Below the pieces are notes generated by a model, which was not told where the DNA came from, searched no databases, and was given only the letters and a program-made list of their open reading frames with translations. Below, one piece after another: positions 1 through 64,000 of a DNA stretch of 64,000 nucleotides. A program made the translations under genes and the position numbers. How positions within the stretch are numbered: position 1 is the stretch's first letter; every line of letters starts with the position of its first letter. Source of the DNA: Strigamia acuminata (Eukaryota > Arthropoda > Chilopoda > Geophilomorpha > Linotaeniidae); NCBI GenBank assembly GCA_949358305.1, contig OX442322.1, positions 6,076,001 to 6,140,000 of the forward strand, in the 5' to 3' direction.

Positions 1-2
1 AA

Positions 3-1005
3 GAATGGTTATTTGAAATTGGACACACAACTAAGAAAATAGTTAAAAAAATTAGATTGGGTCCCGGGATAATTTTTTCACAAGAAGAATGGGATCAATT
101 CACTCAGGCTAGAGGAATTGAAATTGATGAAGAGGAATTTGATAATTTAGATATTAATTTCATCTCAAAAAGGACAAATGTGAATATCACAGAAAGTGTG
201 GAAGCTTTGATAGTAGAAAATGAATTTCCAAGTTATTTGTGGTTGGAGCTAGCCAACACAATAACATACTTAAGGAATAGGACCCCCAGGATCGATTTAG
301 ATTGGAAAACCCCTTACAATATATTGTATAACAGATGCATTTCTGTGCGACACCTGAGGTGTATTGGGTCAAAAGTTAAGGTGTTTTATGTTAAGGATGG
401 ACTGAAACACTCCTTGGTGGGTGCCTTAATTGGGTATTCAAAATTTGGTAGGAAATATCGGATATGGGATCCGGAAAGGAACAGAGTATTTCAGTCAAAT
501 AATGTTAAGATACATGAGTGGAGTTATTGGCACGAGGGGGAATTGAAACCCTCTCTGAAAGTTTCCAACAGTTGCAATAGTTGCATTGAGAGTTTGAAAG
601 CTGAAATTTCATCGAAGGTTGGTGTGCCAATATCCCCTCATCAAGAAGCCCCATCAACATTAGACTTGTTGGAATTAGAAAATCCCCCATTGTCGTTAAG
701 TAAAGAAGTCGACATTAATGAGTGTGGAATTATTGAAAACGAGGGGGAACTCTTAGAGAGAATTGAGTGTGATCTCTTAAAGACACATGTTGATTCCAAA
801 GTGGAAACGGATGCGTTTTCTAGAGTTGATAAAGTTGGTTTGTCGACACCTAGGGAAGTTGACAGAGAAGGAGTTTATGAGGAAAATCTCCCATTGTTAC
901 CGAGCGAAGAAATTTACGTTGATAAGTGCGAAAGCATTGAAAACGAGGGAAAACACTTAGGAACATTTGTCACAAGTGATGAAGAGGTTTATGAGGGACT
1001 TACTT
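3..1005 (+). pseudogene. Copia-A polyprotein, integrase C-terminal part, interrupted
   Basis: The frame is open from the window edge and reaches the Gypsy-1 LTR at 1006. It aligns by eye with the second half of the Copia-D integrase: a segment corresponding to the start of the core, then WLELANTITYLRNR, KTPYNILYN, RHLRCIGSK, GALIGYSKFGRKYRIWDP and the VKIHEW end. The segment matching the catalytic TDNGGEF motif reads LGPGIIF, so the second catalytic Asp is gone although no stop codon has appeared. An acidic spacer of about 170 residues follows. The open frame runs on to 1103, but that tail lies in the inserted LTR. Intact frame with a lost active site suggests either a non-autonomous derivative or very recent decay. 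Confidence 0.75.
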
Positions 1006-2023
1006 TGTCGCGCTCAACTCTAACCGTCGCTAACTCGTGGGTTGATTACTTAATTCGACTAACTCACTACCGCTTTGCTCAAGCGGTTTACCCAAAGAAA
1101 TGATTACACAGATATAAAAGGTAAAATATAATATAGATTTATTCTGCGGGGCAATGTACAGATATATCTTATATATATATATATAAAGGGTAAGTAAAAG
1201 GTAAATCGGAATGGGTGATGGGAAATGGAAAGGCAAGGTAAGATGAAAGCTGGCTGGAATCGGCGAGGTCGTCTGTTGTCTCGTGCGTGTCCAAGATGGC
1301 GTCCTCGTTGTAGCAACGTGATGTCGTCTTGGGCCGGCGTGGCAATATGGCGTCCTCGGCTCGTCTCTGGCTGGTCCTTCGGGCTCACGCTGGTCGGGCG
1401 CGAGTGAATGCTTAGTTAAAAGGCTTACTTCGGTCTGTTGTCTAGGTTTTTTGTGTGGTGTCCGGCGATCACACAGCGGCGGACTCTTCTGGCTCCCGGC
1501 GGTCACACAGCGGCGGGAACGCTCGTCGTGGTTTTACTGCAGTTTAGGCTTGTGCGACCGTTTGTCTGCACAACTCGCTAAACTGGAGTGGTTTTTACTA
1601 TTTCTAGCTGGTGTGCTAAAATAGTGTGGTAATCTTATCTCGCAGGTTACTCTGCGGAGTTTGACACTGACCAAACGTACTCACGGTAAATTGTCCTTTG
1701 TCCTCGGTCAATCCCAGTATATTTACTTGGGCCTGATCTTGTAGGACGACGGATTTTACGTGTGTTTCTCGTTTGATGGTTGTGTTGGTTCTGCCCGCTC
1801 AGTGCAAGGCACATTCCTTTGCACAAAGCGGGGTTGACAGGTGACCGGAATCACCCAATGGTGGGGTGGACGAGCCATCCCCACTCCCTCAGGGCAGACG
1901 CCTGTCCATTGACTAGATGTCAATGCACTGAGGGAAGGGAGACGCGCTTGCGGCTCCCCTTACACCCGAAACGAGGTCACGAGAGAAACTCTTCGTTGAC
2001 CCCGGTCCAGTCGGGTCACAACA
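1006..2023 (-). repeat. Gypsy-1 3' LTR
   Basis: On the + strand it starts TGTCGCG and ends CACAACA; near-identical to 13494-14509. It holds a TA-dinucleotide run around 1170-1186 that could serve as a TATA region in element sense, and AAGATGGCG-type motifs near 1290 and 1345. Small open frames in it recur identically in the other LTR and are not genes. Confidence 0.93.
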
Positions 2024-2034
2024 CTTCCCCCTCC
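2024..2034 (-). other. Gypsy-1 polypurine tract
   Basis: On the - strand this reads GGAGGGGGAAG and abuts the TGTTGTG start of the 3' LTR, as expected for the plus-strand DNA primer. Confidence 0.8.
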
Positions 2035-2059
2035 GAGCTCAGACCGTGGGGCTGAGCGA

Positions 2060-4825
2060 TCACTTCTTTCCTGGGGGACCCGACACTGAGTCCGTCACCT
2101 GGGCGTAACTCACTCCAGGGACAGGCGGTTGAGTGCCGGGTGGCGCGGATAGATCGCCTACTAGCGCCGAGGACCGATCACGGGGGTCCTCATGCTCCGT
2201 AATGAAACATAATGCATGGCCGTCAACTGGCTCATGCGGGGCACGCGTCCTCTCGTGTAACCAAACGCTCGGGATGTAGGCGGAGAAGCCGGTGTTCGTA
2301 TGCCGGATGGCATTGGCTTCCGCTGTCGTCACTGGCGCACGGTGGGCTCTCAACAACCTCTGGTGGAAGATGAGGTCTTTAGTCTTCCGGATCTGGTTGT
2401 GAAGCCAGATGAAGACCGATTTGCCTTTGTCCCGCTGCGCGAGGATAAACCTCCTGGTCGCCGTCGTCATCGAAAGATGGGGAAACTCGTCGATGATTCG
2501 CCCATAATAGTCTGGTGGAGGCGGTGCCGGCTTCGGCTTCTGGGTGGCCGCGGGAATCACTGCTTGCGTTGATGTCGCCGCTCGGGCCGGTGAGGTCCCG
2601 GGCGGTGTCGGCTTCGTTTGCTCGACAGACCTGACGGGTGGCGTTCGGCACAGCAAGCGCTTTGGTTTACCCGCCACTTCGAACAGGGCGGGTCCTTGCG
2701 GGGATATCTCCGCAGGCATCGGTGGCGGAATCGGAACTCCGCTCGTCGGCGAGATCACCATTTCTACATCCTCTGCCGATTCTTCCGTCTGGATGGTCAA
2801 GGCGCGCAGTTGTTGGGTAGGCGCCGCTGTCCAGGTGGCGGAGGTGTAACGAAACGCCGTGCTTCGCAACTTGTACCCCTCAAATTCGGGGTTTACCACA
2901 TCCCTGGTTAGCTCGTACCGAGTCAACACAGGGTCGGGCAGAATGGAGCTCCACTCTGCGAGGAGTGCACGGGGAACCTGTACACCCTCTCTGTCCACGA
3001 CAGACCATGCGGCCATCGCCTGACGCCCTTCTCCGAAGAGTGCTGGGGTTAGCAGCTGCATCATGACCTTGGTCAATGATAGCTGTAGGCTGCGACGATT
3101 CACTGGATTCGATCGCTCTGAATCCGCAGTGAAGGCACACGAGAGCTTACTCATCATCGCCGTTGCCCATTCGATGAAATATCGCTGGGCTTGATCCACA
3201 CCTCGCAAGGCGGGTGCGGAAACTCTTGGGTCTTCCATCACGAAGCGAAACGCTGAGAGCTCGGAGATAGTCGGGTTGGCGGCTTCTCTCGCGAGTCGCG
3301 CTTCTTCGTCTCGCCTCTCGAAGAACAGGGCCGAGGAACCGGGTCGGGGTCGGCTCGGCCTGTAAATGCCGGTCAAGTTGGCTCGACATTCCTGCGCAAT
3401 GCTCTGTCCAACGGGGAAAAGGACCGAGCGGGCGGTGGGTAAATCCGGCGGATCGCTCGAATTCAACAACGACGATGGCGGCAGGTCCGGAGGCGGCTGC
3501 GTCTTGTTCGGCAGCGTTGGCGTCGGCAGCGGTGGTGGTGGCTGCGTCGGCGGTGGTGGCGTCTCCGTCGTCTGCACCCCAGTCATTGCGACTTGGGGCG
3601 CCGGGAGATGTTGTTCGGAGCTGGAGGGCTGCACGATGGCGGTTGGCATGCCATCGGGTCGTGGTCGCGAATTTATGTAGTCTGCGAGCCACCTTGCCAC
3701 CTCGTGTGGGGTCACCTTTCCGTCGGTGACAACACCCATCTTCCTGGCGTGTTTCATCGCGGGATCGAAACGTGTCAGTTTCGTCCGCTTCATCTGAGTC
3801 AGAATCTCGCGAAGGTCCCGCGTATCTGCCGCTGGGACGTGTCGCTCACCTGACTGGCTACCACTTCGTCCACCCGCTCTCTTGGAGATGTAGGCGGGTT
3901 CGGGGATGGGACGGCCCCGAGCTTCGCACCTCGCGAAGTATCGCTCCTTGCGATCTTTTTTCCGCTGCTCGCGATGAGTCAGCGGACGTCTAGAAGTGCT
4001 GGGACGAGAGACTCGCTCTTCATCACCAGACATCCAAACCTCCTTGCACTCCTTACCGTCTTTAATCTGACGGTTTACGAAAATTCGCGGTCGGGAATAC
4101 TGCGAAGGGTCACGCACCGTACTAGTGGATGGCCCAGCTTCGTTGCTTTCAGTCGTGTTTTGAGCGACACGCTGCTTCTTGGTTGTCACCGGGGAACGCG
4201 ACTGGCTGTCCCCGGCGCCTTTGGAGCGCTTGCGCTTCCGCGGGTAGCTGCTCTTGGGCCCCAAAATCCCCAGGTGGTGGAGCTGCCACATCTCGGCTTG
4301 GGACGTTAAAATTCCCATCCGAGGTCTCCACTGGGGCGTACTCTCTCCCAATCGCAGCCTCTCAAACCACAGATGAATATCATCCGCGGTCATCCCCTCG
4401 TTTTGGAGGATGCGCTCGGCCACTGCCGCAGCGGTATCCACCAGCTGTTGTCTATACTGCTGATAGAGGGCCTCACGGGCCTCTTCTGTCTCGGCTGCTC
4501 GCCACGCATGCAGCACGTGTTCCTCCGCCGGAGTGCCAGTGTACTGACTTGACAATCCGGGGTGGAAAATTGGCGATTTCGGGTCCTCGTCACGAGCTAA
4601 CTCTGTGGCGATGCCTTCGCGCATCCCCTCCGGGAACGTGTCCAGGAGCGTACAGTCTCGTACCCAACGTCGGGCGATGCATCGGGAATGTAGTATTCGC
4701 AGGCGCCAAGGGTCGGCGTCCTCGCCGAAACATCGTCGGTAAAATTCGGGCAGCGCGCCTCGAAATATCCCGCCACGAGCGATGCAAGCGGGGTCTAATG
4801 GTCCCCATGTTTTACGTAGTGCCAT
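2060..4825 (-). CDS. Gypsy-1 ORF3, large accessory protein of unknown function
   Basis: A 921-residue frame starting at the first ATG (codon 4825-4823); the frame is open eight codons further up without an ATG. I do not recognise the protein. Visible parts: an N-terminal segment of ~200 residues rich in Arg and Trp, a basic cluster (PRKRKRSKG, with KKQRV further on) that could be a nuclear signal, a Lys/Arg-rich region, a Pro-rich linker near residues 430-470, a helical segment near 540-640, and a second Pro-rich linker before the C-terminal ~150 residues. There is no signal peptide, membrane segment or furin-like site, so it is not an envelope protein. The segment near 585-640 (LTKVMMQLLTP, AEWSSILPDPVLTRYE) resembles part of the third frame of Gypsy-3 (VTRIMQMILNP, EGWILVLPPVIDIYED). 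Its position matches env in retroviruses, so a spliced or internally started RNA would be needed. Confidence 0.8.
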   Translation of the reverse strand: MALRKTWGPLDPACIARGGIFRGALPEFYRRCFGEDADPWRLRILHSRCIARRWVRDCTLLDTFPEGMREGIATELARDEDPKSPIFHPGLSSQYTGTPAEEHVLHAWRAAETEEAREALYQQYRQQLVDTAAAVAERILQNEGMTADDIHLWFERLRLGESTPQWRPRMGILTSQAEMWQLHHLGILGPKSSYPRKRKRSKGAGDSQSRSPVTTKKQRVAQNTTESNEAGPSTSTVRDPSQYSRPRIFVNRQIKDGKECKEVWMSGDEERVSRPSTSRRPLTHREQRKKDRKERYFARCEARGRPIPEPAYISKRAGGRSGSQSGERHVPAADTRDLREILTQMKRTKLTRFDPAMKHARKMGVVTDGKVTPHEVARWLADYINSRPRPDGMPTAIVQPSSSEQHLPAPQVAMTGVQTTETPPPPTQPPPPLPTPTLPNKTQPPPDLPPSSLLNSSDPPDLPTARSVLFPVGQSIAQECRANLTGIYRPSRPRPGSSALFFERRDEEARLAREAANPTISELSAFRFVMEDPRVSAPALRGVDQAQRYFIEWATAMMSKLSCAFTADSERSNPVNRRSLQLSLTKVMMQLLTPALFGEGRQAMAAWSVVDREGVQVPRALLAEWSSILPDPVLTRYELTRDVVNPEFEGYKLRSTAFRYTSATWTAAPTQQLRALTIQTEESAEDVEMVISPTSGVPIPPPMPAEISPQGPALFEVAGKPKRLLCRTPPVRSVEQTKPTPPGTSPARAATSTQAVIPAATQKPKPAPPPPDYYGRIIDEFPHLSMTTATRRFILAQRDKGKSVFIWLHNQIRKTKDLIFHQRLLRAHRAPVTTAEANAIRHTNTGFSAYIPSVWLHERTRAPHEPVDGHALCFITEHEDPRDRSSALVGDLSAPPGTQPPVPGVSYAQVTDSVSGPPGKK

Positions 4826-6243
4826 CTGGAAGGATGGAGAAATAAACAATTAATAAAAAGTTAATATTTAAATACGTAGATAAATGGTTGGTTTCGAGGG
4901 ACGTTGCCGATACGTGCAGCCGTCCGTCGAGACCGATTCCTGTCTATCGGTGCAAACGTAGGACGAATTGTCCCTCGTCGGATAGAAAAAGAGAAGTCAT
5001 CACGTGAAAAATCTGTCTCATGTCCAAAACGCACAGCGAGACGGAATCGAGCCTTTAATCCGGATTTTTATCATCAGATTTTACTTCAAATTAATTCTAA
5101 CATTAATTAGAACATTACTAATAATTAAATTAATAATTATCAGTCATTCGTAAAAAGAATTCGTCGGGTGTAAATTATTACTAAAAATGCACAATAAATG
5201 TGCTTGTCGAAATTGTATTAAATAAATAAATAAATCTAATAAAGAATTATTCCGAAGTCGGACTTCGTCTAATTTTAAAAAAAGTTAAAGTCAAATTAAA
5301 TTTATCTAACACATCGAAAAATTCATCGTACGAATGTTAAGTTGCATCAATTTGATGCGTCAAATTACTTGTGGAGAAAAATATTCTTTTACAGAATATT
5401 CTCCCCTTGTCATAAAATTATTTATGGCTCGAGCCCATTGTCTCGCTCGTGACTCAAGTCATGAGGAATTTTCGAGACGCGAGGCGACGTGAAGTCTGCG
5501 CTCGCACCCCGAAAACAAATTAACAAGAAAAAAAATACGATCGTGTGAGCGATCGCGGTTAATAATTAATTATACGCTATTGTGAGTGCAAAGCACTCAT
5601 GTCAGGTATTAGTCAACAAAATTTCTTCTTCAGCAGCACGGAACTAGTTCTCATGTGCCGATGCCGACTTCTACCTGATCGGGATGGACTTGGTTTACAT
5701 CGCGGTCCCAGTTTTCCTCGTCCTCGTGCTCTATGGCCAGCACGTCGTTCTCTTCCTCGTCCATGGCGAGGAGCGCGCACAAAAAGCTCAATCACGATTG
5801 AAAAAAAGATGATAAAACTATCTCAAAAAACTCGATAAAAACGTTAAAAACGAGGATCACGCACGAATGCAGCGATCAGCTGTGAAAAGCGGAAGTTCGT
5901 GTGAACACGAGGTAATCGCGATGGATTCTGGGTAATATACTCCAGAACCCGGGTGTTTGAGACTAGTGCGCACCTACCCGTGCGCATGTTACGCTACGGG
6001 TCTCCTTTGTTTTCACTCCCGTGCGCGATTGCTGCTACGGGGTCTTTTTTGCACGCGGTATCCGACCCGTGCCGATAATTTTGCTACGGGTCCCGCGCTT
6101 CCACGCCATCTTGTGACGTGAATTCGACCGATATCCGCTTTGTTGGACTTAGCGGAATTTTCTTCGAGTCTCGCAACGTGATGGCTTGCACTATCGGTCG
6201 ATTAGAATTTATTTTTAGTGCCGCCATCGACTCGTAATTTATT
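4826..6243 (-). other. Gypsy-1 non-coding spacer between pol and ORF3
   Basis: About 1.4 kb without a convincing coding frame on either strand. The half next to ORF3 is AT-rich. The half next to pol (about 5940-6110) is GC-richer and holds several copies of ACCCGTGC and GCTACGGGT that can pair with each other. It is a natural place for an internal promoter or a splice acceptor for ORF3, but no specific signal is clear. Confidence 0.5.
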
Positions 6244-9200
6244 TTACTTCTTTCCTACGACCTTTCCGCCTTTTATAAACGGATTATCTCTTTTTGGTCG
6301 CAGGTTACGGATCGAGGCAGGTACGATATTTTTTGTTGTTTTTTGTGTCTGTACCTCCTCATTATTGTTTTCTTTTTTATCCGTGTTTTTTGTGTTTGTT
6401 TCAGGAGTTTCTCCTGTTTCCCCCCCGACCAAAATTGGATCCGGAACGGATTCAACGATCTCGTTGACCGGAGGTGAAGGGGCGTCGAAATACTCCTCGT
6501 TGTCACTTGGCGGTGCTTTTTCCGACTCGCCAGCGAACATATCGACGATTTGGCCGTCAGTTTTAGACTTGACTTGGCCCTTGGCCCACATTTCTTGCGG
6601 GAATTCCGGAATGTACGGAGTTAACTCTCGTACCTGGATCGATTTTTGCTCGGTGTTGTCCTCGAGCTTACGTAATTTATACGCGTTACCGCCATGCTTG
6701 CCGATGATCACATACGGACCATCTCTCTTGTCGGCCAAGCTGGCGGTGATTCCTCTCGCTGCATTTGAGAGGGTGTGTGCATCTTTCCACACTAAATCAT
6801 TGATCTCGAAATTCACGAATTTTCCACCGCTTTTATCTTGTAAAATGCGGTCGCGCATGTTAAAAATGTGCGCCATCATATGTTTGTATGTGCTCGAAAT
6901 TGTTTGCTCCAATTTATACACATACTCATGTGGTTTCTCTGGGTCCACCACATTTACCGACTCTGCCACTCGTGGGTCCCAAGGCACTCGTAGCTCTCGG
7001 GCGAAGTTGAGGTAGGCCGGAGAAAAATCTCTCGTCCTCGAGACTGTTGTTCGTATGCTGAACGCGATCTCCCTCAAGTATTCATCCCACCTATTGTGGA
7101 TGTCAGTGAATATGCTTAGTGCATATTTAATGTCCCTGTTGAGTCGCTCAACGGGATTTGTTCTAGGATTGTAGGTCGAAGTATGTGACGCCACAATCCC
7201 GAATTTCTCACAAAACTTACCCCAAATTTTCGAGATAAATTGGGGTCCGTTATCGGATATTATTTTACGTGGAAATCCGTAACGTAACGCCACGTCGTAG
7301 ATACATTCAACGATTTTCTCTGCTGAAGGTCTAGCGACGGCGTACAACTCGGGCCAACGAGTTGCCACGTCCATTATAACGATAATGTACGCATTTTTAT
7401 TTCCCGTAACGGGTTTTGGGCCCATCACATCGACACTTAAACAATCAAAAGGCGCGTAAGGCCCTAAGAAAATAGTTTCGAATGGTGATTTACTCCTCGG
7501 CTTGCACGCTTGACATCGCTGACATTGGTGGACAAAAAGAGCAATATCTTTTTTCATCCCTGTCCAGTGAAAAAGCTGTGTAGCACGATAGAGTGTTCTG
7601 CTTACTCCCGCATGGCTCGCAAGCGGGTGCCCGTGTAACAACCACAGCACGCGACCGATTAAGGAAGCAGGTATTACTACCTTTACTGCGGTGTCCGATT
7701 CACTCAAGTCATCTTGGTGATTTGGGTGATGTTTCACTAAAAGGCCGTCATCCAATAGGTAATCTATGGATTCGTGTGCATAACGACGCTTCTGCCTTCT
7801 GGTTAAGTTGGGCGGATATTTTCCTGTCAGTACGAATCTAGCTCTGTCCTGACATTTTTTGTCTAATTTTTGTTGCACAATTATTTCCTCCCTTGTTGGG
7901 GGATTGCTTTTCATTTGCTTGCTGACACGAGCGTGGAAGGCGCTTAGAAGCGGGTCATTTATTCTCCGCTCTAGCTTAAATTCCTTCTTTGCGTTTGGGT
8001 AATTGTCAGCAGCTGGTTGGTATAACCGCGTCCAGAATCCACAGAATTTTACATCTGCCGGAGACGCGGTAGGAATTTCATTCATCTTCCTTAAATCCCA
8101 ACGGTGACAACTCGTAGGGCAATAAATGATGCGGGAGTCATCCTCGCCATCATCGTCAGCGTCGATTGGATCTGATACTGGTGCCCGTGACAGAGCGTCA
8201 GCCACGACGTTATATTTGCCGGGCTTGTATTGAATGGTCAAGTCGCATGCCATCAGTTCTAACTGCCATCTGGCTAGTCGACCGGCTGGCTCTTTTAATT
8301 TCATCAGCCATTGTAACGCTTGATGATCTGTGTGGACCACAAATTTGGTATATTCGAGATAATCTCTGAATTTCCTTATGGCCCACACAACGGCCAAACA
8401 CTCCAACTCGGTGGCATTGTAATTCTTTTCAGCGCCTTGGAGTTTGCGACTTATAAACATGCACGGCAGGTCTTGTTCGACTCCGTCGCGCACGTGTGTT
8501 TGGAGCAACGCCGCTCCTAACCCAACTCTGCTGGCGTCCGTGTGTAATATGAACGGCCGGTTTAAGTCGGGTAGAGGCATTACGCCGACTTCCGTCAGCA
8601 TCCTCTTTATTGCATTAAATGCGATGTTGCCCTCATTTGACCATACAAATTCGTTTTCATTCTTCAGGAGGTCGGTAACTGGGGCTGCCACTTCAGCTAG
8701 GCCCGGTAGCAACCTGCCGAAGAAGTTTATCATTCCCATAAACCGTTGGACACCTTTAACGTCCTCGGGTGGTGGGAAACGATTAATCGCATCGATTTTT
8801 TCGGGGCCAATAGCTAAACCATTGACTCCAATGCGATAACCCAGGAAGGCAAGCTCCTTTCGACAGAACTTGCTCTTGCCCGGGTGAACGTGTAACCCAG
8901 CTTTTGCCAGCCGGGTGAGCACTTGGTCGATATGCTCAATGTGCTCTTCAAATGTTTTAGAGGCAATAACTATGTCATCTAGGTATGCCCACACAAACTG
9001 ATGCAGGATATCACCCAATACACTTTCGATTAGTCTCTGAAAGGTACTGGGAGCGTTCACTAAACCAAATGGCATGACGTTGAACATCAACCGTCCAATT
9101 GGCGAGTAAAATGCTGTTTTTATCTTATCCTCTGGCCTCATCTCAACTTGCCAGTACCCCTTCGACAGATCCATCGTCGTAACCCAAGAAAAGGGGCTAA

Positions 9201-10314
9201 GCTCTCTCAAAATGGATTCGATAGACGGCATCTGTATGGGATCTATCTCTGTCACCGCGTTTAATGGGCGGTAATCAATGCATAGGCGTGGGTCCGAGCC
9301 CGGGCGCATCACGAGCACAACTCGCGTCGCGTATTCTCCCTGGGCCTCGGAGACAATGCCACTGTCTAGCATTTCTTGGCACATTTTTTGCACTATTTCA
9401 CGTTTTTGTGGGTTCATTCCCTTATACGCAACTCGTATAGGTTTATTATCCGTCAATTTAATTTCGTGAATAGCCCTATTCGTTCGGCCCGGTTTTTTCG
9501 ACAGGATCCCCTCATATTTAAGTAGGACCCTTCGTAGGGCTGCCGCTTCGTTTAATTCTAAAGCGGCGTCGGCGACAAGCGTTTCCACTACATTGTCCCG
9601 TTGCAATTCTGTTACGAATGCTTTAAAATCGTAGTCTTGAACGAATTTCTTTAGGCCTTTTTCCCACTGTGTCTTGTCGGCCGCTTCTTTTACAAGAGCT
9701 GGTGGCACGACAATTGCGGGTCTTTCCTTATCATTTCTGATATAATTCCAAGATTTCGTTATTGGATTTGGTTGTATTTCCATTGACGCCATGAGGTCTA
9801 AGCCCAACAGAAAAATTCTGTCGCATGTGGGCAGGACCAGGAAAGGGTGCTGTTCTACCCCTCCGAGCCACTCCATGGTCAATAATATAACTCCTTTTGG
9901 ACGCGCCATTCCGTTGGCGGTTTTTAGACGTATATTTTTATTAACGCCTTTTATCTTATCGGTGAGACCCAATGATGCTACTATGTCTTCGGAAACGAAC
10001 GAGCGATCTGCTCCCGAGTCTAGCAGTCCCATAATTTTTTCACGTTCTATTGTCATGGGCAACATGCATAGGCGGTTGGTGTATTCGACCGCCACGTTGC
10101 ACATGAAAACACGAAATTCTTCTGTGTCTTCGACTACTTGAGGTAATTCTTCAAGCAGTAGGTTCGGTTCTTCCGCCTCAGCCTCAGCGTTTGCGGTAAT
10201 TACCTGCAAAGCGTTGTTGGCCCTGTCTTGAATTTGGGCGTTAGCTATGTCACTACCCATTTCTTTGACTGGTGGCGGCTTATCGAACCCTTTGTTAAAC
10301 CCCTTTTTCTTCAT
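6244..10314 (-). CDS. pol: Gypsy-1 Pol polyprotein (protease, RT, RNase H, integrase)
   Basis: A 1356-residue frame counted from the ATG at 10314; it is also open upstream into gag in the -1 frame. Order: aspartic protease (LLDSGADRSF, ~97-106), reverse transcriptase (LCIDYRPLNAV, MDLSKGYWQVEM, YLDDIVIASK near 443), RNase H (HTDASRVGLG near 590, TELECLAVVWA), integrase HHCC zinc site (HPLASHAG, CQRCQACK near 895-930), DDE core (SVDVMGP, SDNGPQF, NPVERLNRD near 960, 1020 and 1055), and a GPY/F-type module (DKRDGPYVI near 1198). The C-terminal ~100 residues are charged and Ser/Pro-rich. It copies the element RNA and inserts the DNA. No stop codon or lost catalytic residue was seen. Confidence 0.93.
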   Translation of the reverse strand: MKKKGFNKGFDKPPPVKEMGSDIANAQIQDRANNALQVITANAEAEAEEPNLLLEELPQVVEDTEEFRVFMCNVAVEYTNRLCMLPMTIEREKIMGLLDSGADRSFVSEDIVASLGLTDKIKGVNKNIRLKTANGMARPKGVILLTMEWLGGVEQHPFLVLPTCDRIFLLGLDLMASMEIQPNPITKSWNYIRNDKERPAIVVPPALVKEAADKTQWEKGLKKFVQDYDFKAFVTELQRDNVVETLVADAALELNEAAALRRVLLKYEGILSKKPGRTNRAIHEIKLTDNKPIRVAYKGMNPQKREIVQKMCQEMLDSGIVSEAQGEYATRVVLVMRPGSDPRLCIDYRPLNAVTEIDPIQMPSIESILRELSPFSWVTTMDLSKGYWQVEMRPEDKIKTAFYSPIGRLMFNVMPFGLVNAPSTFQRLIESVLGDILHQFVWAYLDDIVIASKTFEEHIEHIDQVLTRLAKAGLHVHPGKSKFCRKELAFLGYRIGVNGLAIGPEKIDAINRFPPPEDVKGVQRFMGMINFFGRLLPGLAEVAAPVTDLLKNENEFVWSNEGNIAFNAIKRMLTEVGVMPLPDLNRPFILHTDASRVGLGAALLQTHVRDGVEQDLPCMFISRKLQGAEKNYNATELECLAVVWAIRKFRDYLEYTKFVVHTDHQALQWLMKLKEPAGRLARWQLELMACDLTIQYKPGKYNVVADALSRAPVSDPIDADDDGEDDSRIIYCPTSCHRWDLRKMNEIPTASPADVKFCGFWTRLYQPAADNYPNAKKEFKLERRINDPLLSAFHARVSKQMKSNPPTREEIIVQQKLDKKCQDRARFVLTGKYPPNLTRRQKRRYAHESIDYLLDDGLLVKHHPNHQDDLSESDTAVKVVIPASLIGRVLWLLHGHPLASHAGVSRTLYRATQLFHWTGMKKDIALFVHQCQRCQACKPRSKSPFETIFLGPYAPFDCLSVDVMGPKPVTGNKNAYIIVIMDVATRWPELYAVARPSAEKIVECIYDVALRYGFPRKIISDNGPQFISKIWGKFCEKFGIVASHTSTYNPRTNPVERLNRDIKYALSIFTDIHNRWDEYLREIAFSIRTTVSRTRDFSPAYLNFARELRVPWDPRVAESVNVVDPEKPHEYVYKLEQTISSTYKHMMAHIFNMRDRILQDKSGGKFVNFEINDLVWKDAHTLSNAARGITASLADKRDGPYVIIGKHGGNAYKLRKLEDNTEQKSIQVRELTPYIPEFPQEMWAKGQVKSKTDGQIVDMFAGESEKAPPSDNEEYFDAPSPPVNEIVESVPDPILVGGETGETPETNTKNTDKKENNNEEVQTQKTTKNIVPASIRNLRPKRDNPFIKGGKVVGKK

Positions 10315-10337
10315 GAATGGCGCAGACGGTCGAGAAG

Positions 10338-13300
10338 TTATTTCTTCGCCGCCTGCGCTGACTCGTTTTTTGACTCGTTTTTTGCCATGGCGAGTTTAAT
10401 CTCTGCCATCTGCTTCATTATCGCGTCAAACTTAGCGTCTTCTTTCGCTGTTCTTGGGCACTCATTGGAGTAGTGGCCCGGTTGGTTACACTTGAAACAG
10501 CGAATATTTGATTTGTCTCTTGGGGCTTCAGTCGATTTTTTCTTTTCAGGGTCTGCTTTCGACGGTGGCGTGTAATTTTTCCGAAAATACTTCGGAATTC
10601 GGCCGGCATTTGGTTTTAACCTGGCGCGAAATTCTTCTACCGCTCTATCTCGATGGATGAGATGTACTAGCGGTCCTTCCTCATCGCAACCCGTTGATAA
10701 GGTATTGCGATAGCTTCGTATTTCTTCGTCCGTCGAATAATCGTCTTTTTCTTCTTTTTCGTCTGATTTTCCGGCATCTTGTCCGGCTTCCTCCCCCTCC
10801 TTGACCTCCTCCAGTGTCGCTTGCATGGCTGACGCTGTCGGTGCCTTTTTAGGGGCGGCCAAAGGGTTGGAAGGCAGCGTGGATGTCAGTTTATTTTTTA
10901 TTTGTAAACCAACGCTAGCTTCTGTTAGCTCCATTATACCGCTAAGATATTCAGTAGGGCGCATAATTTTATCTGTCGCCCCATATCTTTCCGCACTCAA
11001 CTTGAGACGTTTAGCGGTTGCTGCTTTCTCCGCTTCTGGTAAAGCGGAATAATATCTCTTCTCGATATCTATCGTGTTCTCAAACAGGAAGGCGCTCATC
11101 TCCTCGTAGCTGCCTCCTGTCGGTGCCCTTTCTTCAAGTAACACCCGTTGCGAGTATTCTGACAAACCGCCGAGAAAGAAAAGGTTGAATCCCGTGGCAT
11201 GAAATTCCATCGGGGCCTTTTCGAACAACAATCTGGCGCGAATGTCGTAATCCATTATGGTTTCGCCAGGCATCTGGCGAAGACCTCGCATCTTTCGGCT
11301 CACCTCTTCGGGTGTCTCGCCGTAGCGCAGGTCGAATCTCATTAAAAAGTTGTCCCAATTGACGCCTTTCAATCCTTGGTACCACTCACGTGCCGAGCCT
11401 GTCATTAGCTCGACAATACCGTGGGTGAGCATGTCTCCTACGGTGGCTTTAGTGGCAGTCTTAATTCGAATTACTTCGTCAAGGAAGCGATCTCCCGCTT
11501 TCCATGACCCGTCGAAACGGTTCTGAATATAAAATTGCCACCTAATATTCCCGGTAACACTCATGGTGTCACGTCGGGAGACAGCGTATTTTTTCTTTAC
11601 GCGGTCACCAGTGCTACGATTACGATCGTTTCGTTTGCTCAGATCGATTCCCTCGGCTTTTAACGAGCCAAGTAGTGCTCTTCCAAGCTCTCCCATCGTA
11701 TACTGCCGACCCGTCGAATCGGTAAACGCGCTTTGTCGGGGAGGGTCCTGAAACTCCTCCCGTCGGTGGTCGCTATTTTCCGATCGACGTCGTTTCTCTC
11801 TATCGCGCGGAGAGTTGGATCTCTTCCGGCGATTACTTGATTTATCCTTTCGTCTGTCGTCGTTGGATGAGGGGTCGGAGCTGGGGTCGGGAGACGGTGA
11901 GCGGCGTGGCGGGTTGCGCCGTGAAGAGTTTGACTCTTTCCGGCCCCTACGACGGTCGTCACGTTCCCTTTCCCTGCGTTCATCGCGTTCTCTTTCCCTT
12001 CGTCTTTCTCCGGAACCTCTCTCCGAATCGTGATGACTGGGTGCGTTTGACTCCAGTCCATCTGACGACGAATCACTATTTCCGTAGTGATAATATTTCG
12101 GTCTTTCATCGCGTTTGCCTCCTTCTCGCGAAGAGGTGCGATCATGCGATTGTCTCCTTGACGACTCGTCGTCTTTAAGGATGGGCACTGGTTGTTGCCA
12201 CTCAGTCCCTTGCGGATTATCTTGCTGTTGGCTTGTGAGAGCTTGCTCTTCATTTCGCCTAGCATTATTAGCGTTGATTAACCGTGTTATCGCATTATTT
12301 GTGGCTGAATCGAGAGCTTGCATGCGGGGCCGAGTTTGTTGTTCTCTGGCCGACGCATCTCTCTTGCGCGGAGTAGCTGGTGTCGCCCTCTCCGGCTGGG
12401 GTTTGGGTTTGGCCTTCGGCGTGCGCTTTGGGTCTCCCTCTAGGCTCTCGTCGGACAGCTCGGATGAACTGACCTCTGGTTTGCGAACGGATTTCGGGTC
12501 ATCTCGTCGCAATCTGGCCATAAATGCTCGCTCTGCTTCTTGTTGCGAGTGGAAAGCATATCGATGTGCTCTCAGGGCTCGGTCAACTATTTCTACCTCC
12601 TCGGGAGTAGTCGGATTGGGCTGGGTTCTGCCGTACTCGAGAGCTTGCGCTTCTCTTTCCGCCAGCTTCCTCCGTCTCTCGCGAATGGCTTGTCGAGCCT
12701 CATTCTCTGCATCCGCTTCAAATTGAGCGGAATCAACCAATTGTTGAGCGTGTGCACCTTCAACAATGGTGATTTGTGGGGATACACTGTGCGCTTTTAA
12801 AGCTGCACGTACGATTTGTAACGTTTCGTACACGGTAATCTTCCCCGTCGGAAGGGTGTATCTCACTCCCTCCGCTTGTGCCAACTGCATCGCATCAATC
12901 AAGGTGCCCGAGACGCTGTAAGGCTGGCTCGAAACACGCTTGACAGAGGACGAGTTGGACTTGTGCCCTTCAGACACTACCGAGGCTGGTCGACTGTGCG
13001 TAACTGGCGTGTTTAGTGCCGAATTAGCGGTCGTATTTGAGGCCGTCTTTTGTATCGGAGACGCTGCTTTCGGACTGCCCACCTCGGTGTCGTGCGTTAG
13101 ACGAGGCGATTGGTTACGGGATAAAACCTCGTTTCCGCTCGTCTCGCCGTCACGGTTAGAACGCGGCAGTTTGGAGTGAGATGGCTCTTCACCCCGCTCT
13201 GTCTCGTCCAATCGCTGCCTCGTCTCGGCGCGAGACGGGTGCGATGCCTCTGATGCGCTTCTACGATCGGGTTTAGGCTTACGCCGTTTTTGCCTCGCTT

Positions 13301-13421
13301 CGTGCGCTGAGGCTTTGGGTAAGGGACCTCCAGATCGCAAGTGATAGTCGGCGCCTTTACGACTGCCGGCTCTCTTGTTTGCGTCGGAGTCGGAATCTGT
13401 TACTCGGGTATTATCTGCCAT
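10338..13421 (-). CDS. gag: Gypsy-1 Gag
   Basis: A 1027-residue frame with an ATG start (13421) about 50 bases after the primer-binding site. The N-terminal third is charged and low in complexity; a long Arg/Ser/Glu/Asp-rich tract (RRERERDERRERERD type, about 475-560) follows. The capsid-like retrotransposon Gag region is near 680-780 (WQFYIQNRFDGSWKAGDRFLDE, EWYQGLKGVNWDNFLMRFDLRYG, with short gaps as typical). One CCHC zinc knuckle (CFKCNQPGHYSNEC) is near the C-terminus. It would form the particle and package RNA. It is longer than most gypsy Gags because of the added N-terminal low-complexity region. Confidence 0.88.
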   Translation of the reverse strand: MADNTRVTDSDSDANKRAGSRKGADYHLRSGGPLPKASAHEARQKRRKPKPDRRSASEASHPSRAETRQRLDETERGEEPSHSKLPRSNRDGETSGNEVLSRNQSPRLTHDTEVGSPKAASPIQKTASNTTANSALNTPVTHSRPASVVSEGHKSNSSSVKRVSSQPYSVSGTLIDAMQLAQAEGVRYTLPTGKITVYETLQIVRAALKAHSVSPQITIVEGAHAQQLVDSAQFEADAENEARQAIRERRRKLAEREAQALEYGRTQPNPTTPEEVEIVDRALRAHRYAFHSQQEAERAFMARLRRDDPKSVRKPEVSSSELSDESLEGDPKRTPKAKPKPQPERATPATPRKRDASAREQQTRPRMQALDSATNNAITRLINANNARRNEEQALTSQQQDNPQGTEWQQPVPILKDDESSRRQSHDRTSSREGGKRDERPKYYHYGNSDSSSDGLESNAPSHHDSERGSGERRRERERDERRERERDDRRRGRKESNSSRRNPPRRSPSPDPSSDPSSNDDRRKDKSSNRRKRSNSPRDREKRRRSENSDHRREEFQDPPRQSAFTDSTGRQYTMGELGRALLGSLKAEGIDLSKRNDRNRSTGDRVKKKYAVSRRDTMSVTGNIRWQFYIQNRFDGSWKAGDRFLDEVIRIKTATKATVGDMLTHGIVELMTGSAREWYQGLKGVNWDNFLMRFDLRYGETPEEVSRKMRGLRQMPGETIMDYDIRARLLFEKAPMEFHATGFNLFFLGGLSEYSQRVLLEERAPTGGSYEEMSAFLFENTIDIEKRYYSALPEAEKAATAKRLKLSAERYGATDKIMRPTEYLSGIMELTEASVGLQIKNKLTSTLPSNPLAAPKKAPTASAMQATLEEVKEGEEAGQDAGKSDEKEEKDDYSTDEEIRSYRNTLSTGCDEEGPLVHLIHRDRAVEEFRARLKPNAGRIPKYFRKNYTPPSKADPEKKKSTEAPRDKSNIRCFKCNQPGHYSNECPRTAKEDAKFDAIMKQMAEIKLAMAKNESKNESAQAAKK
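10365..10383 (-). promoter_or_regulatory. Gypsy-1 tandem -1 frameshift heptamers
   Basis: On the - strand two A-AAA-AAC heptamers (10383-10377 and 10371-10365) lie in the gag frame (GCA-AAA-AAC and TCA-AAA-AAC), each followed by GAG TCA. They are a 12-bp tandem repeat 25-45 bases before the gag stop. The pol frame is -1 to gag and open from here. A slip at either site would fuse Gag to Pol. Confidence 0.75.
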
Positions 13422-13473
13422 TTCTTGCTTTGGGTATGAAGTAATCTCGGGTTAGAATCAGTTATTCAACTTG

Positions 13474-13491
13474 ATCCCGGACAGGCCCCCA
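13474..13491 (-). other. Gypsy-1 primer-binding site
   Basis: On the - strand TGGGGGCCTGTCCGGGAT lies two bases (CG) after the 5' LTR. Its complement resembles the 3' end of animal tRNA-Pro with two mismatches, so tRNA-Pro is the best guess from memory but not certain. Confidence 0.6.
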
Positions 13492-13493
13492 CG

Positions 13494-14509
13494 TGTCGCG
13501 CTCAACTCTAACCGTCGCTAACTCGTGGGTTGATTACTTAATTCGACTAACTCACTACCGCTTTGCTCAAGCGGTTTACCCAAAGAAATGATTACACAGA
13601 TATAAAAGGTAAAATATAATATAGATTTATTCTGCGGGGCAATGTACAGATATATCTTATATATATATATATAAAGGGTAAGTAAAAGGTAAATCGGAAT
13701 GGGTGATGGGAAATGGAAAGGCAAGGTAAGATGAAAGCTGGCTGGAATCGGCGAGGTCGTCTGTTGTCTCGTGCGTGTCCAAGATGGCGTCCTCGTTGTA
13801 GCAACGTGATGTCGTCTTGGGCCGGCGTGGCAATATGGCGTCCTCGGCTCGTCTCTGGCTGGTCCTTCGGGCTCACGCTGGTCGGGCGCGAGTGAATGCT
13901 TAGTTAAAAGGCTTACTTCGGTCTGTTGTCTAGGTTTTTTGTGTGGTGTCCGGCGATCACACAGCGGCGGACTCTTCTGGCTCCCGGCGGTCACACAGCG
14001 GCGGGAACGCTCGTCGTGGTTTTACTGCAGTTTAGGCTTGTGCGACCGTTTGTCTGCACAACTCGCTAAACTGGAGTGGTTTTTACTATTTCTAGCTGGT
14101 GTGCTAAAATAGTGTGGTAATCTTATCTCGCAGGTTACTCTGCGGAGTTTGACACTGACCAAACGTACTCACGGTAAATTGTCCTTTGTCCTCGGTCAAT
14201 CCCAGTATATTTACTTGGGCCTGATCTTGTAGGACGACGGATTTTACGTGTTTCTCGTTTGATGGTTGTGTTGGTTCTGCCCGCTCAGTGCAAGGCACAT
14301 TCCTTTGCACAAAGCGGGGTTGACAGGTGACCGGAATCACCCAATGGTGGGGTGGACGAGCCATCCCCACTCCCTCAGGGCAGACGCCTGTCCATTGACT
14401 AGATGTCAATGCACTGAGGGAAGGGAGACGCGCTTGCGGCTCCCCTTACACCCGAAACGAGGTCACGAGAGAAACTCTTCGTTGACCCCGGTCCAGTCGG
14501 GTCACAACA
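13494..14509 (-). repeat. Gypsy-1 5' LTR
   Basis: 1016 bp, TG...CA on both strands, near-identical to 1006-2023. Transcription would start in it and run toward lower coordinates. Confidence 0.93.
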
Positions 14510-14513
14510 ACTT

Positions 14514-15340
14514 GTGAACAGGAATCTTCCTCTTTAGTGAATACAGTGGAAGATAAAATTTCCCCATCATCAAGCGAGGATAAAATGATTAAGACAGAGG
14601 GGGAGTTTGAAAGGGATTTTAGCAATAAGGAGAATAATTTGCCAATAGAAATCCCTCCAGAGTTAACACATGAGGAGTCTGAGCCAATTGCAAACGAAAG
14701 GGAAAAATTGGAACAGTTTACATTGGAAATTGAGCCCAATTCTGATGAAGGGTTTGGGCAGTTCGATCCCATGACAGTTTGTGAAATCTCTTCGACGTCA
14801 CTGGAGGATGACATTTCCCCAACACCGATAGAGACTACGGGTGTGAGTGACTACAAATCCATTGAGATAGAGGGGGAATGCGTAAAGACTAAAAGACGTA
14901 AGAAAAGATGTAAGAAAGCTAAGAATATTGCTTTAATGAAAACAAATGACGATGAATATCAATTAACGGTTAATGAACCGATATTGGATGATGAAATAAC
15001 TAAAATTGAACAGAACTTAAGTCTCACGGCTGAGAACGACATGGGCGTAAGACTTAAACAAGACTTAGATATGAGTAGGTGGTGGAGACAAGCCACAACA
15101 CACCAAATAGATAGTTACACAGAATGGGTCAGTGTTATCTATATTTCACCGAGCAATGACCGGCTTGAGACTATGAGTGATGTGAAAAGGTGGTGTGTTG
15201 CGGAAGATTATGTATTTGATTTAAGCCTATTCGATTTTTGTAACAGGGATCCAGTACACCCAGCATATCCTGTTTGTAACATGAGGTTGATTGAACTCAA
15301 GAATTCAAAAATAATCAGAGACAAATCCATTGAATTCTGA
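14514..15340 (+). pseudogene. Copia-A polyprotein, spacer and degenerate MBD-like end
   Basis: This continues the frame broken at 1005. It opens with an acidic, Ser/Glu-rich spacer, then a basic cluster (KTKRRKKRCKKAK) that could be a nuclear localisation signal. The last ~90 residues align with the MBD segments of Copia-D and Copia-E: MSRWWRQAT, VIYISPSNDRL, DVKRWC and LFDFC. Three of the four methyl-CpG contact positions are changed here (the first Arg, Asp to Ser, the last Arg to Glu), so DNA binding is doubtful. The frame stops at 15338-15340 and goes straight to 3' sequence with no reverse transcriptase. Confidence 0.7.
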
Positions 15341-15389
15341 TGGGCTCATAGTTTTTCTTTTTGTTCTAGTGGGACCCCATATGCTGCTC

Positions 15390-15838
15390 AGAGGGGGTAT
15401 GTTGGTATTTGGAGCAGGCATATGGTGTCGGTCAGCTAAAGTCGCGTGATTTTGGTTAAATGCGACTGCGATACATCAAGTGTTTAACCGTATTTTGTCT
15501 CGAGGTCGAGAGTCGCTTGATTCTGGTTTTTATCTCGCGTGTTTCTATATCGCAAGCGGCTCATATACTGCGGTGTTCAATTGTTGTGTCGTCTGCTCAA
15601 ATGAGCAATTTATGTTTGACAATTTGTTCTGTTCTTAGCATTTGTACAGGACAAATCAACTTATGTTTAACTTTGATTTGTCCTATTCTTAGATATAGAG
15701 TGCAAAATAGCCTCTATGCATGTAACTTTTAGTTCACTAGTTATGCCTGAAATAAAATGGCCACTTGCATGACTGTTCAAGTGCAAGTTTTGAAAACCTG
15801 CCTATTATTTGATACACTCACCTGCCTATTAGTCAACA
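15390..15838 (+). repeat. Copia-A polypurine tract and 3' LTR
   Basis: The purine run AGAGGGGGTA (15390-15399) is the plus-strand primer and directly precedes an LTR that begins TGTTGG (15400) and ends CAACA (15838), 439 bp. The LTR end is fixed by comparison with the uninterrupted flank at 38091. No second LTR copy is in the window, so the inner and outer boundaries rest on the purine tract, the TG/CA termini and the empty site. Confidence 0.65.
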
Positions 15839-15920
15839 TAGTTGTGGTTTCCAAAACCGTTGATTCTCGGCACAAACACAAGCTGACATTTTCCTCCATG
15901 GGCGCCGCCATTTTGGATAT
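15839..15920. repeat. Duplicated flank, copy 1 left part
   Basis: 82 bp (TAGTTGTGGTTTCC ... TTTTGGATAT) found again at 38091-38172. Here it lies between Copia-A and Gypsy-2. It contains GCCGCCATTTTGG, a YY1/Pho-like core. Confidence 0.85.
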
Positions 15921-16478
15921 TGTCATGTGTACGAACCGTGCCAATTAATGCGCGATTCGTAACACGTAATTCGATCTATTATTAGTTAAGTGTTGCTAAA
16001 TTTCGGCCACAGATGGCGCTGACGGCTGGAATCCGTCATCGCCATGTGATGGACCGATCAATTCAATTATGGGGTTTATGGCAGATTTGCTATAAATAAG
16101 GAGCCCGCACTAAGACAGATCTCTAATACCTTTTGCCTTTCAGAGACTAGAGAGTCTAATGTCGCCTCAATAAAGAGAGCGGCTGCCGACTATAAACTGC
16201 AACAATTGAACATAACTTAGAGTATACCCAGTTAATAAAAGTTGTACAATTTAATAAGAATGTAAAAGTGACAATTTATCCAAGTATCATTCTGGCCTGT
16301 TTGAGAATAAATGTATCTGAATTTATAAGGGATCGAACAAACTTTGTTTGTCCGGTCAAATAAATCTGAATTGAATTTAAAGCATAAAACAAATCTCATT
16401 CTTTCCTTTCACACTCATTAAAACCCAAATAAAATAACGTTGCGTGGAAACCTGATTAGGCCCGGAATCCACGTAACA
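15921..16478 (+). repeat. Gypsy-2 5' LTR
   Basis: Starts TGTCATGTGTACG and ends CACGTAACA. It holds AGATGGCGC (16011-16019), a TATA box (TATAAATAAG, 16091-16100) and an AATAAA signal near 16168. Confidence 0.92.
16091..16100 (+). promoter_or_regulatory. Gypsy-2 LTR TATA box
   Basis: TATAAATAAG followed by a pyrimidine/purine junction and AATAAA about 70 bp on. The same block is kept at 24672 and 38343, which supports function in transcript start. Confidence 0.6.
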
Positions 16479-17436
16479 AATGGTGGAGATGGCGGTTCTT
16501 TCCCCGAGACCAAAATTAGAATAAAAAACCCCGAAAAATTAGAGCTAAAATCATTAAAACTGTAAAATTTAAAGTAAAATGAGTGAAATTAGAATTAAAA
16601 TCACATAAAATTGGTAAATTTAGCTTAAAATAGCTTTGAAAATCATATAAAATTTTGAGAAATCCCAACCTAATTTAAATATGAGTGATTCATTTGTGAA
16701 ATTGATAGGAAAGTGAGAATGAGTCATTGCTAGTGAATAAATAGGTCAATTAGATTGAAAATTGGCAAAGTCTAAAAAATAAAATAGAATAGAAGTTTGG
16801 AGTGTTTGAATTGGATAAATTTGCATTTGATTGATATTTACTGTGATGTTTGACTTTGAATTGAATTAATATAATGTTATTGATTGAATTTTGATAAAAT
16901 TTAATGAAATTGCATGTTAATGAAGAATTTAATTGTAATGTTAAGATGAAATTGAATAATAATAGAGAATATATTGTTTATATTTATTAATGAATTTGTT
17001 TTCTTTCCAGAGCATTTTTGTAAAGTGTTATTAATAAGAAATTTTTCCTTGAATATTTGCTAATGATAGTTTTGATGAATTTTTGTAATTATGACCGTGA
17101 AAATGAATTGTTTTTGATATTTTTGTAAAAAATGATGACCGTGAAAATGTTTTTTTTTTCTCTTGAATTCTTTTGTTGAAACTTTTGAAATTTGATTGTA
17201 AAAATTGAATTGTTTAATCATTGAATTGTTCTAGTATTTTGAAATGTTTCTGTAAAGATTGAAGTGTTTAATCACTGATTTATTTTTCAGAAAGTGAAAA
17301 GCGTGCTGTGTGTTAAAGAGTTATAGTGTTAATTATAATTGGAAAGGTGAATTAAAAGTGCGTCAAGTCAAAGAGTTGTGTCTTCGAATTTAATTATTTA
17401 ACAATTGCGGAATCCAAACGTTATAACTTTTCACAA
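16479..17436 (+). other. Gypsy-2 primer site and AT-rich leader
   Basis: Two bases (AA) after the LTR comes TGGTGGAGATGGCGGTTC (16481-16498), in the place of the primer-binding site. I cannot assign the tRNA. The Gypsy-4 site begins TGGTGGAGGTG, nearly the same. The remaining ~940 bp are AT-rich, with a T-run near 17150 and no coding frame. Confidence 0.65.
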
Positions 17437-18828
17437 GTGGTAACGAATTATTTGTTTTCATCAAAAGATCCGGGAGAACTTGAATCACTGGATGATAAGG
17501 TGGCTGACCGGAAAAAGAAATCAAAATCCAAAGGGGAAGAAAAAATTCAAAAAAGGGAAGATTTTGAAACCCCGGAACAACGCCATAAAAGAATAATCGA
17601 TCCAAGTGTGTACAATTTGTTGTTGCCTGACGAAGCTACGGAATTAGGCAATCTCCTGGATAAAGTGCAAGCAAATTTGGACGACGCATTTGAGGACGCA
17701 ACTGACGATATTGAGGACCAAAAGGAATTAATTCAACCTGTAGAGACAATTAAAAACGAACAATTTCCAGATAATATGGCAAGTGTTTCACCAGAATTTG
17801 TAGCGATACAAACAGTATTACAAAACTTAGTGGTAAATAGAAGAAATCCAGTTGACTTTGATCCAGCGACAGGGAATATTGACACGTGGTTAATCGGTTT
17901 CGAAGATACAATAGCCGATGACACTGAAAAGATTAAACATCTATCAATTGTGCTGAAATCCTCCGCATCATCGTGGTATTTAGATCAACTTCCACTACAT
18001 CCGACTAGAACTTGGATTCAATGGAAAGATGCGTTGAAAGTGAAATTCAGACGACAAATAACAACAATTTTGTCGAAATTACAAGCAATGCAGCACAAGG
18101 ATGGAACAGCTTTGGAACATATGCAGAAAATATTGAAAGAGTGTTCTTATGCAAGACCAGCATTCACTGAGGAACAAAAGATATTTCATGTGTTTCAAGG
18201 ACTTAAAAAGGTGACTAGAGATAGATTGGTTGTCAATTTTCCAAAGACATTGGATCAATTAACATCTCAACTTGGATTATTGGAAGCTCATGCATTCAGT
18301 GAGGACCCTGCAGAAGTTTTGCTAACCCTACTGCAAAAAGCTGTTGATACAACAGGCGAGGTGAAACCAAGCTTGTTAGTTGAACCGAGCGACGTCAATA
18401 AAACCAAAGACGAGTTGTTAGCAGAGGTCAAAGTGCTAAGACAACAGCAGCAGTTTGGGGAAGTTCAATATGCAGAGGTTACTCCTGTCTTCTACCAAAA
18501 TCAATGGTACACACCACATCCAAACCAGGCCCAGTTCTACAATAGAGGCAACTTTAGAGGACGGTCTGGACAACAACGTGAATGGTGGAACCAAGGAAGA
18601 GGATGGAATAATAATAAAGGTCAAAACAGAGGCAATTGGAATAATCAGTGGAATCCACCACAACAGCAATGGAATCCACCACAAGGACAAAGACCACAGG
18701 GGAACCCAAATAACCAAGGCCATCCATTAAATCCGAATTACAAAGGTAAAAGATATGATCCAAATTACCAAGGCCGAGGAAATCGAGGAGCCCCACGTGG
18801 TGGACCACCTAATGCACCGGGAAACTAG
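17437..18828 (+). CDS. gag: Gypsy-2 Gag, no zinc knuckle
   Basis: A 463-codon frame counted from a GTG. The frame is open from 17356, but its first ATG is at 17776, inside what looks like coding sequence (a Lys/Glu-rich N-terminal arm). Either the start ATG was lost, a near-cognate codon is used, or the N-terminus is spliced. The retrotransposon Gag/capsid region is clear (WYLDQLPLHP, WIQWKDALKVKFRRQI, FHVFQGLKKVTRDRLV). There is no CCHC knuckle; the C-terminal ~100 residues are rich in Asn, Gln, Gly and Arg (GRGWNNNKGQNRG, GRGNRGAPRGG), an RGG-like tail that could bind RNA instead. The stop TAG directly follows a frameshift heptamer. Confidence 0.82.
   Translation: MVTNYLFSSKDPGELESLDDKVADRKKKSKSKGEEKIQKREDFETPEQRHKRIIDPSVYNLLLPDEATELGNLLDKVQANLDDAFEDATDDIEDQKELIQPVETIKNEQFPDNMASVSPEFVAIQTVLQNLVVNRRNPVDFDPATGNIDTWLIGFEDTIADDTEKIKHLSIVLKSSASSWYLDQLPLHPTRTWIQWKDALKVKFRRQITTILSKLQAMQHKDGTALEHMQKILKECSYARPAFTEEQKIFHVFQGLKKVTRDRLVVNFPKTLDQLTSQLGLLEAHAFSEDPAEVLLTLLQKAVDTTGEVKPSLLVEPSDVNKTKDELLAEVKVLRQQQQFGEVQYAEVTPVFYQNQWYTPHPNQAQFYNRGNFRGRSGQQREWWNQGRGWNNNKGQNRGNWNNQWNPPQQQWNPPQGQRPQGNPNNQGHPLNPNYKGKRYDPNYQGRGNRGAPRGGPPNAPGN
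18819..18828 (+). promoter_or_regulatory. Gypsy-2 -1 frameshift site
   Basis: G-GGA-AAC in the gag frame (CCG GGA AAC TAG) is a canonical -1 slippery heptamer and the gag stop is the next codon. The pol frame is -1 and open from 18813, so slippage gives Gag-Pol. Confidence 0.78.
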
Positions 18829-18899
18829 AATGGCCACAAAGACGAAATAACAAAAAGAAAAGAAGAAAGAGGAAATTAGAAATTATCGAGTTACACGCC

Positions 18900-21173
18900 A
18901 TGGATGAACTTTTGCAGATTCCAGTAGTATTAAATGGTATGGAAATCACTGGTGTCTTGGATTCTGGAGGTTTTCGTAACATCATTAGTGAAGATTTGGT
19001 GAGAACTCTGCAGCTCAAATATCAGCCCTGCCCAGGTGTTCGATTGAGAGTTGTGGATGGCTCATTGATAATCCCAGAAGGAAAAACCAGGATAACCATT
19101 GATGTTGGACAACAACAACACACCATTGACGTATTAATCGTTAATGGATTTGGACGCCATTTACTGCTAGGAGACAATTTCTTGAGAACTGCAAAGTGTA
19201 AACTCGACTACGACCAACAGAAGATCTTTGTAGGCCCAAAAGATGAACAACAAGAAGTTTTCCCAATGTCAAAGAATTATACTGATTTAAATTACATAGC
19301 CCGAGTTTTAAAACCAATAACAATTCCAGCATTACATGAATGTGTAGTTCCAATAAAAATTGCAAAGAAAGTAGATGATGAGTTATTCATAGAACCACTT
19401 AGTGGAGTAATTGATCGTTTTGGAGTAATTTGTTGCAAAACATTGACAAAATTCAGAAAAGGTGAAGGAGTTCTGCGAGTTGCGAATCCAACTAAAAAGA
19501 CAATCTATTTAGGAAAAAACTCAGCAATTGCAAAAGCCTTTTATGTAATTGAGTCTGGCGTGCTTGATGAAAATAGAGTTGATCAATTTGACGTTAGCAC
19601 GGCCATGGCAAATGATAATATGACGCCATCACAACAAGAACTAATGCGACAACTGCTAGAGAAAAATTCTGATAGATTTGCGAAAACTGACAATGATTTA
19701 GGCAGAGCTTACGCGATTAAACATCGAATTGATACTGGAGATTCTCCTCCAATCCATTTACAACCTTATAGAAGATCAATTAAGGAGAAAGAAATCGAGG
19801 ATGCAGAAACAAAGAAGTTACTTGATCAGGGAGTCATTAGAGAATCCGAGAGCCCATGGAGTGCACCAGTACTACTCATCAAGAAGAGAGACGGCAAATG
19901 GAGATTTTGTGTAGATTGGAGACGTTTGAACGCAGTGACAAAGAAAATGGTGTATCCCTTACCACGTATTGATGACACCCTAGATCAGCTAGCGGGTGCG
20001 AAGTATTTTTCAATGATGGATCTTATTCAGGGATACCACCAAGTTGAAATAGATGAACAAGATCGTGAGAAAACAGCGTTCACTACTTCAAGCGGACACT
20101 ATGAGTTTAATGTCCTTGGAATGGGATTATGTAACAGTCCAGCAGCCTTTCAAAAATTGATGAATAAGGTACTTGGTAATCTCCTGGGAAAAGTATGTAT
20201 TGCATATCTTGACGATGTGATAGTGTTTTCAAAGACTTTTGACCAGCATCTTGTCGATTTGGAGGCAGTTTTCCAGAAGCTTAGAACGGCGAATCTCAAA
20301 GTCAAGCTGAGCAAATGTACGTTTGCGACACACACCATACGATATCTTGGACATGTGGTTGATGCTGAAGGTATTTCACCGGATCCCAGGAATCTCGATT
20401 CTGTGGCCAAGTTTCCAATTCCTGTGAACGTCAAACAACTACGTGGTTTTCTTGGTTTATGCTCGTATTACCGGAAGTTCATCGCTGGTTTTGCGGACAT
20501 TTCCAAACCTCTGGTGAACTTAACCAAAAAGGATGAAAAGTTTGACTGGGGGCCACCCCATGACAAAGCATTCCACACGCTTCGAACAGCATTAATAACA
20601 GTGCCGGTGTTAGCGCATCCAAACTTCGCTCAGCCCTTCATGATTTCAACTGATGCAAGCGCATATGGTTTAGGAGCAATTCTTAAACAAAAAGTTAACA
20701 ACCAAGAGCGTGTTATCGCTTATGCAAGTCGTTTAATGAGCACAGCTGAACAGAATTACACTGCAACTGATAGAGAAATGTTAGCCATCATTTTTGCAAT
20801 AGAGAAATTTAGACCGTACTTGTATGGACAGAAATTCCAAATTATTACCGACCATTCTGCCCTCCAATGGCTGAGAGGAGTCCGAAATCCAAATGGACGT
20901 CTAGCCAGGTGGGCACTGCAACTAGCTGAGTATGATTTTGAAATATTTCATAAAAGCGGCAAGAAACATACAGATGCCGATGCTTTAAGTAGGATCCAGG
21001 AAGAATTAAGTGAAGAAGAAATAGAAAAATTACCTTTGCTTTTCTTAGAAAACTTGGACCTCCCTGTTGAACAGAGGAAGGATCCCAAACTACTGGACCT
21101 AATAACAGCGCTAGAAAACCAAGAGCAACTTCCAAGAAAAAGAAGACGACCACTAAAGCAGTTCGTTCTTTAA
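18900..21173 (+). CDS. pol: Gypsy-2 Pol, protease-RT-RNase H part
   Basis: 757 residues counted from an internal ATG; the true product starts by frameshift near 18825. Protease motif VLDSGGFRNIIS (residues ~19-30), where the usual third residue Ala is Gly. RT: WRFCVDWRRLNAVTK, MDLIQGYHQVEI, YLDDVIVFSK near 435. RNase H: STDASAYGLGAIL near 583, TDREMLAIIFAIEKF, TDHSALQWL. The frame ends with TAA (21171-21173) between RNase H and integrase; integrase continues in the same frame, so a single nonsense codon splits one polyprotein. Confidence 0.9.
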   Translation: MDELLQIPVVLNGMEITGVLDSGGFRNIISEDLVRTLQLKYQPCPGVRLRVVDGSLIIPEGKTRITIDVGQQQHTIDVLIVNGFGRHLLLGDNFLRTAKCKLDYDQQKIFVGPKDEQQEVFPMSKNYTDLNYIARVLKPITIPALHECVVPIKIAKKVDDELFIEPLSGVIDRFGVICCKTLTKFRKGEGVLRVANPTKKTIYLGKNSAIAKAFYVIESGVLDENRVDQFDVSTAMANDNMTPSQQELMRQLLEKNSDRFAKTDNDLGRAYAIKHRIDTGDSPPIHLQPYRRSIKEKEIEDAETKKLLDQGVIRESESPWSAPVLLIKKRDGKWRFCVDWRRLNAVTKKMVYPLPRIDDTLDQLAGAKYFSMMDLIQGYHQVEIDEQDREKTAFTTSSGHYEFNVLGMGLCNSPAAFQKLMNKVLGNLLGKVCIAYLDDVIVFSKTFDQHLVDLEAVFQKLRTANLKVKLSKCTFATHTIRYLGHVVDAEGISPDPRNLDSVAKFPIPVNVKQLRGFLGLCSYYRKFIAGFADISKPLVNLTKKDEKFDWGPPHDKAFHTLRTALITVPVLAHPNFAQPFMISTDASAYGLGAILKQKVNNQERVIAYASRLMSTAEQNYTATDREMLAIIFAIEKFRPYLYGQKFQIITDHSALQWLRGVRNPNGRLARWALQLAEYDFEIFHKSGKKHTDADALSRIQEELSEEEIEKLPLLFLENLDLPVEQRKDPKLLDLITALENQEQLPRKRRRPLKQFVL

Positions 21174-21182
21174 AACAAAACG

Positions 21183-22625
21183 TTGTTCAGGAAGAAAAAA
21201 CTTAACAGTTCCCTGAACATGGAAGATTTATTACTAGTAGTTCCAAAACAACTTCAAAAAGATGTATTGTATGAAATGCACGATGGATTACTAGGAGCTC
21301 ATTTGGGATTGGCAAAAACGTGGAAACGAATAAGAACACGATTCTTCTGGACAAGAATCTACAAAGATGTTAGAAATTATGTCTTGTCCTGCCAACACTG
21401 CGCAAAAGCAAAAACAATGACTACGCCAGCTAAAGGATTAATGCAGCCATGGTCAACAGTCTCAAAACCCTTTGAACGAATTGGAATAGATACACTTGGA
21501 CCTTTTCCATTGTCACGTCTTGGAAACAAACATGTTTTTGTTGTAACTGATTGTCTTTCGAGATGTGCAATAGCTAGACCAGCAGCAGCAGCTACAGCAT
21601 TAGAAGCAGCAAAAACATTGCTGTATGAAGTCATTCTGAAAGAAGGCAGTCCAAGAGAAATCTTAAGCGACCGTGGAACCGAATACAGGAATAAAATGGT
21701 TGAGGAAGTCTCAAATATGTTTAAAAGTTTGCATAAAACCACGTCAGGATACCATCCAAGAACAAATGGATTAACTGAGAGATTTAATGCGACATTCGCA
21801 AAAATGTTGCAAAGTTACGTTAATGAAGAACACACTGACTGGGACGAATTTCTTTCATTTCTCCTGTTTTCATATAACACGGGCGTTCATGAAACAACAG
21901 GATATACACCACATTATTTACTTCGTGGATACGATGTGGATTTGACAGTAGATGTTAATTTGGACTTGCCACAGAAAGAATTTACCCTACGAACAGCAAA
22001 ATTCAATCGAGCAGCCAAGAAGATTGCAAATGAAAGACTTGAAAAACAATCTGCAAAAAGTAAGAAAAAGTTTGATGAAGATAGAGTCAACAAAGAATTT
22101 GAACCAGGTGAATTGGTTTATTTGAAAACCATCAACAGAAAAGTTGGCTTATCTGAGAAACTTTTACCGCAATTTTCCGGCCCTTATGAAATTGTGCGAA
22201 GAACTGCACCTAATGATCATGAAATAATTAATTCAACAAGGAAGAAAAGTGACATAGTGAATGTAGAAAGGTTAAAGCCATATAAGGAACGAATTGAAGA
22301 AGAAATAGATGAAGTTCTGAAAGATATGCCAGAAAAGAAAGTGAAATTTGCTGATAAAGTGAAAAAAATCAGTAAAAAAGGTGAAATTGTAGTTGAAAAC
22401 ACAGAAAAACCAGTGAAAACAACAAAAATCAAGCTAAAAGAACGTTATATAGATGATACGGAACAAATCTCTCTAAAATCACTGTTTGAACCACAGCCTA
22501 CGGTGAAAACGAATGAAAACCAACTTCAAAACCCGCCACTAGATGGCGCGATTCCACAAACCAACGATTTCCGGTCGCGCAGACTCAGACCGCGTAAACG
22601 AAAAGATTATCGCCCATTCTACTAA
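21183..22625 (+). CDS. pol: Gypsy-2 Pol, integrase part after an in-frame stop
   Basis: In the same frame as the RT part, nine bases after the TAA. HHCC zinc site (HDGLLGAHLG, CQHCAKAK), catalytic DDE core (GIDTLGPFP near residue 100, LSDRGTEY near 162, NGLTERFNA near 195), and a C-terminal module (GELVYLKT, LLPQFSGPYEIVRR). The last ~150 residues are Lys/Glu-rich. AGATGGCGC occurs in the coding sequence at 22541. Without readthrough of TAA no integrase would be made, so this copy is probably inactive alone. Confidence 0.88.
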   Translation: MFRKKKLNSSLNMEDLLLVVPKQLQKDVLYEMHDGLLGAHLGLAKTWKRIRTRFFWTRIYKDVRNYVLSCQHCAKAKTMTTPAKGLMQPWSTVSKPFERIGIDTLGPFPLSRLGNKHVFVVTDCLSRCAIARPAAAATALEAAKTLLYEVILKEGSPREILSDRGTEYRNKMVEEVSNMFKSLHKTTSGYHPRTNGLTERFNATFAKMLQSYVNEEHTDWDEFLSFLLFSYNTGVHETTGYTPHYLLRGYDVDLTVDVNLDLPQKEFTLRTAKFNRAAKKIANERLEKQSAKSKKKFDEDRVNKEFEPGELVYLKTINRKVGLSEKLLPQFSGPYEIVRRTAPNDHEIINSTRKKSDIVNVERLKPYKERIEEEIDEVLKDMPEKKVKFADKVKKISKKGEIVVENTEKPVKTTKIKLKERYIDDTEQISLKSLFEPQPTVKTNENQLQNPPLDGAIPQTNDFRSRRLRPRKRKDYRPFY

Positions 22626-24489
22626 GCGCACATTTTTGGTTGAGGTGAACGCGAAATTCTTGCGTGACCCGAGACAAAAATTCCTAATTGTTGTGACATT
22701 TTGTGTTTGAAATTGTGTTATAAAAGGTTTGTGTAAGTGTTTAAATAATTATAGGTGATTTTTAGAATGAAATGTTAAGTTTTAAACGTCTTTATGAGCG
22801 GACTTCGCGAATCGAAACGAAGTCCATTCATTTCGTCGCCCCCGTACTTTTTTTTAATAAAGGCTGTGTTGAAAATTTTTTTTTCATTTCGTCGCCCTTA
22901 TTTCATCAACATATCATTTCGTCGCCCTTTCATTTCGTCGCCCTATCATTTCGTCGCCATATCATTTCGTCGCCATGTCATTGTTGTGGCATTTCGCTAA
23001 CTTGTGGCCAAATTCTGGCAAACTTGAGGCCAAATTCTGGCAAACTTGTGGCCAAATTCTGGCAAACTTGTGGACAAAATGTGGCCAAATTCTGGCCAAC
23101 TTGTGGACAAAATGTGGCCAAATTCTGGCCAACTTGTGGCCAAATTCTGGCCAACTTGTGGCCAAATTCTGGCAAACTTGTGGCAACATTGAGGCCAAAT
23201 TGTGGCAAAATTGTAGCCAAATTGTGGACAAGATGTGGCCAAATTCTGGCAAACTTGTGGCCAAATTCTGGCAAACTTGTGGCCAAATTCTGGCAAACTT
23301 GTGGCCAAATTCTGGCCAAATTCTGACCAAATTGTGGCAACATTGAGGCCAAATTGTGACAAAATTGTAGCCAAATTGTGGCAAAATTGTAGCCAAATTG
23401 TGGCAATATTGAGGCCAAATTGTGACAAAATTGTAGCCAAATTGTGGCAAATGTTTCGGTTACTTAGGCGTATCATTTCGTCGCCCTTCATTTCGTCGCC
23501 GTGTCATTTCGTCGCCCTTCTGTTCGGTTTGGGTTGTTTTGGTTGTTCAACGTATCATTTCGTCGCCCTTCATTTCGTCGCCCTTTTTACGTTTTGGGTG
23601 TCATTTCGTCGCCAAAAACGGCGACGAAATGACACGGCGACGAAATGAAGGGCGACGAAATGAAGAAACCCCATCGAAACCAATCGCGATCTTCGTCAAT
23701 TTGCCTTGAATTTTTATAGCATTTAATAAGATAGGTAAAATTTTGAAATAACTTGAAATTAAATTTAGTAATGTGATAGTTTAATTTAAAAATGGTTTTA
23801 AAGAATAAATTGGAAAATTTAATTTGGATAATGCGAATTGACTGAGGACGCGAGAGGAATCTATCGCGAATTTTGTTTGAAAATATAATGTGTTGAAATT
23901 TTCGATAAATTTAATGTAAATATTTCACGGCATAATTTTGATTGAATGTTAATAAGAAGTTAATTGTTGTAAATATTTGAAATGAGTTGATGTTTAAACG
24001 GTATTGTTAATTTTAAAGAAAATTAGAGAAATAGGAAAAATATTTTTGCATTTGTTTTTTTTTTCCCACTTTGGAAAATTGTTAAGAATTGTAATTTATT
24101 ATGAAAATGCTTGTTTGTAGTGTGAATGATTTTGAGTGTTGTGCAAAAATATGAATTTTGATTTTGATGGTTTAATTTTGACAAAATTTTTCTTTTGATT
24201 TATGTTTTTTTTGTTAGACTTTTCAAATATGTAAAAATAAACAATGAAAAAGCAAATATTGTATAAGTGATATTTAAGTTGAATTATTATATGATTTGAT
24301 CAGAATGGTAACATTGGAATAAAAGGGAGTAAAGTCAACTCCAGAATAATTTAAGTTTGTGTGATAACTATGAAACAGCTGAGTGATAACTTATGAAAGG
24401 TAGAAATAGCCGAACATTCCTTAAGAATGTCCGATTTAAAAGACACTTGTCTGGTACCGAAATTTGTATTTTGGGGTCCAAAACACAGC
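22626..24489 (+). other. Gypsy-2 3' non-coding region
   Basis: About 1.9 kb between pol and the polypurine tract. It is AT-rich except for the repeat block at 22826-23665. Open frames in the block occur on all six frames and reflect the tandem period, not genes. Confidence 0.7.
22826..23665. repeat. Satellite-like block: 22-bp tandem array between TTTCGTCGCC repeat clusters
   Basis: The core (22985-23450) is about twenty degenerate copies of a 22-mer made of two similar 11-mers (AAATTCTGGCA and AACTTGTGGCC). On the left, six copies of CATTTCGTCGCC lie at 22828-22975, three of them exactly 16 bp apart. On the right, six more lie in the same direction and then three inverted. At 23598-23635 one direct and one inverted copy form a perfect 16-bp stem around AAAAAC. 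No protein is encoded. It may be a fold-back or satellite insertion carried by this gypsy copy. Confidence 0.85.
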
Positions 24490-24501
24490 AAAAAAGGGAG
24501 T
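24490..24501 (+). other. Gypsy-2 polypurine tract
   Basis: AAAAAAGGGAGT directly before the 3' LTR start TGTCACG. Confidence 0.75.
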
Positions 24502-25075
24502 TGTCACGTGTACGAACCGTGCCAATTAATGCGCGATTCGTAACACGTAATTCGATCTATTATTAGTTAAGTGTTGCTAAATTTCGGCCACAGATGGCGC
24601 TGACGGCTGGAATCCGTCATCGCCATGTGATGGACCGATCAATTCAATTATGGGGTTTATGGCAGAATTGCTATAAATAAGGAGCCCGCACTAAGACAGG
24701 TCTCTAATACCTTTTGCCTTTCAGAAACTAGAGAGTCTAATGTCGCCTCAATAAAGAGAGCGGCTGCTGACTATAAACTGCAACAATTGAACATAACTTA
24801 GAGTATCACACAGTTGTTTTATACCCAGTTAATAAAAGTTGTACAATTTAATAAGAATGTAAAAGTGACAATTTATACAAGTATCATTCTGGCCTGTTTG
24901 AGAATAAATGTATCTGAATTTATAAGGGATCGAACAAACTTTGTTTGTCCGGTCAAATAAATCTGAATTGAATTTAAAGCATAAAACAAATCTCATTCTT
25001 TCCTTTCACACTCATTAAAACCCAAATAAAATAACGTTGCGTGGAAACCTGATTAGGCACGGAATCCACGTAACA
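24502..25075 (+). repeat. Gypsy-2 3' LTR
   Basis: 574 bp, TGTCACG to CGTAACA; same length as the solo LTR at 38173-38746. Followed by the target duplication ATAT. Confidence 0.92.
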
Positions 25076-25454
25076 ATATTGAGGAAAAACTTCACTGCTG
25101 ACCTCCAAATGATTGAAAAACTTCCAAACTCACTCTGAACGTTTTTCCAACATTATATTGGCCCATAACCTTGTTGTGAAACAGCTTTCTATTTGTATAA
25201 ACTGTAGAATTGTGCAGTGGTATGGAAAAACATAAAGTGAAAAGAAGAAGCTTGTGATGTCATCAGGTCAGAACCAAAACATAGAATGAGTGTTTATTAT
25301 GTCATGTGACTCCTTCAAGTATACAGCGCCACCTTTAGGTTATAGATAAACACTTTACAAATAGTGCTGAAACGAATTGTGCAGTCAATTATTAACAGAG
25401 ACATATGATCGGTTAAATTAAACATTGGTATCGCTTGATGATACGAATACATAT
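25076..25454. repeat. Duplicated flank, copy 1 right part
   Basis: Matches 38747-39125 with a few small differences. It contains GCGCCACCT (25326-25334, an AGGTGGCGC motif on the - strand) and ends ACATAT at the Gypsy-4 LTR. No coding frame. Its identity is unknown. Confidence 0.8.
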
Positions 25455-25895
25455 TGTTACGTGACTAAATGGGGATTGATTTAGTCCTACGTGACATGAA
25501 TGTAATCAAGAATGACACAGGGTTTTATATGTAAAATGCCTGTTGGCTTTATTAATCAAAGTCGGACATTTACTAATGTAAATGTTCGGTCATCAGCTCT
25601 TATTACATTTGTTCATTTATTAAACCTAAAACACATAAATCATTCATTCAAATCAAATAAATAACTAAATAAGGATGATGCTGTTGTCAATTCAATTCAA
25701 TTCAATTCAGGAAACCTAGTCCTGCCTGACCGTCAACCGGCTGGCAGTAGTAGGTGAAAGTAAAAGTTTGAGAATCAAGAGATCTGAGCTCTCTGGCTTA
25801 ATCAGCTCACTAAGTAAACTCCTATTCCCCCTATTAACTAAGTTGAACGGTCTGTGCATCTAATTAGGTGCACAGCGCCGTCTAGTGAGAATTCA
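25455..25895 (-). repeat. Gypsy-4 LTR fragment, copy 1
   Basis: Begins TGTTACGTGACTAAATGG after the same ACATAT flank as the copy at 39126 and matches it to GAATTCA (25895). The last ~69 bp of the LTR are replaced by other sequence, so the fragment is truncated by a later rearrangement. It contains the (CAATT)n run typical of this LTR. Confidence 0.8.
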
Positions 25896-26580
25896 GGATC
25901 CGGGCGAAACCAAAGGAATACGGCTGACTTGCGGCATCGTCACAAATAACGCTACGGGGACGTATTTGGTCCGCAGCTCGAGTATCTAATGATGCGAAGA
26001 GTCCTTCGCATAAATAGGAATATTCGGCAGAATATTCCATGTTCCAAATAAATAAATGTAAAGTGATTAATGGAATATAACAAATGAATTGTTATAAAAA
26101 TATTAATTGGGCGGGGACCGTCACGACAATTGAGAGAACGTCGCGGGAGTTGTTGAGACTCCATCCGCCAGCATGCCTTACGACGACAAGATCTCGTGAT
26201 CAGGCGCCGAGTATTTAATTGTACGCTTTAATTCGCTATCGGTGGTACCAACCACCAGGTAAACATTTCTATGGACTTACCGGGATAAAAAGTATTGCCA
26301 ATACAGGATTACCAATGCCCAAGTAATTTGTTTAACACAGTGTTGTTCAACTCCTGTTCACGGGTTACTAACCCGGAGGGTACAATGGGGCGGGGACCGT
26401 CACGACAGTCGAGAGAACCATCGCGGGAGGATTTGACTCCTCCATCCGCCAGCATGCCTTACGATGACGGGATCAGCAGATCGAGCACCGGGTAAAATAT
26501 TAATCGGCCACTGCCGTTGGATTACCATTATCCAGGTAGTTATTTATCGCAACATCTGAAGATATTACTCACGGGCTACC
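25896..26580. repeat. Unidentified repeat, left of Copia-D, with two internal units
   Basis: No coding frame. GGGCGGGGACCGTCACGAC begins two related units near 26109 and 26389, ~280 bp apart; both go on through CATCCGCCAGCATGCCTTACGA. The sequence continues after Copia-D at 33440. Tandem units like these also occur in the Gypsy-3 LTR, so this may be the long LTR of another gypsy element, but its left terminus is not clear. Confidence 0.5.
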
Positions 26581-27013
26581 TGATAAGTCCGTGGAGGCCA
26601 GGAAACATCGGAAAGGAGTTGAAACCAGCTTAAAATGTGCGGGGAGCTCGCACTTCGCGCCCGCCATGTTTTAATCACATGAAAGCATAAAAGCAACTGG
26701 GTTTGAGGCTAATTGGTCTCAAACCGTACAAAATATGACAATAGGACAAATCAATAGCAACAAGCATTGATTTGTTCTTTACAATATAAGTAATTGTTAA
26801 CCTAGGCATAATTAACCGATAAACAACACGGAAAACAACATTTATCGCTCTCTCAAGCAGACGACACAAGAAACATAGAATATGTGTGTTAACACACAAG
26901 AGTAGCATTAATATGCGCTACACGGGTATCCAAAGGATGCCAACACACATATCTGCCATGCCTATCCAGAAATGCATGGGGAAACGGACAAAATAATTAA
27001 TCGCATACTAATA
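26581..27013 (-). repeat. Copia-D 3' LTR
   Basis: 433 bp; + strand TGATAAGTCC to CATACTAATA. No difference from 33002-33434 seen. Confidence 0.92.
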
Positions 27014-27024
27014 AATCCCCCTTC
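27014..27024 (-). other. Copia-D polypurine tract
   Basis: GAAGGGGGATT on the - strand, adjoining the 3' LTR and overlapping nothing coding; the polyprotein stops seven bases before it. Confidence 0.75.
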
Positions 27025-27030
27025 GATTAA

Positions 27031-30000
27031 TCAATTTGTCGCGACAAAAATGTGCTCGCACAACGCGTCCAATTTTGCGCGGGACAACCACTTTGTCATA
27101 ATGTCCGCGACGTTGAGGGTCCCTGGGATGTGCCTGATTCGAAAAACACCTTTCTCGAACCAGTCGCGCAAGAAATGCAATTTCACGTCTATGTGTTTGT
27201 TTGCGCGATTTTCTATGCGGTTTTTCGCATATTGAATCGCAGGCATCGAATCGGCATAAACACATGGTATTTCCCGGTCAAACCCGTCAATCATCACTTC
27301 CGCGTCAAATATGCGTTCTAACCAAATTATCTCCTTCACACCGTCCACAACCGCCAAGAATTCGCTTTCCATAATGGAAAGAGCGGTAATGGTCTGCTTA
27401 TGGCAGTTCCAGGAGACGGGGACACCACCCAGATAGATAATGTGCCCGCCAAAACTTCGGCGCTTGTCTTGGTCCAGCGCGTAAGACGCATCTGTGTAAA
27501 CAGTTAACTTGTCACTTTGACAGTTCCCAAGATTAATGGAGAAATTCGGCGTATTAGCCAGGTAACGCAACACTTGAAGCAGCATGTTTACGTGTCGTGT
27601 CGAGTGAGTCTCGTTGTATTGAGACAATACAATTACAGAAAACAAGATATCGGGTCTTGTGCGACTTGCGATGAAGAGCAAACTTCCGACAAGAGACCGA
27701 TATGGAAAACTCGAATTAACACGTTCTCCCGTTTGGACTTTTTGGATCATAGTGCCGGGCGTGCCAGGCACTCTAACACGGTGAGATGGGTCAATACCGT
27801 ATTGCTTGCAGAGCTTCGCAATATAGGTGCGTTGATGAATGAGGATATTCCCCCCGTCCCTACAAAACTCAATCCCTAATAAAAGGGTGACGGGGCCCAA
27901 ATTGACAATCTCAAAGGATTGTTGAATCCATTCTAAAACGCACTCTTCTGCCAACTCATCCCTCGAAAATAATACAATATCGTCGACGTAAAAGATGAGT
28001 ATGGCGTCCGAACCCAAGCTATACACACAGTTAAGACCCAAAACCGGTTCAAAACCTATTTCAATCAGCTGGTCGTGTAAGCGCTGGTACCACATACGAC
28101 CAGACTGATGAAGCCCATAGAGAGATTTTCTCAACTCCCAACATTTGTGTTGGTTTTCAGGTGTTCGATATCCCTTGGGGATGTTGATGTACTGCACCTC
28201 ATCGAGGTCCCCATATAGATATGCGGCCTTGATGTCAAGGTGTAAGTCACGCCAGCTCCTTAATACTACAAGAGTACAAAAGAACATCATGACCAACACA
28301 AAGTTGACTACGGGGGAGAAGACCTCCGTAAAGTCAATGCCGGGCTTCTGCTTGAACCCTTGTGCAACAAGACGAGCACGATATCTGCTAATCGCACCCG
28401 TATGATCCCTTTTGAGTTTATAAATCCACTTTGATCCTAGCAAGGTTTTATCCTTGACTTCACTTTTGTCAACCTCGACATACACCTCTCGTTCTTTAAA
28501 GATGTCGATTTCGTCCTCCATTGCCCTTTCCCAATCAGGTTTCCCAACACCTGTCACAGCCTCTTCGTAGGTGTCAGGCTCTACAGAGCAGCAACCAGCA
28601 AAACCGACATTGATGTCTTTGAAGTTGAACAATTCCGAGATATACTCGTATCCCTCGTCCCGACACCACCGCACAACTTCAACACGACTTCGAATTCTGT
28701 CATGCTTTGGTGAAATGTAATAAACATCAACCTGTCCAGCCGTTGCGCCTGATTTTCGCACAGACTGCCGTCTTTGCCATTTAGACATGTCCAACGGCAA
28801 TAACCCACCAGCTGGAACTGTGCGTTCCCCTGTATCCTTTCCTTTTCGTGGGGGATTACGACGCACAGGTGTAGGTGACGTTCGGGGGGATAGTTGAGGA
28901 CTCGCATCAGGATCCTCAATTTCATCCTCGTCATCGGGGTAAATACTGAAGAAATTCTCATCGTCCCCCTTTGCCCCACCAATTTCATCAACATTTGCAT
29001 CTCTAAGGACATCTTGCACTATATCCTCGATGACATCTTCCACGACACCAGCGTTCTCAACTTGTTCAGGTGCCTTTTCGGGCGCAGGTTCCTGAATTGG
29101 GGGTGGGGGAACCACTGCTTCCGGTAGGGGGCCACCATGAACGCTGTCGTCGTCTGACGAGGAGCCATCCTCGTTTGAAGAATCAGACACGCTGTCGAAA
29201 TATGAGGGGCTCGAGGGAGGAATTTTCAAATTTTCATACCAAAAATTCTGTTCCAATATTTTGACATGTTTCGAGAGGAACACTTGGTTCCGTTTCGGGT
29301 CCCAAATTCGATACCCACGGGTGGAAGCCGCATAACCAATTAATGCCCCTGCCCACGCCCTTTCTTTCAATTTCCCACCCCTTGTCTGGGAAGGAATGTG
29401 GACATATGTCAATGCCCCAATGCATTTGACATGACGCAGGGACAATTTCTTATTGTAAAACACATTGTAAGGTGTTTTCCCTCCTAATCCCGTGTGTGGG
29501 AATCGATTTTTCAAATAAACGACAGAAACTGCAAGTTCTGCCCACAAAGTTGGGGAAAAATTATTCTCAAAAAGAAAAGCCCGGATTCCATTAAGAATGG
29601 TGCGGTTCGCTCGCTCAGCAACCGAATTCATCTCGGGGCTGTATGTATTCGTCCTCATACATTTCAACCCAATGCTGTCAGTATAAGCATTCCATTGTTT
29701 CGATATGAATTCCCCACCATTGTCAGTTTTAATGGCTTTGACCTTTTTAGAAGTAAGCCGTTCAATTTCCGTCAACCACTTCTTGAAATGACCCAAAACT
29801 TCATCTTTCGTTTTCATGATGATAATCCACATCAGTCGGGAGAAATCATCAACCATAATTAGGTAATAAAATGCCCCACCAATGCTCTTAACCGGTGAGG
29901 GCCCCCAAACATCTAAGTGAACAATTTCCAAAATCCCTTTAGTGGAGATATTAATAATGGGAGGAAAGCTTGCACGTGTGCTTTTCGCCCTCGAACAAGC

Positions 30001-31842
30001 ATCGCAAGCCGACAATTCATTGTTGGAAAGTTTCAGCCCAAATACTTCATCGGATTTCTCCAACAATGCAATCCCTTTCGCATTAAGGTGCCCAAAACGT
30101 GAATGCCAAACATCCATCGTTTGAGGTTTGTCAGGCTTAATAAGAGCCTTATTCCCACCATTATCTTTCAAACTGTTTTGCACACCTTGTTTGGAAATCT
30201 TCGCAGTCTTTGATTTATTCCCATTGTTGACTACCAGGCCAGTGTGTGTGTTATTCAAAACGTTCAATTTCTGTTTCGGACTCGCATTATTCGCAACGAT
30301 CGCTGGCGCATTGTTCGCAGCAGTCACTTGCCCCATATTCGCAATTGCAGGTTTCCCTGTCTTACTCAAATTTTGGGTTAATGCAGTCTTAAAATCTAAA
30401 TGAGTTAGTAATGAATTAACAATTTCTTCACCCTTTAAAGGTGGACTAGGCTCCACTGCCGCATTCTGTTGCGCAGGTAATGCAGCAGCGTTAACAATGT
30501 GTGCAGTATTCACTTGACAATTGACTTTATACATTCTATCACTCGTACGTGTCGCAGTGATAGAAGGCGCATCAATACTGTCATGAAAAATGGACATTTT
30601 TCCATTCTTTACAAATGTGGTAGCCCCAGCTTCATCTGCACGACCTAATGAAATCAGATTCTTTCTGAAGTTTGGAGCGTAGAAGACATTTTTCAATTGT
30701 AATTCCCGTTTCTTTTGTCCATAAAAAGATATTAATGTCACAGTCCCGATGCCCTCGATTTTCGACTTTCCTTCGCCCTGCTGGACGCTGTAACCAGTTA
30801 ATGGTTTGAAGTCGGAGAACCAGGACTTGTTGAACGAGAAATGGTCTGTCGCTCCTGTATCGACGTACCATTGCGAATCAAAGTTCGCATGTGACACCAG
30901 CGATACGACAGGAGGTTGCTCTTGATTCGAAATCGCTGCGGAGAAGTAAGAGATGGGGACGTCATCAAAAATATTCATTTGGGTGACGGCGGCCTTTTGC
31001 CGGCCTTTTCCACGTGATTTTCCTCGTGGATTGCCCCTAAACTGTCCTGTTGATCCGCCTCTTCCAGTAAGTTGCTGTTTAGGTGGAGAAGGGCAGTCGC
31101 GGGAAAAATGGCCTGTCCCACCGCAGGTAAAACACACACGTGGGGAACTGGGCGCGGTTCCGCCGCGTCCACGTTGACCACTGCCTCCGCCAAAGAAGGC
31201 TCCAGTGTTTTCCAACGGTGTCGGGTTGGGCACTCCAAATTCGTCCCCCTTCTCGTAAAGGCGATTATACTCGCCTAAAAGTCTTTCTTTCACGGCAGCG
31301 GCCGTAAATTCCGGGTCGGGCCAGTGATACACTGTCTGTTTGACTGGCTCGAATTGGGGCGGCAAAAGGTCCAAGTACTGGAAAGCGTGGAACTCATCCG
31401 AGACCACAATCTTCACGTCGGCGAGTTGTGTAACTTTCCGGTCGACACGGGAAGTAAAGACGACCATCTCTTCATCCTCCCATAGACGCATATCGAGGAA
31501 TTCCCGCCGGAGTCGGGCTTTGCGTGCGCGCGTGGTCGGCTGGTAAGCCGCTTTCAGCGCTTCCCACACACCCTTCGCGGTTGGGTGGGCCACAGCCACG
31601 ACTTGCTGTGGTTCGTTGCAAGCCAGACAAATGGTGGAGCGGGCTTTTTCTTCGCCCTTTTCGTAGTCACGAATTTCCTTTGCCGGCGATCCAGCAGGCG
31701 GTTCCTTGATTTTGCCGGTCACATGTCCCCAAACACTGTATGATTGAAGCAAAAGCTGGATCTGCATGCTCCAGGTGGGATAATTGGAGCCGTCCAGTTT
31801 GCGTACATCCTTGTAATCATCATGTCGGTCCCAATTCGACAT
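27031..31842 (-). CDS. Copia-D Gag-Pol polyprotein with an MBD-like domain
   Basis: One frame of 1603 residues from the ATG at 31842 (open ten codons further up without ATG). Order: Gag (LDGSNYPTWSMQIQLLL), CCHC knuckle CFTCGGTGHFSRDC near 235, protease WYVDTGATDHF near 325, pre-integrase zinc site HSRFGHLNAKG / CDACSRAK, integrase core (HLDVWGP, KTDNGGEF, SVAERANRT), an acidic linker, an MBD-like domain at about 1015-1075, reverse transcriptase (YVDDIVLF near 1287) and RNase H (YTDASYALDQDK near 1450) to the end. The MBD shows RKSG, DVYYISP and RSR with Arg1029, Asp1039, Tyr1041 and Arg1051 at the spacing of the methyl-CpG contact residues of MeCP2 (Arg111, Asp121, Tyr123, Arg133). Gag and Pol share one frame, as is common in copia elements. 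No defect seen. Confidence 0.93.
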   Translation of the reverse strand: MSNWDRHDDYKDVRKLDGSNYPTWSMQIQLLLQSYSVWGHVTGKIKEPPAGSPAKEIRDYEKGEEKARSTICLACNEPQQVVAVAHPTAKGVWEALKAAYQPTTRARKARLRREFLDMRLWEDEEMVVFTSRVDRKVTQLADVKIVVSDEFHAFQYLDLLPPQFEPVKQTVYHWPDPEFTAAAVKERLLGEYNRLYEKGDEFGVPNPTPLENTGAFFGGGSGQRGRGGTAPSSPRVCFTCGGTGHFSRDCPSPPKQQLTGRGGSTGQFRGNPRGKSRGKGRQKAAVTQMNIFDDVPISYFSAAISNQEQPPVVSLVSHANFDSQWYVDTGATDHFSFNKSWFSDFKPLTGYSVQQGEGKSKIEGIGTVTLISFYGQKKRELQLKNVFYAPNFRKNLISLGRADEAGATTFVKNGKMSIFHDSIDAPSITATRTSDRMYKVNCQVNTAHIVNAAALPAQQNAAVEPSPPLKGEEIVNSLLTHLDFKTALTQNLSKTGKPAIANMGQVTAANNAPAIVANNASPKQKLNVLNNTHTGLVVNNGNKSKTAKISKQGVQNSLKDNGGNKALIKPDKPQTMDVWHSRFGHLNAKGIALLEKSDEVFGLKLSNNELSACDACSRAKSTRASFPPIINISTKGILEIVHLDVWGPSPVKSIGGAFYYLIMVDDFSRLMWIIIMKTKDEVLGHFKKWLTEIERLTSKKVKAIKTDNGGEFISKQWNAYTDSIGLKCMRTNTYSPEMNSVAERANRTILNGIRAFLFENNFSPTLWAELAVSVVYLKNRFPHTGLGGKTPYNVFYNKKLSLRHVKCIGALTYVHIPSQTRGGKLKERAWAGALIGYAASTRGYRIWDPKRNQVFLSKHVKILEQNFWYENLKIPPSSPSYFDSVSDSSNEDGSSSDDDSVHGGPLPEAVVPPPPIQEPAPEKAPEQVENAGVVEDVIEDIVQDVLRDANVDEIGGAKGDDENFFSIYPDDEDEIEDPDASPQLSPRTSPTPVRRNPPRKGKDTGERTVPAGGLLPLDMSKWQRRQSVRKSGATAGQVDVYYISPKHDRIRSRVEVVRWCRDEGYEYISELFNFKDINVGFAGCCSVEPDTYEEAVTGVGKPDWERAMEDEIDIFKEREVYVEVDKSEVKDKTLLGSKWIYKLKRDHTGAISRYRARLVAQGFKQKPGIDFTEVFSPVVNFVLVMMFFCTLVVLRSWRDLHLDIKAAYLYGDLDEVQYINIPKGYRTPENQHKCWELRKSLYGLHQSGRMWYQRLHDQLIEIGFEPVLGLNCVYSLGSDAILIFYVDDIVLFSRDELAEECVLEWIQQSFEIVNLGPVTLLLGIEFCRDGGNILIHQRTYIAKLCKQYGIDPSHRVRVPGTPGTMIQKVQTGERVNSSFPYRSLVGSLLFIASRTRPDILFSVIVLSQYNETHSTRHVNMLLQVLRYLANTPNFSINLGNCQSDKLTVYTDASYALDQDKRRSFGGHIIYLGGVPVSWNCHKQTITALSIMESEFLAVVDGVKEIIWLERIFDAEVMIDGFDREIPCVYADSMPAIQYAKNRIENRANKHIDVKLHFLRDWFEKGVFRIRHIPGTLNVADIMTKWLSRAKLDALCEHIFVATN

Positions 31843-32999
31843 GGTGAAGAATTTGGTGAAAAATCGATGCACAAATCACAAAATTCACAAATTTCGGCGA
31901 AAAACACTCGAAAAATTCACCAATTTGATGAAAACACACACTAATATTCACAATTCCGGTGAATATGCCGTGCAGAGAAGCGAAAACACCCCCAAAAATT
32001 GAAGGCGAAACAATCACAAACTTCCCTTTGGGCACCTCAATAAGTGAGGTGAAAAACCCGAATCTGGTCGCCCTACTAGCTTCCGACCGACCCACCTGGG
32101 GGCCGCGGGACGACTAGTTGGCCACGGACAAGCCCAGACCGGAATGAGACTGCACGTAGGCGACTGCCTAAAGGGTGCAGAATAAACAAAAGGACCCCAA
32201 AACAAAAACCTTAAGAATTAACAGAGTTTCACGAAAATAGCAACTAAAATACACTTTTCAGATGTGAAGTTGGCCAATTACGGGATCCTTGCGTCGTAAT
32301 TGGTTCCCACGTTGCAGTAAACGTCGGCTTCACGTTGTCTTCGCACGGAACTGGGCTGACGTGCAGACCGCGTACACACTTCCGTGTATCGGCCAAAATC
32401 GATGTTGCGTACGTCCACGCCTTCGTACCCGCTTTCCTGGATGCGAAGCACGGAAATAACCGCCTGCACACACGCTTATCGTGTGCAGGACTTCTCGGTG
32501 ATCGCCGGATTAAATTCGCGAGTTGAATCTCGTCGTTCTTGACGAAAAATCCAACGAAAATGGCTGCCGGTGCAACAATCGTCGATTCGCGACGATTTCT
32601 TCGCAAAATGACGGTTTCCAGACGTTCCCACGCTGGAAAGACACCAAATGCGGCGGCTAATCGACGTATTCGTTCGTCGAAACGTTGGGCGTGCGTGTGT
32701 CGTTCCGTACACACTCGTAGACACGCTAACTTCGCAAACAAAAATGGCGCCGCCCGAGAAAAACTCGGTTATATCGGCGAAAAATAAACGAAATGCAATG
32801 TTCCTTACACCGTTTTGCTCCAAATTCACTGTAGAATTGTCCGCACACGTCGTCACGGCTGTCCTTCGCGAAAAATTCCGGTTTTCGGCGATACGTCTCG
32901 GCGACGATCTGCGACGAACTTCCAACGTTCGTTTTCGCCCGAAAAACCTCACGAACTCGTCAATAACCTGTTGGCCCGATCGTGAGACCTCTGCTACCA
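31843..32999 (-). other. Copia-D leader and primer-binding site
   Basis: The primer site (- strand, 32999-32981) reads TGGTAGCAGAGG then diverges; the first twelve bases match the 3' end of metazoan initiator tRNA-Met. It follows the LTR after two bases. The remaining ~1.1 kb leader has no long convincing frame; many CG dinucleotides and AAATGGC motifs are present. Confidence 0.75.
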
Positions 33000-33001
33000 T
33001 T

Positions 33002-33434
33002 TGATAAGTCCGTGGAGGCCAGGAAACATCGGAAAGGAGTTGAAACCAGCTTAAAATGTGCGGGGAGCTCGCACTTCGCGCCCGCCATGTTTTAATCACA
33101 TGAAAGCATAAAAGCAACTGGGTTTGAGGCTAATTGGTCTCAAACCGTACAAAATATGACAATAGGACAAATCAATAGCAACAAGCATTGATTTGTTCTT
33201 TACAATATAAGTAATTGTTAACCTAGGCATAATTAACCGATAAACAACACGGAAAACAACATTTATCGCTCTCTCAAGCAGACGACACAAGAAACATAGA
33301 ATATGTGTGTTAACACACAAGAGTAGCATTAATATGCGCTACACGGGTATCCAAAGGATGCCAACACACATATCTGCCATGCCTATCCAGAAATGCATGG
33401 GGAAACGGACAAAATAATTAATCGCATACTAATA
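33002..33434 (-). repeat. Copia-D 5' LTR
   Basis: 433 bp, same as 26581-27013; followed by the CTACC duplication. Confidence 0.92.
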
Positions 33435-34229
33435 CTACCAACCCGGCGTGTTACCTGTGCATTAGGCCTTTACCGACTTTTAACGTGCGGAAGGACCAAT
33501 CGAGAAAAGACGGGAACCTGCGCGGGCTGTTTACAACAGCCATCCTGCAGCGGACTGAGGCCAGTTAGCTGAGGGACCTACTTTCATTTAGCAAGGTCGT
33601 ACTGTATACGACTGTTATATTAAGCCACCGTACGAAGTCTAACTGTCCCGTAGAACAGCAAGCTAACGTTACGGGGCCATTTCATGCGAACGCATGTCTA
33701 TTACCGGAGTTAGCCTTCCCGAAATAGCCCTACAACAGCAATAACAATATAGTAATGAATACCAACTGTGGAGAACTGAGGCGGCCTGATGTGTCGATAG
33801 AGAAAGTGAAATCAAACGATAACAACAATTCAACTACAGACAGTATACGAGTTCAGTTATCAAGCCAGGGGGGTTAGTGGGTGAGAAACTGATGCTTATA
33901 TAGTTCTGTAGAACTTACTAGATTGGCGACAGCCAATCAGCGTACGAATCGGCGGATTCGTGGGTCACTAGTCCGGACCTAAAATATGACTATTTCCAGA
34001 TGGGCCCAGTTGGGGGCAGGAAAGGTCCAATTGGTTCCCTTCGACAGGTAAGTAATGTGGATATTGATTCAGCAGAATCAACATCATTAAGTAGTTAATA
34101 CTTAATTTATATTTGAATAAAATAGTTATATTTTATTCACCGTGTCTAAATAATTATTTATCACACTTTTTAGTTTTAACCGAGTTTGAATTACGCGCGT
34201 TGGTTAAACAGCGCCATCTACTGTGAACA
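33435..34229 (-). repeat. Unidentified repeat, right of Copia-D, possible LTR end
   Basis: Continues 25896-26580. In - orientation it begins TGTTCACAGTAGATGGCGC at 34229, where the Copia-B gag frame is cut, and so could be the start of an LTR. It holds a TATATAG near 33897 and no coding frame. The other end of the element is not recognisable. Confidence 0.45.
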
Positions 34230-34906
34230 TTGATAACTATCGATTTGTAATCATCACAAGCATTAACACTGAGAGCACTGGATTCCGTTGTTGGAGAACT
34301 CGTTCCTGTTGTGTATCGACGACGTGCACTCTCGGCGAGCAATGCCGCGGAAACTTTATCAAACGTGAAGTCACCGTCACTCCACTGATAAATTGCCTGT
34401 ACTTGATGTTCGTAGTCTTTACGAATTCTATTTATTAGGGTATAGGCTTTCACTTTATGATTTGGTTCTTGTTTAATCGACTTTAACTCGTCCGCTGCTA
34501 ATTCGACACGCGTTATGAACGTATCCACTTCTTCCTTTTCGCCACAACGAATCGTGTAAAAATCCTCGAGAATTTTGGCGTTTCTCGCGACTGACGTGGG
34601 CTCATGTAGCTTCTTTAGGTAATCCCATACCTCTTTTGATGTATCGAGTTTGAGAAGCGACGGCTTCAACCTGGTCGCGACGCTGTTGCACAAAATTCCG
34701 CGCGCGCGAGCTTTCCGCTTCTCGTATTTAGCCAAGTCCGTTGCCGACATTCCATCCGGCGGCGCTTTAATTGTTCCGTCGTGGAAACCCCACAAATTCA
34801 GCTCTTGTAATAGCAGCTGAACGTCCACCTTCCATGTTTCGTAATTCATCTTATCCAGCGGCGCAATTCCCGCGGCCGCCGACGCCGTGTTTCCTTTCGA
34901 CGCCAT
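34230..34906 (-). pseudogene. Copia-B Gag, truncated
   Basis: About 225 residues of a copia-type Gag with an ATG start (34906): LDKMNYETWKVDVQLLLQEL, EVWDYLKKLHEP, IYQWSDGDFTFDKV. After ~225 residues (CDDYKSIVIN) the frame runs into the repeat ending at 34229 and the remaining residues to 34154 are not copia-like. Zinc knuckle and all of Pol are missing. It is similar in layout to the Copia-C Gag but a different family. Confidence 0.78.
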
Positions 34907-34954
34907 TTTCTTGCTGAATGGTCGCTAATTTCCGTCGATTTCGGGTTTAAGCAG

Positions 34955-34972
34955 AACCACCCTCTGCTACCA
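34955..34972 (-). other. Copia-B primer-binding site
   Basis: On the - strand TGGTAGCAGAGGGTGGTT, one mismatch to the complement of the metazoan initiator tRNA-Met 3' end, directly after the LTR. Confidence 0.8.
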
Positions 34973-35831
34973 TGTAGGACACTCGGAAATATAACTTAAT
35001 GCAGTGGAAAATATCGAATACCCGATGAAAGAATGTCCTATCCGCTTTATAGAGTATCGTCGCGCGGCGAGCGGTTTAGCTTCCCAACGTTGCGAGAGAA
35101 TCGACGGAATTTACGTCGTCGTAACGTGCGCCGGTTGCGATGTGTATCGTACGAAAAATATAACGAAAATAATAATATTATATGTGAATGTGTGTACTCA
35201 CATGTGATAAAGTTTGTTATCACATAATAGTCCTATCCCAAATAAAGTTGTGGTTTAACACTCAAAGTTCCTTCTGAGATGTTGTGAAGTCAATGTGTAA
35301 AAGTTCAGTAACTGTCTCCAATCATTGTCTGGAAAATAGGTGATGTTCTTCAAATGTAAGCCTATTTTCATGCATGTATAATGAGGTGTTTAACACCGAA
35401 AAAGCACACAGTTGCGGGTAAAAGTCAAAAACAGAATGAATGAGTTTTATTCAAGTGACGTCATAAAACATACACACAGAACAAATCGCTTAACAAAAAG
35501 AAATAAAGAATAAATGAGAGAAGAAATCTCTCAACTTGATGATGTCATGCCTTTGACATCATCACCACAGACTGATACATTACGAGAACGTTATCACATG
35601 GCGTGTGGCGCCCTCGTATCGCAAACAAGTAATAACACTTTAACATTTAACATCTACTAAGCCGAAATACAATAAATTCCAACAGCAAACGATCGTCACA
35701 TATCCATTCATTTACCAATTCTTTAACGTTTTATACATTTCGACTAAAGACTAGATATTACCGTATTCATACAATGTTACACACTTCAGTAATTATATAT
35801 AAACGTGTAATATTTATTTTAATACACAACA
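34973..35831 (-). repeat. Copia-B 5' LTR (boundary on the outer side inferred)
   Basis: The inner end (TGTAGGAC on the + strand) abuts the primer site. The outer end is placed at ...CACAACA (35831), where the Copia-C integrase frame stops matching copia proteins. No second LTR is available to confirm it. Confidence 0.5.
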
Positions 35832-37481
35832 GTTTCGACCTAATCCCAGGTATAGACTTGTGAGAAACAGACTTCTTCTTTGCTAAGTCACAAACGTCGC
35901 ATTGTGTGATGGGCACATCCAAAATAGGAAGTCCAACGACTGCATCGCCTTTGCTCATTTCCTGCACACTTGGGAAGTAATGTCCCAGTCGCTCATGCCA
36001 AAGTCTTGCTTCTTCTGGATTTGACATCTTCTTAGTTGAGCTGATTGATTCTTGTTTCTTTTGTTCGCCCACATTAACTTTGTTGCTCTCCTTTTGTTAT
36101 AATTTGTCAAAGTCGGGTTTTTAGTCACTCAATTTGATGTAGTAGAGTCTGTCTTTCTCCACTCCTTCCATCAATTGCCTCTTCCACTGTGGATCATAAA
36201 TTTTGACCAAACCCGAACCAATGGCGACTCTGCATCTGGCTTCGTCAATGCATGGTCCCAACAATAAATCCCGTCTTAAGTCTGGCGCGTAATAAACTTT
36301 CTTCAATGTGATTGGAATTGTGTCACTTCCGACCAAACACATTATACAAACGTCTCCCACGCCCTGGATCTGAATTAGTGTCTTCTTATCCTCTTGACTT
36401 ATTGTTCCACTTGTTTCTTTGAAATTGAAGAATTAGTTTCTGTCCTTACAGAAATGTCCTGTGGCCCCGGTGTCATAAATCCAACAGTTGTTGGCCGCAC
36501 TGCATTGCAGCATCTCCTCCTGACTTAATTCCGTGAGGAAACCCACATCTAGCATTTTATTGTCCAATTCTTCCGCGGTATTCGTGTTTAAATTCGAGTT
36601 ATTTGGTGCGAATTGCACTGTGCAATCCTTCGCCCAATGTCCTTGTTGGTTGCAGCGAAAACACGGCCCCCGTTCCAATGATCCGGTGCCATTTCCTCTG
36701 AAATTCCTTGTGTTTTTGCCGCCTCTGTAATTCGATCTTCCGCCCTTTTGTCTACCTTGATATCCTCGGTTGTTTTGACTACTGTTTCCTTGTTGTTGTT
36801 GGGATTTTGGCGAATTTTCACTGTTCTTGGTGTTGGAAGAATTTGCCCCCATGCTGAAAGCATCTATATCTGATCCCTGTCCCGAATCTCGCTTTTGTAG
36901 CGCAAGTCTTCCTTCTTCGGCGACCAATTCGGCTTCCACCTTCTCCAATGTGAAATTCGCGTCCTCCCACCGGTAAATAGCCTGGACAATCGATTGGTAC
37001 TCTGCTGTCAGGTATCGAATTAACTGAAAAGCTTGATATAAGTCCTCCAATTTGTGTTTAACGTCGGCGAGCTTCTTCGCCGCGTTTCGAATCTTGCTGC
37101 GAAGACCCCGATCGTTTCTGTCGCTGGGTCGTATTTCAGACTAAAAAATTCGTCCAACAAACGAATAATCCGCGCTCTTGAAACTGGTTTGAAGTTGGCT
37201 TTCAATGTGTTCCAAGCTTTCTTGGCGTCGTCGATCCCGCTGAGCAATTCGTGATACTGCTCCTCTATCGAATAATAAATCAAGCTGAAAGCTCTTCCTT
37301 GTTGTAGCTTGAAATCCGAGCGGTCGCGCCAAGATGCTCCAGGTGCTAATACTTCTTCTGTCCCATCGGTGAACGCCCAGCATCCATGATGCATCAAAAG
37401 TACTTTGATTTGCTGTTTCCAGCCGTCATAGTTGGTCCTGTTCAGCAGTGTGATCTTCCTTTCTGGTTTGTCCGTATCCAT
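35832..37481 (-). pseudogene. Copia-C Gag-protease-integrase zinc region, frameshifted relic
   Basis: Four - strand pieces in different frames: Gag start at ATG 37481 (LNRTNYDGWKQQIKVLLMHHG), shift near 37050, Gag end with Asn/Gln-rich tract, CCHC knuckle (CFRCNQQGHWAKDC) and protease (WIYDTGATGHFC) to 36433, then a piece with VYYAPDLRRDLLL, then HERLGHYFPS / CDVCDLAKKK of the pre-integrase zinc site. The rest is cut off by Copia-B. At least three frame breaks make it dead. Confidence 0.82.
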
Positions 37482-38090
37482 TATGAATTAAGTGTCCGCC
37501 ACTTGATAAACACTGAACACACACACACTAATTTCCTCAAAAACACTCTCAATACTGATAATCGCAACAAGGTGCAGTGTTGCGATGTTAGTTCGCTCTT
37601 AAACTAGGTTAGTATAATAACTGGTACAACACTAAGCTAATAATTCAATAATATCGAATAATATCGAATAAACACAATAATTGTTCATAAATAGCAAATT
37701 GGTCATTAAATTTCCAGTAGTTGTGCGCCGTCTTGAATTCTCGTTCACACTTCACGTGTGGTTGGCGAGAAATACTGTCGTCGTGTCACTCTCGTAGAAA
37801 CGTGGAAATAAACTCAATTTGTCCAATAATTTCCGGCTGCTTTTCCTTTGTTTTGAAATTCCTCTCGTCCGTTCTCGTTTCGTTGAATTCCCGTTCACAC
37901 TTCCCGTGTGGTTGATGGGAATTTATCACCGTCGTCGCCACGTCTTTCGCCCGAAAATAATGTCACGTCGACGAGACGTATTGCGCCTCGCAATACGGGA
38001 AAAATCGTTTGAAAAACAGAAAAATAAACTTGTAAATGAATAGTTTAGTATTGTTCGAACCCAATTAATGTTCCTGTGTTGTTGGATGTC
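37482..38090 (-). other. Copia-C leader
   Basis: Non-coding, ~600 bp. GAATTC(T/C)CGTTCACACTTC followed by CGTGTGGTTG occurs near 37737 and 37886, an imperfect ~60-bp repeat. No matching primer site or LTR end could be fixed. Confidence 0.45.
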
Positions 38091-38172
38091 TAGTTGTGGT
38101 TTCCAAAACCGTTGATTCTCGGCACAAACACAAGCTGACATTTTCCTCCATGGGCGCCGCCATTTTGGATAT
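38091..38172. repeat. Duplicated flank, copy 2 left part; empty site for Copia-A
   Basis: Matches 15839-15920. TAGTT at 38091-38095 is preceded by unrelated sequence and not by a copia LTR, so the Copia-A insertion is missing in this copy. Confidence 0.82.
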
Positions 38173-38746
38173 TGTCACGTGTACGAACCGTGCCAATTAA
38201 TGCGCGATTCGTAACACGTAATTCGATCTATTATTAGTTAAGTGTTGCTAAATTTCGGCCACAGATGGCGCTGACGGCTGGAATCCGTCATCGCCATGTG
38301 ATGGACCGATCAATTCAATTATGGGGTTTATGGCAGATTTGCTATAAATAAGGAGCCCGCACTAAGACAGGTCTCTAATACCTTTTGCCTTTCAGAGACT
38401 AGAGAGTCTAATGTCGCCTCAATAAAGAGAGCGGCTGCCGACTATAAACTGCAACAATTGAACATAACTTAGAGTATCACACATTTGTTTTATACCCAGT
38501 TAATAAAAGTTGTACAATTTAATAAGAATGTAAAAGTGACAATTTATCCAAGTATCATTCTGGCATGTTTGAGAATAAATGTATCTGAAATTATAAGGGA
38601 TCGAACAAACTTTGTTTGTCCGGTCAAATAAATCTGAATTGAATTTAAAGCATAAAACAAATCTCATTCTTTCCTTTCACACTCATTAAAACCCAAATAA
38701 AATAACGTTGCGTGGAAACCTGATTAGGCCCGGAATCCACGTAACA
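38173..38746 (+). repeat. Solo LTR of Gypsy-2
   Basis: 574 bp with the same ATAT duplication (38169-38172, 38747-38750) and the same flanks as full-length Gypsy-2. It is best read as the same insertion in a duplicated locus, reduced by LTR-LTR recombination. It keeps AGATGGCGC (38263-38271) and the TATA box. Confidence 0.9.
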
Positions 38747-39125
38747 ATATTGAGGAAAAACTTCACTGCTGACCTCCAAATGATTGAAAAACTTCCAAAC
38801 TCACTCTGAACGTTTTTCCAACATTATATTGGCCCATAACCTTGTTGTGAAACAGCTTTCTATTTGTATAAACTGTAGAATTGTGCAATGGTATGGAAAA
38901 ACATAAAGTGAAAAGAAGAAGCTTGTGATGTCATCAGGTCAGAACCAAAATAGAGTGAGTGTTTATTATGTCATGTGACTCCTTCAAGTATACAGCGCCA
39001 CCTTTAGGTTAAATAGATAAACACTTTACAAATAGTGCTGAAACGAATTGTGCAGTCAATTATTAACAGAGACATATGATCGGTTAAATTAAACATTGGT
39101 ATCGCTTGATGATACGAATACATAT
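38747..39125. repeat. Duplicated flank, copy 2 right part
   Basis: Matches 25076-25454. It ends ATAT (39122-39125), the target duplication of Gypsy-4. Confidence 0.8.
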
Positions 39126-39634
39126 TGTTACGTGGCTAAATGGGGATTGATTTAGTCCTACGTGACATGAATGTAATCAAGAATGACACAGAGTTTTATA
39201 TGTAAAATGGCTGTTGGCTTTATTAATCAAAGTCGGACATTTACTAATGTAAATGTTCGGTCATCAGCTCTTATTACATTTGTTCATTTATTAAACCTAA
39301 AACACATAAATCATTCATTCAAATCAAATAAATAACTAAATAAGGATGATGCTGTTGTCAATTCAATTCAATTCAATTCAGGAAACCTAGTCCTGCCTGA
39401 CCGTCAACCGGCTGGCAGTAGTAGGTGAAGGTAAAAGTTTGAGAATCAAAAGAGATCTGAGCTCTCTGGCTTAATCAGCTCACTAAGTAAACTTCTATTC
39501 CCCCTATTAACTAAGTTGAACGGTCTGTGCAACTAATTAGGTGCACAGCGCCGTCTAGTGAGAATTCATTGCATTAAATGCCTTAACAGAGCGAGCAGAG
39601 CCAGCCGATACACGGTACGGCTCTACCGCGTAAC
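39126..39634 (-). repeat. Gypsy-4 3' LTR, last base displaced by Copia-E
   Basis: TGTTACG to CGCGTAAC; the closing A is at 60231, after Copia-E and its GTAAC duplication. It includes GCGCCGTCTAG and a (CAATT)4 run. Confidence 0.85.
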
Positions 39635-40119
39635 TGTTGGTCTAAAGACCATGTTTTTATCGATGAATTTATTTATATCCTATTGATTTCGATTCTATTG
39701 TTAATTTAGCGATGTCTCATATGTAACTCCATATGTTGTTACATTTCCCAATGATTTGTTCTTCAATCCAATGATTTATCCTTTGTTAATGCTAATTTCC
39801 GGCACCAGAGTGCCCCCTTTTTATCTTTCTCTTTTCCAACATGGCGGAACACACAGACGTGTATTCTCTAGCTGTTTTCCAGATTAGTAATGTATAATTT
39901 CGTTTTATTAAAGTGTATATTTTGTATTAGTATTGTGTATACCTTTAAGCACATTCTGTGCAAGTTTTCCGGCGCATATAAGCGGCAATAAGCCGCGCGC
40001 TTACACGAAACGAATCGCGTACGTATCACGTACGTCGCCATTGATGATTAGGCTTTCTTCCAAAGCACGCTTCGTTAAATCGGTAAATATACCGATTATT
40101 TGCGCACTCCTCTGCTACA
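39635..40119 (+). repeat. Copia-E 5' LTR
   Basis: TGTTGGTCTAAAG to CCTCTGCTACA. TATAAG at 39977 is followed by a small hairpin (GCGGC AATAA GCCGC). The last bases resemble the 3' end of initiator tRNA-Met itself. Confidence 0.92.
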
Positions 40120-40120
40120 T

Positions 40121-40139
40121 TGGTAGCAGAGGATGGTTT
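40121..40139 (+). other. Copia-E primer-binding site
   Basis: TGGTAGCAGAGGATGGTTT is a perfect complement to the 3' end of metazoan initiator tRNA-Met, one base after the LTR. Confidence 0.92.
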
Positions 40140-41142
40140 TTGCCTAATACCATCGTTATTTGTTTCATTTTCGACGCAGAATTCGCGAAATTCGCGATTT
40201 TGCGCGAAAACATTTATTTTCAGGCTGCGACGATTCTCCGACCGATATTCGTCCATCGTACGTTTCGTACACTGCCTGAAACGCAACGTCAACGTCTTGG
40301 ATCGTTCGCTGAAGATATTCAGCCATTTTTGAGGCTAATTTTGCACGAAATTTTGCGGGATTCGCAAATTTCAGTGCGAAAATTGTTATTTGCAGGTTTT
40401 TCGGATTTTTCGACGTTGTGTAGCAGCCAGGGCTGCTTCTCCAGCGATTCCTCAATTAATTTCGTCCGAAACCATGCGAGATTCGCAGATTTCGAGGCGA
40501 ATATTATTTATTTTCAGATTTTTCGCCGGTTTCACCGTACGACACTGTTTAGCTCCGGCGACAGTTACAACGAGAACTCAATACTCGAGTATTGGCCGCT
40601 TAGTTCCCCGGTGAACGGCGGTTATCACCGAACTTTTCAAGAGGAAGAAGAGCCTCGAATTTTCGATTTTTCGATTTTTCGAGAAGAATTCGGACATTCA
40701 CGTCCGAATTGCGTTTTCTCCGGCTTTTCGAGAAAGCCGAGCCGCGCCTTCATTTGCGCGAGGATCGCAACCGCGATCGATTCATCTATTTCTCCTTATT
40801 CGAAATTAACTTTGTTAGAATTAAGAGGGGATTTTGGTGGGTCATTTAGAATCCTCAACGCCCTACGCTCGATTCCGAGCACCGTGTTGTTGTATTCTGT
40901 GGTAAGGCTGAGCCCTGCGCCACCCGACATTCCCGTGACCCCAGGTGGTCGTAAAGGACGTCGGGGGGACACTTACCACAGGTTATCAGGCAATTGTAGC
41001 ATTGCCTCCCAATTCTGGTCTTTCCGCCTCGAACAGCAAGTGCTAGTGAAGTGCGACGATTCTGTGCTTCGATTTAGTGCCATTAAGCAGTGCCACTCTC
41101 TGAGCTTTTGTGTTCTCCGCGTCGTGTTTCGTCCAGTGATTC
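40140..41142 (+). other. Copia-E leader
   Basis: About 1 kb, non-coding. Three degenerate repeats of a GATTCGCxxATTT stretch each end in a TTATTTNCAG 3'-splice-like sequence (AG at about 40223, 40395 and 40517). A long open frame across the LTR and leader is taken as chance because it runs through the primer site. Confidence 0.55.
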
Positions 41143-43820
41143 ATGATGCAGAAATCGGCGAATTCGAACACTTTAATTCCGGTTCTCGGTGTTGACAATT
41201 ACGAACAATGGCGGTTGTCAATGCTTTTTTTGCTGAAGTCTGAGGGGCTCTGGAGGCACGTGACGGAGGACAAGGAAGCGGAACATATTGCCACGTAAAC
41301 GCCCAAAGAATTGGATAGATTCATGGTAAAGAAGGACAAGGCATTGGGACACATCTACATTCATGTGAGCCCCGCCAAGCGTACTGTTTTGGAAACCTGT
41401 AACACGCCAAAGGAGGCGTGGGACAAGTTGGCGAAAACATACGCGCCCAGCTCTAGAGCCCGTCAAGCGGCGATGCGCTGGGAGTTCCTCAGCCTCCAAC
41501 TACAACCTGGCGAAGATATGCCGGATTTCATTGCCCGCGTGGACAATTACGTGCGGCAATTAAGTGACGTCAATGAAATCATCAGTCCAATTCACCACGC
41601 GTACCAGTACCTGAAGTGTTTGCCGCCCGAATATGCTCAGGCCACCTTTGCAATATACCATTGGCCAGATCCACAGTTTACGCCGAAGGATGTTGCCGAA
41701 CAATTGATTTCCGAGCACATGCGGCTCAAATCCATCGGATTACTCGGAACGAGCCAATCATCAGCTCACGCGTCTATGAAGGGACAATTCCGACCCCGAA
41801 ATAAATCCGGACCTCGTGATATCTCGACGGTGAAGTGCTTCAATTGCGATCAATTCGGACATTACGCAAACAAATGTCCACGTCCGCCCCGTCAACAACA
41901 GCGGCAACCCGCGGCTTCACTACAACGCAATTCTCGCAGTAAGAGCCGCCGTCGCAACAAGAACGCCGCGGCGAAGGCAAACAACACGCGTCCCCGTGAG
42001 AGTTCCCATCCGCATCGAGAGGGGACATTCTTTGTCAACGCGCCGCAGGCTGTCCAACGTCCAGTAGCCCACTTCATGCAATCCAATGAATGGATACTGG
42101 ATTGCGGCGCCACGGACCACGTGTCTCACGTGCGTGCAGGATTCACTGAATTCACCGATGTGATTCCCTTTGACATCGAGTTGGGACAGGGCAAGTCCCA
42201 AGTAACGGGCAAAGGGACAGTTCGTCTTCTACTAGCAATTGACAAGACCCGATGCACCGTCAATTTGACAAATGTTCTCTACGCGCCGAACTTCGAGGCA
42301 AACTTGATTTCGGTTTCAAAGATTGATAAAGCTCGACATCATATCCACATTTTCAACAGTGAGATTCATGTTTACCAATCGGACATTCACAGTCCTCTCA
42401 TCCGTGCAAAGGAGAGAGGTGGTCTTTACTATGTGGACGGTTTATGTTCGAATCCGACATTTGCGACGACTGTCTCTCCTACGACACAACCGACGATTCC
42501 ACCGTCGCCACCGCAAATGTACGTGACAACCGAAGAAGATTTCCCGAATATTCCAAAGCATAGACAGGGAAAAGGGTCGAATCAGCGAGAAATTACGGAC
42601 TTCCGGATTGAGATGCCAGCAGTAAAGCAAATTTCTGTACGACAAGCTCCTCAAACCAATCCGATCCAGATACCTCCTCCCATTCCCACACAAATCCACA
42701 ATGACCTGACCATTCCTCCTTTCTATGCGAGTGCCCTACAGTCAATTCCGACGGCAATTCCTACCGCGATTCACAACGCAAATTCCTTTCCTTCCCTCGG
42801 CAATCCGTCTCAACCGAAAAAGGTCATTGCCAATCCAGCTTCCGTCAAGGACGCCACCGGCTTATGGCACAGCCGACTTGGCCACCTTCACACCAATGGA
42901 ATGAAGTTGTTGGCCGCAAACGACCAAGTTTACGGAATGCAACCAGGGGAAGTCAGCAGAGAATTGGCTTGCAACGATTGTCGGATCGCCAAATTGACTA
43001 GAGCTTCTCACAAGCCCGATCCGAATCCCTCGACAACAAAGCCTTTGGACCTTCTCCACATGGATATTTGGGGGCCCGCCCCTATCCCATCGTTTGGAGG
43101 AGCGCGTTTTGTCCTTACCGTCATCGACGACGCTACTCGCTATTGCTGGATCATACCGCTAGCGCAGAAATCACAAGTTTTCGCAACTTTTAAGGATTTT
43201 GTTGCACGGGTGGAGCGGATACAGGACGCGAAAGTCAAGGCTATCCGTACGGATCGGGGTGGCGAATTTTTATCAAACGAATTTCTCCGCTACCTTCAAG
43301 ACAAAGGTATTCAGGGTCAGCGAACAAATCCATCATCGCCACAGATAAATGGCTTGGCCGAGCGCATAAACCGGACAATGGCCGACAACTTTCGTGCAGT
43401 CTTATCCCAAACCAAGTTGCCGGAAGCGCTCTGGGTCGAGCTCGCGGTTACGTTCGCGTACATCAAGAACCGGTGCCCTCATTCCCGTCTCAACAATCAA
43501 GTTCCGTACATCCTTTGGCGACAGAGAGCCCTTTCGTTACAACATCTACGAAAAGTCGGTTCCAAGTGCTGGGTGCACTACACCGCACCAGGCCGCAAGA
43601 AGCTGGATCCGCGGGCCTGGGAGGGATATTTAGTCGGCTACGCCACCGGGACCCGTGGATACAGGATTTGGAACCCCCCCCGATACAAAGTTTATGAGTC
43701 GATCCACGTCAAAGTTGACGAACGCCAATCCTATCGGAAGTCCATTAAAATTTCATCACAGCAACCTCAAGAATCGTTTCCGAGCCCGAATCAGCAATCA
43801 GTCACATTCGATGATAACCT
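41143..43820 (+). pseudogene. Copia-E Gag-protease-integrase part
   Basis: Starts at ATG 41143 or 41146. Gag begins (LGVDNYEQWRLSMLFLLKS), meets TAA at 41296-41298 and continues in frame. Then CCHC knuckle CFNCDQFGHYANKC near 41840, protease WILDCGATDH near 42091 (Cys where Thr or Ser is usual in D-T/S-G-A), pre-integrase zinc site HSRLGHLHTNG / CNDCRIAK, integrase core (HMDIWGP, RTDRGGEF, GLAERINRT) and GYATGTRGYRIWNP. Gypsy-3 interrupts it 43820/57152. Leaving aside the stop, domains are intact. Confidence 0.88.
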
Positions 43821-45483
43821 TGTGACGGTGACGACCACAACTCCTATCGCATGATAGTACCGGGTATAAGTCGCGGGAATAAGTGATTAATACGAGATAA
43901 AATAAAGACAACAAGTTTCTCAAAACACTACATTTATTGTTGTCAAACAATAGAATCAAATCTAAAAGTTATACAAATTCTAATGCCGACATTTGGCAAG
44001 TTAATTTACCAAGTTAAACTATACATGAAATTGGCTGTAAAACAGCCCTAAAATAATATGATTACGGTTATTGGTGATCCGGGGTTCGGGAACGGCAAAA
44101 CGCCCGCTCGACCGAGTATAGATGTCATCAGGTAGCCGGGCTGGCTGTGTCCTCGCGGCTTCCGTCGGCGCTTCGTAATCGTGGAACTGGTTCCTTCGCG
44201 TTCCATCGCGTTCCTGGTCGTATCTGGTGTAATGGTCCGTGTAATGCTGTTTGGTTCGATCCGAGAGGTGCGGTTGACTCATGTGCACCGCCACAACTAG
44301 GGTTGGAAATTGGTAATGAATAAATGAAGTCATTTATTCGCCAAGGTTCCGCTTGCGAATTATATTTAATTCGCGATGTTGTGAGTTTAATAAATTAACT
44401 CAATAAATTGTATTCAATTTATTGTTACGAATTTGATTCGTCATACAGTGAAACAAGTCTCGTGACTTATTTCGGTTGTTAACTTGTTGCCAAGTTTAAA
44501 CAATTAAGGTTTATTATCAACTACAAAATATAATAAAGGTTAAACATCGCAACACACAATTGCCGTCAAAGTTCGCCTTGCTGAGCAGAACAGTATCGCG
44601 CGTGCCCTAAACAACAGTGCGGTGAGAGACGGCACTGGTATTCAGGGGGATATAGCCCGCAGTTCTGCACAACAGAATTAATCACCCGAGATACTACTCA
44701 TAAGTAGACTGCTTTGGCACCATCACCGAAGAGATATAACTTTCCCAAACACATAGTGCTACTGGCGGTAACTGCATGTTTTGCATACAGACTGCTTTGG
44801 CACCATCAGGTGATGGAGTCAATCTCTTTCAGTAACAGTGCTACTGACGGTTACTAAATACTTTGGTATCACACGTGATTCTATTGTCCGACCACGAGGA
44901 TACTTATGCGGGAGGCTTTCTCCTCGGCAAGACCGTTTGACGGAAACATTAACAGTCCGAACTTTGCCTTCAGTTGACGGGGGTTGCATGGCTCAGCAGA
45001 GCCATGCTATGCATGGACTGGTAGGCCCATGCCCTGAGTAAGAAACAGTTATTTGACATGCGGAACATACCAAATAACCAGAAATCAAGAACTAACTTAA
45101 CTTCCTGTTGTCAGGGAGTTTTATACTTGGTGGGAATAGGTTCCACCAATCTCGTATCGCAGGAAGTGGATACGGAGATGCAAATTGGGATTATGCTAAT
45201 CTTTTAGCATAAACCGGAACTGGATACCGGGGACAGGAAATGGATACACAGAACGGAAATATATTCTGAAAATGGGTTTCATGTCGCGTACCCGTGATAA
45301 AGCAAGAATACCTGCTTTATCTTATTGAATATTGATAATATAACTTTATATTATCGATTTAGATTACTTTTATGCGTAACAAACATAATAATATGTCTGT
45401 GAACTATTTCTGTGGAAAATAGTAAGTTCGAGGTTGAATTTGCCGCTAGTACTTGTGGCGCCATCTATTGCTAATTTGTCACA
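43821..45483 (-). repeat. Gypsy-3 3' LTR
   Basis: + strand TGTGACGGTGACG to TTTGTCACA. It has a GCGCCATCT motif at 45458-45466. Two ~82-bp tandem units (each starting near GACTGCTTTGGCACCATCA) lie at about 44709-44870. A small 104-residue frame recurs in the other LTR and is not taken as a gene. Confidence 0.92.
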
Positions 45484-45494
45484 CATCCCCCTTA
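45484..45494 (-). other. Gypsy-3 polypurine tract
   Basis: TAAGGGGGATG on the - strand, adjoining the LTR start TGTGACAAAT. Confidence 0.78.
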
Positions 45495-45845
45495 ATAACT
45501 AAACATATACTCTTATATTTTATGTTATTCTTTAGGAATATCATTTGTGTCAAATTCATCCATATTAATAAATATTTATTTCCAATATTTATAAGGCCCA
45601 TGAGTGTTTTTAATAAACATGTTCTTATCATTAGGATGCTCAAAAATTGTTTTTTATTTTCTCCTTACAGAGACGGTTATAAAAATAATTTGGTTATTAA
45701 AAAAATAAACATGAAGTCATTCTCTTATATCGAGGAAGCACTTCTTACAAAAATCTTATTTAAAGTAATTTTCGGTTACATATTATATTCTTTTATCACA
45801 GAATCAAACAAATAAACTGCTATTTTTTTAAATTCGAAATACAGC
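45495..45845 (-). other. Gypsy-3 spacer after ORF3
   Basis: About 350 bp of AT-rich sequence; I see no gene. A 120-residue open frame on the opposite strand is Phe/Ile/Lys-rich low-complexity translation. Confidence 0.5.
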
Positions 45846-47456
45846 TTAATCTTGACCTTTTTCGGTCTCCGTGGCGGGCTTTTGCCTATCCTTCAAAGAG
45901 GAACCTTTGCCACGTTTCTTGGCGGGAAGAGGTTCTTCCGGTTGCCGATCTATGAAGAATGTAGTGGTCGCAACAACTTCCGTGGCGATGGGAGTCTCGG
46001 GTGCTTTATCACCTGCTTCAGGCTGATCAGTCGATCCGTCTTCTTCATTGATCATCTTTTTGAGATCTTCGTAGATGTCAATCACCGGGGGCAAAACCAA
46101 AATCCAGCCTTCACATATTTGATTCTTCAAATCATCTGCGATTTTTCCCACAAGCAGATTCCAAAGGTGCTCCAAAATGTTGAAGCCCTCAACGCGACGT
46201 GGATTCAAGATCATTTGCATGATCCTGGTCACGTATCCTACCGTTATTTGATCGGGAAGACCCGTAACCAATTGACGAGAAATGATAATTGCAAGTCGAG
46301 CCACGATGGGGTAGTAGTATTCAACCTCCCAAACAAATAACTGTCCTATCTTGGTGTTCGGAGGAACTTGGTAAGGTTCAATTAAGAACTCGTTCGAAAT
46401 TCCGTGTTCCACAACGTTTGGCATGGGGACTAATGCGGCTTCTTCTGTTTGGGTCGCACTATCTACGCAGACAACACTTGGCATTTTTTCCAAACCCATT
46501 TGAAGGCCAAGGGGCGTTCTTCGCGAATTCATAAATTCAGGATCCTCGTATACAGCTTTGCCATCGTTGGATAACATAGCTTTACAAAGGTGGCAGGTTG
46601 CCCATTTTCGGGGTTCTGGATCGAACAACCCTTTAATCACGAACGAAACAAACTTTGGGTTCCAGGGTTGGATTTTTAATCGTCGTTTCGTTCCGAGACA
46701 ATTCCCGCACGATGCCAAATGGCATCCGGTCCCGGAGCCGGACATCCAGCCGACCCCGAAACAGAAAGGGCACGGTATTTCGCCCTTCGCGAGCTCCAGA
46801 TTGTCGTGTGGAATTCCCAATTCCAGGTCGCGATTGCAGGCGGCTTTTCGACGTAGTGCCTTTTCTTGTTTACTAGCTGCTCTTTGTTGAGCAGTCATTG
46901 GCTGCAGTTTGGGGGCTCTGGCGGACACAAACGTACGTTTCCCTCTAGCCGTATTATATCTAGGGGTATACACTACTTCGCGCGAAGTCGTGGGTGGCGG
47001 CGAGTCGTAATGAACGTACTCTCGCTGTTTACGTTTGTTGTCTTGGTGGCGATTTCCCTCGGGATTTCGATTTGCCTCTAATTTGACAATCTCGTCCAGA
47101 CTTCTCTCATGAGAGGTCGACGAATCTTCCATTCGACTCGTACTTGGTTTATGGATCGGCTGTAAAGGATGGCTTTTGGAGAAACTGTCCTTTTTTGGTA
47201 TAATAAAGGTTTCTTGGGTAACCTCCATCGCCGTTTTGGGTACAGCCGTTTTTGGGCGAATTTCCTTTGGGAGGGCATCTGGGTTGTTTCGGGCCCAGGT
47301 TAATATGTCCCATCCTTTTTGGTCGAGTACAATAGGAGTGTTTGGCGCTCCCGGGACCGTTACGATGGTCGGGTTGACTGTTGGCGTGTTTTCTTCCTCC
47401 GAAGAACTCGACTGAATCACTATTCGCCGCTTTTTAATCGGTATCTTCTTGACCAT
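45846..47456 (-). CDS. Gypsy-3 ORF3, accessory protein with a DnaJ-like cysteine cluster
   Basis: 536 residues from ATG 47456. I do not recognise the protein. Basic N-terminus (KKIPIKKRR) possibly a nuclear signal; Ser/Pro/Thr-rich spacer; Lys/Arg-rich stretch near 190-215; then a cysteine cluster near 228-260: CPFCFGVGW, C, CGNCLGTKRR, a pair of CxxCxG motifs as in DnaJ-type zinc modules, with a further CHLC near 290. The C-terminal third holds hydrophobic helices (VARLAIIISRQL, VTRIMQMILNP, EGWILVLPPV) resembling a segment of Gypsy-1 ORF3. No signal peptide or clear membrane anchor, hence not an envelope. Needs a subgenomic or spliced RNA. Confidence 0.82.
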   Translation of the reverse strand: MVKKIPIKKRRIVIQSSSSEEENTPTVNPTIVTVPGAPNTPIVLDQKGWDILTWARNNPDALPKEIRPKTAVPKTAMEVTQETFIIPKKDSFSKSHPLQPIHKPSTSRMEDSSTSHERSLDEIVKLEANRNPEGNRHQDNKRKQREYVHYDSPPPTTSREVVYTPRYNTARGKRTFVSARAPKLQPMTAQQRAASKQEKALRRKAACNRDLELGIPHDNLELAKGEIPCPFCFGVGWMSGSGTGCHLASCGNCLGTKRRLKIQPWNPKFVSFVIKGLFDPEPRKWATCHLCKAMLSNDGKAVYEDPEFMNSRRTPLGLQMGLEKMPSVVCVDSATQTEEAALVPMPNVVEHGISNEFLIEPYQVPPNTKIGQLFVWEVEYYYPIVARLAIIISRQLVTGLPDQITVGYVTRIMQMILNPRRVEGFNILEHLWNLLVGKIADDLKNQICEGWILVLPPVIDIYEDLKKMINEEDGSTDQPEAGDKAPETPIATEVVATTTFFIDRQPEEPLPAKKRGKGSSLKDRQKPATETEKGQD

Positions 47457-48046
47457 AATTCTACAAATATAGAAAACGTTTTAGTTTTATTTGCAATACT
47501 TTTGTATGCGCACGCCCTCTATTGAGAAAACGCGTAACTAAATTTACGAATTTTATAATTATAATTCGTTATAACTTTATATTTTCGTGTATTGATAATT
47601 TTATCGAACTTACGAAAATGTTCTGCTTCTTTCAGAAGCGTGGCTTGTAGAATTATAAGTGTAGTCGCCTCGACGACAACTTGGAGTTTAGAGCACGTGG
47701 CTTTCAAATCCTCCGCCGCTAATAAACGAATTCCGCTGGTTCGTATTTCTTCGAATATTCAAAGAAATTTCATGATATATATATATAACTTTATATGCAT
47801 AATCATAATACCTGTATTCGTTGATTAATAGCTAACAATGTCAACGCGTTTGACCGTGATTTTTGTTGAATTCGACAAAGTTCTTCTTTTCTCACGTGTG
47901 TGTTAGAAGACTGAATATAGAACGAATCTTTTACTCTCCACCCGGGGTCATAAGTTATCAGGTGACTTCGCGAATTTCGATTTGAATATTCAATATCTGA
48001 ATTAAATCAATATCTTTTAGAATATTCTTTTTATATTTAGAATCTT
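47457..48046 (-). other. Gypsy-3 spacer between pol and ORF3
   Basis: About 590 bp, AT-rich, with a TA run near 47776-47786 that could serve as an internal TATA region for ORF3. No gene seen. Confidence 0.5.
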
Positions 48047-51000
48047 TTAACGACGTTCTTGAACCATCTGTACAAAATCCGTTGTATATTTCGGATTTGG
48101 CTTCGAAGTTCTTTTCGGTCTCGAGATTATCTCCGGAAGGTCAGCTGTTCGCTTCCGTTTATTTGAGTTATTACTTCGTGGATCGATAATCTCGTTTCCG
48201 TTTTCATTTGAGGTAGGAATTATTCTTTCTTCTTGTTCAAGATTTTCACGAGGGGTTTCTTCCATATCTTGATTATCTAATTCTTGTGAATTAGACTCGT
48301 TAAATTCGGAATTTGACGACATCCAATCAGGGTTTGGATGATCTTCCAGTTTTCCTTTTTTCTGACCCAGAGTCCATGTCTCAATCGGGTATGAAGGGAT
48401 ATACGGGGTGAGATCATCCGTATTTATTGATGGTTCAATTGAATCATCTAATAGTTTTCGTAAGGCGTATGCACCTCCTGTTAATACGGCCGTGATTTCC
48501 CACGGTCCGTCTCGTTTTTCAGCAAATCCTTTAGTAATGCCTTTGTCTTGATTGGAAAGAATATGTGTATTCTTCCAGACTAAATCACCTACTTCATATT
48601 TGCAAATATGAAATTTATTACGGTGAATTCTGTCGTGTTTCTCGTAATTTAGTTGGATCCTACGGTGCATTTCTTGGTGTGCTCTCCGTAAAATCCCGAG
48701 TAAATTAAACACGAATTCCTCAGGGTTATTTTTATCGAATTTATTCGCATGTTGTATAATTCGCGGGTCGAAAGGTAGTGTTACTATTCTTCCCGTATTT
48801 AATAAAAATGGCGTCGATCCGGTTGCTTCGGATTTTGCCGTTCTGGATGCAAATGCAAATTCATTCAGAAAACGTGGCCAGTGAGAGTGCACATCAGAAT
48901 AAATTGCAAGCATTATTTTGATATCTCTGTTTGCCCGTTCTGTGGGGTTGGCCTGAGCATGATAAGGACTTATATGAGTCATTTTAATGTTGTGCCTTTT
49001 ACAGAAACCCTCGTAAATGGTGGATGCGAACTGTTTTCCATTATCACTGATAATTTTCCTGGGGTATCCCCATCTATGTACGATATCCCCTAACTTTGTT
49101 ATAATTGCTTCACTTGAAGCTTTGCTTAATGGGGCTAATTCTACCCATTTAGTACATTGATCAATTCCTACTAAAATATATTTATGTTGGTATTGACCAG
49201 CGGGTTTGGGACCCATGAAGTCTAAACAAAGAACTTCCCATGGCTGTGCCATATTGTGAGGAGTATAGCTCGCTCTGTGTTTGCGGTGTTGACTAGGTTT
49301 GTATTGTTGGCAATGAACACAACTACGAACATAATTACACGTGTCTTTGCTCATTTTAGGCCAATAATAGATGAGTTTCGCTCGTTCGAGCGTTTTACTC
49401 ATCCCCGCGTGTCCACTTAACGGATGTCCGTGGCATGCGAACAATACTCGTCGCACTAAAGAAGGTGGAATCACCGCTTTAAATCCGTTGCCGGAATCAT
49501 TTAATTCTTCTTCAAATGTTGGTTTGAAGAAGATTAACATTTCAGAATCATTACTATTCTCATCTTCATTATCATGATTTTCTTTGAAATCTAGTTGGTA
49601 GCCTTTGATGTCTTTCATCCATCGCTTAGTTTTCTTATTTTTCTTTTGCTCAACTTCATCTAATTTTAGATGAGTTATTATTTTTCTACATTCATAGTCT
49701 TTGAGCTGAGCTTCGATGATTTCTGCTCTGGTAGGAGGAACTATACTTAGTACTTCGGTTAACGCACTAAATAAAGTTTCTGGTTCTACATGACCTTTCT
49801 CCCCCTTTTCCAAAGAATTATTTAATTTTTTGGAATAATCAAACTTTACTGACACGTTTGTTAAGAACTGACAGGGTTTTGGTTCTTCTCTACGAGTAAC
49901 TTCTTTATTTCCGTCCCACTCGGGCCAGAATTGAGTTATTTCTGTGGGTTCGATATAATCATCCTTTGGAATGTCTTCAATACTCAAAGGAGCTCTTGAA
50001 AATGCGTCTGCGACTTGATTTTGAGTACCACGACGATACTTAATTTTAAAGGCGCCGCATTGCAGTTTAATTGCCCATCGGCCAAAACGACCAGAAGGTT
50101 CTGGCGTTCCCATTAGCCATTTTAAGGCTTCTGCATCTGACTCCAGGGTGAAAGACGTGTATTCTATGTAGGGGCGGAAACGTTCTACAGCCCATACTAC
50201 CGCTAGACACTCTAGTTCGGGAGTAGTGTAACGTTGCTCGGCTCCTCGAAGTACGCGACTAGCGTAAGCTACGGGTCTTGGAGTTTTAATCCATTTGTCC
50301 TTGTTTTTGTCAAGGAAGTCCACATCTTGGCATAACACCGCTCCTAATCCTGAATGTGAAGCGTCTGTTAGAATCACAAAGGGTTCGAGCATGTTAGGCA
50401 TTAACAAAACTTGAGTTTCGTCGCATAAGATGTCTTTAATTCTTTCGAAAGCGTCCATTTGCTCTTGTCCCCAGACAAAAGTTGCTTTCTCATGCATTAT
50501 GCTAGTCAGTGGAGTAGCAATTTCACCGTGGTTAGGAATAAACTTCCTAAAGAAATTTGCCAACCCGTGAAACCTTTGAACATCTTTCGATGTTTTTGGG
50601 GTTGGAAATTTTCGTACTGACGCTATTTTGTCAGGATCCGGGGCCAATCCATTTGGCTTGATTAGGTGTCCCAGAAATTTTAGTGTAGTTCTGCCGAACT
50701 TAGACTTTTCTTTATTTACGGACAAGTTTGCTTTGTCTAGTCGTTCTAAGACATCTTTAATGTGGCCGAGATGTTGGTCCCAGGTCTGAGAAAAGATAAT
50801 TACATCGTCTAAATAGACTAATGCGTGTTTATATAACGCGTCACCCATAACTTGTTCCATTAGGGCTTGAAATGTACATGGTGCGTTACATAACCCAAAT
50901 GGCATACGTACAAATTGATAGTTGCCTTTCGGAGTATAGAAAGCAGTTTTCTGCTTATCTTCGTCTTCCATCTCTACTTGATAATATCCTTTTGTAAGGT

Positions 51001-52324
51001 CAAGTGAGGTGAAGTACTTTGCCTGGTTAGTATTGTGCATGAGCAAATCAATACTGGGCATTTGGATGGCATTGATTTCGGTGATCGCATTTAGCCATCG
51101 GAAATCAATACATAACCTATATGTGCCATTTGGTTTGGCAACTATTACGGGATGACTTATGTAAGGTCCCGTAGATTTCTCAATGAGATTCTCTGCTTCT
51201 AGCTCTTCAACTAGTTTGGTCATAATTGCAATTTTAGCTGGATTGTACATGCGAAACGGTTGTTTTTTCCATTTCGCGTCCTTTTTAAACGTAATTTTAT
51301 GCTTAGTAAGGTTCGTACAACCAACTTTGTCCCGAAAAACGTGCTTGATTCCGGAAATTACTTCTAGTAATTTGTTCTTTTCCTCGGCGGAGCAATCACA
51401 ATCTTTAACTAACAATTCTTCCCAATTGTCAGGTGTATGAGTGACTGTTCCGTCGTCTTTTAGTGTGCGTAACCTCGCTAGACTGTCATTAAATTCGTTA
51501 TCTACGTAAGGCGCAGTCCAACCAGGTTTGTCGTCACAGTCAAATACAGCTCGCGCTGGATTTAAATTAATTGTTGTACGGCGCATAAAATTGTGTCCTA
51601 AAATTAGGCCACACACATTTCGGTCTAAAATGATAAAATTCCTTGGAGTGAATTCTACTCCATCCGCCCATTGAACACAAAGGGTTATTTGTCCTAGCGG
51701 GATATGAGTTATGCCGACGGCACAAACCTTCATATTTCGTGGACAATCTTGAATGAAGTCAGGGGAGGCACAAGTACTGTCAAGTAATTGTAATCCAATA
51801 AAATATTGGGTGGCTCCTGAATCCATTAAAGCATTATAGGTGAGTCCACCTATTGTTACTTTCATTCGGGGGTCGTCGATACTGTTTCCCAAACGTTTGA
51901 TGTGTTCAACTACTTCAGCTCTCTTGAGCTGATGTTCTTTGACATATTTACGAAGTCTATGATGTCTAGATAATTTCGAGGAGATATCTAAATTTTCCAT
52001 CATGGCTTCCAAACTTTCGCATACTCCTCCACTAGAACTAGTGGTTTCCTCTCGAACAGGAGGATTTGTAGCGCTTTCAATTATTGCATTCAAGGACTCT
52101 CGCCAAGATTTGTCCCCCTTATCCGCAGGAAAGAGGTCGTCATCGAATGATGTAAATGGATTTTCGGTCTCTTCCATCGAAAAAGGAGTGTTGGGATAAG
52201 GTTCCTTAAATACATACTTTGGATTCCTTTTCCTAGTTTTACGATTAGGTCGTTTAATTTCCTCATCTTGAATTACTAATTTGTTTAGAGTTTCATTTAG
52301 AACATTTTCTATTTCTGAGGACAA
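48047..52324 (-). CDS. pol: Gypsy-3 Pol polyprotein
   Basis: 1425 codons counted from a TTG; no ATG precedes, and the frame is open from the frameshift site at 52372, so expression as Gag-Pol is expected. Protease ALMDSGATQYF near 163-173; RT YRLCIDFRWLNAI, LDLTKGYYQVEM, YLDDVIIFSQ near 503; RNase H LTDASHSGLGAVL near 645; integrase HPLSGHAGMSK / CVHCQQYK near 965-1010, DDE core (CLDFMGPKP, ISDNGKQF, NPTERANRD near 1035, 1093, 1126), GPY/F-like DGPWEI near 1270. The C-terminus is acidic and ends basic (NKRKRTADLPE). No defect seen. Confidence 0.93.
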   Translation of the reverse strand: MSSEIENVLNETLNKLVIQDEEIKRPNRKTRKRNPKYVFKEPYPNTPFSMEETENPFTSFDDDLFPADKGDKSWRESLNAIIESATNPPVREETTSSSGGVCESLEAMMENLDISSKLSRHHRLRKYVKEHQLKRAEVVEHIKRLGNSIDDPRMKVTIGGLTYNALMDSGATQYFIGLQLLDSTCASPDFIQDCPRNMKVCAVGITHIPLGQITLCVQWADGVEFTPRNFIILDRNVCGLILGHNFMRRTTINLNPARAVFDCDDKPGWTAPYVDNEFNDSLARLRTLKDDGTVTHTPDNWEELLVKDCDCSAEEKNKLLEVISGIKHVFRDKVGCTNLTKHKITFKKDAKWKKQPFRMYNPAKIAIMTKLVEELEAENLIEKSTGPYISHPVIVAKPNGTYRLCIDFRWLNAITEINAIQMPSIDLLMHNTNQAKYFTSLDLTKGYYQVEMEDEDKQKTAFYTPKGNYQFVRMPFGLCNAPCTFQALMEQVMGDALYKHALVYLDDVIIFSQTWDQHLGHIKDVLERLDKANLSVNKEKSKFGRTTLKFLGHLIKPNGLAPDPDKIASVRKFPTPKTSKDVQRFHGLANFFRKFIPNHGEIATPLTSIMHEKATFVWGQEQMDAFERIKDILCDETQVLLMPNMLEPFVILTDASHSGLGAVLCQDVDFLDKNKDKWIKTPRPVAYASRVLRGAEQRYTTPELECLAVVWAVERFRPYIEYTSFTLESDAEALKWLMGTPEPSGRFGRWAIKLQCGAFKIKYRRGTQNQVADAFSRAPLSIEDIPKDDYIEPTEITQFWPEWDGNKEVTRREEPKPCQFLTNVSVKFDYSKKLNNSLEKGEKGHVEPETLFSALTEVLSIVPPTRAEIIEAQLKDYECRKIITHLKLDEVEQKKNKKTKRWMKDIKGYQLDFKENHDNEDENSNDSEMLIFFKPTFEEELNDSGNGFKAVIPPSLVRRVLFACHGHPLSGHAGMSKTLERAKLIYYWPKMSKDTCNYVRSCVHCQQYKPSQHRKHRASYTPHNMAQPWEVLCLDFMGPKPAGQYQHKYILVGIDQCTKWVELAPLSKASSEAIITKLGDIVHRWGYPRKIISDNGKQFASTIYEGFCKRHNIKMTHISPYHAQANPTERANRDIKIMLAIYSDVHSHWPRFLNEFAFASRTAKSEATGSTPFLLNTGRIVTLPFDPRIIQHANKFDKNNPEEFVFNLLGILRRAHQEMHRRIQLNYEKHDRIHRNKFHICKYEVGDLVWKNTHILSNQDKGITKGFAEKRDGPWEITAVLTGGAYALRKLLDDSIEPSINTDDLTPYIPSYPIETWTLGQKKGKLEDHPNPDWMSSNSEFNESNSQELDNQDMEETPRENLEQEERIIPTSNENGNEIIDPRSNNSNKRKRTADLPEIISRPKRTSKPNPKYTTDFVQMVQERR

Positions 52325-52368
52325 TGTACTACTCTGGTTTTTTAGGGGGTTTTCGGTAACCCCCTCTA

Positions 52369-52378
52369 TTAGTTTTTT
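52369..52378 (-). promoter_or_regulatory. Gypsy-3 -1 frameshift site
   Basis: On the - strand CCA AAA AAC TAA in the gag frame contains the canonical A-AAA-AAC heptamer (52378-52372), with the gag stop next. The -1 frame is open from here into pol. Confidence 0.8.
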
Positions 52379-54480
52379 GGAGCCGGTGGACCTTCAATCG
52401 CCAAAGGCGGAGTGGTTGCATTTTTTGGATCCAAAAATTTAGTGAATAAATCCGACATGGATTTTGTCATACTAGTTTGCATAGTAGTTTTGAAGTCTTC
52501 AAGTTTTTGGTCCAAAGATTCAGCGGTTACCCAATTTTGTCTCTGTCGTTTAAAAAGATCAGAGGCGGGATTGGTATTGGTACTATTACCAGTACCTTGG
52601 GGCTTGTCCTGAACAAATTTTCTTTTTTGTAACAAAGGACATTCCCTCTTAAAGTGTCCTGGTTGATTGCAATGGAAACATTTTCCAGTTGCTTTCTCCG
52701 ACATAGCACATACCATGTTGTGGAATCCAACATCATTTTCAATATTGTCTGTCTCGTCAGATTCCATAGGTACAACTTCTGGTTCGGCGTTCAACGTCTG
52801 AGTAGAACGTATGAGTGGGCGCGAACTCCTGGCGTCTTTACCTTTTTGAGTATTTGACGGGACAGTTTCGTCCTCTTTATTGACAATAGTGTCCACACTA
52901 GCATTCTGGGCTTCAAAAAGAGCCCTATTCTGTCTGACAAATTGAAATATGTCATTGAATGATTCTTCATAGAGACCTCTATCGATTATTCGATTGTAAC
53001 TAACTAAATTTAAATTCTCGAGAAGAGTGGGAGCTTCATCTCTTTTTGAATAAGACCCTTGAGCTTGTTTAAACCTCAAAAGAAATGTATAAAGTGGCTC
53101 TTCTGGACCCTGGATTAAATTTCGAAGTTTTCGGGCTCGAGTGACGGGGATCATGTCAAACTCCGCCAAAAACAACTTTTCGAAAGTTTTCCAGTCAACA
53201 AATTTGTCGATGTTATCGGTATGCCATTCGTGGGCTATACCAGATAAATAAGTTGGTATTCCGCGTTTTACCATCTCATCCAGAGTTAAACCTTTAGCGA
53301 CAGCGACTGTTTTGGCTGTAGCTAAAAATTTAGCCACGTCCTTCTGTTTTCCATCGAAAACAGGCATATCCTGACCTTTGAAAAAGGTTTTATTCGAATT
53401 GTTTGCATTATTACTTTGCTGTGCATTATTCTGCATAAATTGTTGTACTTGATGTGCACAATCAGTTTGAATATTTCGCACATAGGTAAGGATGGTTCCC
53501 AAGTCGTCGGTAGAAAATCTCGCTTGAGATGAACTACCAGCGGAGGATGCCGAACCAGAATTTTGTTCAAAATTGGGCAGATTTCCCTTAGGGACCTGAT
53601 TGTCCTGGGGGATTTCTTTCCTAGGAGGAACATAATTCTCATGCTGTGTATGATTGCCAGATGGTACATGTTGTCCATGTGGAACACTACTTTTATTTTG
53701 TACACGTTCTGGGAGTGTCTGATTTGAACGAGTCCTTCCCGCCGGTAAATTTTGAATAACGGGGGACGGTGAGGTCGGATCGGATCTCCTTGGAGTTCGA
53801 TTTGACATTCTTTTTGACTGTGTTGGGGGGACAAACTGTCCTTTCCCCGGTGTCGGGGGAACATAATGTCTATTTCCAGATGTTGGAGTAACATACTGTC
53901 TATGTCCCGAGTTTTGGGAGATATTTTGTCTATTCCCTGAAGTTTGGGGGATAAAACCCAAATTATTATTGTTAATCGTTCGATTAACACTAGTTGATCT
54001 AGACCTTGGTTTGGCTAGATTTAAAGGACTATTAGAGCTGGGTGTTCTTTGTCCAGAACTTTGTTGACTACGAGATCGGCTAAACGATGGTTCGCGTACC
54101 ATTCTATCGTTTAGCTGTGGAGTCGACACTATCCGGGCTTGATATCCCAACCTTTTTTTAGGAGAGGGAAAGTCCAGTTTACGATTCGTGGGAATCGTTT
54201 TTCGTGGGATTCGGTGTGAAGTCCGCGAATGCCGACTTTCATTTTCCGAACCTTCATCTTCATCAGGCCTAATTCTTTGATTTCTTTTCTCAAGTACGCG
54301 TACATGATTAACCGCTTCGGTTATGGTTTTGAAATCAGCCCGATTCAGATTATAAAGTAGACAGTACTCTGTCAAATCGTCCGGAATTAAATCCGTTTGG
54401 TCTTCGAGTCGGACGTAACTATTTTCCAAGTTTTCCTCCTCGACTTCTCGTTCATTCATATGAATGTTTTCATCAGACAT
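52369..54480 (-). CDS. gag: Gypsy-3 Gag
   Basis: 703 residues from ATG 54480 (the frame is open 14 codons further up without ATG). Acidic N-terminus; then a long Ser/Pro/Gln/Asn-rich region with degenerate repeats of GNRxYVPPT type near 180-225; capsid-like region (FFKGQDMPVFDGKQKDVAKF in part, IPTYLSGIAHEWHTD, FEKLFLAEFDMIPVTRARKL); one CCHC knuckle (CFHCNQPGHFKREC) near 620. Shorter than Gypsy-1 Gag and without its Arg/Ser tract. Confidence 0.88.
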   Translation of the reverse strand: MSDENIHMNEREVEEENLENSYVRLEDQTDLIPDDLTEYCLLYNLNRADFKTITEAVNHVRVLEKRNQRIRPDEDEGSENESRHSRTSHRIPRKTIPTNRKLDFPSPKKRLGYQARIVSTPQLNDRMVREPSFSRSRSQQSSGQRTPSSNSPLNLAKPRSRSTSVNRTINNNNLGFIPQTSGNRQNISQNSGHRQYVTPTSGNRHYVPPTPGKGQFVPPTQSKRMSNRTPRRSDPTSPSPVIQNLPAGRTRSNQTLPERVQNKSSVPHGQHVPSGNHTQHENYVPPRKEIPQDNQVPKGNLPNFEQNSGSASSAGSSSQARFSTDDLGTILTYVRNIQTDCAHQVQQFMQNNAQQSNNANNSNKTFFKGQDMPVFDGKQKDVAKFLATAKTVAVAKGLTLDEMVKRGIPTYLSGIAHEWHTDNIDKFVDWKTFEKLFLAEFDMIPVTRARKLRNLIQGPEEPLYTFLLRFKQAQGSYSKRDEAPTLLENLNLVSYNRIIDRGLYEESFNDIFQFVRQNRALFEAQNASVDTIVNKEDETVPSNTQKGKDARSSRPLIRSTQTLNAEPEVVPMESDETDNIENDVGFHNMVCAMSEKATGKCFHCNQPGHFKRECPLLQKRKFVQDKPQGTGNSTNTNPASDLFKRQRQNWVTAESLDQKLEDFKTTMQTSMTKSMSDLFTKFLDPKNATTPPLAIEGPPAPKN

Positions 54481-55285
54481 AATAAAAGTTTTAAATTCTT
54501 TATTACTAAAGAACGATAACACTCTTTATAAAAATACACTTCAAAATAACAATACACTTCGATAAGGTTAAGTTTAAACTCCACGTGGTGGTTAAACGTG
54601 TTAAACTATCGACAAACTTTAAACAATCAAATGAATCCTACTACAAGTAAACTAGCGTCGGGTGAGAATGCGCTTTAAACTATTTGTTAAAATAATAGAT
54701 GAAATACACTTAACTTTCGCTGGTTTACGGCGTGGAAAATTCGAATCGGGACTGAACGGGACGGCGTGGTCAAGATGGCTACTGGAGCACGTGTCTGCAG
54801 GTCTGGTCTGGATACGAATGGTCGTCTGTAGTCTGGATCCGCGTGGTATCGAGGATCGATAATCCTTTAATCCCTCGATATTTTATTGGTGGAAAGTTAT
54901 TTTATCCAATGATAAAATGGGAACTAATCCTTTATTTTAGTAGTTTTCTACTACGTCCGCACTTTGGCCTGGTCAATCTCGTTATTGATTGGATATTTCG
55001 TTCGAAAATATTCAACTAACATTGAAATTTTACCAAGCCTTTTTTCGTGAAAAATTAAAATTAATTTTACTTCGATTTTAAGAGTTTTTTCAACACAACG
55101 AAACTTTCCCTTTAATGTTAGAGTTCTCCCGAATCCCAACGTTCTTAAAGAGAATTCTCTACTTCGCAAAAGCAGAAACATATAAAATGTTTTGAAATGT
55201 TATAATCTTTATTTATCTCAATTTTCACTTTCTATTTAAATTCGATAAATTTAAAACTGTGCAACCTATCTCGGTGGGACCTCCA
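54481..55285 (-). other. Gypsy-3 leader and tRNA-Gln primer-binding site
   Basis: The site TGGAGGTCCCACCGAGAT (- strand, 55285-55268) has one mismatch to the complement of the animal tRNA-Gln 3' end and lies two bases (CG) after the LTR. The ~780-bp leader is AT-rich and non-coding. Confidence 0.82.
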
Positions 55286-55287
55286 CG

Positions 55288-57147
55288 TGTGACGGTGACG
55301 ACCACAACTCCAGCCATTTTTGCACTCTCAAAACCAGATACAGAATATAATCTCAAAGCATAGGTTACAAGTATTATGTATAAATACAGGATAAATCATA
55401 AATGTTTGCATCATAAATAATTCTATTACAATACAAAAAGCATGGATCAATCACACACATATCTGAATGGTTGTGATTGATCTTTGTGACGGTGACGACC
55501 ACAACTCCTATCGCATGATAGTACCGGGTATAAGTCGCGGGAATAAGTGATTAATACGAGATAAAATAAAGACAACAAGTTTCTCAAAACACTACATTTA
55601 TTGTTGTCAAACAATAGAATCAAATCTAAAAGTTATACAAATTCTAATGCCGACATTTGGCAAGTTAATTTACCAAGTTAAACTATACATGAAATTGGCT
55701 GTAAAACAGCCCTAAAATAATATGATTACGGTTATTGGTGATCCGGGGTTCGGGAACGGCAAAACGCCCGCTCGACCGAGTATAGATGTCATCAGGTAGC
55801 CGGGCTGGCTGTGTCCTCGCGGCTTCCGTCGGCGCTTCGTAATCGTGGAACTGGTTCCTTCGCGTTCCATCGCGTTCCTGGTCGTATCTGGTGTAATGGT
55901 CCGTGTAATGCTGTTTGGTTCGATCCGAGAGGTGCGGTTGACTCATGTGCACCGCCACAACTAGGGTTGGAAATTGGTAATGAATAAATGAAGTCATTTA
56001 TTCGCCAAGGTTCCGCTTGCGAATTATATTTAATTCGCGATGTTGTGAGTTTAATAAATTAACTCAATAAATTGTATTCAATTTATTGTTACGAATTTGA
56101 TTCGTCATACAGTGAAACAAGTCTCGTGACTTATTTCGGTTGTTAACTTGTTGCCAAGTTTAAACAATTAAGGTTTATTATCAACTACAAAATATAATAA
56201 AGGTTAAACATCGCAACACACAATTGCCGTCAAAGTTCGCCTTGCTGAGCAGAACAGTATCGCGCGTGCCCTAAACAACAGTGCGGTGAGAGACGGCACT
56301 GGTATTCAGGGGGATATAGCCCGCAGTTCTGCACAACAGAATTAATCACCCGAGATACTACTCATAAGTAGACTGCTTTGGCACCATCACCGAAGAGATA
56401 TAACTTTCCCAAACACATAGTGCTACTGGCGGTAACTGCATGTTTTGCATACAGACTGCTTTGGCACCATCAGGTGATGGAGTCAATCTCTTTCAGTAAC
56501 AGTGCTACTGACGGTTACTAAATACTTTGGTATCACACGTGATTCTATTGTCCGACCACGAGGATACTTATGCGGGAGGCTTTCTCCTCGGCAAGACCGT
56601 TTGACGGAAACATTAACAGTCCGAACTTCGCCTTCAGTTGACGGGGGTTGCATGGCTCAGCAGAGCCATGCTATGCATGGACCGGTAGGCCCATGCCCTG
56701 AGTAAGAAACAGTTATTTGACATGCGGAACATACCAAATAACCAGAAATCAAGAACTAACTTAACTTCCTGTTGTCAGGGAGTTTTATACTTGGTGGGAA
56801 TAGGTTCCACCAATCTCGTATCGCAGGAAGTGGATACGGAGATGCAAATTGGGATTATGCTAATCTTTTAGCATAAACCGGAACTGGATACCGGGGACAG
56901 GAAATGGATACACAGAACGGAAATATATTCTGAAAATGGGTTTCATGTCGCGTACCCGTGATAAAGCAAGAATACCTGCTTTATCTTATTGAATATTGAT
57001 AATATAACTTTATATTATCGATTTAGATTACTTTTATGCGTAACAAACATAATAATATGTCTGTGAACTATTTCTGTGGAAAATAGTAAGTTCGAGGTTG
57101 AATTTGCCGCTAGTACTAGTGGCGCCATCTATTGCTAATTTGTCACA
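55288..57147 (-). repeat. Gypsy-3 5' LTR with a 197-bp inner extension
   Basis: 55485-57147 matches the 3' LTR. The primer site, however, sits outside a second copy of the 24-bp LTR terminus at 55288-55311, with 173 bp of unique sequence (55312-55484) between the two terminus copies. GCGCCATCT at 57122-57130. Confidence 0.85.
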
Positions 57148-57151
57148 ACCT

Positions 57152-59531
57152 TCATTACCATCAGTGGCCCAGGGGATCCGATTCAGAGGCTTCCGAACAC
57201 TCTGCAAACGACTCCGAACATGTGTCAACGGCATCCGCTTCGATGCACACGCCACCTGCATATCCGCACATCCACATTCCACCTCCGACAACTCCGGAAC
57301 GGGTATTGCTGGATCTATGTGCGACATTACCTCCGGGTTCTGCGTCTCTTCGCCAATCCCATCACATTTCGTATGAAGAAGAACGTGACAGAGACCACGA
57401 CATCCGAGAGATGGATGAGCTATCGGTTTATCCCGAGACGTCCGAACTTGTTGGCGCGTCAGCAGAAACATCGTCGCATCAACTACCTCCGTCGACACCT
57501 CGTCAATCTGCCCCGCCATCGCCTCGCCCATCAGCTCCACCCTCGCCTCAACGTTCGGCAGCACCTCCACTTCCCCGTGAAACACCGGTACCGACGCCGA
57601 GATTCATCACAACGCGTCGTCAACAACGCGCTGGTGATCCTGCTACGCATACGTTGCAGATATTCGACCCCGATCCCATGTCACCAGCTCCGGTATTGGG
57701 AACCGAAGTCGCTGCGGCAACCGCTCGCCACACGACTCACATGTGGCGATTCGTTGGTGGAGATGGAGAGTGTTGTGAATGGGTACGCGAAGAGCATCTC
57801 CGGAAGGATCAAAAACCTGGATCAATCGCAATCGACGTCTATTATTTCCCAACTCCGAAGATCCGTTTAAGATCTTATAAGGACGTCGAGGACTATTGTT
57901 TGTTAAATAACATCGATTACGACCCCGGACTTTTCTTCTTTGGAAATCTCGAGCATAAGTTACCAATTCTTCCGGGCGTTCGTCACGCGGCTCATCTATG
58001 CCGAACCGAGCCGGCTTCATTCGCCGAAATTCCCAAATTCAACGACGCTCCGAAATGGCGGGAAGCCATCCAAGAAGAATTGGACACTTTCAAAGAGCGA
58101 GAAATTTACACCGAAGTTCCCCGACCACCGGACACCACCATTCTCGGTTGTAAATGGATTTTCAAGCTAAAAACCGATGCAGCCGGAACCGTCACTCGTC
58201 ATCGTGCTCGCCTGGTTGCCCAAGGATTTTACCAAACCCTCGGCGTGGACTTCGATGAGGTGTTTAGCCCGGTCGTGAACTTCGTGTTGATTCGTCTATT
58301 TTTCTGTCTCCTGGTTGTGTTGCGAGGCTGGAAAGACGCACACCTCGACGTAAAATGTGCGTACCTGTATGGCGAGTTAAAACACAAAGTATACATGAGA
58401 ATCCCTGCAGGTGCCACATGCACCGATCCAAACAACGTGTGGCTTCTTCTCAAATCGCTTTACGGCCTCCACCAATCCGGGAGACAATGGTTCGAGAAAC
58501 TCAACGAGACACTTCGGGCCTTCGGATTTCGAAGAATGCCAGCATGTAATTGTGTTTACGTGTTCGGGAATACAGCTGTTATGCTGGTCTACGTGGACGA
58601 CATCGTCGTGTTTTACACGTCCGACAGCGTTTTCAATCAGCTAATCCGTCTCATCTCTTCGAAATTCGACATAGTCAACCTCGGTCCGATCACGAAGCTA
58701 TTAGGCGTCGAATTTATCCGCGACGCCGGACGCACGTTTATAACGCAACGTGCTTATATCGCCAAACTTGTTAAGAAATTCGGGACGTCGACCAATAATC
58801 TCGTCAAGACACCGGTGACCCCGGGAACGACACTCGTCAGAGGATCGACCGAAAACTTGGAAGATTTTCCATACCGATCACTAATCGGTTCACTTCTGTT
58901 TTTGGCATCGAGAACTCGTCCCGACATACTCTATTCCGTCATCGCTTTGGCACAGTACAACACGTGCTATAATCGAACCCACATCCGCGCCTTGCTGCAG
59001 GTTCTGCAGTACGTAGCAAACACTGCAGAACTTTGCATCGAATTATCCGGTTGCTCTTCTAGTCAACTGTCTGCATTTACCGACGCGTCGTGGGCAAGCG
59101 ATCCGGAGACATCATTGAGCTTCGGAGGATACATCGTATACATTGGAAATGTCCCTATTGGCTGGTCCTGTCGTAAACAGTCGACCGTAGCGTGCTCAAC
59201 CATGGAAGCCGAATTCATCGCCCTGGTTGAGTGCGTGAAGGAGCTCTTCTGGCTCGACAGTGTATACACCAAATTCCCGATTCTCAACCGTTTATCTTGA
59301 CCTATCGTGTATTCCGACGCCCTGGCCTCAATTCAATTTACGTCTAATGACATCGAGAACGCGAAGACGAAGCATATTCGCGTGAAGTTTTACTGGCTCA
59401 GGGAGTGGTTTACTGCGGGAGTCTTCGATCTTCGAAAGGTAGCCGGCGAAGTTAATACCGCCGACATATTCACAAAGTGGCTATCTTCGGAACGTTTACG
59501 ATCATTGATTTCGAAGATCTTCCGAGTATAA
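57152..59531 (+). pseudogene. Copia-E MBD-like, RT and RNase H part
   Basis: Resumes the frame after Gypsy-3. A Ser/Pro/His-rich linker is followed by an MBD-like domain (57801-57960): RKD at 57801, DVYYF at 57834, LRS with Arg at 57870, and LFFF. RT follows (GCKWIFKLKTDAAGTVTRHRARLVAQG, in pieces; LDVKCAYLYGEL; VYVDDIVVF near 58591), then RNase H (FTDASWASDPE, STMEAEFIALVECVKEL). TGA at 59298 replaces a codon that is CGA in the related fragment at 62016. The tail to TAA 59529-59531 remains readable (PIVYSDALASIQF, HIRVKFYWLREW). Confidence 0.88.
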
Positions 59532-59740
59532 ACAGACCGTGACATTCCTATTTTAGTTTCACCCGATTGTGAGGATCATCGAGTTTCTGTGGGAATACCG
59601 AGCTTAGTCAAGTGATAACCACGACAGTACCCGGCTCGATGATTCGACTTTATTGTTTTCTTTTCTCGTCAATAATCAACTGTAATTCCAGTATGCGTTC
59701 ATCTCGTCCCCTGATAAATATTTCCATCGAAGAGGGGATT
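59532..59740 (+). other. Copia-E 3' untranslated region and polypurine tract
   Basis: About 210 bp, ending in AGAGGGGATT (59731-59740) directly before the 3' LTR. Confidence 0.7.
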
Positions 59741-60225
59741 TGTTGGTCTAAAGACCATGTTTTTATCGATGAATTTATTTATATCCTATTGATTTCGATT
59801 CTATTGTTAATTTAGCGATGTCTCATATGTAACTCCATATGTTGTTACATTTCCCAATGATTTGTTCTTCAATCCAATGATTTATCCTTTGTTAATGCTA
59901 ATTTCCGGCACCAGAGTGCCCCCTTTTTATCTTTCTCTTTTCCAACATGGCGGAACACACAGACGTGTATTCTCTAGCTGTTTTCCAGATTAGTAATGTA
60001 TAATTTCGTGTTATTAAAGTGTATATTTTGTATTAGTATTGTGTATACCTTTAAGCACATTCTGTGCAAGTTTTCCGGCGCATATAAGCGGCAATAAGCC
60101 GCGCGCTTAAACGAAACGAATCGCGTACGTATCACGTACGTCGCCATTGATGATTAGGCTTTCTTCCAAAGCACGCTTCGTTAAATCGGTAAATATACCG
60201 ATTATTTGCGCACTCCTCTGCTACA
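59741..60225 (+). repeat. Copia-E 3' LTR
   Basis: 485 bp, TGTTGGTC to CTGCTACA, followed by the GTAAC duplication and the last base of the Gypsy-4 LTR. Confidence 0.92.
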
Positions 60226-60231
60226 GTAACA

Positions 60232-60612
60232 GCCCCCCCCCCTTTAATTTTTTCGGTCTCTTGAAAAACAATGAATTGTTCTAACTAACGCATCTCCTTT
60301 TACATAAAAAATTTTCAAATCATAAACACAATTTTACAATTTTGAGAATCTCTTTTCATCATCCTTATTTTTACAAAAATATAATATGATACATCCTTTC
60401 AATGTTTATAAATGTCATAATCCTTTTTTATTACATTTTTTACATTGGAAACAATATTCAAAGTTTAAAATTAATTAAAATTAACACTTTTCATCAATGA
60501 TAACACTTTTTGGTTTTTTATTTTTATATTATTTTTTTTCAGTTTTTCAATTTTCTATAAAATAAAAAAAACACACACACAAAAAAAAAATATTCCCTGC
60601 ACCTCCACCAGT
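60232..60612 (-). other. Gypsy-4 internal region with polypurine tract and primer site
   Basis: 381 bp, AT-rich, non-coding. On the - strand it starts with TGGTGGAGGTGCAGGGAA (60610-60593), two bases from the LTR, and ends with AAAGGGGGGGGGGC (60245-60232) before the other LTR. The size leaves room only for packaging signals. Confidence 0.78.
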
Positions 60613-61122
60613 TGTTACGTGGCTAAATGGGGATTGATTTAGTCCTACGTGACATGAATGTAATTAAGAATGACACAGGGTTTTATATGTAAAATGCCTG
60701 TTGGCTTTATTAATCAAAGTCGGACATTTACTAATGTAAATGTTCGGTCATCAGCTCTTATTACATTTGTTCATTTATTAAACCTAAAACACATAAATCA
60801 TTCATTCAAATCAAATAAATAACTAAATAAGGATGATGCTGTTGTCAATTCAATTCAATTCAATTCAGGAAACCTAGTCCTGCCTGACCGTCAACCGGCT
60901 GGCAGTAGTAGGTGAAGGTAAAAGTTTGAAAATCAAAAGAGATCTGAGCTCTCTGGCTTAATCAGCTCACTAAGTAAACTCCTATTCCCCCTATTAACTA
61001 AGTTGAACGGTCTGTGCATCTAATTAGGTGCACAGCGCCGTCTAGTGAGAATTCATTGCATTAAATGCCTTAACAGAGCGAGCAGAGCCAGCCGATACAC
61101 GGTACGGCTCTACCGCGTAACA
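60613..61122 (-). repeat. Gypsy-4 5' LTR
   Basis: 510 bp, + strand TGTTACGTGGC to CGCGTAACA, followed by the ATAT duplication. A nearly identical LTR is at 39126. Confidence 0.88.
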
Positions 61123-61146
61123 ATATATAATATCCACACTATTCCA

Positions 61147-62248
61147 ACACCGACATCCTCTACTCCGTCATCGCTTTAGCACAGTTCAACACATGCTACA
61201 ACCGAACCCATATCCGCGCTTTGATGCAGGTTTTGCAGTACGTGGCAAACACCGCAAAACTTTGCATCGAGTTATCCGGTTGCTCTTTAAGTCAACTGCT
61301 AGCATTTATCGACGCATCATGGGCGAGCGACCCGGAGACATCGGTAAGTTTCGGGGGTTACATCGTGTAGCAGAGGAGGAGGCGCAGAGCGGTCAATTAG
61401 GCCGCGTGGAAGCGTGAAACACGCACGAAAATCAAAGTGCGTGGCCGTAATGGCGAGCGTACGCGAATACCGCTAATGGCGGGCCAAAAACTAAGCTGCT
61501 GCACGCAAAACGTGCTTATATGCAGCAAAAAGATTACTGAACAATGTAAAAATAAACAAGATTTACTATAAAATAAAACAACTTACAAATAGAGACCATT
61601 TTGGTGTGGAAAACATGGTTATGCTTGCACAACCTGCAAGCAGCCATCTTGGAAAACAAGAAATGTACAATGACACCATCTGGTGTCAGGAATTATCAAC
61701 TTAATACATGTGAGCTGTAGGCAGCATTATACCCAATGATAAATAATTATATAAAGACAAAATAAATACAAAAAGCTGCTTACTGCAGACAAACACTAGG
61801 AAATATCCGTAATAAGTACGGAGGACTATTTGGCATTGAAAAACAACACATCGTTTATATCGGAAACGTTCCAATCGGCTGGTCTTGTCGAAAACAATCA
61901 ACAGTAGCATGCTCAACCATGGAAGCTGAATTTATCGCCCTGGTTAAGTGTGTGAAGGAGCTTTTCTGGATAGACAGCGTGTACACCGAATTCCCGATTC
62001 TCAATCGTTTATCTCGACCCATTGTGTATTCCGACGCTCTGGCTTCCATCCAATTCACGTCTAACGACATCGAAAACGCGAAAACAAAACACATTTGCGT
62101 GAAGTACCATTGGCTCAGAGAGTGGTATACGACGGGAGTCTTCGAACTTCGAAAAGTGGCCAGTGAAGTAAACATCACAGACATTTTTACTAAATGGCTA
62201 TCGTCAGAACGTTTGCGATCACTGACTTCGAAGATATTCCGAGCATAA
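61147..62248 (+). pseudogene. Copia-F, RNase H fragment related to Copia-E, split by a solo LTR
   Basis: 61159-61365 encodes ILYSVIALAQFNTCYNR, QVLQYVANTAKLCIEL and DASWASDPETS; 61854-62248 continues with YIGNVPIGWSCRKQS, STMEAEFIALVKCVKEL, PIVYSDALASIQF and SSERLRSLTSKIF and stops at TAA. Both match Copia-E at 58900-59531. The RT and everything upstream is missing. DASWAS is preceded by Ile where Copia-E has Thr. Confidence 0.85.
61366..61848 (-). repeat. Solo copia LTR inside Copia-F
   Basis: 483 bp, + strand TGTAGCAGAGGAGG to AAACAACA, with target duplication CATCG (61361-61365, 61849-61853). In - orientation it ends CCTCTGCTACA, the same initiator-tRNA-like end as the Copia-E LTR, so it belongs to a related family. 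Confidence 0.82.
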
Positions 62249-62404
62249 ACTTTATCGTGACATTCCTATTTTAGTTTCACCGACTTCGAGAATCATCGAG
62301 TTCTAGTGGGAATTTTTGGGCTTCCTTAGAGAAGAGTTCTTCAATCATAGTACCCGGCTCGGTGATTCGAAATTTTATTGTTTTCATTCTTCATTCTTCA
62401 TTCC
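62249..62404 (+). other. Copia-F 3' untranslated remnant
   Basis: About 150 bp matching the Copia-E 3' region (GTGACATTCCTATTTTAG, GTACCCGGCTCG) and ending in a CATTCTT repeat. Confidence 0.6.
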
Positions 62405-62972
62405 TGGGGTGACCTACGTCACTGCCACACACCGCCATACGGCCCCAAGATCACCCCCTGATTGGGCAAGGTGATCTAGCCCGGGGGAAGGAGGGAGCTG
62501 AGTGGTGTGGGGAAGAGTTGCAGAGAGAGAGAGTGCGGACACCGACCAGGACGGTCGTGTGTTGACAGAGTTCCAGAGTGTTGTAGTTGACGAGGGGACA
62601 AGACGTGTCCCGGCTGAGAGGACTCTGCACTCCTTTTTATTCACCACAGCGACGCTCAGTATCTGGGTTCACCACCCAATGCAGCCTCCATGAGTGGCCA
62701 CTGCGGGCTGTAGGTAAGTACAGCATGAATGTAATGTTGAACCGACCACGTCACCCATTGGGCTCGCACCCAGTGTGTGACGGGTCGGTTGCCGGTGCGG
62801 CATGCCTTCGTGGCACCCCTGCAACGGGTAACGGGATTCCCCATACCCCTAGACAACGCAATAAAGGCCAACCAACCAATATTGTGGGATTCCCCGTTAT
62901 TTACGTGAAGTATGCGTCCCTACCCAGTGTTATCAGTCCCCTGACTACACTGGCGAGACCATAACAGTCACA
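62405..62972 (+). repeat. Probable 5' LTR of a further gypsy-like element
   Basis: The right end (CAGTCACA) is followed after two bases by a primer-site-like sequence. The left end is put at TGGGGTGACC or TGACCTACG just after the Copia-F remnant. AATAAAGG lies near 62860. Only one copy is in the window, so this is a reasoned guess. Confidence 0.45.
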
Positions 62973-62974
62973 AT

Positions 62975-62999
62975 TGAGGGCCCTGTCCGAGATTTGAAC
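62975..62999 (+). other. Probable primer-binding site
   Basis: TGAGGGCCCTGTCCGAGA then TTTGAAC resembles the complement of tRNA-Pro 3' half with several differences, and also the Gypsy-1 site. The two-base spacer is the same as in the gypsy elements here. Confidence 0.45.
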
Positions 63000-64000
63000 T
63001 TGGATAATTTTTTTTTGTGTTTCCGCCATTTTGTTTTGCTTTGTGTGCCAAATTTTGGTTGCATTTTGTTTTACTTTATGCCCCAGTTTTTGTTGCTCTT
63101 TGCTTTGCTCTTTGGTGGGGGCTCAATTGTATTGTTTTTCTTTTGTTTTTGTTTTGGAATGTGGGTTAATTACCTTCTTTGAGGGGCTGAGGAATTTGAA
63201 GGGTGTTTTTGTCAGTCACCTTGGGTCGCGTGAGAGGCTTAGTGGTGGGGGCTGGGTACTTTTTCATTTGAAGGTCTCTTGGATTGTATTTTTCTCAGTG
63301 CTGGTATGTTTGGGGGCTCTGAAATTTATTTTCAGACGCACTGCAACCAACCAAAACATTTTGGTGTTCGTTTCTCTGGGTGGCAGGGGGGATTTGCTCT
63401 CCACCTTAGGCAGTCATAGCAACGCATGCCATTACGTCCATTCTTTTGTGTTTTTCTCCCCTCGCACTGACTTGACTTCACAGTGTCTTTGTCTTTGTTT
63501 TCACTTGCACTGTGTGTCTATTTTTAGGGTTGGGGTGAGAAACACTTGTTATTCTTCTGTCACACTCTTCTCTAAATTTGGGCTGGGTATTGTTCAGGTT
63601 TTTGAGGAGTGTTGTGCAATTTTATATTATTTTATGGTGTTTTTTCTTTTTTGCTGGTCTGGCTAAAATTTGATTGATTTGTTCTTTTTTTTCTGTTACA
63701 ACTAAGGACCACTTTATGATAACAATAGCCATCCAGCACATTAGCCTAAAGCCATTCCATTTTTTTTATTATTTTAAAGTGTATTTTTCTTGTGTGGTTG
63801 GTTTAACTTGAGTTTGACCTTGGTGTTTCCTTTAACCACTTTGGGATAATAATGGCCAACCAACACATGAGTTTTATGCCAATTTTTGTATTATTTTATA
63901 ATTTATTTTCTTGATACGACTGATTGGGGGAGAAACCATTTGTAGGTGCTCAGAATTTGTGGTCTGATGCGTTGGAGATGTACAGCTTCATCGTTTTAGG
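63000..64000 (+). other. T/G-rich non-coding sequence
   Basis: Strong T and G excess on the + strand (TTTTGTTTTGC, TTTGTTTTTG runs). A 211-residue open frame at 63031-63666 is Phe/Cys/Leu-rich composition only. Two degenerate ~85-bp copies (CCACTTTxxGATAA...TATTATTTTA...TTTTCTTG) lie near 63712 and 63836. It may be the leader of the element beginning at 62405. Confidence 0.45.

Follow-up and report, generated by a model that had tools for sequence, protein, structure and literature searches.

What would a methyl-CpG-binding domain (MBD) do in the polyprotein of a retrotransposon? Chromoviruses, Ty3/gypsy elements with a chromodomain on their integrase, are the textbook use of a chromatin reader by a transposon. 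A sequence-only reading of the window (the whole 64,000-nucleotide stretch of Strigamia acuminata DNA analysed here) proposed that a copia element carries an MBD between its integrase and reverse transcriptase (RT), and that the element uses it to read DNA methylation and to steer insertion.

The window element and its MBD segment

The window element has the Gag–integrase–RT order and RVT_2-type RT of Ty1/copia, flanked by long terminal repeats (LTRs) and a 5-bp target duplication. Its features are:

26581–33434, minus strand: Ty1/copia LTR retrotransposon with an open gag-pol frame, 6,854 bp (from the LTR repeat and the polyprotein frame)
33002–33434, minus strand: 5′ LTR, 433 bp, 100% identical to 26581–27013
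26581–27013, minus strand: 3′ LTR, 433 bp, matching the 5′ LTR at 100%
26576–26580 and 33435–33439, unstranded: target-site duplication CTACC on the two sides, 5 bp
32988–32999, minus strand: putative primer-binding site TGGTAGCAGAGG, directly inside the 5′ LTR, read from the sequence
27031–31872, minus strand: single gag-pol open reading frame, 1,613 codons from GTG
31255–31758, minus strand: Gag (Retrotran_gag_2), residues 39–206, Pfam E 2.7e-23
29635–29925, minus strand: integrase core (rve), residues 650–746, Pfam E 9.2e-11
29236–29457, minus strand: integrase SH3-like domain, residues 806–879, Pfam E 6.3e-22
28651–28779, minus strand: MBD, Pfam residues 1032–1074, the predicted fold spanning about 28603–28791 (Pfam, PDB match and predicted fold)
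27766–28458, minus strand: RT (RVT_2), residues 1139–1369, Pfam E 2.3e-51

The TGGTAGCAGAGG site would be of the initiator-Met tRNA type. Scans of the window for tRNAs and with Rfam gave no match. The 13 Pfam matches of the polyprotein up to E 1 include no chromodomain and its RT is RVT_2, which keeps the element apart from the chromoviruses. In both designs an LTR retrotransposon has a chromatin-reading module beside its integrase, but chromoviruses combine Ty3/gypsy order with a chromodomain, whereas the window element combines copia order with an MBD.

The segment lying after the integrase SH3 domain and before the RT matches the Pfam MBD profile PF01429 (E 4.7e-9; 36.2 bits against a curated cut-off of 21) and finds its best PDB match in human MBD1. 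An AlphaFold2 model gives an MBD fold, matched by Foldseek and VIA to MBD4, MeCP2 and MBD2, and the alignment retains the full Arg/Asp/Tyr/Arg set—the two CpG-contacting arginines, the supporting aspartate and the mCpG-selecting tyrosine. On profile and predicted fold, then, the segment is a genuine MBD, conserved and placed beside integrase, as had been proposed.

The same reading knew of no description of such a class, and the literature on MBDs or targeting in retroelements agrees at the level of titles and abstract openings, with no MBD-bearing copia among the papers listed; nor does one appear in the parts available of PMC5890265, PMC10881000, PMC5911963, PMC5240623 and PMC9520026. The retrotransposons with captured cytosine methyltransferases, as described in the available part of PMC5890265, likewise took up DNA-methylation machinery, but a writer rather than a reader; there the abundant Copia of Symbiodinium is without a DNMT domain, and the main text makes no mention of MBDs.

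A clade of MBD copias

The genome profiled (237.5 Mb, 157 contigs) gave 1,092 candidates with the Pfam MBD profile and 1,270 with the window MBD as query; the best 150 of each were scored, and all 150 were above the cut-off in the first case and matched in the second. Among the best 150 of the 1,270, at least 27 (the window's own counted) are 100% identical to the window MBD over all 88 residues, 18 of these lying in frames of 1,614 or 1,618 codons. In two of three other MBD copies fetched whole the LTR pairs (466 and 477 bp) are identical, and the 5-bp duplications read ACATA and TTCCG. Identical MBD copies, identical LTRs and target duplications together indicate that several MBD-copia families were active recently. 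The third whole copy, L051 (G000:C3:4626426-4635393), has an altered 5′ LTR region: it contains an array rich in palindromes, CGTATACG, and repeats several times a 56-bp unit found once in its 3′ LTR.

Other copias were sampled through RVT_2, where the best 150 of 2,633 candidates include many in shorter frames (1,307, 1,368 and 1,388 codons, for example). All eight that we fetched have SH3 and RVT_2 flanking the gap by Pfam, and in none does the integrase-to-RT stretch hold an MBD, by reading and by Pfam up to E 10. We call these copias without a recognizable MBD rather than proved free of one, because a domain as diverged as that of a second copia in the window could escape Pfam. The latter domain is:

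57774–57944, plus strand: divergent MBD in the second window copia, directly before the RT (Pfam E 0.047; predicted fold and conserved columns agree)

This second copia spans 39125–60911, with a gag-integrase part at 41311–43854, an RT frame at 57132–59300 and near-identical terminal repeats; it is interrupted by a Gypsy whose own repeats (43820–44119 and 55484–55783) are 100% identical. Its MBD keeps Arg, Asp, Tyr and Arg with one extra residue.

In an RT tree of 22 rows, a branch supported at 96/96 separates 14 MBD copias from the eight copias without MBD; four further MBD rows (L007, L015, L017 and L106) were omitted as short (two) or as near-copies (two). The second window copia groups inside the MBD clade. 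The notion of an MBD-bearing copia lineage is thus borne out within one arthropod genome. Its simplest history would be a single uptake of an animal-type MBD, followed by descent within the copia clade. A search for relatives in viral contigs gave 18 stretches that fitted a pattern, none of which was confirmed.

Contact residues, constraint and possible host methylation

Two arginines of the MBD recognize CpG and one tyrosine confers methyl selectivity, of which MBD3, with Phe in its place, has little (PMC5240623 and PMC9520026, in the parts available). We compared 17 element MBDs, found among 18 hand-chosen sources by a residue pattern; the rows include near-copies from the same family, with L002, L006 and further near-copies left out. 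All 17 retain the two arginines and the aspartate, the pattern itself requiring Asp and Arg-Ser (it missed the second window copia, with its one extra residue); the same three residues are also invariant in two alignments, A1 and A2, built without the pattern. The tyrosine is kept in five of the 17 (the window, L001, L003, L004 and L104) and replaced in the other 12 by Val (5), Ile (4), Trp (2) or Leu (1). It is present in the deeper lineages sampled, and within a derived group of nine tree rows the window family is the only one to have it. Element MBDs resemble animal MBD1, MBD2, MBD3 and MeCP2 in sequence, predicted fold, arginine fingers and aspartate, but the animal proteins are host genes, and 12 of the 17 element domains have another residue in place of the tyrosine, as has MBD3, where it is Phe (PMC9520026 and PMC5240623, as far as available).

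The domain evolves under purifying selection. Between the window and L100 its dN and dS are 0.164 and 1.43, the RT of the same pair being more constrained (0.051 and 0.974); corresponding MBD values are 0.316 and 1.37 for the window and L103, 0.112 and 1.04 for L013 and L102, and 0.144 and 2.00 for L103 and L105, with dS saturated in the other three of the seven pairs compared. The last of these pairs has nearly identical RTs (dN 0.012, dS 0.40) and MBDs that lie far apart (dN 0.144, dS 2.0), a mismatch that suggests recombination between families near the MBD.

These patterns bear on what the domain might touch. It could be a protein-binding platform, tethering the pre-integration complex through the host chromatin proteins that it recruits, contact with DNA being secondary; we consider this unlikely, the invariance of both arginine fingers and the aspartate in the aligned rows being a better fit to DNA contact than to a free protein surface. 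As for what state of DNA is read, most sampled families probably do not bind in a methyl-specific manner, since they have lost the selecting tyrosine; in the window family, which retains it, mCpG may still be preferred.

Whether there is methylation to be read depends on the host. Its genome has DNMT1-like exons at four places (the L094–L097, L099 set of loci) and one DNMT2 exon, PDB matches supporting DNMT1 identity at all four loci and DNMT2 at its exon; an MBD2/3-type C-terminal domain is also present. Four separate DNMT1-like loci are, to our knowledge, an unusual number for one genome. A host DNMT1 had been named as a point to look for, and these four loci mean that the host may methylate its DNA and that the window lineage could read the mark. 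CpG observed/expected (o/e) is 1.13 for the window, 1.11 for the window element and 0.90 to 1.47 for eight 10-kb genome pieces, with no CpG depletion in any of them. Between copies of one family (15 comparisons), transitions occur at 0.0182 at CpG and 0.0155 at other C/G, without excess at CpG; in a second family (six comparisons) the values are 0.0543 and 0.0547. Both families are Tyr-less, and low or recent methylation would escape such a test. With CpG undepleted and CpG transitions not raised, the tested copies carry no footprint of germline methylation.

Genomic compartment, insertion points and a possible integrase tether

Positions were drawn from the best 150 of 1,092, 1,270, 2,633 and 3,447 candidates, and are no census. 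From the Pfam-MBD list 149 of 150 rows were entered (C3:20309085, at 35 bits in a 110-codon frame and perhaps a host exon, was omitted), and from the window-MBD list 124 of 150, the other 26 being places already in the first; all 150 RVT_2 rows, all 150 rows of the fourth list and all 133 rows of kinase exons, our stand-in for genes, were entered. Copies less than 20 kb apart were thinned to one, kinase hits were thinned to 50 kb, and small contigs were excluded from distances. The RVT_2 set stands for other copias, eight of its 150 having been checked for an MBD directly. Among the best 150 of each, no listed MBD match falls within 1.5 kb of a listed RVT_2 match (the nearest is at 3.7 kb), and the sets are thus disjoint.

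Listed MBD copias sit in gypsy-rich, kinase-gene-poor regions, unlike the listed other copias. They crowd such stretches of the assembly as C1:60–67 Mb, C3:0–6, C6:14–16, C8:0–2, C9:0–2, both ends of C12, and C13. The median distance to the nearest scored gypsy is 347 kb for MBD copies (n=221), 1,619 kb for other copias (n=141) and 1,125 kb for random points (MBD against other copias, p 3.6e-13; other copias against random, p 0.046). Medians to kinase exons are 2,133 kb for MBD copies, 1,056 for other copias, 1,031 for random points and 2,403 for gypsy (MBD against other copias, p 3.6e-8; MBD against gypsy, p 0.84). Nearest neighbours are of the same class at a rate of 0.721, against 0.549 with labels shuffled within contigs (none of 2,000 shuffles as high), and small contigs hold 24 of 245 thinned MBD copies against 3 of 144 other copias. 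The difference in kinase distance survives the removal of C13 (p 3.2e-6) and that of the kinase clusters (p 0.0004). Those clusters, at C1:29–47 Mb and C8:3.9–6.7 Mb, consist of protein-kinase-like frames of roughly 340–490 codons, many of which match a whole kinase domain in one open frame. Two of 12 contig ends looked at carry a (CCTAA/TTAGG)n repeat, which is indicative of an arthropod.

The sequence-only reading had likened the MBD to a chromodomain that steers insertion. A compartment bias is what such targeting predicts, and to that extent the likeness stands, as a correlation; the cue that it had named fares less well. Split by family, the Tyr-bearing copies have a median gypsy distance of 338 kb and two mostly Tyr-less sets 213 and 352 kb (p 0.15; families were split by list position, and the 59-row Val set contains two Ile rows, L016 and L017). 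The Tyr family is nearer to gypsy than other copias (p 0.0048), and the Trp family alone only marginally so (541 kb, p 0.059). As Tyr-less families show the same bias, it appears independent of the methyl-selecting tyrosine.

An account in which the domain recognizes methylated CpG, and directs insertion into methylated chromatin or towards methylated copies of the element itself, is accordingly improbable. The window element does keep all four contact residues, and the host has its DNMT1-like loci; against this stand the loss of the tyrosine in most rows, the equal bias of the Tyr-less Val and Ile families, the unraised CpG transitions and the undepleted CpG. Invertebrate methylation, moreover, lies largely in gene bodies (PMC5240623, in the part available), the opposite of where the copies are. 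Methylation as an insertion cue is supported by none of CpG o/e, transition spectrum and tyrosine conservation; methyl reading is unproven overall and, for most of the families sampled, unlikely.

The insertion points were examined in 35 of 40 5′ flanks fetched (three lacked a junction, one abutted its own kind and one was a duplicate), from the Ile family (F2) and the Val family (F3), one MBD of each having been read. GC averages 0.458 over these flanks and 0.356 over eight 10-kb pieces at round coordinates, an excess that may reflect compartment only, the whole window being at 0.435. In the 35 flanks CpG o/e is higher in the near 240 bp than in the far 240 bp by 0.18 (95% interval 0.03–0.33), although the first comparison to show this gradient used distance ranges picked after viewing the profile. 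It comes to 0.33 in F2 (14 of 17 copies, interval 0.13–0.55) and is absent in F3 (0.04, 10 of 18 copies, interval −0.13 to 0.21). Drawn from MBD copies of two families, the flank signal is suggestive only. The cut site itself shows no CpG preference in the 35 flanks. Separately, the two families have a weak target-site preference, with G at −8 (22/35), T at −7 (20/35) and A at −5 (17/35) from the LTR.

The explanation that we favour, at a little short of even confidence, is that the MBD tethers integrase to CpG or to chromatin, for the most part without regard to methylation. Within the polyprotein the domain lies beside integrase, where a long acidic linker ends ahead of the RT; the clade would have kept it there, and the processed integrase would most likely carry it as a tail that binds DNA. 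The two arginine fingers of the MBD, with the aspartate, would hold CpG-containing DNA, biasing insertion of the cDNA towards GC- and CpG-richer, gene-poor, repeat-rich chromatin. We infer this causal step: because the MBD and the clade coincide, some other clade trait might lie behind the bias. Gypsy elements occupy the same compartment, which shows that accumulation there does not require an MBD, and the bias could come from targeting or from selection after insertion.

Along these lines, the MBD might instead serve another step: it could condense or protect the cDNA inside the particle, help to import integrase, or blunt MBD-based silencing by the host, with the bias arising from selection or from other traits of the clade. 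The bias is indeed common to gypsy elements, Pfam shows no MBD in the Gypsy frames of the window, and any role of the conserved domain is a putative one. Other copias with long open frames nevertheless persist in the chromosome arms, which therefore tolerate copia insertions, and we regard this account as quite unlikely.

A tether on integrase has precedent in the same superfamily. The integrase C-terminus of yeast Ty5 binds Sir4 and targets silent chromatin, and Ty5 and Ty1, copia elements too, have their targeting determinant in the integrase tail, the position that the MBD takes up here (PMC5911963, in the part available, for the yeast elements). The yeast tails target silent chromatin or Pol III genes and bind host proteins, whereas the tail of the window element would be a folded MBD.

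Between integrase and RT, four of the eight copias without MBD (L108, L109, L113 and L115) have GRP or RGRR cores. We take these to be an AT-hook-like motif, an assignment that rests on reading because Pfam up to E 10 gives no AT-hook family in any of the eight. With such cores in the slot that the MBD occupies, the tail of integrase would be a place where one DNA reader can be swapped for another. It is conceivable, though we hold it with distinctly less confidence than the tether itself, that the whole clade is targeted through its integrase-linked MBD to CpG-richer, gene-poor chromatin, most families without methyl selectivity and sister families perhaps reading different CpG states, by means of such a slot.

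If true, the MBD would be a second, independent case of a transposon using a chromatin reader, here one that reads DNA rather than histones, in a clade that has been recently active and has many copies. Because its sister families diverge at the single residue that is known to govern methyl selectivity, they would form a ready natural series, and with it a way to test how an MBD recognizes CpG in the presence and absence of methylation.
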